Shown piece by piece: positions 1 through 40,320 of a DNA stretch of 40,320 nucleotides. Within the stretch, counting starts at the first letter, position 1. Each line of letters opens with the position of its first letter. The notes under the pieces are model-generated. The model ran no database searches and was not told the origin of the DNA. It saw only the letters and a program-made list of their open reading frames with translations. Where the stretch lies: assembly GCA_017469625.1 (NCBI GenBank), contig JAFUGA010000028.1, positions 1-40,320 of the forward strand, in the 5' to 3' direction. Made by a program: the position numbers and the translations under genes. This stretch comes from Bacteroidales bacterium (GTDB lineage: Bacteria > Bacteroidota > Bacteroidia > Bacteroidales > P3).

Positions 1-49
1 TCACTTCTTTTAAAATTATTTCGTATTTTTGCTCTTGTGTAAAATTCAT
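1..49 (-). CDS. Start of an unidentified gene, cut by the window edge
   Basis: An ATG at 47-49 on the minus strand opens a frame that stays open to the edge and reads MNFTQEQKYEIILKEV. Only 16 codons are visible, so no family can be named. A TAATTTTG box at 95-102, matching the Bacteroidetes -7 element, lies about 45 nt upstream, and the ftsZ terminator ends the preceding unit. That makes this a separately transcribed gene downstream of the dcw cluster. The evidence is position, the promoter-like box and the open frame only; a chance frame cannot be excluded. Confidence 0.4.
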   Translation of the reverse strand, partial: MNFTQEQKYEIILKEV

Positions 50-94
50 TGTGTTTTGGTTTTTATTATTTTTATTTAATGTTTTCACACTTTG

Positions 95-102
95 CAAAAT
101 TA
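95..102 (-). promoter_or_regulatory. Possible -7 box for the gene at the left edge
   Basis: On the minus strand this reads TAATTTTG, which fits the Bacteroidetes consensus TAnnTTTG. No convincing TTTG -33 element is seen 19-21 nt upstream, so the call is weak. Confidence 0.3.
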
Positions 103-195
103 AAATACTCTTGAATTTTACACACTTTTTTGGATAATACCACTTCGTTGCGTGAAGAGGGGATTAAATGATATAGATAACAAGGTAACATTATT

Positions 196-233
196 TAAAA
201 AAGTAAGAGTGCTGACCTCACGGGGCACTCTTA
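196..233 (-). terminator. Rho-independent terminator after ftsZ
   Basis: A perfect 9-bp stem (204-212 with 225-233) and a 12-nt loop are followed, on the minus strand, by six U residues (197-202). It lies 60 nt past the ftsZ stop and ends the dcw transcript. Confidence 0.8.
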
Positions 234-292
234 AGAAAGGAAAATTCAACTATTTATTAGATTTTTTGGATATATTCTACTTTTATTATTTA

Positions 293-2032
293 TCAATCAA
301 CGGATGAATTTAAAGTAGGATTTTCTATATAAGTCATAACTCCTGAATTATTCATAGCAAACATTTTGGATTTTTCCTCGTATGCAGAGATAGTGTTGTC
401 AATATTATCTACAGTTGGACGATGGTTTTCCAATGCTGCTACACCAGATTTTGTAGATAACATATCTCTCATTCTTTTTATTCTTTCCCATCTTTGCTCT
501 GAAGTTTTTCTTGGACTAACTGTACCTGTAAGGTCTCCTAATGAAACTACTACCTCTTCTTGTGTTTCCTCTACAATAGGTTCTGGTTCTTTTACCCCTA
601 CAGGAACAATTGTTATTTCTTTATTTTCTGTAGAGTTTTCTGTTGCAACATTTGTTATTTCTACTTTAGGAGATATAACCAACTCTTCTTCTTTTTTTGC
701 AACTACTTCCTCTACTACAGAGGGAGTCTCTTCTTTGGATTCTTCAAGGTTAAGAGTTCCTATTACATGTCTTTCAGGTTGCTTTTCTATTATAGGTTCT
801 ACCTTATCCGTATTTGGAAGAGAAGATGTAGTTTCTTTAATATCTACTGTTTTTGTATCAAATTTTGTTAGAGAGTCATCATTTTCTGTAACAGAAGATG
901 TAGTATCTTGTTCTATTTTTTCGTCTTTTGATTCTGTAGATTCTGTTTTAAGGGAAAATTTTTTTTCTTCTTGTTGAGTAGTATTGCCTCTTCCTATCGT
1001 AGTTGTATACATTTCTTTTGATTCAAAACCTGTAGCTATCAATGTTATGGCAACTTTATCGTCCAAAGTATCATCATAACCATATCCCCATATAACATCT
1101 ACATCTGCGTTTATCTTCTCTTCTATGCATGAAGATATATCATCAAGTTCTTCTGTAGTAAGTTCGTGTTCTGGTTTTGATGAACAAGTAACATAATAAA
1201 GTACATTCTTGGTTTGGGAAATATCATCGTCATTCAACAAATCGTTATTCAAAGCTGCAGTAACCGCTTTTCTTGCTCTCTCTTCACCTTCTCCAATTCC
1301 GCTACCCATAAGTGCAACACCTTGTTTTTTCATAACAGATTGTACATCTCTGAAGTCCACTTGCATGTATGCACTGCTTGTCATAATCTCTGAAATACCT
1401 TTTACTGCAGTAAGAAGAATATCATCAAGTGTTGCAAATGCTTCACTCATTTTCATATTTCCTCTATTTTTAAGTTTTTCAGTATTCACTACGATTATAG
1501 CGTCTACAACTTTTCTAAGTTCTTCTATACCTTCTTTGGCTTGGTCCCTACGTTTCTTTCCTTCTCTACTGAATGGGGTATTTACAACAGCAACTACCAA
1601 TATTTCTTCGTCTTCTTCACCTGCTATTTTAATAGATTTAGCTATTCTTGCTATTTCTGGGCTTGCTCCTGTACCTGTTCCACCTCCCATACCTGCGGTT
1701 ATGAATAACATACGAGTACCGTTGGAAAGTGCATCTTTTATTTCTTCTTCTGCATCTAAAGCGGCTTGTCTTCCAACAGCAGGGTTATTTCCTGCTCCAA
1801 GCAAACCTTTTCCTATTTTTAAAGTATTCTTAATAGGAGAGGCATCAAGACTATTTTTATCCGTATTGCAAACAAGGAAATCCACACCTGTTATTCCTTG
1901 TCTGAACATATGATTAACTGCATTTGTACCAGCACCACCTACACCTATAACTTTGATGTATGAAGATTGGTCTTCTGCTGGTTTGAAATCTAATAATTGG
2001 TCTTCTGTTGTGTTAATATCCATATTATCCAT
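293..2032 (-). CDS. ftsZ: Cell division GTPase FtsZ with long C-terminal linker
   Basis: FtsZ is the tubulin-like GTPase that polymerises into the Z ring at midcell. The nucleotide-binding fold covers roughly residues 24-330, with GVGGAGTNAVN near residue 31 and the tubulin signature GGGTGTG near residue 116. The T7 synergy loop reads MQVDFRDV; both aspartates that activate the neighbouring subunit are there, but the usual leading Asn is Gln. Residues from about 345 to 510 form an acidic, Glu/Thr/Val-rich low-complexity linker. The end carries a basic segment (ERIKRMRDML) and a tail NPTLNSSVD, which may be the partner-binding peptide. At 579 residues it is well above the roughly 380-450 usual for the family. 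It is the last gene of the dcw cluster, 135 nt after ftsA. ATG at 2030-2032 is the chosen start; an ATG three codons in is also possible. Confidence 0.97.
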   Translation of the reverse strand: MDNMDINTTEDQLLDFKPAEDQSSYIKVIGVGGAGTNAVNHMFRQGITGVDFLVCNTDKNSLDASPIKNTLKIGKGLLGAGNNPAVGRQAALDAEEEIKDALSNGTRMLFITAGMGGGTGTGASPEIARIAKSIKIAGEEDEEILVVAVVNTPFSREGKKRRDQAKEGIEELRKVVDAIIVVNTEKLKNRGNMKMSEAFATLDDILLTAVKGISEIMTSSAYMQVDFRDVQSVMKKQGVALMGSGIGEGEERARKAVTAALNNDLLNDDDISQTKNVLYYVTCSSKPEHELTTEELDDISSCIEEKINADVDVIWGYGYDDTLDDKVAITLIATGFESKEMYTTTIGRGNTTQQEEKKFSLKTESTESKDEKIEQDTTSSVTENDDSLTKFDTKTVDIKETTSSLPNTDKVEPIIEKQPERHVIGTLNLEESKEETPSVVEEVVAKKEEELVISPKVEITNVATENSTENKEITIVPVGVKEPEPIVEETQEEVVVSLGDLTGTVSPRKTSEQRWERIKRMRDMLSTKSGVAALENHRPTVDNIDNTISAYEEKSKMFAMNNSGVMTYIENPTLNSSVD

Positions 2033-2073
2033 AATGTTAGTTGTTTTTTCGTTAATTACTCCTCCTTACAAAC

Positions 2074-2089
2074 ACACTTTTAAAAGTGT
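2074..2089. repeat. Perfect 16-bp palindrome between ftsA and ftsZ
   Basis: ACACTTTTAAAAGTGT is self-complementary and sits 42 nt upstream of the ftsZ start in the only sizeable gap at this end of the cluster. It could be an operator or a small hairpin; nothing visible decides between these. An AGGAGG-like stretch lies between it and ftsZ but about 25 nt from the start codon, too far to act as a normal ribosome site. Confidence 0.4.
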
Positions 2090-2167
2090 AAAATTACAAC
2101 GAAATTATATTTTTTTTAATGTTAATACTTCTTTTTTATAAACATCTATATGTTAATAATGTATAGA

Positions 2168-3529
2168 CTATTCTATTCCATCGGTTATTATTCCACTTAA
2201 TAAATTTTTTATTTTTTCTCCAAAACCTGTTTTTTCAGATTCTTTTTTACGCTTTTCAGGTTTTTCGTTTGGAATTTCTTTTGGTTCTTCTTTCGGTGTT
2301 GCTATAGGTTCTTGTTTTATTGGCTCGTGTTCTTCGTACCATTCAAAACCTTTTATCAACAAACCTACAACTGTAGCATACATAGGGTGTTCTAATTCTT
2401 TTGTAAACTGAGAACCTTTTGCAAGATAATCTGTTGGCATACCTATTCTTGTGGAAATACCGTCAGTAACATACTCTGTAAGTTGACTGATGTTTGTTAT
2501 CTTTGCACCACCTCCTGTAAGTACAATACCTGCAATAAGATTTTTTTCGTAACCTGATTGTTTTATATCATAAAGAACTTGCTCAAGAATATCTTTTACT
2601 CTATAACTTATAACTCTTGTAAGAGTAGCCTTTGTTATTTCTTTTGCCTCTTGTTTTCTAAAACTTGGAATACAAATAATTTCTAATTCTTGTTGTTTGG
2701 TTGTAATACAATCTCCATACTGTTCTTTCAAAGCGTTTGCTTGTTTTTCTACAATTCTGCAAGCCTCTTCTATATCTTTAGTTATGATATTACCTGCCAA
2801 CTGTATTACAGAAGTATATCTAATTAAACCTTTATGATATATAGCAACGTCTGTTGTTCCTCCACCTATATCTACAAGACAAATACCTGCATCTTTTTCG
2901 CTCTTATCTATAACTGCTTCTGCACTGCATATAGGTTGTAGGATAAGATCCTTTACCTTATAACCTGCATTCATGACACTTTGCTGTATATTCCTAATAT
3001 TGTTTACATCAGCAGTAATATACTTGTAGTTACATTCTATTTTTTTACCTCTTACACCAACGATAAGGTCTGGTGCAAGGTCTTGCGACATACCATCTAC
3101 TTTGAAACTTTGAGGAATAACATCTATAATCCTTTGACCAGGTTCCAACTTAAGGTTATATTGTTCTTCTACAAGTTTGTCTATATCCTCTTTTGATATA
3201 ATATGGTTCTCATCAGGTATTTCAAGATAGGCTTTATTCATTTCTGTATGAATATTAAAACCCGCTATACCTACAAAAACTTCTTTTACTTTATAACCAG
3301 ATTGAGCCTCTGCTTGTTCTACTGCTTCTTTAATACTATTAGCGGTTTTATCAACATTGATAACGTCCCCTCTTAGTACTCCTATAGAAGTTGTTTTGCC
3401 TTTTCCTAATATCTCAATATCTCCCTTACTGTTCTTTTTTCCAATAAGGCATACTACTTTAGTTGTGCCTATATCTATACCCACAACTATACGGTCTTTT
3501 TCGGTGAATTTTACTTCTTGCGATTCCAT
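2168..3529 (-). CDS. ftsA: Cell division protein FtsA
   Basis: FtsA is the actin-like ATPase that tethers FtsZ filaments to the membrane and recruits late divisome proteins. The start of the actin fold is clear (VVGIDIGTTKVVCLIG, about residues 15-30), followed by the 1C domain. A second phosphate loop reads CLVDIGGGTTDVAIY near residue 217 and the adenosine motif reads GIVLTGGGAKI near residue 335. After about residue 395 comes a Pro/Lys/Glu-rich linker. The protein ends in an amphipathic segment (GFGEKIKNLLSGIITDGIE) typical of the membrane-targeting helix. At 453 residues the length is normal for Bacteroidetes. It lies 23 nt after ftsQ and 135 nt before ftsZ, the classical order. Confidence 0.97.
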   Translation of the reverse strand: MESQEVKFTEKDRIVVGIDIGTTKVVCLIGKKNSKGDIEILGKGKTTSIGVLRGDVINVDKTANSIKEAVEQAEAQSGYKVKEVFVGIAGFNIHTEMNKAYLEIPDENHIISKEDIDKLVEEQYNLKLEPGQRIIDVIPQSFKVDGMSQDLAPDLIVGVRGKKIECNYKYITADVNNIRNIQQSVMNAGYKVKDLILQPICSAEAVIDKSEKDAGICLVDIGGGTTDVAIYHKGLIRYTSVIQLAGNIITKDIEEACRIVEKQANALKEQYGDCITTKQQELEIICIPSFRKQEAKEITKATLTRVISYRVKDILEQVLYDIKQSGYEKNLIAGIVLTGGGAKITNISQLTEYVTDGISTRIGMPTDYLAKGSQFTKELEHPMYATVVGLLIKGFEWYEEHEPIKQEPIATPKEEPKEIPNEKPEKRKKESEKTGFGEKIKNLLSGIITDGIE

Positions 3530-3552
3530 TTTCTTTTAAAAGTTTATAAGGT

Positions 3553-4308
3553 TTATTTTTCTTTTCTTGTACATATTACCTGTTGATTAAATCTCAAATC
3601 TATTTTTGAATATTGTAACCAATCTCGGTAAATAAATGAAGACTTATACAAATAATGTAGTCTTGTAAGAGCATCTTGCCAAGAGTCTTTGTTGCCAAGT
3701 AGTATTGTATAATCTCCTATTTTTGGTATAAGTATAAAAGACGTATCTTTTAAATCTATTTGGTCTATTTGATATTTTAGTATAGAGTCTTTTCTTATAA
3801 GGGTTGCTAAATCATAAACATCTTTCAAAACATTGCGTAAAGAATCCTTTTGCATATCTCTCTCTGTAGGCAGATTGCCTGTTGCTATCATAGTATGAGA
3901 TGGTTTATATTCTACAACCTGCAACACATTGAAATCATTATCTATATAAAAACTCTTTCCCACTTTTGGATAAACTCTAACTATAGGTTCGCTTTCAAAT
4001 ACAGTAATGTTAAGTTTGCCTGTCATAGTTATGGCTATATCTACACGAGAAATAAAATTCAAAGATTCCAAATATTGTTTCATTTTCTCTGTTGATATAT
4101 CCTTGCGTCTTTCTTTTGTAAATTGTCCAAAATGTGCAAGCAATGAATCCTGAACTCCTTGCTCTGAAATAATATGGTCTTCTGTAGGATAATTTATAAT
4201 ATAATTCACTATGTTAATACGTTGATAACGCATAACTACATTAGTAACTATAATCAAAATTATAATACCTACAACTATTCCTATATATATCAAAAGTTTC
4301 TTTTTCAT
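3553..4308 (-). CDS. ftsQ: Cell division protein FtsQ
   Basis: FtsQ is a single-pass membrane protein whose periplasmic part links the early and late divisome (FtsB/FtsL). A short basic N-terminus (MKKKLLIYIGI) leads into one membrane helix at about residues 5-25. A POTRA-like region (roughly 35-115, with a CTD-like beta part to the end) contains the conserved pattern ESLNFISRVDI and later VRVYPKVGKSFYIDNDFNVL. At 251 residues it is a typical length for Bacteroidetes, where the protein is poorly conserved. Identification rests on the topology and on the fixed place between murC (4-nt ATGA overlap) and ftsA. Confidence 0.9.
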   Translation of the reverse strand: MKKKLLIYIGIVVGIIILIIVTNVVMRYQRINIVNYIINYPTEDHIISEQGVQDSLLAHFGQFTKERRKDISTEKMKQYLESLNFISRVDIAITMTGKLNITVFESEPIVRVYPKVGKSFYIDNDFNVLQVVEYKPSHTMIATGNLPTERDMQKDSLRNVLKDVYDLATLIRKDSILKYQIDQIDLKDTSFILIPKIGDYTILLGNKDSWQDALTRLHYLYKSSFIYRDWLQYSKIDLRFNQQVICTRKEK

Positions 4309-5693
4309 ATACTTTCCAATGTTTGTTTAATGTTTGGAAGCATTCTATCTATATCTCCGGCTCCAAAAGAAACAAGTAATTCTGGTTTTATTTGTTTCAA
4401 AAGAGGATAAAGTTCTTCTTTTGTAACGTAATATTTACTTGTAGAACTCATTTTTTTCAGAATAATACTACTATCTACTCCCTCTATTGGCAATTCTCTT
4501 GCAGGATAGATAGGTAAAAGTATTGTAGTATCCAAAAGGTCTAATGCTTTTGCAAAATCATCTACCAAATCTCTTGTCCTTGAATACAAATGTGGTTGAA
4601 ATACTCCTACTATCTGTTTGTTTGGATACATTTCCCTCAGAGAAGTAATAGTGGCTACTATTTCTTGAGGGTGGTGTGCATAATCATCTATAAAAACTCT
4701 TTTCTCTGTTTTTATTATATAATCCAAACGTCTTTTCATTCCAGAAAAAGATTTGATACCCTCTCTTATTATGTTCTCTATCTCTTGTTCTTTATAACCC
4801 TCTTTTTTTAGAACGAAAGCACAAACACCCATAGCAACTACAGCGTTTTCTATGTTGTGTCTGCCCGGGTAATTCATTTCTATATCTTTCCAAACAGAGT
4901 TTTCAATATGATAATCAAACAAATATTTGCCTTCTTTTACCCTTATGTTGCTTGCATACAAATCAGAGTTACTATCTAATAAAGAATAAGTTTCAGTAGT
5001 TTTTGTTTCACCTACAGAAGTTTTAAACTCTGTTAAAGAATTCTTTACAAATAGTACTCCGTCATCTTTAGTAAGCAAAGCGAAATCTACAAAAGCATTG
5101 TAAAGATTTTGATATGTATGATAAATATCCAAATGGTCTGCATCTATTGCAGTTACAACGCTTGCGTATGGTTGCAATTGAAGAAAACTTCTATCATATT
5201 CATCTGCCTCTACTACAACGTATGGACTACAATCACTATAAACGAAATTATTTTCAACACTTTTCAGAATTCCACCAAGAAAAGCAGAACAAGAAACAGG
5301 AGAGGAGGATAGTATATGTGCAATCATTCCACAAGTAGTGGTCTTTCCATGAGAGCCTGCAACGGCTAAGACTTTTTTATCTTTAACTATATGACCCAAA
5401 GCCACAGAACGTTTTTCCAAAGGTAAATTCTCTGAAATAACTTTCTGCATCTGTTTAGAATCCAATGGTATGGCAGGTGTATATATAACAAAGTCTGCAT
5501 CTAATGGAACATTTTCGGCCTTATCTTCGTAATTTATGGCGATACCTTCTCTTTCCAACTTAAGAGTAAGTTCAGAAGGTGTTCTGTCATAACCACAGAC
5601 GATATTCCCTTTCATATTTAAGTATCGGGCTATGGCACTCATTCCTATGCCACCTATACCTAAAAAATAATATTTCTTTTTCTGTTGTTCCAT
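4305..5693 (-). CDS. murC: UDP-N-acetylmuramate--L-alanine ligase MurC
   Basis: MurC is a cytoplasmic ATP-dependent ligase that adds L-Ala to UDP-MurNAc, the first amino acid of the peptidoglycan stem. An N-terminal Rossmann domain carries GIGGIGMSAIARYLN, followed by the P-loop AGSHGKTTTCGMIAHIL near residue 115. The Mur motif VVEADEYDRSF lies near 175, DADHLDIYHTY near 200, and the C-terminal domain has DDYAHHPQEI near 340. All three Mur domains are present and the length (462 residues) is normal. The frame is also open to a TTG at 5702, but the ATG at 5691-5693 (MEQQKKKYYFLG) is preferred because it directly precedes the Rossmann strand. It follows murG after a 108-nt gap that contains an inverted repeat. 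Confidence 0.96.
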   Translation of the reverse strand: MEQQKKKYYFLGIGGIGMSAIARYLNMKGNIVCGYDRTPSELTLKLEREGIAINYEDKAENVPLDADFVIYTPAIPLDSKQMQKVISENLPLEKRSVALGHIVKDKKVLAVAGSHGKTTTCGMIAHILSSSPVSCSAFLGGILKSVENNFVYSDCSPYVVVEADEYDRSFLQLQPYASVVTAIDADHLDIYHTYQNLYNAFVDFALLTKDDGVLFVKNSLTEFKTSVGETKTTETYSLLDSNSDLYASNIRVKEGKYLFDYHIENSVWKDIEMNYPGRHNIENAVVAMGVCAFVLKKEGYKEQEIENIIREGIKSFSGMKRRLDYIIKTEKRVFIDDYAHHPQEIVATITSLREMYPNKQIVGVFQPHLYSRTRDLVDDFAKALDLLDTTILLPIYPARELPIEGVDSSIILKKMSSTSKYYVTKEELYPLLKQIKPELLVSFGAGDIDRMLPNIKQTLESI

Positions 5694-5711
5694 CAAATAC
5701 AAATCTTAGTT

Positions 5712-5795
5712 TTCTATCTCTTTGTTTTAATTTTGTAGAACTTTGTTTTAGAATTCTCTTTCTTTGTTTTAGAAAATTAAAACAAAGAGATAGAA
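5712..5795. repeat. Inverted repeat inside the dcw operon, copy 1 of a dispersed AT-rich family
   Basis: Two perfect 23-nt arms (5712-5734 and 5773-5795) are inverted around a 38-nt spacer that itself carries two copies of CTTTGTTTTAGAA. In RNA this would be a long hairpin just upstream of murC. Segments identical to parts of this element recur at 23826-24010 and related ones at 33451-33577, so this is a dispersed family and not a local accident. It has no coding capacity and no transposase. It is the only long spacer within the mur part of the cluster. Confidence 0.85.
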
Positions 5796-5810
5796 CTATT
5801 TAATTTACAT

Positions 5811-6923
5811 CTATTTACGGCAGATTTTATTTACCTCATCTACTATCAGTTCATCTGCATTTTTTATTGATAGAGAGAGAATGTTTTCACCTAATGTTTT
5901 TTGTTTATCGCTATTTGCCAATAAATCTTTTAGTGTAGTTATTATTTGTTCGTTCATTTTAGAATCCTCTACCATTATTGCAGCATTTTTTTCTACTAAG
6001 GCCATAGCATTTTTTGTTTGATGGTCTTCTGCAACATTAGGAGAAGGAACTAAAATAGTAGGTTTGCCTACACAACATAATTCACTTATAGACAAAGCAC
6101 CTGCTCTGGATATGATAATATCTGCTACAGAATATGCTTTATCCATATCAAAAATAAATTCTTGTATATGTATATTGTTAGTATTCTTTATTTTATCTTT
6201 AGTCCTTGATATTATACCCTCGTAATAGTATTTTCCTGTTTGCCATAAAAGTTGAATATCATTTTCAATGAAGAAATCTATATTGTTTTCTATAGCATTG
6301 TTTATAGTTCTTGCACCCAAAGAACCACCTATAACAAGTATAGTTTTCTTTCCCTTTGAAAGAGAAAATGTATTTATTGCTTCCTGTCTAAGATTGTCTA
6401 TATTTGACTGAATAAGAGCAATATTCTTTCTAACAGGGTTACCTGTTTTTACAATCTTTGTTTTATCAAAAAACCTTTCCATATTATCGTAAGCAACACA
6501 TATAGTTTTCGCTTTTTTGGAAAGTTTTTTATTTGATACTCCTGCAAAGGAATTTTGTTCCTGCAACAATGTAGGAATACCCATAGAAGAAGCCTGCTTT
6601 AGTGTAGCCCAAGAAGCATATCCTCCTACTCCTATGACTATATCGGGGTTAAATTGTTTTATTATCTTCTTTGCTTTTATAGATGCAGACAACATTTTGA
6701 AAGGTAAAGAAAAATTCTTCCATAGTTTTTTCCTTTGAAAACCTGCTATCTTCAAACCTATTATCTTGTAACCTGCTTGTGGTACTTTCTGCATTTCCAT
6801 TTTGCCTTCTGCACCTACAAAAAGAATTTCAGCATCAGCATACCTTGATTTTATACAATTTGCTATTGCTATTGCAGGAAATATATGTCCTCCTGTACCT
6901 CCACCACTAATTATTGCTCTCAT
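5811..6923 (-). CDS. murG: Lipid II synthase (GlcNAc transferase) MurG
   Basis: MurG transfers GlcNAc from UDP-GlcNAc to lipid I at the inner face of the cytoplasmic membrane, giving lipid II. The GT-B fold shows the N-terminal glycine loop GGGTGGHIFPAIAIA (about residues 8-22) and a second loop GGSLGARTINNAI near 200. The donor-sugar site is RAGALSISELCCVGKPTILV, near 275, followed by DHQTKNAMAL. Length (370) is normal. Two in-frame ATGs are possible (6929 and 6923). An AGGAGG sequence at 6933-6938 lies 9 nt from the second and only 3 nt from the first, so the second is chosen. The gene overlaps the end of ftsW by 17 nt, implying translational coupling. Confidence 0.96.
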   Translation of the reverse strand: MRAIISGGGTGGHIFPAIAIANCIKSRYADAEILFVGAEGKMEMQKVPQAGYKIIGLKIAGFQRKKLWKNFSLPFKMLSASIKAKKIIKQFNPDIVIGVGGYASWATLKQASSMGIPTLLQEQNSFAGVSNKKLSKKAKTICVAYDNMERFFDKTKIVKTGNPVRKNIALIQSNIDNLRQEAINTFSLSKGKKTILVIGGSLGARTINNAIENNIDFFIENDIQLLWQTGKYYYEGIISRTKDKIKNTNNIHIQEFIFDMDKAYSVADIIISRAGALSISELCCVGKPTILVPSPNVAEDHQTKNAMALVEKNAAIMVEDSKMNEQIITTLKDLLANSDKQKTLGENILSLSIKNADELIVDEVNKICRK

Positions 6924-8196
6924 CTTCATTTACCTCCTTTATTCTTTCTTCTAATTTCTGCCTTATAGAACTTTTTTCGGTAGAAGTATTTTCTTGTGTT
7001 TCTTCTACAGTATCTTGCTCTATTTCCATTTCTGCATCCACTGAAGTTATAAGTTTTTGTTTTCTTGTTTGTTGATTTTCTTCTTTAGAAATATTTAGTA
7101 CTATACCCAAAGCGATGGAAGCAAACAGTAAGGAAGTTCCTCCATAACTTATAAAAGGTAGAGTTTGTCCTGTAACCGGTAAAAGATTTGTAGCCACCAT
7201 CATATTGACCACTGCTTGCATGATAAACATTACCGCTATACCTATTGCAGTGAATTTTCCATAATAGCCTTTGGCGTATCTGGCGACTAAAAGTATTCTA
7301 TACAATAACCAAATATATAGGGCTATAATGAATATACACATTACTATACCACCCTCTTCAAGTATGATAGCAAAGATAAAGTCGTTATGAGATTCACTCA
7401 AAAATCTTGCTTCCTCTGTTCTACCTATAAATTTTCCAGAAAGTCCTCCTGTGGCTATAGCCATCTGGGCTATATTTGTTTGGTTTATTTCCATAGGGTC
7501 GTTATGGAAATACTGCTCTATTCTATTTTGAGAAGTAGAACCTCTACCTACACCAAACTTTGAACTTATATAAGTAAGTAATGCAACTGCTAAAAATACA
7601 ACTAATATACTTATGAAAAAATATTTAAGATTTACTCTACCTACGAAAAGTAATGCAAAACAAACTGCAAACAAAATAATAGCAGTAGAAAAGTTTTCTA
7701 TAAAGATAAGAAAACACAAAATAGCAATAGGAAAGACTAATCGTTTGAAAGTCTGCCAAGTTTTTATCTCTTCTCTATATAGTGCCAAAGTGTTTGCAGT
7801 GTAGAGTATAAGTATATATTTCGCTATTTCAGAAGGCTGAAACTGACCTATAAAAGGAAGAACTATCCAACGGCTTGCTGCTTTTCCCTCTCCATATCCA
7901 ATGTATCCATATATCAAAACAATAAGCAGTAACGCTGTGGCTATACCAAGTAAAATCTTAGAAAAACGAGAATAAATTACATAATTGATTCTATGTGTTA
8001 CATAACAAGCAGAAAATCCTATAAGAAGAATCATAAAATGTTTAAAAAACATACGAACTATTGACCCATCGTTATCATTAACCGACTTGCCAACAGAAGT
8101 AAATACTGATAACAAAGAAACTACCAATAAGAGAATATAGGCAATCCATATACTCTTATCTCCTTTTAATCTATATTTTTCGTTCAATGTTTTCAT
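6907..8196 (-). CDS. ftsW: Septal peptidoglycan glycosyltransferase FtsW (SEDS family)
   Basis: FtsW polymerises lipid II into glycan strands at the septum together with its class B PBP partner, FtsI. The protein is a polytopic membrane protein with about ten hydrophobic segments. SEDS signatures are visible: FQPSEIAKYILI near residue 118, the acidic pair region SHNDFIFAIILEEGG near 270, and PVTGQTLPFISYGGTSLLFA near 340. A hydrophilic Glu-rich cytoplasmic tail of roughly 60 residues follows the last helix. Length (429) is normal for Bacteroidetes. The gene starts 13 nt after the murD remnant and overlaps murG. Confidence 0.96.
   Translation of the reverse strand: MKTLNEKYRLKGDKSIWIAYILLLVVSLLSVFTSVGKSVNDNDGSIVRMFFKHFMILLIGFSACYVTHRINYVIYSRFSKILLGIATALLLIVLIYGYIGYGEGKAASRWIVLPFIGQFQPSEIAKYILILYTANTLALYREEIKTWQTFKRLVFPIAILCFLIFIENFSTAIILFAVCFALLFVGRVNLKYFFISILVVFLAVALLTYISSKFGVGRGSTSQNRIEQYFHNDPMEINQTNIAQMAIATGGLSGKFIGRTEEARFLSESHNDFIFAIILEEGGIVMCIFIIALYIWLLYRILLVARYAKGYYGKFTAIGIAVMFIMQAVVNMMVATNLLPVTGQTLPFISYGGTSLLFASIALGIVLNISKEENQQTRKQKLITSVDAEMEIEQDTVEETQENTSTEKSSIRQKLEERIKEVNEDESNN
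6933..6938 (-). promoter_or_regulatory. Shine-Dalgarno site that decides the murG start
   Basis: The minus strand reads AGGAGG, a full match to the anti-Shine-Dalgarno, 9 nt before ATG 6923. Strong sites of this kind are uncommon in Bacteroidetes. Confidence 0.6.
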
Positions 8197-8209
8197 TATC
8201 TATTTCGTT

Positions 8210-8749
8210 TTATAAATCATAAACACAGTCATTATATTCTTTTGACCTTTCAAGTGCTTTTTCTACCGTTCCACTTGCAGGAGAATAGACCACGGACATT
8301 CCCTCTGCTGCAAGATGAAAAGCAAGCTCAACAGCATCTGAAAGAGTTGAGGTTTCTACTATATTAGTTATTTTTCTAAGTTGAGATAACATCTTTTTAC
8401 TCTTGTTGGAATCTCCTACAAAAATAACTCCTTTTACCTTATCTTTTATGGTAGATAGTTGCCCTGAAAGGTCTATATCTTTATCATTTAGATTTTCTAC
8501 TATCCAAATGACAGGTACAGTACTTTGATAAAGTGTAAACCAAGTAGCGTTTGGAGAATTGGACATACTATCATCTACAAAAGAAACACCTTTTATTGTA
8601 ATTATTAGATGATTACGATGATGTGTTTCTTTACGCAAAAAAGTATTCATCAATACTTTATTACGCATTTTGTAAAGATTGTTATAAGTCCTTTCTGCAC
8701 AAGAAAGGTTAGTATCTTTTCCCTGTATTGCCAAATCTTCTATAGTCAT
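8210..8749 (-). pseudogene. MurD remnant: C-terminal domain only, ligand-binding motifs eroded
   Basis: This 179-residue frame fills the murD place between mraY (3-nt gap) and ftsW (13-nt gap). It aligns, from memory of the family, with only the C-terminal (Rossmann-like) third of MurD. It begins at the linker normally reading IEELALQGKHN (here IEDLAIQGKDT) and keeps the HR and GVxFxxDS landmarks (HHRNHLIITIKGVSFVDDS). The first two domains are absent, so there is no UDP-binding loop, no GTNGKT P-loop and no carbamylated Lys. Within the remaining domain, DSKATN has become DSMSNS, the GGxDKG stretch has become VENLNDKD, and the SPxxASFD motif has become SPASGTVE. It therefore cannot be a D-Glu ligase. 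The frame is nonetheless intact with a clean ATG, so it may be either a decaying relic or a retained non-catalytic domain. A working MurD must be encoded elsewhere if the wall is conventional. Confidence 0.8.
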
Positions 8750-8752
8750 CTT

Positions 8753-10006
8753 TTATCTTAATTTTAGTGTTATTACTGTAACTACTGCCAATATTATGGA
8801 TATAAGTAAAAATCTCTGAACTATCTTAGGCTCTGGCCACCCTTTCTTTTGAAAATGGTGGTGTATAGGTGTCATAAGAAATATTCTTTTGCCTTCTCCA
8901 TATTTTTTCTTTGTGTATTTGAAATATGAAACTTGCATCATAACAGATACACTTTCTATTAGAAATATTCCACAAAGTATTATAAGCAACCATTCTTTTC
9001 TTATAAGTATAGCAAAGACAGCAATTATTCCTCCTATAGACAAAGAACCTGTATCTCCCATAAAGATTTGTGCTGGATAAGTATTATACCACAAAAATCC
9101 TGCTGTTGCCCCTACAAATGCTGCAATGAAGACAGTTAGTTCGCCTATGTTAGGTATATACATTATGTTTAGGTAATTCGCAAAGATTATATTACCACTT
9201 ACCCAAGCCAAAATAGCAAGCGTGGAACCTATAATGGCAGAAGTTCCTGTTGCTAATCCATCTATACCGTCTGTAAGGTTTGCCCCATTACTAACAGCAG
9301 TTATAATGAATATTACTATAGGTATAAAGATTAACCAAGCATAATCTTGGTAATTTTTACCAACGAATTTTATAAGTTTTGCATAATCTATTTCGTGGTC
9401 TTTAACAAAAGGCATAGTAGTTTTTGTACTGTGAGTAGATTCTTTAGAAAACTGTTGTTTTGCTTTTTCATAAGTAGAAGATACTTGAAGATTGTGCGTT
9501 TGAGAATATTTTACAACGTTTTGTTTTTCTTGAATTCTAATTTCAGGAGAAAAGAACATTATACTTCCTACCAAAATTCCTAAGGTTATTTGACCTATTA
9601 TTTTGGTACGAGGTTTCATTCCTTCTTTATTTTTTTTGAATACCTTTATATAATCATCTCTAAAGCCTAATGCACCTAACCATACTGTAGTTATCAACAT
9701 TATGATTATATAGATATTATCCAATTTTGCAAAAAGAAGTGTAGGTATAAGTATTGCAGCAAGTATAATAAGTCCTCCCATAGTAGGAGTTCCTTCTTTT
9801 TCTTTTTGTCCTTGCAATCCTAAATCTCTAACAAGTTCTCCTACCTGTTTCTTTCTCAAAAAGTTTATCAATCTTCCTCCAAAAACAATAGTTATTAGTA
9901 AAGACAAAATAACAGACATGGCTGCTCTAAAAGAGATGTATTGAAACACACCTGCACCTGGCAAACCAAACTGTTTATCTAAGTATTCAAACAAATAATA
10001 CAACAT
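8753..10006 (-). CDS. mraY: Phospho-N-acetylmuramoyl-pentapeptide transferase MraY
   Basis: MraY moves phospho-MurNAc-pentapeptide from UDP onto undecaprenyl phosphate, giving lipid I in the cytoplasmic membrane. Visible family motifs are [13 protein letters not shown] (near residue 74), the DDxxK-type site [12 protein letters not shown] (near 115), [16 protein letters not shown] (near 243), [13 protein letters not shown] (near 313) and the histidine motif [16 protein letters not shown] (near 378). About ten membrane segments are evident. A hydrophilic insertion of roughly 60 residues (about 155-220) separates two membrane helices; it is known in Bacteroidetes MraY and explains the length of 417 against about 360 in proteobacteria. 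The gene lies 29 nt after murE. Confidence 0.97.
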
Positions 10007-10035
10007 AATTATTCTTTAGTTTTTTAAAGTTTTTG

Positions 10036-11493
10036 TTAATATTTCAGTATTTCTTCTCTGTCATCAAAATGATGTTTAACGTGGTTGATTTCTTGATAAT
10101 CTTCATGTCCTTTTCCAGCAACAAGAATTATATCGTCTTTTTTTGCTAATGTGCAAGCCAAATGTATAGCCTCTCTTCTATCTGTTATACAAAAATGTTT
10201 ATGATTTGCTTTATCTTCCTTTAATCCTTTTTTCATATCCTCAAGAATATCTTCTGGTTTTTCTGTACGAGGATTATCTGAAGTTAGAATTAAAGTATTT
10301 GATAATTTTTGTGCTATTGCTGCCATTATAGGACGTTTTGATTTATCTCTATCTCCTCCGCACCCTACAACAGTAAATACTTCATTTTTCTTTAAAAGAT
10401 TTATTTCATTTATAGTATTAAGTACATTTTCTAAAGCATCTGGTGTGTGTGCATAATCTATGATAGCAACTGCTCCACTTTGTAGTCTATAACATTCAAA
10501 ACGACCTCTCGCTGGTTCAAGTGCAGATAATTTTACAAGAACATCTTCTTTTTCCATTCCACTAAGAATAGCACAAGAATATATAGCAAGAAGATTGTAT
10601 GCGTTAAACTTTCCTATAAGTCTTGCAAACATTTCTTTGCCATCTATATCTATATGCAAACCATCAAAAGAATCATCTATAATCTTCGCTCTAAAATCTG
10701 CCTTAGGAGAAGAAAGAGAGTAGGTATATTTTTTAGCCTTAGTGTTTTGCAACATTACTAAACCATGTTTATCATCTATATTAGTAAGAGCAAATGCTTT
10801 TGCAGGCAACATATCAAAGAATTTCTTTTTTGCTTTTATGTAGTTATCAAAAGTTTTGTGGTAATCTAAATGGTCTAAAGTTATGTTAGAAAATATAGCA
10901 CCAAAGAATTTCAATCCTGCTATTCTATTTTGAACAACTGCATGAGAAGAAACTTCCATGAAAGCATAGTCGCAACCTTCCATTACCATTTGATATAGTA
11001 ATAAATTTATAGTAAGAGAATCCGGTGTAGTCCTTTCTGTATGTAAAACCTTATCATTTATTATATTTTCTATAGTAGAAAGCAAACCACAATTATATCC
11101 CATACTCATAAACATTCTGTATAATAGAGTAACAGTTGTAGTTTTGCCATTAGTTCCTGTTATACCTATGAGTTTTATTTTTTTACTTGGATTATCGTAA
11201 TAGTTGCAAGCAATTATACCAAGTGCAAGAGAAGAATCCTTTACTTTTACATAAACAATATTTTCATTTATTTCTTTTGGTAAATCTTCTAAAACTATAA
11301 CTTTTGCACCATTAGTTATAGCTTTATCTATGAACAAATGACCATCTGTTTCTGTTCCTTTTTCTGCAACAAAAACGTAATCATCTTTAACTTTCCTTGA
11401 ATCAAAAGCAATGCCTTTGATTTCTAAAGATTGTTGGTCATTTAGTATTTTTTCTATCTTTATATTATGTAATATGTCTTGTAAAGTCTTCAT
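10036..11493 (-). CDS. murE: UDP-MurNAc-tripeptide synthetase MurE, meso-DAP type
   Basis: MurE adds the third stem residue to UDP-MurNAc-L-Ala-D-Glu in the cytoplasm. The P-loop GITGTNGKTTTVTLLYRM lies near residue 110, the Mur central motifs SNITLDHLDYHKT near 205 with the carbamylation-site region YIKAKKKFF, and the C-terminal CGGDRDKSKRP near 375. DNPR (in TSDNPRTEKPEDI, near 405) is the determinant known to select meso-diaminopimelate over lysine. All three domains are complete, in sharp contrast with the neighbouring murD remnant. The frame extends to a TTG at 11496, but ATG at 11491-11493 is preferred; it overlaps the ftsI stop as TGATG. Confidence 0.96.
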   Translation of the reverse strand: MKTLQDILHNIKIEKILNDQQSLEIKGIAFDSRKVKDDYVFVAEKGTETDGHLFIDKAITNGAKVIVLEDLPKEINENIVYVKVKDSSLALGIIACNYYDNPSKKIKLIGITGTNGKTTTVTLLYRMFMSMGYNCGLLSTIENIINDKVLHTERTTPDSLTINLLLYQMVMEGCDYAFMEVSSHAVVQNRIAGLKFFGAIFSNITLDHLDYHKTFDNYIKAKKKFFDMLPAKAFALTNIDDKHGLVMLQNTKAKKYTYSLSSPKADFRAKIIDDSFDGLHIDIDGKEMFARLIGKFNAYNLLAIYSCAILSGMEKEDVLVKLSALEPARGRFECYRLQSGAVAIIDYAHTPDALENVLNTINEINLLKKNEVFTVVGCGGDRDKSKRPIMAAIAQKLSNTLILTSDNPRTEKPEDILEDMKKGLKEDKANHKHFCITDRREAIHLACTLAKKDDIILVAGKGHEDYQEINHVKHHFDDREEILKY

Positions 11494-13880
11494 CAACGTT
11501 TTGAATTCTTCTTTTGTGGTTCTGTTTTCTTATTGTTTGATTCTGATTTTTTATCTTTTGGTTTTATTTCTTCTTTTGACTTGTTTTCTTGTTTAGTTTC
11601 TTTGTTTTGTTCAACTGTTTTTTGTTCTGAGTCTTTTTTAACTTGGGACTCTTCCATTTTTTTCTTTTTCTCTCTTTCTGAAGATGTTGTTATATAAACA
11701 GTCTGTCCTTTTGCTATTGCTTTACCCTTTGGTATGCTTTGTTCTACTACTCTTCCATAACCATTGAAATTAACTTTAAGTCCCAAAGATTCCAACATAT
11801 ACACCGCATCTCTTAAAGTTAAACCTCTAACTTCTGGCATTATTCCATTTTCTATTTTTTCCGTTTTGCCGTGGAAAATGCTATCGTCCATAAAAGTTCT
11901 TATCCACGTATCACTGAAACGAGGTAAAATAAAACCTAAATTTCTACATAAAGAGTAGTATTGTCCTGAATGACCATAAGAAAGAAGAGGTTGTATTTCT
12001 TTTCTTTTTTCATCTTTGATATTATAAGAAGCCAATCCACTACCAACAACTCTATCGCTCAGTTCTCTAAATACAGGAGCGGCCAAATCTCCTCCGTGTG
12101 TTAAAGCCTTGTGAGGTTTTGATATGACTACAATACAAGAATACTTAGGTTCGTCTGCTGGAAAATAACCAACAAAAGAGGCTCTGTGTCTTAAAACTTT
12201 TGTAGCGTCTTCATAACCTATTTCTGCCGTACCACTCTTTCCTGCTATACCGTATGCAGTTCCTCTTAATCGTCTTCCTGTTCCATAAAGTACCACTCTC
12301 TTTAATATATCTTGTATCTTAGCAAGAGTAGATGGTTGACACATTTGTTCTTTAAGAACTACAGGAGAGAAAGAACGGATAGTCTGCCCATTTTGTAGTA
12401 CTTCTGAAACAAACATAGGTTTCATAACCTTTCCTCCATTTGCAATACCATTATAAAAAGTAAGCATCTGTAAAGGAGTCATAGCCGTAACATACCCGAA
12501 AGACAATCTAAGAATATCGTCCAAATTGGTCGTCTTTGCTATATAAGGGACAGGTTCGTGCAAAGCCAAATCATAATCCAATTTTTCGTAAGTAAAATAT
12601 TTGTGTAAATCGTCTATAAATCTTGCTCTTGAAGTATTATCTTTTCCATATAGATTATAGACTAAGGAACTTATTCCCACATTAGAAGAAAGTTCTAAGG
12701 CTCTTGTAAATGATACGTTTCCATGGTCTACTTTACCAACATCTCTTATATCTTTTATGGTATTAGGATAATGTTTTCTACCCGTAGGAACTAATTCACT
12801 TGTATCTACCAAACCTTTATCCAAAAGCATCATTGCAGTAACCATCTTAAACGTTGAACCTGGTTCAAAACGAGACATTGCTCCAATATTATCAGATTCA
12901 TAATATGAACCGTTTTTTTGTTTAGTGAAGTTTGCAAGAGCTTTAACATAACCTGTCTGTGTTTCCATTAGTATAACAGTTCCACTTTCGGCTTCATTAC
13001 TGTCAAGGCATTTAAGTAAAGCCATTTCTGCCAATTCTTGCAAAGAAACATCTAATGTTGTAACTATATCGTATCCGTCTGAAACTTTTATTTCTTGATT
13101 AACATCTATAGGAACCCATTGATTAGGATTTATTCTTCTTTCCCATCTTTCTCCGTGAACACCTGAAAGATACCTACTATAATAACCATCTATTCCATTA
13201 TAACATGTATCACAACCTGTAGAACCTTTTGCATTTATTCCTATAGTTCTACGTGCCATATCTCCATAAGGGTAAATCCTTTTGTACTTTTTTTCAACAT
13301 TAACAGCTGGTGCAAGGTAATATTTAGTTTCTTTATTCTTTCTATTCTTTGATGCTCTACCTACAATAGGCCATCTTTTCATTTGTTCCAACTGTTCATC
13401 AGAAACATCTTTCTGAACTAAAACGTACCTATTTTGTTTCTTTCTCTGTTTATTGAAATAATGAAGTAAAGAATCTTGTGTTCTATTTGTATTAGGAAAC
13501 ATCTGAGATAATTTACTGCAAAGTTTTTTAATATCTCTCTTATAAATAGAATCAGGTACTATCCAATCTATAGTATCTTTTTTTCCTACCTTTGTTTTAG
13601 TTTTACCTTTTCCTAAATCTATATAAACATCAGAATAACTTTCATTAGTTGCCAAGAGTAATTTCTCACCTGTATCTGAGTCTATAGCATAAATATTTCC
13701 TCGTTTTGCATTTACAGGTCTTTTTTTTATGGTCCAATCTTTACTTCTTTGGTCCCAAAAATCTTTCTTTACTGTTTCCAAATAAATAACCTTACCTATA
13801 ACTATAAAGAAAGGTATCAACAGTAACAAGAAAATTACTGAAGTAGAAAATGTAATATATTTGCCATCACTTACTTTCAT
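11493..13880 (-). CDS. ftsI: Septal transpeptidase FtsI (class B penicillin-binding protein) with PASTA domain
   Basis: This protein cross-links septal peptidoglycan in the periplasm as the partner of FtsW. A short cytoplasmic N-terminus and one membrane helix (about residues 12-32) are followed by the dimerisation/pedestal domain and the transpeptidase domain. The catalytic motifs are S342-TF-K345, S398-S-N400 and K548-S-G550. A single PASTA domain follows (about 685-745: IMPEVRGLTLRDAVYMLESL). The last 50 residues are an unusual Lys/Glu/Gln-only tail. Length is 795. The start overlaps the ftsL stop by one base (TAATG), and the stop overlaps murE. Confidence 0.95.
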   Translation of the reverse strand: MKVSDGKYITFSTSVIFLLLLIPFFIVIGKVIYLETVKKDFWDQRSKDWTIKKRPVNAKRGNIYAIDSDTGEKLLLATNESYSDVYIDLGKGKTKTKVGKKDTIDWIVPDSIYKRDIKKLCSKLSQMFPNTNRTQDSLLHYFNKQRKKQNRYVLVQKDVSDEQLEQMKRWPIVGRASKNRKNKETKYYLAPAVNVEKKYKRIYPYGDMARRTIGINAKGSTGCDTCYNGIDGYYSRYLSGVHGERWERRINPNQWVPIDVNQEIKVSDGYDIVTTLDVSLQELAEMALLKCLDSNEAESGTVILMETQTGYVKALANFTKQKNGSYYESDNIGAMSRFEPGSTFKMVTAMMLLDKGLVDTSELVPTGRKHYPNTIKDIRDVGKVDHGNVSFTRALELSSNVGISSLVYNLYGKDNTSRARFIDDLHKYFTYEKLDYDLALHEPVPYIAKTTNLDDILRLSFGYVTAMTPLQMLTFYNGIANGGKVMKPMFVSEVLQNGQTIRSFSPVVLKEQMCQPSTLAKIQDILKRVVLYGTGRRLRGTAYGIAGKSGTAEIGYEDATKVLRHRASFVGYFPADEPKYSCIVVISKPHKALTHGGDLAAPVFRELSDRVVGSGLASYNIKDEKRKEIQPLLSYGHSGQYYSLCRNLGFILPRFSDTWIRTFMDDSIFHGKTEKIENGIMPEVRGLTLRDAVYMLESLGLKVNFNGYGRVVEQSIPKGKAIAKGQTVYITTSSEREKKKKMEESQVKKDSEQKTVEQNKETKQENKSKEEIKPKDKKSESNNKKTEPQKKNSKR

Positions 13881-14209
13881 TATTTCTCCTGTTCTGTTTT
13901 GTCATCATAAACTATAATATCTTTTATAGGTTCTGTAGATATAGCAATTCCTGTAGATTCCAAACGAGAATTTATATAAGTCATTTGAGTAGTAGTTTGA
14001 TAGGTTGTTTTCACTTTTAGACTTCTTTTTTGTAATTCATTTATCTCTTTAGATAATTTGTTTATCTCTCTTACCTCTCCCTCAATATTATATCTTAGTG
14101 TTATAAGAAGAACTAACAATAAAACAACAAAAAAAATAAAACCTATATATTTACCAAACCATTTTTGGATAATATTGCCACCCATCAATCTTTTCACAAG
14201 ATTAGACAT
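13880..14209 (-). CDS. ftsL: FtsL-like cell division protein
   Basis: This is a small bitopic protein of 109 residues: a basic cytoplasmic N-terminus of about 22 residues, one membrane helix (YIGFIFFVVLLLVLLITL, about 21-38), then a periplasmic heptad-like segment (VREINKLSKEINELQKRSLK) that suggests a coiled coil. FtsL pairs with FtsB/DivIC and FtsQ to activate FtsWI. Sequence similarity within this family is low, so the call rests on size, topology and place between rsmH (8-nt overlap) and ftsI. An AGGAGG sequence about 5 nt upstream of the ATG supports the start. Confidence 0.88.
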   Translation of the reverse strand: MSNLVKRLMGGNIIQKWFGKYIGFIFFVVLLLVLLITLRYNIEGEVREINKLSKEINELQKRSLKVKTTYQTTTQMTYINSRLESTGIAISTEPIKDIIVYDDKTEQEK

Positions 14210-15125
14210 TATCTCCTCCTTTCTTTTCTGCTATTCTTAATTTTGCACTCCTCGCCCTTGAATTTAGTTGTATTTCTTGCTCAGTTGCAACCAAAGGTTT
14301 TTTAGTTATTACTTTGTAAGGAGAAAGAATATTTCCATAAAAATCTTTTTTCACCTCTCCTTCCAAATTACCATTACGCATAATATTCTTTACTCTTCTG
14401 TCTTCCAAAGAATGGTAGGAGATAATTACTAATCTGCCACCTTCTTTTAATAGGTCTGCACATTGAGATAACATACTTTCCAAACTTTTTATCTCATTGT
14501 TTACCTCTATTCTTAAGGCCTGAAAAACCTTTGCGTAATATTTGTTTTCTTTTCCTTTGATAGCCAAAGGTGCAATTGTTTCAACCAAATCTGTTGTAGT
14601 AAAAATAGACCTTTCCTCTCTTATCCTAACTATTCTATCTGCAAGCAAACCACAGTTTGATATATCTGCATATTCTTTGAAAATAGTCTTTAATTCCTGT
14701 TTATCATAGTTATTCACTATATCTGCCGCAGTTACACCACTTTGCCTATTCATTCTTAAATCCAAAGGTGCAGACTTATTGGTAGAAAAACCTCGTTCTG
14801 TAGTGTCTATTTGATGAGAAGAAATACCCAAATCTGCCAATATACCATCTACTTTCATTTTTCTGTACATACGTAACTGTTTGGTAATATTAGCATAATC
14901 ATCACTGATAAGACAAAAACGTTCATCTTCTATGGTGTTTCTTTTTGCATCTTCGTCCTTATCAAAAGCAAATAATTCTCCCTCAGAAGACAATCTTTTT
15001 AGTATTTCTTTAGAATGACCACCTCCACCGAATGTAAGGTCAACATACACTCCTGAAGGACTGATATTCAACCCTTCCATACACTCATTAAGCATTACAG
15101 GTATGTGATATGTTTCTTCTTGCAT
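14202..15125 (-). CDS. rsmH: 16S rRNA (cytosine-1402-N4)-methyltransferase RsmH
   Basis: RsmH (MraW) methylates N4 of C1402 in the decoding centre of 16S rRNA using S-adenosylmethionine. The opening HIPVMLNECMEGL is the usual start of the family. The SAM-binding loop VDLTFGGGGHSKEIL lies near residue 28, and GILADLGISSHQIDTTERGF near 100 is the family signature. RALRIEVNNEIKSLE and ISYHSLEDRRVK near 205-245 are also diagnostic. Length 307 is normal. It starts 19 nt after mraZ and overlaps ftsL by 8 nt, the conserved head of the dcw cluster. Confidence 0.97.
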   Translation of the reverse strand: MQEETYHIPVMLNECMEGLNISPSGVYVDLTFGGGGHSKEILKRLSSEGELFAFDKDEDAKRNTIEDERFCLISDDYANITKQLRMYRKMKVDGILADLGISSHQIDTTERGFSTNKSAPLDLRMNRQSGVTAADIVNNYDKQELKTIFKEYADISNCGLLADRIVRIREERSIFTTTDLVETIAPLAIKGKENKYYAKVFQALRIEVNNEIKSLESMLSQCADLLKEGGRLVIISYHSLEDRRVKNIMRNGNLEGEVKKDFYGNILSPYKVITKKPLVATEQEIQLNSRARSAKLRIAEKKGGDNV

Positions 15126-15144
15126 TCCTTATTTTACAACAACA

Positions 15145-15597
15145 TTATTCTTTAGTATTACCTAAAAGATTTTTGGCAACGGCTTCATAATCAAAAGCAT
15201 CATTGTCAATATTCTTATATGTTGTAGCGTCCCAGATTTCAATAAAATCCCCAGAACCTACGACAACTATTTCTTTATCTATATTTGCATCTTGTCGTAA
15301 GGAACCAGGTATGTTCAATCTATCTACAGAATCAAGTTCTATCATATTTCCCTCTATATATCTCCTGTAGAGTCTTTTAGCATCTGGGTCATAAGGATTT
15401 AACTTCTCTTGTAACTTTTTTACTTCCTCTTGAAAAGACGCATAAGTAAATAACTCAAGATATGTATTGTATATGGAGCGTCTTATGAAAAAACGATTGT
15501 CTGACGAAAGGTCAAGCTGCTTTATGAAAGCAACGGGCAACTTGAATCTTCCGTTAGCATCTGTTTTACAATATTCTACTCCTACTATCAATGACAT
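15145..15597 (-). CDS. mraZ: MraZ, transcriptional regulator at the head of the dcw cluster
   Basis: MraZ is a ring-forming DNA-binding protein with two AbrB-like (SpoVT) swapped-hairpin halves, known in other bacteria to regulate the dcw operon it heads. The first half reads CKTDANGRFKLPVAFIKQL (about residues 10-28) and the second IELDSVDRLNIPGSL (about 80-95), each with the D-x-x-G/R-R-hydrophobic-P pattern. At 150 residues the length is normal. It is the first gene of the minus-strand cluster. A promoter-like element lies about 40 nt upstream; only one possible TGGGA box is seen there, so autoregulation as in E. coli cannot be shown from the sequence. Confidence 0.93.
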   Translation of the reverse strand: MSLIVGVEYCKTDANGRFKLPVAFIKQLDLSSDNRFFIRRSIYNTYLELFTYASFQEEVKKLQEKLNPYDPDAKRLYRRYIEGNMIELDSVDRLNIPGSLRQDANIDKEIVVVGSGDFIEIWDATTYKNIDNDAFDYEAVAKNLLGNTKE

Positions 15598-15633
15598 AAT
15601 TCTTTTGTTTTTTTTACTTCTGTAAAATTGTTA

Positions 15634-15666
15634 CAAAATTAGAAAAAAAAATCCAAATAAATACAA
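15634..15666 (-). promoter_or_regulatory. Candidate promoter of the dcw cluster
   Basis: On the minus strand TAATTTTG (15634-15641) fits the Bacteroidetes -7 box, with a TTG 22 nt upstream (15664-15666). It would give a 5' leader of about 30 nt before mraZ. The match of the -33 part is weak. Confidence 0.45.
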
Positions 15667-15860
15667 TTTTTTACTTTTTTTCCCAAATAATACCATTTTT
15701 ACGTAGAAAAAATACAAAAAGTTACAGTTTTAGAAATTTATTTTCTACTGTTTTCTAATCAGTTATAAAACTAATCTTTTCAAAAATAACTTCTATAAAA
15801 AGTTTTCAACAGTCCAATTTTTTCCATTCAATCTTTGAATAAATGATAAACCACTTTCCA

Positions 15861-15893
15861 AAAACAAAAAAGACTGTTGTTTGAACAGTCTTT
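15861..15893 (-). terminator. Rho-independent terminator of the helicase operon
   Basis: A perfect 10-bp stem (15869-15878 with 15884-15893) and a 5-nt loop are followed on the minus strand by a U-rich run. It lies about 200 nt past the small membrane-protein gene. Confidence 0.75.
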
Positions 15894-16094
15894 CATAAAA
15901 TATATATTATAATGTATACAAAAAAGTAAAAACTTTTATAATCTGTGAGAACGGAAAAATTAAATAGATTGGTTACAAGAAGTTGTATTGTAGAAAGACG
16001 AGATAATTGGAATGGATTAGAAAGAAAAACAAAATAGAGTTGATATATAAATACACCAACGAAAGAATGTAAAAATAGATAAAAGAATAAAACA

Positions 16095-16304
16095 TTATCT
16101 ATTTGAAAGAAGTATTATTATCCATAATCCCATACCTATAATGGTCAATATACTCCAAAATTTCACCCAAAAATGTATTTTTTCTAAGGCGTTTAGAATT
16201 TTTTGTTCGTTTGTTAAATTCTCATTTTGCTTAGAAGTGTTATATTCATACTCCTTCTGTACTAATTCTTCAAAACTCTTATCATCAATATCTTTCAGTT
16301 GCAT
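16095..16304 (-). CDS. Small membrane protein, function unknown
   Basis: This 69-residue frame starts with ATG 21 nt after the helicase stop and on the same strand, so it is probably co-transcribed. The first 45 residues are hydrophilic and Glu/Lys/Asn-rich (coiled-coil-like EELVQKEYEYNTSKQNENL). The last 25 are one hydrophobic helix (FWSILTIIGMGLWIIILL) ending in a short SNR tail, suggesting a tail-anchored protein with its N-terminus in the cytoplasm. I do not recognise a family. The clear split of charge and hydrophobicity argues for a real gene. Confidence 0.6.
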   Translation of the reverse strand: MQLKDIDDKSFEELVQKEYEYNTSKQNENLTNEQKILNALEKIHFWVKFWSILTIIGMGLWIIILLSNR

Positions 16305-16325
16305 ATCTTTTTTATTTTATTTGTT

Positions 16326-18767
16326 TTACCATTTTTTGTTTTTAAGATCATTTAGTTTCTGCGTTTCATCTTGCTCTTCTTGTAGAAACTTTAGTAATTC
16401 TTCTTTTGATATACCTAATGACTTTATTTTAGTGTTTAACTGTTTTTTATAGTCTGTCTTCTCAAGAAATGATATGCGTGCATTTGCTTGTTCTCTGTTT
16501 ACTAAGTTTAGATGTTTTTTCGCATCTATTAAAAGCAGTAGTTCTATTAGATCTTTCTCAGACATCATATCTATATTATATTCCATATTTTTGTATTTTA
16601 TTATATTGTCAGATTTTCCTTTATTTGTATTGATAAAAAAGTTAATATCTTTATTTAGACCAAAATTGTATGCTTTTTTTTGCATTAATTCTATTTGTTC
16701 TCTATATCTTTTTGGTAGTGCGAGATATTTATTGTTTCCTATGTTTATAGTTATATCATTATAGAGTTCTTTTTCTTCATCAGTTAGTATAGCAACATCA
16801 GAACCCCAATATATAGTATTTGAATAAATCTTAAATATTTTAGACATTACCCATTGAACAACCTCTTCTTTATCATCTTTTACTATAGAATGATACTTTT
16901 CGTAAAATTGTATTCCTAATATTTTACAATTAAGATATTTTTGCAAATCCATAATATTGACCCAAATAAAAGACTTTTGCTTCGCCACCGTTTCATTCAT
17001 CGTATTTTTTAGGTAATCATTGTATTTTGATTTTACGTAGTGTATAATATCACTAATATTTACGTCATCTTCTTCTGTCAGATATTTTTCATATGAAGAT
17101 TCTTCGTATAGTAGTTTTTCTGCAAAATCAATAGGAATATTAAAGGATTGTTGTTGTATGAAATCAATACTCTTATCTCTGTTAACAAGAAATTCGTTTT
17201 TTTTATGTTGCAGTATTGAATGAATAATTTGTCCAATAACAGTGTCTTTATCTAATAAGTAGTGTTTTTTTAAAAACTCATATTCTTCTTCATTTAGTAT
17301 GCTATTTGGTATTAAATTATAGCCATTTTCTTTAAAGAAAGCAAGAACTTCTGATATATCATATCCAAAATCTTTGACAATTTCAGATAAACACATAGGT
17401 TCGTTATCCAAAGTTTTACTTTTATAGATTAACTCCGTAGGTTCGTTACCCTCTTCTGTATCAAAAAAATGTACATAATGTTCTTTTCTATCTTCAAGGT
17501 CTAAATCTCCTGCAAATTCTTCTTTTGGAAAATCTATAAGATAATCTTCTTTGCCTTCAAAATGGTGTTGCCATTTTCTCATTGAAGACGGTAATCCAAA
17601 TTTATTATACAAACCAACGTTATCAAGAATAAGTACTTTGTCTTTATTATGAGAACGTCTTAATCCTCGTCCTACCTGTTGTAAATATAAAGCCAAAGAC
17701 ATAGTAGGTCTGCAAAGTTGTATAAACTCTATATCTGGACAATCAAAACCCTCAGTGAAGATGTCTACATTACATAGAATATCTATTTTATTTTGTTTAA
17801 AATCGTCAACAATCTTATCTCTATCCTCTTTTGGTGTGTTACTATCAATTGTAGTCGTTCTATAGCCGTGTTGATTAAAAAGATTAGATAACTGCCAACA
17901 GTGTACTTGATTTATAGCATAAATAATACCTTTCTTTCCTTTTGCATATTTTTCATAAGTTTCCAAAATATTAGCACGAATAGGATTGGTATTTAAAAGA
18001 GTTTCCATTCCCGCTTCGGCATAATCTCCTATGTCTATTCTTAGATTATAGATTTCTTTTTGTAAAATAGAATCGGGTTTAATAGAATAATACTCATAAT
18101 CACTCAAATATCCTTGTTTAATAAATTTATAAACAGGGTCGCTAACAATCAATTTATCATAAAAATCCGTAAAAGGTTGTTTATTTAATCTATACGGTGT
18201 TGCTGTTACGCCTAAAGTACGTGCATATGGAAAAGTTTCTCTAATTCTTAAATAAGTTTCAGCAACAGAATGATGTGCTTCATCTATGATTATAAAATCA
18301 AATTTTGTATTTCGCCAATTATTTAACCTTTCTTCCCTACTAAGAGATTGAACAGATGCAACTTGTACATTACAGTCTTGTTCTTCGACAGTTTGAGATA
18401 TAATTTTACCACAGATATGGTTATAGGTATAAAATAGAGTGTCTGAAATTTGTTTAACTAATTCTCTTCTATGAACTAATACAAGTACTTTAGGTATGAA
18501 AATAGATAACCTCTTATTTACATTTTTCTCTTTTTCTTTTTGTGTGTAATAATAGTCTTGTAAGTCTTTTATAATAGAAGAAAATAGTCGTGTCTTACCT
18601 GTACCTGTAGGCATTTGTAACATAATATTACGAAAACCATTTTGCCACGCTCGGTATATTTCATATTTTTTCTTTTGTTGATAGTCATATAGATTTTTGA
18701 AATAGCTTTGCTTTGTAGCAAAACGCCATAAGTCATCAAAATCTATGTTGCGAAAACCACCTTTCAT
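16326..18767 (-). CDS. DEAD/DEAH-box superfamily 2 helicase, RadD/SSL2-like
   Basis: This is an ATP-dependent nucleic-acid helicase or translocase. Visible SF2 motifs are the Walker A MPTGTGKT (near residue 51), motif Ia VLVHRRELVKQ, the DEAH box IIDEAHH (near 155), motif III GVTATPYR, motif V region VDIFTEGFDCPDI (near 338) and motif VI QQVGRGLRR (near 367). The helicase core fills residues 1-420 and resembles the layout of E. coli RadD, a repair helicase. The remaining 390 residues are Glu/Lys/Tyr-rich and unrecognised, making the protein longer than RadD (586). No promoter box is seen in the 87 nt between its ATG and the hairpin at 18855-18891. Expression therefore probably starts at the promoter at 19007 and depends on passing that hairpin. 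A role in repair or phage defence is possible but is not shown by the sequence. Confidence 0.85.
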   Translation of the reverse strand: MKGGFRNIDFDDLWRFATKQSYFKNLYDYQQKKKYEIYRAWQNGFRNIMLQMPTGTGKTRLFSSIIKDLQDYYYTQKEKEKNVNKRLSIFIPKVLVLVHRRELVKQISDTLFYTYNHICGKIISQTVEEQDCNVQVASVQSLSREERLNNWRNTKFDFIIIDEAHHSVAETYLRIRETFPYARTLGVTATPYRLNKQPFTDFYDKLIVSDPVYKFIKQGYLSDYEYYSIKPDSILQKEIYNLRIDIGDYAEAGMETLLNTNPIRANILETYEKYAKGKKGIIYAINQVHCWQLSNLFNQHGYRTTTIDSNTPKEDRDKIVDDFKQNKIDILCNVDIFTEGFDCPDIEFIQLCRPTMSLALYLQQVGRGLRRSHNKDKVLILDNVGLYNKFGLPSSMRKWQHHFEGKEDYLIDFPKEEFAGDLDLEDRKEHYVHFFDTEEGNEPTELIYKSKTLDNEPMCLSEIVKDFGYDISEVLAFFKENGYNLIPNSILNEEEYEFLKKHYLLDKDTVIGQIIHSILQHKKNEFLVNRDKSIDFIQQQSFNIPIDFAEKLLYEESSYEKYLTEEDDVNISDIIHYVKSKYNDYLKNTMNETVAKQKSFIWVNIMDLQKYLNCKILGIQFYEKYHSIVKDDKEEVVQWVMSKIFKIYSNTIYWGSDVAILTDEEKELYNDITINIGNNKYLALPKRYREQIELMQKKAYNFGLNKDINFFINTNKGKSDNIIKYKNMEYNIDMMSEKDLIELLLLIDAKKHLNLVNREQANARISFLEKTDYKKQLNTKIKSLGISKEELLKFLQEEQDETQKLNDLKNKKW

Positions 18768-18854
18768 TAAAAAATGTTTTATTATAATCCTTTTTTGTTA
18801 GATATAACTATTTACTCCTTAGATAACTTCATTTTATTCTTTTATCATAAAAAA

Positions 18855-18891
18855 TCCGACAAATAAAGCATATTCTACTTTATCTGTCGGA
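18855..18891 (-). terminator. Terminator hairpin of poly-G leader A
   Basis: A 14-bp stem (18855-18868 with 18878-18891, one G-U type mismatch) and a 9-nt loop are followed on the minus strand by six U residues. It stands between the leader promoter and the helicase gene. Confidence 0.8.
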
Positions 18892-18896
18892 CTAAA

Positions 18897-18941
18897 TTAT
18901 TGTTTATAACTCTCTGAGAAGTGGTTATTTACCCCCCCCAT
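18897..18941 (-). CDS. Possible 14-residue leader peptide starting with a G8 run
   Basis: The frame MGGVNNHFSESYKQ begins at ATG 18939-18941, whose G is the first of eight consecutive G, and stops at 18897-18899, five bases before the terminator stem. One extra or one missing G would stop translation within a few codons. No ribosome site is visible, which is normal for this phylum. Translation is not proven. Confidence 0.3.
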   Translation of the reverse strand: MGGVNNHFSESYKQ

Positions 18942-19006
18942 ATAATTTTCTAATAATATGATATTTACGTTATTATTTCTCATTCTTTTGCTCTTATTTT
19001 CTACTG

Positions 19007-19036
19007 CAAAGATATAAAAATTATCATACATACAAA
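19007..19036 (-). promoter_or_regulatory. Promoter of poly-G leader A
   Basis: Minus strand TTTG (19033-19036), 18 nt, TATCTTTG (19007-19014), closely matching the Bacteroidetes housekeeping consensus. The -7 octamer and its flank are nearly the same as in leader B. Confidence 0.7.
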
Positions 19037-19063
19037 GAAAATTTGTGAAAAAATTTAGAAAAG

Positions 19064-19094
19064 AAAAACGGTCGTTCTTTTGGAACGACCGTTT
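19064..19094 (-). terminator. Rho-independent terminator of the four-module surface protein gene
   Basis: A perfect 12-bp stem (19066-19077 with 19083-19094), a 5-nt loop, and a U-run on the minus strand, 25 nt past the stop. Confidence 0.9.
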
Positions 19095-19119
19095 GAATTA
19101 TGTTTTGTGCTTTGAAAAA

Positions 19120-22100
19120 CTATTTTTTGATAAGTTTTTCTGTGCGGTTGATTGTGTCGGTTACTATTCTTATGTAATATACTCCACTTGCAAGCGTTGA
19201 TGTTTCTATTCTCACTTCTTGTTCTCCTTGTGCAAGTTTTGTTTCTTTGATAGTTCTTCCTTGAACATCTGTTACATAAATTGTAGCATCAGAGTTTATT
19301 CCTTCAACTCTCAACATAGCATCTTCTGTTGTAGGGTTAGGATAAAGCATTACGTTTATTCCATTTTCTACATCATTTATACTGCTATTTACTGTCAAAG
19401 TAAGAACTACTGTACTGTCGCAACCGTTTTCATCTGTGAAATTTTCTGTAAAAGTTCCGCCTGTAGTTAAAGATTGTGTACCAAATTGATAAGGCAATTC
19501 ATCAGAGTTAATCGTTAGGTTTATTGTCTTAGTGTTTTCTGGTCTAACTATTAAAGTTATAGTATAAATTGTATCACATTCTTCCCCCTGACCAGAAACG
19601 GTTATCGTATTAGTACCCTCTGTTAATGTCTGTCCATAAAATTCTGCTGTTTCTCCGAAACAAACTATTATTGTTTCGCTTGCAGTTTCTGGAGTACAAG
19701 GTTCTTCGCCTTGTTCAAGGGTTGTGAATGTTACTTCATCACCATATTGAGTACCATTTGCAGTTGTTACAAATGCTTTATAAGTGTAAGAAGTGTTTGC
19801 TGTCAAACCACTTAAAGCATAAGTCATAGTTGTACCTGTAGCAGAAACACTTGTATAAGTACCACCAACTGTTGCTTTCCATTCAAAACCACGTGCTGTC
19901 ATTGTTTGGTTTCCTAAATCAGTTATAGCACCGTTAAGAGTTGCAGAAGTTTGTGTAATACCTGTAGCAGCATTTGTAACTACTGTAGGTTCTATAGGTT
20001 GTTGTGTTCCTATGGTTTCTAAAACCATATCATCAACTTTGCACCACATAACAGATTCTATGCTTTTACCACGTAAGGCTATGTACTTTCCTTCTCCTGT
20101 ATAGTTTGCCAAAGATAGCACATATTCGGTATATTCTTGCACTCTATTTACACAGATAGTATCTACCTCAACCCAAGTTGATGGGTCATTGAAATCTGTC
20201 ATTACTCCTATCATAATGCTGAATTTCCAACCATCATAATTAGGAGAATGTTTTGCCCAGAAACGTAATTGCAGAGTATTGATTGGGTAAATATCAGTAT
20301 CAACAGGCGGTAATACCAATGTAGAAATAGGGTTGCTACTATAGAAATACAATAAGTTGCTTCCGCTTCGTGAATCTGTATATGATTCTACTTTAGGATA
20401 GCCATTGTTAGAGTTTCTATTATATACCGTCCAGCATATAGGCAAATTCGTTGTTTCATCATAGTTTTCAAAATCCCAAGAAAGAGGAAGACTTGTTACT
20501 AAATCGCAAGGTGTGAAGAAAGTATAAACAAGGCTTTGTGGGTCTGTATCATCTCCGCAAATAGCCTTAACATACCATTGATATGCAGAAGAATGTTCAA
20601 ATTCGGATAAAGTATAATTTGTTTCGTTTATATTATTTACTTCCACATATTCGCTACTTCCAACTTTTTTATAATAAATAACGAAATTATTTGCATCAGA
20701 TGTCCAAGAAAGTTCCATACCTCCTTCTGTCAAAGAAGCACTAAGACCCACAGGACGAGAACAAGAAGGAATCTTCTCTAAAGTAACATTATCAATATAA
20801 AGATAGTTGTCCGCAATATTTTTAAATGCTACATAAGAACCTTCTCCCTCGTAAGTAGTAAGAGGAACTTCGTACAGAACATAATTATCTGTAAGGGTAA
20901 GACCACTTACTTGAGTAAAGGTATTAACATCTTCTGGGTTAGTCATAACACCTATTTGAAGAACATTACCATTGCCTTTTGCATAGAAAGAAACTTGCGT
21001 TTCTGTTATTTCTATTACATCTCTATCAATAGAAGTTAGGGCTATAGTATTTGGAGTATAGAAACACAAGTATCCATTTCCACTTTGAGCATTATAAGAA
21101 CTTTCGTTAATATATGGATAAGTTGTATTTGCATTGCCTTTTGTCCAGCACGAAGGCACAGGATATGACCCTTCTGGTAGAGTTTCAAAATCGCAAGTGT
21201 AAGGTAATTCTGTTAAACCAACGCAAGAGGTAGTAAATAGTGCAGGTTCGCTGGAAAGTAATGTACCATCATTGCAAATAGCCGCCACATACCATTGATA
21301 AGTTGTAGTAGGGGAAAGGTTTTCTATGGTATAAATACCCTCACTGTTTAAAGAAATATTCTCATCTATTGTATAATCTTCTTCAGAACCTGCTACTCTA
21401 TAATGAACATTATAATTACTAACATTACTATTCCAAGAAAGATTTGCACTATTAGAAGAAGGAATAGCAGATAATTGGTTTGGTTCAACACAATCAGGAA
21501 TTAAATCCACTATAATATCATCTACATACCAATACCAATTGGCTGTATTACTGTAAGAGAAAGCAATATTTCCTGTTTGTCCATCTTCCAATTCTATATC
21601 CGCATAATTAAGGGTTATCTTATGATATTCGTTATCCCCAATAGTAGTACCTGTAAAAGTGTTCAATGCAACGAACGTATTTACATCATTAGGGTTAGTC
21701 ATATATCCTACAGAGAAAGTACCAGAATAAGACCCTTCTCTTCTTGTCCAAAATGAAAGTTGAAGTTCATTAAGATTTGTTTCAAAAGGAGGCAAGACTG
21801 CATACTGTGTTACACCAGAATAATTATTTGCTTGAAACTCTAAAGCCCTGCCACTTCTTGCATGATTATTGGTAACTTTAGGATAACCCGAATAAGGGTT
21901 GATTTGTTTCCAACAATCTGGTATAGTACTTATTGGAGTATCATTAAAATTTTCTCCCCAAGGTAAATCTACTATACTTTCACAAAGAGTGGCAAATCTC
22001 TGTACTCCACTTGCAAGAGATATACCGTCATTGCAGTTCGCAACTACATACCACGCATATTCTTTATTTGAAATAAGTCCGTTAAGTACATATTCTCCAT

Positions 22101-23670
22101 TTTCGTTCAGTTGAATATCATCTAAAACACTATAAATATTATCTCCTACAACCTTATAATAAAGTGTAAAGTTCTCTCCCGTAGAAGTCCAAGACAAAGT
22201 TGCAGAACCTGAGGTTGTGGTAGATGAAAGGTTATTAGGACGAGTACAAGCAGGAATATCAGATACCATTACATCATCTAAATACAAGTAAAATCCATCT
22301 GCAGGTGCTTCTTTTCTAACAAAAGCAATATAACGATTACCTGAATATCCCTGAAGTGGGATTTCATAAAATTGGGCATCGCCTATAGGTACCATAGTTT
22401 GGAATAATCTTGTAAAACCAGGCAAATCATCTGTTGTAGAAGTAGGAGCAGAAAGTTCTATATCTTCATCTGAAATATATACTGCTATTTCATCTTGTTC
22501 TGCTGTGTAAGTTGTTCTATTTCTGGCATAAAATGAAAGTTGTTTGTTGCCATCAAGTTCCATAAGAGGAGAAACAAGCCAATCGTTATTTGCTGTATTA
22601 TAATCGGTGTAAAGTGTTGCAGAAGCAAGTCCATTGATAGGGGTGTTTGTTGTTCTTGTCCATTTATCGTTATCTCCATTTACATCAAAAACTCTCCAAC
22701 AGTGAGGAGCAAGTTGCCCATCTGCCCCTGTAAACCATGCATTCTCAAAGTTCTCTATCCAAGGGAAATTTGTAACAATACCACAAGCGGTAGAAAAGAT
22801 AGTATTCTTCCATAAAGAAGCAGTTTCTGAACATTCGGTTTTTATTCTCAAAGAATAAGTTTTTGATGGCAATAAATCCGAAATCTCAATAGAGGTAACA
22901 TTGTCTGCATATAGTTCTACAACACTATTATCTTCCCAAGAATCCTCAAAAGGTTTGTACTGCAAAGTGTAGGAACTGCCTTCCATACCCTCACTTTCTG
23001 TCCATGAAATAGTAACAGAGGTTTCCTCTACATCGGTAGTAGAGATTGTGGCAGGAGAATAGCAAATATTTGTGCCAGAAGCTAATATGGTCAGTTTTAC
23101 GTTTGGAAAATAATTATCTATTTGAGGACTTGTACCCGGATTTTCTGCAGTAACAACATTATAATCGCTTGCTACACGCCAAGAACGGTTATCTGTCTGT
23201 TCTATAGTTGATTCCCAATAAGTATTAGTCCCCATTGTTCCCGTTTGGTCCTCTATTGCTATTACCAAATTGGAATCTGCAGAATATGAAAAAGGAGTTT
23301 CCAAAGTTATAGTAACCCAATCTGATGTTGAAAAGGAAACCTCGCCTACGAAAACTTCGGTTAAATTGCTTACAGGTATGCAATTAGAAGTGAAACTATT
23401 CAAAGAAGTTTCACCCATTAGTATTCTCCATGTTCTTGTACCGATATTGCTTGCAGTTGGCTTGTATGCAATGGAAGTAATTATACCTCCCATGTTTATC
23501 TCACTCACATGGTAGATGTTTTGTGCATAACTGTATTTGAAATTTGTTTGAGATGGAGAACGAAAATTAGTACTCACATCTATACCTGTTCCCACAACAA
23601 TTTCTTCTTGTGCGAAAGTGCTGATAGACAATGCTATTGCTACCAGCATAAGTAAAAATAGTTTTTTCAT
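19120..23670 (-). CDS. Secreted multidomain surface protein (FN3 plus cleaved-adhesin-like modules, T9SS type A signal)
   Basis: The protein has 1516 residues. A signal peptide (MKKLFLLMLVAIALSISTFA, 1-20) is followed by an N-terminal domain (about 22-200). Four modules of about 250 residues come next, each an FN3-like part plus a jelly-roll part resembling cleaved-adhesin domains. They begin near Cys 203, 475, 727 and 970 and end with a Y/WYVDDI-type strand. A further FN3-like domain spans about 1225-1318, two Cys-rich repeats (CFGETAEFYGQ-like) follow to 1430, and a type A sorting domain closes the protein (YPNPTTEDAMLRV ... ASGVYYIRI, 1431-1516). T9SS cargo of this kind is exported across the outer membrane and attached to the cell surface. 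Binding partners are unknown; adhesion or glycan contact is inferred from the modules. It is paralogous to the gene at 34231. No promoter box is seen close upstream. Confidence 0.9.
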   Translation of the reverse strand: MKKLFLLMLVAIALSISTFAQEEIVVGTGIDVSTNFRSPSQTNFKYSYAQNIYHVSEINMGGIITSIAYKPTASNIGTRTWRILMGETSLNSFTSNCIPVSNLTEVFVGEVSFSTSDWVTITLETPFSYSADSNLVIAIEDQTGTMGTNTYWESTIEQTDNRSWRVASDYNVVTAENPGTSPQIDNYFPNVKLTILASGTNICYSPATISTTDVEETSVTISWTESEGMEGSSYTLQYKPFEDSWEDNSVVELYADNVTSIEISDLLPSKTYSLRIKTECSETASLWKNTIFSTACGIVTNFPWIENFENAWFTGADGQLAPHCWRVFDVNGDNDKWTRTTNTPINGLASATLYTDYNTANNDWLVSPLMELDGNKQLSFYARNRTTYTAEQDEIAVYISDEDIELSAPTSTTDDLPGFTRLFQTMVPIGDAQFYEIPLQGYSGNRYIAFVRKEAPADGFYLYLDDVMVSDIPACTRPNNLSSTTTSGSATLSWTSTGENFTLYYKVVGDNIYSVLDDIQLNENGEYVLNGLISNKEYAWYVVANCNDGISLASGVQRFATLCESIVDLPWGENFNDTPISTIPDCWKQINPYSGYPKVTNNHARSGRALEFQANNYSGVTQYAVLPPFETNLNELQLSFWTRREGSYSGTFSVGYMTNPNDVNTFVALNTFTGTTIGDNEYHKITLNYADIELEDGQTGNIAFSYSNTANWYWYVDDIIVDLIPDCVEPNQLSAIPSSNSANLSWNSNVSNYNVHYRVAGSEEDYTIDENISLNSEGIYTIENLSPTTTYQWYVAAICNDGTLLSSEPALFTTSCVGLTELPYTCDFETLPEGSYPVPSCWTKGNANTTYPYINESSYNAQSGNGYLCFYTPNTIALTSIDRDVIEITETQVSFYAKGNGNVLQIGVMTNPEDVNTFTQVSGLTLTDNYVLYEVPLTTYEGEGSYVAFKNIADNYLYIDNVTLEKIPSCSRPVGLSASLTEGGMELSWTSDANNFVIYYKKVGSSEYVEVNNINETNYTLSEFEHSSAYQWYVKAICGDDTDPQSLVYTFFTPCDLVTSLPLSWDFENYDETTNLPICWTVYNRNSNNGYPKVESYTDSRSGSNLLYFYSSNPISTLVLPPVDTDIYPINTLQLRFWAKHSPNYDGWKFSIMIGVMTDFNDPSTWVEVDTICVNRVQEYTEYVLSLANYTGEGKYIALRGKSIESVMWCKVDDMVLETIGTQQPIEPTVVTNAATGITQTSATLNGAITDLGNQTMTARGFEWKATVGGTYTSVSATGTTMTYALSGLTANTSYTYKAFVTTANGTQYGDEVTFTTLEQGEEPCTPETASETIIVCFGETAEFYGQTLTEGTNTITVSGQGEECDTIYTITLIVRPENTKTINLTINSDELPYQFGTQSLTTGGTFTENFTDENGCDSTVVLTLTVNSSINDVENGINVMLYPNPTTEDAMLRVEGINSDATIYVTDVQGRTIKETKLAQGEQEVRIETSTLASGVYYIRIVTDTINRTEKLIKK

Positions 23671-23825
23671 GTTAATTTGAGTTTAATTTATAAGTTATAG
23701 TTAAAGTTTATGTTAAAAGTTTTAAAATGAATTATTTTTTATTATAATTTTAAGGTTAAAAATATAAAATTTAAGATTAGATAAGATATTGTGCTGGTAA
23801 AAGTTTGTCCAATTATGGTAAAGTT

Positions 23826-24010
23826 TTAGTTTTCTATATCTTTATTCTACTCTTACGAAACTTCGTTTTATTTTTCTAAAACTTTGTTTTAATTTTGTAG
23901 AACTTGATTCTAATTTCACGAAACGAAGTTTTAGAATTCTATCTCTTTGTTTTAGAAAATTAAAACTTTGTTCCATTGTTTGAAAACTTCGTTTTAGATT
24001 AGTAGAATAA
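23826..24010. repeat. Dispersed AT-rich repeat, copy 2
   Basis: This is a mosaic of motifs shared with the other copies. Segment 23914-23941 (28 nt) is identical to 33472-33499. Segments TTTTAATTTTGTAGAACTT and CTTTGTTTTAGAAAATTAA are identical to parts of the element at 5712-5795. The core CGAAGTTTTAGA occurs in both orientations. It has no reading frame of its own and no transposase. Confidence 0.75.
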
Positions 24011-24109
24011 AAGTTTGTTTTTTTTAGTTAGTAAGTTATAATATAGAAAGACCTGCTTTTCCAACCAAGTAGTATAGAAAAACAGGACTTTTTCTTTTTT
24101 GTCTATGTT

Positions 24110-24224
24110 TTATCTTTGGAGGACAAGATGTATTTTCTACTTCCCTTCTTTGAAATATTTGATATACAATCGTTAAGAGAAAAATCTCTTTTTGTAAAAT
24201 AGGTGTTCATCTTACCAAAGATAA
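24110..24224. repeat. Structured non-coding element with inverted ends
   Basis: The left end 24110-24119 and the right end 24215-24224 are perfect inverted copies of TTATCTTTGG; a second matched block (AAGATG) lies just inside each end. Within it, 24175-24190 is a 6-bp hairpin with a 4-nt loop followed by five T on the plus strand. Each end also contains a -7-like TATCTTTG, but no fitting -33 element is seen. It could be a small RNA locus or a remnant of a mobile repeat. Confidence 0.35.
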
Positions 24225-24297
24225 GTTTATGATGTTGTATATATAATCTAAGTTTTGTAGTTCAAATAAGTATAAGAGTATTCTTTTTAAAAAAGTT

Positions 24298-25026
24298 TTA
24301 GTGTTTTACAACAAGTTTCTTTGTAGAAAGAACATTGCCATCTGCAACGATAGAATAGAAATATACTCCTGATTGAAAATCTGAAACATTTAGATTTATT
24401 TTTCCGTTTTTAGCAGTTTCTACATTGAAACTACGAATAATGGAACCTAAAGTGTTTCTTACGATGATTTTTGCATTGGTATATTTTGCAGGAACAGAGT
24501 ATAATAACGTTACATTTGTGTTTGCAGGTATAGGTTTAGCAGAAAGAGTAAGAGGTACTTCTTTTGCTACTTCCTTTATAGGATTGTTTCCTGTGTAAGT
24601 AACGTTGAAAGATTGTAGAGTTTCACCCTCTTGGTTTATTATAGAGAAAATAGCGTTGGAGGTTGTAGTATTGATATATATGTATTGTATATCAAAATTA
24701 GTAAATGTTTCACCAGCATTCACAGTTTGAAAATCCGATTCATCTCCACCTAAACATTGTTCGCCAAAACACATCAACATCTGATTACCGTCTGTTATCT
24801 GTTGTATGTTTTTGCGTATTTTGAAAGTAATGTTTTCTTGTGTTGTGTTTGTAATATGAACAAAATCTGTGGAAATACCACTTTCTTCTATCAAATTCAC
24901 AACAAAACCTTCTGTAAAATCTTCTTCATCACCGCTTTCGTTGTTTATGCGTGTAAAAGAGAATACCTGTGCGTTTAGTATGAAAGCACTCGTTAGCAAT
25001 CCTAAAAATAAATATATCTTTTTCAT
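24298..25026 (-). CDS. Small secreted protein with T9SS type A sorting domain
   Basis: A signal peptide (MKKIYLFLGLLTSAFILNAQ, 1-20) is followed by a 140-residue beta-rich domain (about 21-155) that I do not recognise, with two cysteines (MCFGEQC) that could pair. A type A C-terminal domain follows (about 160-242: AKPIPANTNVTLLYSVP ... DFQSGVYFYSIVADGN ... TKKLVVKH). T9SS would take it across the outer membrane. It has its own promoter in the 86-nt gap after the Omp28-like gene, so it is at least partly independent of that operon. Length is 242 residues. Confidence 0.85.
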   Translation of the reverse strand: MKKIYLFLGLLTSAFILNAQVFSFTRINNESGDEEDFTEGFVVNLIEESGISTDFVHITNTTQENITFKIRKNIQQITDGNQMLMCFGEQCLGGDESDFQTVNAGETFTNFDIQYIYINTTTSNAIFSIINQEGETLQSFNVTYTGNNPIKEVAKEVPLTLSAKPIPANTNVTLLYSVPAKYTNAKIIVRNTLGSIIRSFNVETAKNGKINLNVSDFQSGVYFYSIVADGNVLSTKKLVVKH

Positions 25027-25064
25027 ATTTCTATAGAATTTAATTATAATTAAATGTCAGCGTG

Positions 25065-25096
25065 CAAAGTTATTACATTTTAAATGATTATGCAAA
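25065..25096 (-). promoter_or_regulatory. Promoter of the small T9SS cargo gene
   Basis: Minus strand TTTG (25093-25096), 20 nt, TAACTTTG (25065-25072): an excellent Bacteroidetes promoter about 40 nt upstream of the ATG at 25026. Confidence 0.7.
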
Positions 25097-25112
25097 TTTT
25101 TTTGATTTTATT

Positions 25113-25967
25113 TTATAAATCTATTTCATTGACCTGAATTATCTCCCCTGTATTTGCGTTGGTTACAAAGATAACAACTTTGCAATTATTTATATTCCAC
25201 TTTTCATCTATGTTGATAGAATAGTTCTTTGTTATCTCCTTTTGCGAAGGAAGTGAAGAGGTAGAAAGTTGTAGATCTATAAGACCGTTATTTCTCAAAA
25301 CATGGTTAAAAACATAGTCTTCTATCTTTGGAACAGCACCGTATGTTGCATCTTTATTGAACTGAATACCTGTTATGCCACTTTCTATTACTACAACGTT
25401 CGCATACATAGGGAAGTTTATATCATTTTGTGCAACATATTTTGCACTTACTATTATTTTATTATTATTGATTTCTGCTCCCATATTTATGTTAAGAAGA
25501 TGCGAAGTGTTGGATAATAAGGAAGATACAGCGTTATTCCATTCATCTTTTTGATATATGCGAGAGGTTCCTGCATCTTTGTAAGTCCTATTCACCATAC
25601 CAGAAGGATATTCTGAAAAACCAAATGAGGTATTCCATTTATTGCCATATTCTGTTCGCAAATCAAGGTTGTTATTTGCAGAAGAAGGAACAGCAAATGA
25701 ACCTGTATGAACAGATATTGCCACAAGTTGTTCTCCATAATTTGTTTGCATTTCTTCCACAAGGGCTGCAGCAGCAGGACAATTGACACACAACCAGCCT
25801 GTATAGTCTTCTAAAAGTACGGCTTGAGAATTCTGAGTTTTAGTTATGGGTGTACTTTCCGTTGTTTCTCCTTCTACTTTTGTTAAAAATTCATCTTCTT
25901 TTATATCATCGCATGAAAATAAAAGGAATGTAGAAACAACTCCTACTAACCAAAGTATCTTTTTCAT
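25113..25967 (-). CDS. Omp28-like lipoprotein with thioredoxin-type CxxC
   Basis: The N-terminus MKKILWLVGVVSTFLLFSCDD is a lipoprotein signal with the lipidated Cys at about residue 19. After a Thr/Glu-rich spacer, ILLEDYTG-like VLLEDYTGWLCVNCPAAA (near residue 50-67) carries a CxxC in a thioredoxin-like setting, and SVHTGSFAVP and EYPSGMVNR follow, as in the Omp28 family of Bacteroidetes. The C-terminal half is beta-rich. Length 284 fits the family. It probably sits in the envelope facing the periplasm or cell surface. It is 15 nt after the barrel-like gene and in the same operon as a TlpA-like protein, which hints at disulfide or redox work on exported proteins (inference). Confidence 0.8.
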   Translation of the reverse strand: MKKILWLVGVVSTFLLFSCDDIKEDEFLTKVEGETTESTPITKTQNSQAVLLEDYTGWLCVNCPAAAALVEEMQTNYGEQLVAISVHTGSFAVPSSANNNLDLRTEYGNKWNTSFGFSEYPSGMVNRTYKDAGTSRIYQKDEWNNAVSSLLSNTSHLLNINMGAEINNNKIIVSAKYVAQNDINFPMYANVVVIESGITGIQFNKDATYGAVPKIEDYVFNHVLRNNGLIDLQLSTSSLPSQKEITKNYSINIDEKWNINNCKVVIFVTNANTGEIIQVNEIDL

Positions 25968-25982
25968 AGTGTTTTATTTTTA

Positions 25983-27671
25983 TTAGAAACTGCTTGTTAT
26001 TGTCATAAATAAACCGTTTGATGCTGGCACTTCTCTACAAACTCCACCTATACATAATATACCTTGTCTTTGTTTTCCGTATGATAGGGAAACTCTTGTA
26101 GTGTTTTGAGTGCAGCCAACAGAGATATTGTAATAATGTACCTTATCTCCCTGCTCTGTTCCGTAGTTCCATTGGTCAGATAAAGCAAAGAACCATTTGC
26201 CATTAAGGTTGTATTCTGCTCCTAACTGCAACCAATCTCCTTTTGCGAACTCATCGTAATCTTGTTTGGTCAATAGCCACTGTATTTCTCCTTTCAAAGA
26301 TTGGTGAGAAGAGAACTTATAAGTACCATCTACAACAAAGATATTAGCATATATCATAGGGTTGCCTGCATGTCCGAAAGCAATAGGGTTAAACGTTTGA
26401 TAAGAATACATAAAGTTCATTTTGTAGTCCTTAGAGAACTTTTTATTTACCTCAAGGTTGATTTCAGAGAAATATATCTCATCTCCAAATTTGAAAAACG
26501 AAGATTTATAACCCTCAGTTCCTGTTTGGTCTAAAATATAATTGTCTATTGGTTCTCTATCAAGTGCTGTTATATAAGAATAGTTTAGTTTTACATCTGT
26601 ACCATATTTTCCTCCTAAGGTGGTGTTTTTTGGTATTTTGTACATAACATCTGCCTGAAAACCTATTTCACCATTTACCTGAGTAGCATAAGAATACATA
26701 CTCATAAGAGAATAAGAATGTTGTTTGGTTATAGCAGGAAGATAATTCACATTAAGCATATTACCTGTAGAAGTTCTTTTGCTCTTAAAGGACATATTAT
26801 CTATACGTTTGCCTTCAAATCTTAGTGCAAACCCTTTTATGCTATAGTCGGCTGTAAGGAAGAAAGCGTTTCCTTTTCTGTAGATATAATTATTTACTGC
26901 ATTAGGGTCTTGTCCTTTTTGTGCATATTCTGCTCCTAAGTTGAAGTTTTTGTATGAGAAATTCAGCCTAAACGCTCCCGCTCCTATGTTTTCAGGTATA
27001 TTTAATCTGTATTGAGTGCCATTGATTGTTGTAAAAATATTGTCTGCTTTTTCATAGACAGATACGAAACTTCCTCCTATATTCAGTCTATAGTCAGAAG
27101 GGAAAGAGGAAATCAAATCATTTAACATTATCTCTGCATCCAATCCTCGTACAAGGCCGTTATCGGTTGACCAAATATCGTCCCAATAGTATCTTTGTTT
27201 GCCTACTACTCCTTTTATAACGACTCCGTCTATTGGTTTGGCACTTACCCTTAAACCGTCCATAGCATTGTCTATACCAAGGTTTCTTTCCTCATAACTT
27301 CTAAAGATAAGACCAGAACCAAACTGTTCATAGAAATTACCTAAGGTTATTTCAAGGAAATCTTTTTTGTAAGAAGCAAATCTATATGGTACTCCAGCAC
27401 CCTCATACTGAGAATCAAAACCTAAGATTGGGTTAAGATAACCCTCAAATCTTACTCCGGCAGAAAAATCTCCGTTTGTGTAGATAAAGTTAGCAAAAGA
27501 GTTAATACGTAGTTTGTCATCAAGTTTCTTAGCCCCTATAGTAGAATCTTCTTTTGAGGCTTGAATATCCGTTTGAAAGTTTCCCGTAACTTTTCCTCCT
27601 ATTATGCCTTGTGCATTAGCAAAAGAGGATAAGCAAGAGCAAACTATCAAAAAAATAAAAAATCGCTTCAT
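25983..27671 (-). CDS. Putative outer-membrane beta-barrel protein (DUF6029-like)
   Basis: A signal peptide (MKRFFIFLIVCSCLSSFANAQG, 1-21) is followed by a 540-residue region of alternating hydrophobic and polar residues, many short Tyr/Phe-rich strands ending in aromatic residues (for example DYKMNFMYSYQTF, GKWFFALSDQWNY) and a terminal strand SNGLFMTITSSF. That is the pattern of a large outer-membrane barrel ending in Phe. I believe it matches the DUF6029 family of Bacteroidetes, but cannot confirm this without a search. It lies 1 nt after the TlpA-like gene and 15 nt before the Omp28-like lipoprotein, so the three products probably act together at the outer membrane. Confidence 0.75.
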   Translation of the reverse strand: MKRFFIFLIVCSCLSSFANAQGIIGGKVTGNFQTDIQASKEDSTIGAKKLDDKLRINSFANFIYTNGDFSAGVRFEGYLNPILGFDSQYEGAGVPYRFASYKKDFLEITLGNFYEQFGSGLIFRSYEERNLGIDNAMDGLRVSAKPIDGVVIKGVVGKQRYYWDDIWSTDNGLVRGLDAEIMLNDLISSFPSDYRLNIGGSFVSVYEKADNIFTTINGTQYRLNIPENIGAGAFRLNFSYKNFNLGAEYAQKGQDPNAVNNYIYRKGNAFFLTADYSIKGFALRFEGKRIDNMSFKSKRTSTGNMLNVNYLPAITKQHSYSLMSMYSYATQVNGEIGFQADVMYKIPKNTTLGGKYGTDVKLNYSYITALDREPIDNYILDQTGTEGYKSSFFKFGDEIYFSEINLEVNKKFSKDYKMNFMYSYQTFNPIAFGHAGNPMIYANIFVVDGTYKFSSHQSLKGEIQWLLTKQDYDEFAKGDWLQLGAEYNLNGKWFFALSDQWNYGTEQGDKVHYYNISVGCTQNTTRVSLSYGKQRQGILCIGGVCREVPASNGLFMTITSSF

Positions 27672-27672
27672 A

Positions 27673-28164
27673 TTATTTAGATAGTTCTATATATTTCTTT
27701 ATTGTGTTTTCTTCATCACCTTCTGCGTAACCTGTATGTTGCCATAAGATAGTACCATCACCACCTATTATAAAGGTATGAGGAGGATTATTTACACCCA
27801 TGGCTCTTTTGAAGTCTGCATTCTCATCTATAAAAATCTCGTACTCCCATTCCATACTATTTACCAAAGGTTTTACTTTACCTTTCGTTCTTGTATCATC
27901 TAAAGAAATAGCATAAATTTTTATTCCTGTCTCTTTTTGCCACTCGTCATAAACTTCTGCCATAGCAGATAGTTCTTCAAGACATGGGTGGCACCATGTT
28001 GCCCAGAAACAAAGAAGATAAGGTTTGCCATCGTTGTTAAAGGAAGATGTACTAACAGTTTTACCGTTAATATCTTTAACATTTACATTTGCTATTTTTG
28101 CACCTTGAGCGTATAAAGCAATACTTAGTGCAATCATTGTAATAAGTGAAAAGATTTTTTTCAT
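27673..28164 (-). CDS. TlpA-like periplasmic thioredoxin
   Basis: A signal peptide (MKKIFSLITMIALSIALYAQ, 1-20) leads to a single TlpA/ResA-type thioredoxin domain of about 140 residues. The active site is FWATWCHPCLEEL near residue 55, and the cis-proline region is GVNNPPHTFIIGGDG near 125. Such proteins reduce or exchange disulfides in exported proteins, or act on cytochrome c maturation. At 163 residues it lacks the extra N-terminal domain found in some Bacteroidetes TlpA proteins. It is 14 nt after the prenyl synthase and 1 nt before the barrel-like gene. Confidence 0.9.
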   Translation of the reverse strand: MKKIFSLITMIALSIALYAQGAKIANVNVKDINGKTVSTSSFNNDGKPYLLCFWATWCHPCLEELSAMAEVYDEWQKETGIKIYAISLDDTRTKGKVKPLVNSMEWEYEIFIDENADFKRAMGVNNPPHTFIIGGDGTILWQHTGYAEGDEENTIKKYIELSK

Positions 28165-28178
28165 AATTGTATAAATTT

Positions 28179-29153
28179 TTATAATTCTCTAATTGTCAAA
28201 TATTGTACCAAGAGTTTCAGTGCTTTAGTGAAGTCATTGTTTGGGAAAACTTCCAAAGCGTTTAGTGCTTTTTGATTGTGTTCCATTAGTTTGTTTTTAG
28301 TTTTTTGTATTGCTTGACTTTGAATTATTTTGTCTAAGAAATAATTTACCTTTTCTTCTGTTTTGTCTTCTGAATATAGAAAATCTATTATTTCTTGTTT
28401 ATCTTCTTTTTTTACTTCTTCCAAATAATATATAAGTGGCAAGGTTATCTTTTTCTCTTTTATATCTATACCTTTTGGTTTTCCTGTGTTGGTGTCATAG
28501 TCCAAAATATCGTCCTTTATTTGAAAAGCCATACCTAAGTTTTTTCCAAATTCTTTCACTTGGTTTTTAAATTCTATATGTTTTCCACAAGAAAGCATAC
28601 CTGTCAAAACAGAAGCCTCTATAAGAGAAGCAGTCTTGCCATATATAACTTTAAGATATGTAGATAATGAAACGTCTATATCGTCTGTCGCTTTCAGTTC
28701 TGAGATTTCTCCTATAGGCAAATCCATCGCTATCTTTGCATAAACGGGCATAAGATTGAAATCTTCCTGAGTCTGTATCAAAGAAAGAGCCTTACCATAT
28801 ATATAATCACCAGCAAGTATTGCCAATCTATTTCCCCACAAAGCATTTACAGTTTGTTTGTTTCTCCTTTTAGTGCTGTTATCCAAAACATCATCGTGCA
28901 ACAAAGAAGCAGTGTGCAACAGTTCCACTATTAAAGCACCACGCATAGTCTGTTTAGAAATCGTTCCTAAAGCACCAGCAGAGAGAAATGATAAGATAGG
29001 ACGCACACGTTTGCCTTTCATATCAAAGGTATAACTAAGGATAGCGTTCAAAGAGTCATTACCTTTTTCTATAAGGCATGATGATAATTCGTTTTCAAAT
29101 ACTTTTAGTTCAGTACTTATACATGATGTTATATCGTTTAAAGAATTAGTCAT
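28179..29153 (-). CDS. Polyprenyl diphosphate synthase (trans, all-E type)
   Basis: The enzyme condenses isopentenyl diphosphate units onto an allylic diphosphate, making the chain for menaquinone or similar lipids. The first Asp-rich motif is LLHDDVLDNSTKRR (near residue 85) and the second is FQIKDDILDYD (near 210). GNRLAILAGDYIYGKAL (near 108) and the KTASLIEASVLTG helix (near 173) are also family landmarks. Length 324 fits octaprenyl/solanesyl synthases; the product chain length cannot be read from sequence alone. It lies 24 nt after the S41 protease gene. Confidence 0.92.
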   Translation of the reverse strand: MTNSLNDITSCISTELKVFENELSSCLIEKGNDSLNAILSYTFDMKGKRVRPILSFLSAGALGTISKQTMRGALIVELLHTASLLHDDVLDNSTKRRNKQTVNALWGNRLAILAGDYIYGKALSLIQTQEDFNLMPVYAKIAMDLPIGEISELKATDDIDVSLSTYLKVIYGKTASLIEASVLTGMLSCGKHIEFKNQVKEFGKNLGMAFQIKDDILDYDTNTGKPKGIDIKEKKITLPLIYYLEEVKKEDKQEIIDFLYSEDKTEEKVNYFLDKIIQSQAIQKTKNKLMEHNQKALNALEVFPNNDFTKALKLLVQYLTIREL

Positions 29154-29177
29154 AGATTAGCATTTTATTAAAACCTA

Positions 29178-30818
29178 TTATTTTAGTATTTTGTTATATC
29201 TTTCTTTATCGTTAAGTAATTCTACTGCCTGCAAAACTTCTTTATCTTCCTGTATCATGGCTTCTACTCTTCCTTTTTGATTGTAATATCTTACCACTAT
29301 CTCGCTTAAAAGTAGATTGCTAATATCTTTTTTGTATTTGTACAAATCGTTTTCTTTGTCTTTGGAAAGTTTGTTTTGTAGGCTTTCAAGTTGAGAAACT
29401 ATGGTTGAATCGCATTTTTCTTTCTTCGCATCTTCTATTAGGACTTTTAGTTCTTCCTCTGCAAGAGTTGTATAACTATAATCTTTATCCTTTAGAAAAC
29501 TTACGAAATCTGAATAAATATCATCTGTAATCTTAAAGTCCTTTGCTGGTGGTATTGTTTGATGTTTGCTGACGTATTCTGTAGCATAATCAAATGGTAA
29601 CATCTTTCCAAACAAAGCATATACTATATTACCAGCATATTCTGGTTCTATATTTACATCTGGTTCTATACCGTAACCGTCATACACTGTTCTACCGGCT
29701 TTAGTCTTGTATGCAGTACGCAAAGAGTCTGTTACACGAGTAGCCCTTCCTGTAGAATCTCTATGGGAATAGTCTATGGCTTGAATACATCTTCCAGATG
29801 GAATATAGTATTTTGATACTGTAACTTTCATTTGAGTATTGTAAATCAAAGGAATAACGTTTTGAACCAATCCTTTGCCAAAACTCCTTTGTCCCATAAC
29901 AACTGCTCTGTCTAAATCTTGCAAAGAGCCTGCTACAATCTCGCTTGCAGAGGCTGAAGCAGGGTCTATAAGAACTACTACAGGAATAGAAGTATCTACT
30001 GCTTTGGAACGAGTACGGAATGTTTGATTTTTGTCCGCTGTTTTGCCTTTTGTGGTAACTACAACGTTGCCTTTGTCTATAAAAATATTGACTATATCCA
30101 CTGCTTCGTTAAGTAATCCTCCTCCATTGCCTCTTAAATCAAGTATTAGTGAGTTTATGCCTTGTTTTTTCAAACTGTTGAAAGCCGTAAGAACGTTTTG
30201 AGCAGCGTTTTTAGTGAATTCGTTCAGTTTTATGTAGCCTGTGTTTTTTCCTACTATACCACTGTAAACCACATTAGGCAAAGTGATTTCTTTTCTTTTG
30301 AAAGAGAAAGTTTTTTCCTCACCCTGACGAGATACCTTTATATTTATGGTACTTCCTGCTTGACCTCTAAGAAATTCTCTCACTTGGTCGGAAGTTTTTC
30401 CTTTAGCATTCTGACCGTTTACCTCTAATATAAGGTCGCCAGCCTTTAATCCGGCTTCGTATGCTGGCAATCCTTCGTATGGTTCTGAAATATAAACACC
30501 ATCATTCCTTTGATGAATCAACGCTCCTATGCCTCCGTATTCACCTAACAATTGCATCTTAACGTCTTCTATATCACTCTCGGGATAATAGTTAGTATAA
30601 GGGTCCAACTTGTTCAACATAGCATCTATAGCCGTCTTTACAAGTTCGCCTTCCTTTATATCATCTACATAAGTTGTGTAAAGAGTTTTATATACTGAAG
30701 AAAAAATTTCAAGATTTTTAGATAATTCAAAACTTCTATCTTCTTTTGTATTCTGTGCTGTAGATATAAAAGGTATAAGCACAAAAATCATTAAAATTTT
30801 ATATGTGTTTCTTTTCAT
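29178..30818 (-). CDS. S41 family carboxyl-terminal processing protease (PDZ)
   Basis: A signal peptide or anchor (MKRNTYKILMIFVLIPFISTAQ) is followed by a helical region and a PDZ domain (about 85-165: YGGIGALIHQRNDGVYISEP, LKAGDLILEVNG). The S41 core (about 185-360) contains LILDLRGNGGG, the nucleophile motif DPASASASEIVAG and the base-bearing segment QRSFGKGLVQ, giving the Ser-Lys dyad. A C-terminal helical extension ends the 546 residues. Such periplasmic proteases trim or degrade exported proteins. It is the first gene of the operon and is divergent from the PpiD-like foldase. Confidence 0.94.
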   Translation of the reverse strand: MKRNTYKILMIFVLIPFISTAQNTKEDRSFELSKNLEIFSSVYKTLYTTYVDDIKEGELVKTAIDAMLNKLDPYTNYYPESDIEDVKMQLLGEYGGIGALIHQRNDGVYISEPYEGLPAYEAGLKAGDLILEVNGQNAKGKTSDQVREFLRGQAGSTINIKVSRQGEEKTFSFKRKEITLPNVVYSGIVGKNTGYIKLNEFTKNAAQNVLTAFNSLKKQGINSLILDLRGNGGGLLNEAVDIVNIFIDKGNVVVTTKGKTADKNQTFRTRSKAVDTSIPVVVLIDPASASASEIVAGSLQDLDRAVVMGQRSFGKGLVQNVIPLIYNTQMKVTVSKYYIPSGRCIQAIDYSHRDSTGRATRVTDSLRTAYKTKAGRTVYDGYGIEPDVNIEPEYAGNIVYALFGKMLPFDYATEYVSKHQTIPPAKDFKITDDIYSDFVSFLKDKDYSYTTLAEEELKVLIEDAKKEKCDSTIVSQLESLQNKLSKDKENDLYKYKKDISNLLLSEIVVRYYNQKGRVEAMIQEDKEVLQAVELLNDKERYNKILK

Positions 30819-30843
30819 AAACCAAACAAATTATTTCAGGTTG

Positions 30844-30878
30844 CAAAGATAATTAAAAAAAGTATTTTATTTGACAAA
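30844..30878 (-). promoter_or_regulatory. Promoter of the S41 protease operon
   Basis: The minus strand has TATCTTTG at 30844-30851 with TTTG at 30875-30878; the 23-nt spacing is slightly long. It is about 25 nt upstream of the S41 ATG. Confidence 0.55.
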
Positions 30879-30901
30879 AGAGTATTTTTTCATTATAATT
30901 T

Positions 30902-30931
30902 TTTGTATAAGTAAAAAAAATACTATCTTTG
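30902..30931 (+). promoter_or_regulatory. Promoter of the PpiD-like gene
   Basis: TTTG (30902-30905), 18 nt, TATCTTTG (30924-30931) on the plus strand, 31 nt before the ATG. It is divergent from the S41 promoter in the same 144-nt gap. Confidence 0.65.
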
Positions 30932-30962
30932 CACCCTAAATTTATAAATACTTTTTAGGAAA

Positions 30963-33149
30963 ATGGCAGTAATAGGTAAAATTAGAAAAAATTTCGGTTG
31001 GGCAGTTACAATCATTATAGCCCTTGCCACATTAGCGTTTATCTTCAACGATTTCAGTAAAAAGAATAACGGCGGTATGCCAAACAAAGTTGCCACTGTT
31101 GATGGTATGGAAATAAGTGCAGCAGAGTTTGAAAGCACACGTACTTTGACAGAAAACCAGTATAAATCTCGTGTTGCAGATGGAAAACTTACTCAAGAGC
31201 AACTATTCCAGACAAGATTGCAAGCATACTACCAGTTAGCAAGTGAAAAATTGCTTAACCGTGAATGCGAAGCTATAGGTATAGTAGTAGGAGAAGAAGA
31301 ACTAAGTGATATGTTCCTTGGTACTTTCCTTGCTTCTGAAGCAAGACAAGCATTCACTGACCCAACAACAGGTCAATACAACGCTCAAGCTGTTCGTCAG
31401 GTAATGTCCCAATACGATAAAATGGAACCTGAACAACAAGAGGCTTGGAACCAAATGCAAAAAAATGCTATAGCAGAAAGATTGAACACAAAATATAGCA
31501 ACCTCATAGCAAAGAGTTTTTATATGCCAAAAGCAATGGCAAAACACATCAGCGACACTTACGATGAAGTGGTAGATACTCGTTATGCTGTGTTGCCTTT
31601 CTCTTCAATAGAGGACAATCAAGTAAAACTTACAGATGAGGATTACAAGAAATACTATGACGAACACAAGAACGAATTTCGTCTATACGAAGAAATGAGA
31701 GAAGTAGAGTTCGTAAAATTTGATGTAAAACCATCTGAAGCAGACCTTATAAACCTTGCAGATTCTGTTCAAAAAGTTTTCGCTGAATTGGAAAAAACTC
31801 CTGCAAGTGATATGGCAGGTTTCATTTCTTCATCTTTTGACAACAATTACGACAGCAATTACTATGAAAGAACATCAAGAAACATCACTGTTTTCTTCCC
31901 AGATTCTTTGATAGCAGGAAAAGGTGCTGGTTCTATGATAGAGCCAAGAATGGTAGAAAATAATTGGATTATGGGAAAAATACTTGATGAACAAGTTAGA
32001 CCTGACTCTATAAAATTTTCACTTATTGCAGTTTATAACACCAATACAGGTTCTCAGGATATAAAACGTACTCCTGCACAACAAAAAGCATTGGTTGATT
32101 CTCTTTATACTGCAATATCAAAAGACACTACTTTATTTGCTTCAAATGTTGCAAAATTCTCTGATGACCCTTCTACAAAGAACAATTTCGGAGATATGGG
32201 TTGGGTAACCGATGGTAACCTTCCACAAGGTATGTTTGAGCCTATGGCAGCATGTCCTAAAGGTGGAATAATACGTTATGCACGTCCAGACAGTTTGGGT
32301 GAATACATAATAAGAGTAACCGACAAAACAGTTGCAAAACAAAAGATACAAGTAGCATCTATCGTTATAGGTATTCGTCCTTCTGACAAAACAAAACAAT
32401 TATACAAAGACAAAGCAGATGTATTTCTTGCAAAGGCAAAAGACCTTGCTACAATGAAAACTTTAGCACAAAAAGAAGGTCTTAACGTTCTTTCTTCTAA
32501 CATAACTGAAATGTCATACCAATTTGATGGAACACCATACGCAAGAGAAGCTGTTTGTTGGGCGTTTGGTATTCCAGAGAAAGTGAAAGTGGGAGATGTG
32601 TCAAACACAGTTTATGAACTACAAGACTACAACCAATACAGCACTACATTTATGGTTATAGGTCTTAAAGGAATACAAGAGAAAGAAATAATGCCTTTGG
32701 CCAAACTTAAAGAAAATCCTAATTTTGAAAGACAAGTAAAACTTGAGAAAAAAGCAGAAACATTGCTTAAGAAAGCAGACCAAATCCTTGCTTCAGCATC
32801 AGATATAAACGCTTTCGCTGAAAAAGCCAATGTTAGTGTAGATACTCTTGCAAATATAGATATGTCTTCTGCATATTTCGGAAGACATGGTGCAGAAATG
32901 AGAGTAATAGGTACTGTTTCAGTTGCTAAAAACACAGGTTTGAACAAAAAAGCCATCAAAGGATTTAACGGTATATATGTAGTACAGATAGACAGAATAG
33001 GAAAACGTCCTGTAAAAGAAGACCCTAATATGATTTGTCAAAACTACAAGATGCGTAGCCAACAAAGAATACAACAAATCAACCCTATTGCTATCCTTTA
33101 CAGAGATGCCAAAGTGAAGAGTAACTTCGCAAGATACGCAAGTAAATAG
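30963..33149 (+). CDS. PpiD/SurA-type membrane-anchored peptidyl-prolyl isomerase
   Basis: This is a periplasmic foldase for exported proteins. A short cytoplasmic end and one membrane anchor (about residues 10-31, FGWAVTIIIALATLAFIF) are followed by a SurA_N-type helical chaperone region (about 45-190: VDGMEISAAEFESTR, LNRECEAIGIVV). A middle parvulin-type domain (about 340-470) contains KFSDDPSTKNNFGDMGWV and the LGEYIIRVTDK strand, and a long C-terminal helical part follows. Length 728 is typical of the Bacteroidetes PpiD-like protein. It has its own promoter and terminator. Being divergent from the S41 protease it fits an envelope-quality function (inference). Confidence 0.92.
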   Translation: MAVIGKIRKNFGWAVTIIIALATLAFIFNDFSKKNNGGMPNKVATVDGMEISAAEFESTRTLTENQYKSRVADGKLTQEQLFQTRLQAYYQLASEKLLNRECEAIGIVVGEEELSDMFLGTFLASEARQAFTDPTTGQYNAQAVRQVMSQYDKMEPEQQEAWNQMQKNAIAERLNTKYSNLIAKSFYMPKAMAKHISDTYDEVVDTRYAVLPFSSIEDNQVKLTDEDYKKYYDEHKNEFRLYEEMREVEFVKFDVKPSEADLINLADSVQKVFAELEKTPASDMAGFISSSFDNNYDSNYYERTSRNITVFFPDSLIAGKGAGSMIEPRMVENNWIMGKILDEQVRPDSIKFSLIAVYNTNTGSQDIKRTPAQQKALVDSLYTAISKDTTLFASNVAKFSDDPSTKNNFGDMGWVTDGNLPQGMFEPMAACPKGGIIRYARPDSLGEYIIRVTDKTVAKQKIQVASIVIGIRPSDKTKQLYKDKADVFLAKAKDLATMKTLAQKEGLNVLSSNITEMSYQFDGTPYAREAVCWAFGIPEKVKVGDVSNTVYELQDYNQYSTTFMVIGLKGIQEKEIMPLAKLKENPNFERQVKLEKKAETLLKKADQILASASDINAFAEKANVSVDTLANIDMSSAYFGRHGAEMRVIGTVSVAKNTGLNKKAIKGFNGIYVVQIDRIGKRPVKEDPNMICQNYKMRSQQRIQQINPIAILYRDAKVKSNFARYASK

Positions 33150-33187
33150 AAAATACTATTTTTTTTCATATAAAAAACTTTTTCCTT

Positions 33188-33219
33188 CCCTTTACTGTTT
33201 ATGCAGTAAAGGGTTTTTT
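33188..33219 (+). terminator. Rho-independent terminator of the PpiD-like gene
   Basis: A perfect 10-bp stem (33188-33197 with 33204-33213), a 6-nt loop and six T, 38 nt past the stop. Confidence 0.9.
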
Positions 33220-33925
33220 GTTTATGTTTTTTCATCATAATATTTTTATAAAGTTTCACAGTTTAGTAACAAAGTTTTCCTCTTTTCAAAATTTTCTAAA
33301 TTTTTAATAAAGTAGGAAATATTACTAAGAAACATTATAGTAGAATAATTCTATGTTTACTTTTATCATTCTTAGTTTCAGTAGGAAATAAATAAAATTT
33401 CATAAACATATCTAATACCTAAGAAAACTCTTTTGACTTTCTTTAAGTGTTTTTCTAAAACAAAGTGATACTTTCACGAAACGAAGTTTTAGAATTCTAA
33501 AACAAAGAAAGAGAAAATTAAAACAAAGAGATAGAAAATTAAAACAAAGTTTCGTGAGAGTAGAACTTTGTTTTATTTTCACCTTTTCAAAAAAGAATTT
33601 TGCTAAACGAAGAACTAATGGGGCTAAAACGAAAGGTAGTAAAGTTATTATCAAATTTTTCAAAAACAAAAACTTATTTTTCTGTATCGAATTGCTGTAA
33701 AATGAGGTAGAAAAACTGTATATCATTGATATTTTATCTTGTTTGGAGTAGATGTTTTTAGGTAATGATTTAGGGGTGTAATAAAAAAATTGAATGAAGC
33801 ATTTGTTACTAAAAATAGATTGAAATTCAATAAGGATAAGGTTTCATCTTGGTAAAATAATATATGGTTTTAATGGAAAATATGTAGGTTTTCTTAATTT
33901 TTAACTAAAATATAGGGTATCTTAT
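33220..33925. other. Gene-free AT-rich spacer
   Basis: No credible gene. It holds a palindromic segment with inverted ACTAAGAA / TTCTTAGT ends (about 33327-33376), copy 3 of the dispersed repeat (33451-33577), and otherwise featureless AT-rich DNA up to the promoter at 33926. Confidence 0.6.
33451..33577. repeat. Dispersed AT-rich repeat, copy 3
   Basis: It contains the 28-nt block 33472-33499 that is identical to 23914-23941. The motif AAAATTAAAACAAAGAGATAGA is then reused nearly in tandem (33514-33549). Outer segments ACTTTCACGAAAC (33470-33482) and GTTTCGTGAGAGT (33548-33560) are inverted with one mismatch, so the element can fold on itself. No coding function. Confidence 0.75.
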
Positions 33926-33956
33926 TTTGTTGGTTGGATAATTTTTTATATCTTTG
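33926..33956 (+). promoter_or_regulatory. Promoter of poly-G leader B
   Basis: TTTG (33926-33929), 19 nt, TATCTTTG (33949-33956), a textbook Bacteroidetes promoter. The flank ATTTTTTATATCTTTGCA is almost the same as at leader A. Confidence 0.75.
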
Positions 33957-34026
33957 CAACCTTGTGTTGTGATAAAATTTGTGTATGAAACAATTATACC
34001 GTTGTAAATCAATTAGATATATTACT

Positions 34027-34074
34027 ATGGGGGGGGGTAAAAGACTCAATTTGCCCTTCGAAGATAGTCTGTAA
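34027..34074 (+). CDS. Possible 15-residue leader peptide starting with a G9 run
   Basis: The frame MGGGKRLNLPFEDSL begins at 34027 and stops at 34072-34074, just before the terminator stem. With one G fewer the frame would read through the 5' arm of the terminator and stop in its loop; with one G more it would stop after four codons. No ribosome site is visible. Translation is not proven. Confidence 0.3.
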   Translation: MGGGKRLNLPFEDSL

Positions 34075-34078
34075 TCAT

Positions 34079-34126
34079 AAAATCCCTGCTATTCAACATT
34101 CTTAATCGTTGAATAGCAGGGATTTT
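34079..34126 (+). terminator. Terminator hairpin of poly-G leader B
   Basis: A perfect stem of about 19 bp (34079-34097 with 34108-34126), a 10-nt loop, and a T-run at its end. It is one of the strongest hairpins in the window and lies 104 nt before the giant gene. Confidence 0.85.
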
Positions 34127-34230
34127 TCTACAGATATTTGAAAATAATTTAACACAAATTAAAAAATCATTTAACATAAGAAAGAAGAAAATTAAATTAA
34201 GTGTAATTTATAAATTAAAAACTAAGTGAA

Positions 34231-37200
34231 ATGAAAAAAACGTTGTTGTTTATGCTGATGGCAATAGTATTGTCCATTAGCGGTTTCTCGCAAGAAGAGA
34301 TACTTGTGGGAACAGGAGCGGATATGAGTACAAATTTCCGTTCTCCATCTCAAACAAACTTCAAGTACAGTTATGCCCAAAATATCTATCATGCCGATGA
34401 GATAGGTATGGGTGGAACTATCACAGCGATTGCCTACAAAGGTAGTACAAGTGCTATGGGACAAAGAACTTGGAGAATCCTAATGGGAAACACTTCTTTA
34501 GACGGTTTTGCTTCAGATTGTGTGCCTGTAAGTGATTTGACTGAGGTTTTCGTAGGTCAAGTTTCTATATTAGGAGAAGATTGGACTGTTATAACTTTGG
34601 AAAACCCTTTTGAGTATTCAGGAACTTCCAATTTGGTAATAGCAGTAGAAGACCAAACAGGTGAAATGAATACTTACGGTTATTATGAATCAACAACCGG
34701 ATTGAGTGAAAATCGTTCTTGGCGTACAGTAAGCGATTATACTGCCTATACAGCAGAAAATCCTGGTACAAGTCCTCAAGTAGATACTTATTTTCCAAAT
34801 GTACAACTAACTATTATTTCTTCTAATGAAGATATGTGTTATACCCCTGTTACAATTTCTGTAGAGGATATAGAAGAAACTTCTGCTACTGTTTCATGGA
34901 CAGAAAGAGAAGGTGCAGAAGGTGGCTCTTATACCATACAATATAAAACTGCAAACCAATCTTGGGACGATGAAGATATTGTAGAATTATCCGTAAATAG
35001 TGGAACTTCTGTAGAACTTTCTGATTTATCTTCTGCTACAAATTATTCATTGAGAATAAGAACAGAATGTTCAGAATCTGTTTCTGTATGGAAAAGCACA
35101 ACTTTTTCTACCGCTTGCGGTGTTATAACAAGTTTCCCTTGGACAGAAAATTTTGAAACTATTTGGCAAGAAGGAACGAATGGACAACTTGCTCCTAATT
35201 GTTGGACTGCTTTTGATGTAAATGGAGATGGTGATAGATGGGTAAGAACTACAAGTTCTCCTATTAGTGGTTCTGCTTCTGCAACAATCTACACAGATTA
35301 TAACTCTGCTAACAACGATTGGCTTGTTTCTCCTCTTATGGAATTAGATGGTAACAAACAAGTTTCTTTCTATGTTAGAAATCAAAGCAATACCACATCT
35401 GAACAAGATGAGATAGCAGTATATATTTCAGACGAAGATTTAGAACTCTCTGCTCCTTCTTCTACAACAGATGATTTGCCTGGTTTTACAAGATTATTCC
35501 AAACTGTAATACCTGTAGGTGCAACACAACTTTACGAAGTTTCTCTTCAAGGATATGAAGGCAATCGCCATATTGCTTTTGTTAGAAAGGAAGCTCCTGC
35601 AGATGGTTATTATTTGTATTTAGATGATGTAACAGTATCTGATATTCCAGAATGTTCTCGTCCTATGAGTCTTATGGCAAACACTACTTCAAGTTCTGCA
35701 ACTTTGTCTTGGGTTTCTACAGGAGAAAACTTTACTCTTTATTATAAACTTTCAAGTGCAAGTGAATATACTGTTGTTGAAGATGTAGAGTTAGACGAAA
35801 ATGGAGAATATGAACTTGATGAACTTAGTGCAAGTTCAACTTATTCTTGGTATGTAGTAGCTAATTGTGATGATGAAACAACTCCTACAAGTAGTGTAAG
35901 TACTTTCACTACTCCTTGTGGCAATATAACAACTTTACCATGGGAAGAAAACTTTGATAATGTTCAGACAAATACAATACCAGATTGTTGGAATAGAATA
36001 AATATTTATAGTGGTTATCCTCAAGTTACTACTTCTTATGCAAGAAGTGGAAGGGCTTTAGAGTTCCAAGCAAACTATTCTGGTGGTGTAACACAATATG
36101 CAATTTTACCTCCTTTTGAAACAAGTCTTAATGAACTTCAACTTACATTTTGGACAAGAAGAGAAGGTTCTTCTTCCGGTACTTTCTCTGTAGGTTATAT
36201 GACTAATCCTAACGATGTAAATACATTCGTTGCATTGGATACCTACTTAGGTTCAGCTATGGAGGACAACAATTATCATAAAGTAACTCTTAATTATGCA
36301 AATATAGAATTGGAAGATGGACAAACTGCTAATATTGCTTTTGCTTATAGTTCTACCTCTAATTGGTATTGGTATGTAGATGATATTACTGTAGATGTAA
36401 TCCCTGCATGTGTTGAACCTTCTGCATTAACAACAAACAATATTCTTTCTACATCTGTGGAACTTTCTTGGACAGGACCTGAAGATGTAACAGAATATAC
36501 TGTTTATTACAAAAAATCTGCAGAAAACGAATTTACAGCAGTAGATGAAACTATTTCAGAAACTCCTTACACTCTTACAGATTTGGAACCTGCTACAACA
36601 TATCAATGGAAAGTTTCTTTCATCTGTTCAGAAGATGATTCTGAAATAATGAGTGAAGCAAAAACATTCTCTACTGCTTGTGAAGCTATTACAAGTTTGC
36701 CACGTTTCTGGGATTTTGAAACAGGTAACGATGGAGGTACTTCTTCTTATACTTTGCCTAACTGCTGGGATAGACCAGATGCAAGTTATCCTTACGTATA
36801 TGAAGGAGCTTCTTATGCTTCAAGTGGAACAAAATCTTTGTATTTCTACAACAGAGGAAATATAGCTTGTCTTCCTTTGGTTGATGTAGAAACTTATCCT
36901 ATCAACACACTTCAACTAAGATTCAATGTAAGAGGTAGTACTTCTAATACAATCTTTGAATATGGTACTATGTCAAATCCTACCGATGCAAATAGTTTTG
37001 AAGTTCTTGGAACTATAACTATTCCTGTTGGTTCTGGAAGTGATTATCAAAATGATGTAGTAGCAAATTATTCAAACTATGAAGGAGAAAATCTTTACAT
37101 AGCTTTGCGTTTTTCTAATAATTCTGTTGCAACTTGGACTGTGGTAGATGATGTTACATTGGAAGAAATACCAGCATGTGCTATTCCTTCAGATTTAACT

Positions 37201-40200
37201 GCAAATGCTACATCTACATCTGCTGAACTTTCATGGATAGGTAATGTTTCTTCGTATGAGGTTTATTACAAAAAGACTTCTGAAACAGAATATACACAAG
37301 TAGAAGAAACTATTACAGAAACATCTTATACACTTGAAGTTTTAGACCCTAATACTCCATATCAGTGGTATGTTGTTGCTATATGCGATGAAGGAACAAA
37401 CCCTCAAAGTTCTCCTATAACATTTACAACAGATTGTGGAGCATGGACGGAAGAAAGCTTACCTGCAACAGAAAGTTTTGAAATAGCTACAGAAACAAAT
37501 CCTTATGTATCATGTTGGACTGTTCTTTCTTCAGACAATAGTTCTTATCCTTCACGTTACACTGCTTATGGACATACAGGAAATGCAGGTATGTTGTTAT
37601 ATTCTTACAATTCAGGAACTACTCCTAATATGATAGCAATGAATACTTATCAAGGAAATATCAATGAACTACAAGTTTCATTCTATGGAAGAGGTTGGGG
37701 AAGTTCTGCTTGTACATTAGAAGTTGGTATTATGACAGATTTATCTGACATGGAAACATTTGTATCTGCAGGCTCTTTCAACGTATCTGACTTGGCTTCT
37801 TATTCTACTTACGAAGAATTTACAGTATCTTTTGCCGATGTAGAAGTAGAAAGTGAAAATGATATGTATTATGTAGTATTCAAAACAGAAGAAACAAATT
37901 CTCAAGGTTGGCTTATAGATGATATTACTTTAGAAAAAATACCTGCATGTTCAAAACCTATAAATCTTTCTGCTAATACTTCTACTAATTCTGCAACTCT
38001 TTCTTGGAGTTCTTCAGGAGAAACATTCAATGTTTATTACAAGAAATTCAGTGAAACAAATTATACAGAAGTAACAGGTGTTTCTTTAGATGAAGACGGT
38101 AATTATTTATTAGATGAACTTGAAGCTGGAACAAGATATGATTGGTATGTAGTAGCAGATTGCGAAGGTACTAACCCTACAAGTGTTACAAGTTCATTTG
38201 CCACACAATGTGTTGCACTTACAGAAGAAACTCTTCCTTATCAAACAAGTTTTGAAGAATACGATAACTATGTTGTACCAGATTGTTGGACAAAGATAGG
38301 AAACTCTACTTATTGTGCTGCATATACAAATGCTAATGCTACAACAACAGGTACTCACCTATTTACATTCTATCAATCAAATGGAGTATTTGCAGTATTG
38401 CCTCCTTATAATGGAGATATTAGAGAACTTTCTTTAGATATGTTTGTAAGTGTATATTCTAACACTTACCCTTCTGCAAAACTTCAAGTAGGTATTCTTA
38501 CCGACCTTTCAAATACAGAAGATTTTGAAGTAGTACAAGAATATACATCTTCTTCTTTTGCTGGTAGCAACTATGCTTATGAAGAAAAAATAATAGACTT
38601 TGCAGGCATAACAACACCAGAACCAGAAAGCGGTATATACTATGTTGCTATGAGATATGTAGAATCTGGTAGCGGTACAGAGTTTATTATAGACGATGTA
38701 ACTTTAGATAAAACTCCTTCTTGTTCTCGTCCAAGCAATATAAATGCTACACCAGAAGCACACACAGCAACACTTACTTGGACTTCTACAGGAGAAAACT
38801 TTACTGTATATTACAAAAAATCATCTGAAACATCTTATACAGAAATAACAGAAGGATTTGAAGGAGAAGACGGTGTTTATACATATATTCTAAGTGGTTT
38901 GGACGCTTCTTCTACTTATAATTGGTACGTTACTGTTATTTGTGAAGATAATACAGAAACTAACAGTAGTCTTTCTACATTTAAGACAGCCTGTGGAGCA
39001 AGAACTTTACCATATTTTGAAGACTTTGAAACGTATGAAGGAGGTTACAATATTCTTCCAAACTGTTGGGATACTATAAACAAATATGGAAATTATTATC
39101 CTTCTGTTGTTACAGGTTCTGGTTCAGGAGTACATTCTGGTACAAAACGTTTGCAACTTACAGCCAACACAACTTCTTATACATATACAGTTTTGCCTCC
39201 ATTTGATGGAGATATAAACGATATGTACATAACTTTCTATTCTGGAGTTGAGTATGGACCAAACTATTCAGGAACTCTTCAAGTTGGTATTCTTCCAAAT
39301 GTAGATGATACTACAACATTTATTCCTGTATATACAATGACAGATAATCAATATACTTCAAACTATTCAATACGTGAAACAATGGATTCTGTAAGTTTTG
39401 CAGATGTAGACTTTGAAAGTGATAGTCCAAGAATAGCATTCCGTCAAAAAGCAATTTCACAGAATTATTACTACTACTTAGATGACATCAGAGTTGGTTT
39501 ATTAGATGGTAGTGAAACACCAGACCCTATAGAACCTACAGTAGTAACAAATGTTGCAACAGGAATTACCCAAACTACAGCAACACTTAACGGTGCTATA
39601 ACAGAAGTAGGCAACCAAACAATAACAGCAAGAGGATTTGAATGGAAAGCAACTGTTGGTGGTACTTATACAAGTGTTTCTGCTACAGGAACAACAATGA
39701 CAGCAAACCTAACAGGATTAACAGCAAATACATCTTACACATATAGAGCCTTTGCAACAACAGGTAATGGTACTCAATATGGTGAAGAAGTAACATTCAC
39801 AACCCTTGAAGCAGGCGAAGAACCTTGTACTCCTGCAACAGCAACTCTTAACGAAACTGTATGTTATGGTGAAACATTTACATTCAACGGAAATACTTAT
39901 ACAACAACAGGTACATATACAACAACTGTTGCTGGTGTTAATGGAGAATGTGATACAAACTATACAATCAACCTAACAGTTAATGCACAAAATACTGCTA
40001 CTGAAACAATAACTGTATGTTATGGTGAAACAGCAGAATTTAACGGTCAAACATTAACAGAGGGTACAAATACAATAACTGTTGCTGGTCAAGGAAACGA
40101 TTGTGATACTCTTTACACAGTAACTTTGGTTGTAAGACCAGAAAACACAAATACAGTAGAAGTATCAATCAACCCAGACGAACTTCCTTACCAATTCGGA

Positions 40201-40320
40201 ACACAAGTTTTGGAAACAGAAGGAACATATACAGAAGTATTTACAGATGTAAATGGTTGCGACAGTACAGTAACATTGAACTTGACAATCAACAGTGGCA
40301 TAAACGATGTAGAAAACGGA
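34231..40320 (+). CDS. Giant secreted surface protein, six FN3/cleaved-adhesin-like modules, cut at the window edge
   Basis: The frame is open from ATG 34231 to the edge, giving 2030 residues so far. The signal peptide is MKKTLLFMLMAIVLSISGFS, and the N-terminal domain (about 22-200) is closely similar to that of the 19120-23670 protein. Six modules begin near Cys 203, 475, 727, 983, 1240 and 1498, against four in the paralogue. A FN3-like domain (about 1769-1855) and three CYGET-type Cys repeats (against two) follow. The last visible residues, INDVENG, are where the paralogue enters its type A sorting domain, so about 80 residues are missing beyond the edge. Like its paralogue it should be a T9SS surface protein; its ligand is unknown. 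It lies downstream of poly-G leader B and its expression may depend on passing that terminator. Confidence 0.9.
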   Translation, partial: MKKTLLFMLMAIVLSISGFSQEEILVGTGADMSTNFRSPSQTNFKYSYAQNIYHADEIGMGGTITAIAYKGSTSAMGQRTWRILMGNTSLDGFASDCVPVSDLTEVFVGQVSILGEDWTVITLENPFEYSGTSNLVIAVEDQTGEMNTYGYYESTTGLSENRSWRTVSDYTAYTAENPGTSPQVDTYFPNVQLTIISSNEDMCYTPVTISVEDIEETSATVSWTEREGAEGGSYTIQYKTANQSWDDEDIVELSVNSGTSVELSDLSSATNYSLRIRTECSESVSVWKSTTFSTACGVITSFPWTENFETIWQEGTNGQLAPNCWTAFDVNGDGDRWVRTTSSPISGSASATIYTDYNSANNDWLVSPLMELDGNKQVSFYVRNQSNTTSEQDEIAVYISDEDLELSAPSSTTDDLPGFTRLFQTVIPVGATQLYEVSLQGYEGNRHIAFVRKEAPADGYYLYLDDVTVSDIPECSRPMSLMANTTSSSATLSWVSTGENFTLYYKLSSASEYTVVEDVELDENGEYELDELSASSTYSWYVVANCDDETTPTSSVSTFTTPCGNITTLPWEENFDNVQTNTIPDCWNRINIYSGYPQVTTSYARSGRALEFQANYSGGVTQYAILPPFETSLNELQLTFWTRREGSSSGTFSVGYMTNPNDVNTFVALDTYLGSAMEDNNYHKVTLNYANIELEDGQTANIAFAYSSTSNWYWYVDDITVDVIPACVEPSALTTNNILSTSVELSWTGPEDVTEYTVYYKKSAENEFTAVDETISETPYTLTDLEPATTYQWKVSFICSEDDSEIMSEAKTFSTACEAITSLPRFWDFETGNDGGTSSYTLPNCWDRPDASYPYVYEGASYASSGTKSLYFYNRGNIACLPLVDVETYPINTLQLRFNVRGSTSNTIFEYGTMSNPTDANSFEVLGTITIPVGSGSDYQNDVVANYSNYEGENLYIALRFSNNSVATWTVVDDVTLEEIPACAIPSDLTANATSTSAELSWIGNVSSYEVYYKKTSETEYTQVEETITETSYTLEVLDPNTPYQWYVVAICDEGTNPQSSPITFTTDCGAWTEESLPATESFEIATETNPYVSCWTVLSSDNSSYPSRYTAYGHTGNAGMLLYSYNSGTTPNMIAMNTYQGNINELQVSFYGRGWGSSACTLEVGIMTDLSDMETFVSAGSFNVSDLASYSTYEEFTVSFADVEVESENDMYYVVFKTEETNSQGWLIDDITLEKIPACSKPINLSANTSTNSATLSWSSSGETFNVYYKKFSETNYTEVTGVSLDEDGNYLLDELEAGTRYDWYVVADCEGTNPTSVTSSFATQCVALTEETLPYQTSFEEYDNYVVPDCWTKIGNSTYCAAYTNANATTTGTHLFTFYQSNGVFAVLPPYNGDIRELSLDMFVSVYSNTYPSAKLQVGILTDLSNTEDFEVVQEYTSSSFAGSNYAYEEKIIDFAGITTPEPESGIYYVAMRYVESGSGTEFIIDDVTLDKTPSCSRPSNINATPEAHTATLTWTSTGENFTVYYKKSSETSYTEITEGFEGEDGVYTYILSGLDASSTYNWYVTVICEDNTETNSSLSTFKTACGARTLPYFEDFETYEGGYNILPNCWDTINKYGNYYPSVVTGSGSGVHSGTKRLQLTANTTSYTYTVLPPFDGDINDMYITFYSGVEYGPNYSGTLQVGILPNVDDTTTFIPVYTMTDNQYTSNYSIRETMDSVSFADVDFESDSPRIAFRQKAISQNYYYYLDDIRVGLLDGSETPDPIEPTVVTNVATGITQTTATLNGAITEVGNQTITARGFEWKATVGGTYTSVSATGTTMTANLTGLTANTSYTYRAFATTGNGTQYGEEVTFTTLEAGEEPCTPATATLNETVCYGETFTFNGNTYTTTGTYTTTVAGVNGECDTNYTINLTVNAQNTATETITVCYGETAEFNGQTLTEGTNTITVAGQGNDCDTLYTVTLVVRPENTNTVEVSINPDELPYQFGTQVLETEGTYTEVFTDVNGCDSTVTLNLTINSGINDVENG

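Follow-up and report, generated by a model that had tools for sequence, protein, structure and literature searches.

Poly-G tracts inside open reading frames (ORFs) underlie the classical contingency genes, as in Campylobacter or Neisseria, and in the trp and his attenuators the position of the ribosome in a leader ORF decides whether a terminator folds. In our literature search (most subscription papers and preprints lay outside its scope) the only system with the same logic as the leaders described here was that of the pil1 and pil3 loci of S. gallolyticus (Danne et al., 2014; PMC3894217). In that system, a leader-peptide ORF with a slippage-prone repeat and an intrinsic terminator precede a surface-structure operon, and the repeat number sets the frame and hence the distance between stop codon and terminator; a stop at least 28 nt upstream of the terminator gives low expression, and a stop just upstream of the hairpin, or translation through it, gives high expression. 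Heritable ON/OFF switching of surface genes is also described within the phylum considered here, in the invertible promoters of Bacteroides, but there it proceeds by DNA inversion through a recombinase (PMC11868660). A term search of the same 2025 review of phase variation found no occurrence of "leader peptide", "attenuation" or "gallolyticus".

Here we analyze a stretch of 40,320 nt from a Bacteroidales bacterium (contig JAFUGA010000028.1; hereafter the window), in which a leader upstream of a giant surface-protein gene (leader B) matches the pil1/pil3 switch feature by feature at the sequence level. We chose phase-variable attenuation as our reading on the strength of this match, and leader B is probably a phase-variable transcription attenuator. 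A preliminary description of this DNA had known of no described family with this plan; pil1 and pil3 follow the same logic and have a working mechanism (PMC3894217).

Two poly-G leaders in the window

Leader B lies on the forward strand. Its -7 promoter box, TATCTTTG (33949-33956), is of the TAnnTTTG type, which we take to be the Bacteroidota-type -7 box. The proposed slippage tract is a run of nine Gs (34029-34037, forward strand) that is read directly from the sequence and varies among paralogues. The run starts 72 nt after the box, and not in or beside the promoter as in phase variation by promoter spacing. It lies 194 nt before the surface-protein gene with a stop codon and a terminator in between, outside any position expected of an in-gene homopolymer. 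The terminator is a hairpin (34081-34124, forward strand; dG -26.1 kcal/mol) followed by the T-rich tail TTTCT, which the built-in terminator scan, limited to loops of 3-8 nt, omitted because of its longer loop. The ATG of the surface protein (fn3 repeats, Cleaved_Adhesin) lies 106 nt beyond the hairpin, and the gene (34231-40320, forward strand) continues beyond the window.

The ATG at 34027-34029 contributes the first G of the run, and the frame starting from it has 15 codons and ends at the TAA at 34072-34074, 6 nt before the hairpin. The preliminary description took this short frame as the leader ORF. However, an ATG joined to the run is present in only 21 of 28 host leaders (missing in 7) and 4 of 19 leaders of other genomes (missing in 15), and we rejected it as the general start. 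An in-frame ATG located 42 nt upstream, at 33985, is open into the run, and such an upstream ATG occurs in 27/28 scored host leaders and 18/19 scored leaders of other genomes. Since nearly all relatives have it, the ORF of leader B probably starts at 33985 and runs through the G-run, giving 29 codons plus TAA with nine Gs (33985-34074, forward strand; MKQLYRCKSIRYITMGGGKRLNLPFEDSL), a start inferred from these relatives. Judged across the leaders, the ATG touching the run is a by-product of the TAT-ATG that stands before the Gs. Moreover, among the 28 promoter-defined tracts of the host genome the ORF head is open from an upstream ATG in 26, against 4.4 expected from dinucleotide shuffles. The misses are L033 and L059 (L-numbers denote G-run stretches or leaders, G-numbers the genomes of relatives and C-numbers host contigs), and the strict count is 25 because L036 meets a TAG that uses the first G of its run. 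In the head of L036, seven consecutive As throw the upstream ATG out of the frame, and its ORF ends at the G-run; an assembly error or a second variable tract may account for this A-run.

Leader A is on the reverse strand, to which all positions in this paragraph refer. Its -7 box (19014-19007) is again TATCTTTG, and its eight Gs (18939-18932) begin 67 nt after the box. The ORF containing them, MRNNNVNIILLENYMGGVNNHFSESYKQ plus TAA (18983-18897, ATG at 18983), ends with the stop codon at 18899-18897, and 4 nt further on comes the terminator hairpin (18892-18854; dG -22.9) followed by TTTTT. The ATG of the next gene, at 18767, lies 86 nt after the hairpin; this gene (18767-16326) encodes a defence-like ResIII/Helicase_C protein of 813 aa whose helicase region matches part of the PADLOC type IV restriction model. 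Immediately before leader A, on its upstream side, lies the gene of a large fn3 protein (19120-23670); the protein encoded at 19120-23667 carries a C-terminal Por_Secre_tail domain, a type IX secretion tail consistent with Bacteroidota.

Leaders A and B have no DNA similarity to each other, as had been claimed. The shared plan on which the preliminary description rested its mirrored architecture holds, but the final gaps (106 vs. 86 nt) and the G-runs (nine vs. eight) are not the same. Likewise, the view that they are no recent duplication is right for A against B but not for the leaders taken singly, each of which belongs to a family of duplicated leaders. In the window, GGGGGGGG occurs 3 times (overlapping matches), compared with 0.07 on average in shuffles. 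The window has 25 TAnnTTTGC sites; a terminator-like hairpin (dG of -10 or lower, 75-230 nt downstream) follows those of leaders A and B and none of the others, and both leader transcripts fold far below their shuffles (z -6.83 and -6.91). The layout shared by the two leaders in the window is not due to chance. Rfam gave no match in the window at the gathering score.

Downstream of the run, variable columns fall at third codon positions of the long frame in 6 of 14 cases in tail A and 5 of 16 in tail B, with a slight excess of pairwise third-position differences in tail A only (84/190). The peptide tails thus show no clear codon conservation, and a conserved leader peptide as the active part is unsupported.

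Leader copies in the host genome

The host genome (2.37 Mb, 65 contigs) has at least 60 forward and at least 45 reverse matches to a G octamer, overlaps included, from which 46 distinct tracts of eight or more Gs with full flanks were scored. A TAnnTTTG box lies 40-104 nt upstream in 28 of them. A terminator-like hairpin (dG of -10 or lower within 150 nt of the G-run) follows 25 of these 28 but only 5 of the other 18 (Fisher P = 3e-5), namely L002, L050, L055, L060 and L068, and we regard L050 and L068 as leaders with an imperfect box. The total comes to about 27 leaders: the 28 boxed tracts minus L033, L059, L061 and L036, which are without a hairpin or an open head, leave 24 (L028 included, although its hairpin is doubtful), to which L008 (seven Gs), L050 and L068 are added. 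The G-runs inside the leader ORFs have 7-11 Gs. Our first pattern for the host genome was too strict and gave no match. A search for TTTGC...G8 sites found 27 in the host genome, compared with 2 for a reversed-pattern control, and the next-highest counts seen were 5 in the order (392 other genomes) and, in the family (148 others), 9 in G009. This abundance of leaders is therefore unusual, although the plan itself recurs.

Other G-runs in the host genome follow different plans. L001, L002, L014, L047, L064 and L074 (contigs C1, C5, C58, C21, C47 and C58, respectively) have 9-11 Gs and no TAnnTTTG upstream; by eye they lie inside longer coding sequences and are probably ordinary in-gene contingency tracts. 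L009, L031 and L033 (contigs C30 and C11) belong to a repeated intergenic element, aaaacgg plus 8-9 Gs plus taaaatattgtataaatgtaaaa, which lacks the leader plan.

Leader A has nine other full-length copies with 78-94% DNA identity. The genes behind this family encode seven small lipoproteins of one type, the helicase of the window, a SIR2-like protein (weak TIR) and one other lipoprotein-like product. Leader B has four DNA matches (71-76% identity) and a fifth relative, L070, linked by plan and gene; the proteins downstream of all six have the same signal-peptide start, and one of them aligned to the surface protein of the window with 33% identity over 302 residues. The distance from leader to gene in families A and B is 51-127 nt in 14 of 16 cases, the others being 296 nt (L050) and 304 nt (L028). 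Other small families precede LRR_5, Sel1, M48-peptidase and WYL proteins as well as some without a Pfam match (10 proteins scanned). The suggestion that a cassette recurs before very different genes in this lineage is thus borne out by the leaders of the host genome. Moreover, homologous genes (58% identity) of two species, the host and G009, both follow a poly-G leader with this layout (L061 and L278, respectively); this family C has no canonical terminator. For the genes that follow L067 and L281, homology was rejected by BLASTP (E 0.26).

G-run length, reading frames and proposed attenuation

Seventeen leader pairs have flanks at least 90% identical over 120 nt; the number of Gs differs in 16 of them and the frame in 15. 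These pairs are not independent, since all but one belong to family A of a single draft genome. The remaining pair, L269 and L276 of G009, shares 119 of 120 flanking positions and has nine and ten Gs. This variation was observed among paralogues, and the differences could include assembly error, as homopolymer lengths in draft assemblies may be wrong. On the evidence of these comparisons, the G-run is the fast-changing part of the leaders.

The number of Gs determines where the leader frame ends. In leader B, nine Gs (3k) place the stop just ahead of the hairpin as sequenced, ten (or any 3k+1) bring a TAA directly after the run, 40 nt before the hairpin, and with eight (3k+2) the frame continues into the hairpin loop. 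Across family B, the stop comes 3 nt after the run in one frame (10 nt in L070) and 37-38 nt after it in another, just before the hairpin in 4 of 5 (the hairpin of L070 as scored begins at +40), and the third frame enters or passes the hairpin. Family A has one frame whose stop lies 35 nt beyond the run and 3-6 nt before the hairpin; in its other two frames the stops lie 3 and 7 nt beyond the run, with L045 slightly different. All 38 first-set leaders with a hairpin dG of -8 or lower combine one or more frames that reach the hairpin with one or more that end at least 20 nt before it. Shuffles of 18 representatives also give both kinds of frame in 12.1 (product P = 4e-4); this test alone is moderate evidence, since with AT-rich tails chance produces the pattern in about two thirds of cases, and its ON and OFF cut-offs were chosen after looking at the data. 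A later set had both kinds of frame in 8 of 9 leaders, L365 being without an early-stop frame.

These properties outline a possible mechanism. The G-run would gain or lose Gs by slipped-strand mispairing, and the number of Gs would set the point where the ribosome stops relative to the terminator. A ribosome near or inside the hairpin would block its folding and let RNA polymerase enter the gene (ON), and in an early-stop frame the hairpin would fold and transcription would terminate (OFF). For the nine-G state of leader B, whose stop lies 6 nt before the hairpin, occlusion would depend on the dwell of the ribosome at the stop codon. The switched genes would be those of surface proteins, lipoproteins and some defence-like functions. 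Scored as sequenced, the 28 leaders of the host genome comprise 8 ON, 18 OFF and 2 not scorable, and we infer that leader B (nine Gs) and leader A (eight Gs) would be ON. The preliminary description had suggested a recurrent cassette, which stands, but overlooked the G-run as a likely slippage tract setting the frame relative to the terminator, as well as the ATG at 33985 and the paralogues of leader B elsewhere in the genome.

Other explanations can account for parts of the plan. The leader could be an independent small gene whose transcript stops at the hairpin and either encodes a short peptide of its own or acts as a small RNA, with the downstream gene served by a separate promoter. It is indeed a complete promoter-ORF-terminator unit, and the gap behind the hairpin of leader B holds three weak 9-of-12 matches of the sigma-70 type, a consensus that is not that of Bacteroidota. 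Yet no TAnnTTTG lies between hairpin and gene ATG in leader A or leader B, families A and B recur at a similar distance before genes, and the peptide tails lack the codon conservation noted above, so that we consider this explanation unlikely. Successive rare-type glycine codons ahead of a terminator are reminiscent of the trp/his plan, and a hydrophobic or aromatic residue followed by one residue and Gly-Gly, a possible stall motif, is seen by eye in several families and genera; the GGG codons would then pause the ribosome when glycyl-tRNA or translation is limiting, and the leader would sense physiology rather than slip. Such a sensor needs a fixed frame, but the G number differs in nearly all of the near-identical pairs, 18 of the 26 scorable host leaders are in an early-stop frame, and the downstream genes encode surface proteins, lipoproteins, a helicase, SIR2-like, LRR and other proteins rather than glycine functions, all of which makes stalling distinctly improbable.

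The G-run could also act as RNA, by pairing with a pyrimidine patch or by slipping during transcription, and tune termination without heritable change. Predicted pairing patches lie within 20-30 nt after both G-runs (18932-18939 and 34029-34037), the predicted fold pairing the run with a CCCUUC-like patch in leader B and with the CCACUUCUC patch in leader A, and over 20 chosen leaders the mean z is -1.19 against mononucleotide shuffles. The stem is not general, however, as z is positive in 4 of these 20, and an ORF open into the run would stay unexplained; we regard action of this kind as highly improbable. A G-quadruplex was rejected because that motif takes four runs and each leader has a single one, of 8-11 Gs.

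The proposed phase-variable attenuation shares features with both classical mechanisms. As in contingency genes, slippage in a G-run would change a reading frame, and the host genome also has in-gene tracts; unlike them, the tract belongs to a leader ORF of its own, ahead of a terminator, and leaves the frame of the main gene untouched. As in the trp and his attenuators, the position of the ribosome in the leader ORF would govern terminator folding, but there are no codons for an operon end product (the glycine codons are not matched by the downstream genes), no competing antiterminator is needed, and a heritable frame state would replace the sensed metabolite. Nor would such a switch need the invertible flanks of the Bacteroides promoters.

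The likeness to pil1 is closer. At the sequence level, a leader ORF lies upstream of the gene behind one promoter, a slippage-prone repeat lies within that ORF, an intrinsic terminator separates it from the gene (in 25/28, not in L061 and L278), and the repeat number places the stop either far from the terminator or at or in it, L365 being the exception to the 38 concordant leaders. The S. gallolyticus repeat is a GCAGA pentamer at two pilus loci of a Gram-positive, whose expression was tested experimentally (PMC3894217), whereas about 27 leaders with a G-run in a member of the Bacteroidota are known here from their sequence. The leaders also differ in preceding many gene classes and in forming duplicated families. 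We think it likely that they work like the S. gallolyticus system, which does not imply descent from it. The poly-G form, the Bacteroidota setting and some 27 copies in one genome were not found in the literature searched, with the same limits of scope as above.

If each leader is its own switch, one genome would make many independent ON/OFF choices. A wider proposal, to which we give somewhat less than even credence, is that a mobile cassette copied before about two dozen unrelated genes forms a heritable attenuation switchboard, a bet-hedging mode of this Bacteroidota family. Each gene would then be switched independently, surface-protein and defence-like genes would both be covered, and attenuation of this type, recurring in the relatives, would be a general mode by which a single Bacteroidota genome controls some two dozen genes. 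The state of a downstream gene could be read from sequence, since the G number of its leader would predict ON or OFF. Gene-based scans for phase variation would miss such tracts because they are located in unannotated leader ORFs outside the genes they would control.

Leaders in other genomes

The preliminary description had proposed absence of the pattern from other genomes as its refutation, and pattern searches found leaders in other genomes. Within the genus, G009 has a family of seven with a different peptide, plus L274; two of the seven pass the terminator filter, and five fail it or could not be scored. G013, of the same genus, has three leaders with terminators (L270, L281 and L283). 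In a further genus of this family, box, open head and terminator are all present at 9 of the 42 sites examined, in seven genomes; 20 stretches were picked by eye here, and the box of L350 is imperfect. More distantly, there are three leaders in UBA1757 and one in G382, where a second is cut by the contig end. A narrow pattern (TTTGC...TATATG plus G8) gave 64 stretches in 84,980 species genomes, a search from which own-species records may be left out; two have the leader plan by eye, and both belong to Bacteroidales bacterium UBA1757.

Searches tied to the window leaders reached less far. An ATG-restricted pattern found no leader outside the host genome among 60 relatives because it was too narrow. 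In 13 genomes of the same genus, the DNA of leaders A and B matched only short pieces, and families A and B therefore look confined to this species in our sample. Searches of viral contigs gave 0 and 2 stretches, and by eye no terminator follows either of the two; plasmids gave no match to leader A.

Two further poly-G arrangements came up in these searches. L099 and L108 of Alistipes sp. RGIG4596 are identical stretches in which a promoter-like box and a nine-G run precede a gene, with no terminator seen; they represent either another type of leader or one contig in duplicate. In L226/L227 (G295) and L228/L229 (G384), paralogous gene pairs have a G-run near the coding start, beside the signal-peptide region, which is another form of poly-G variation in the order.
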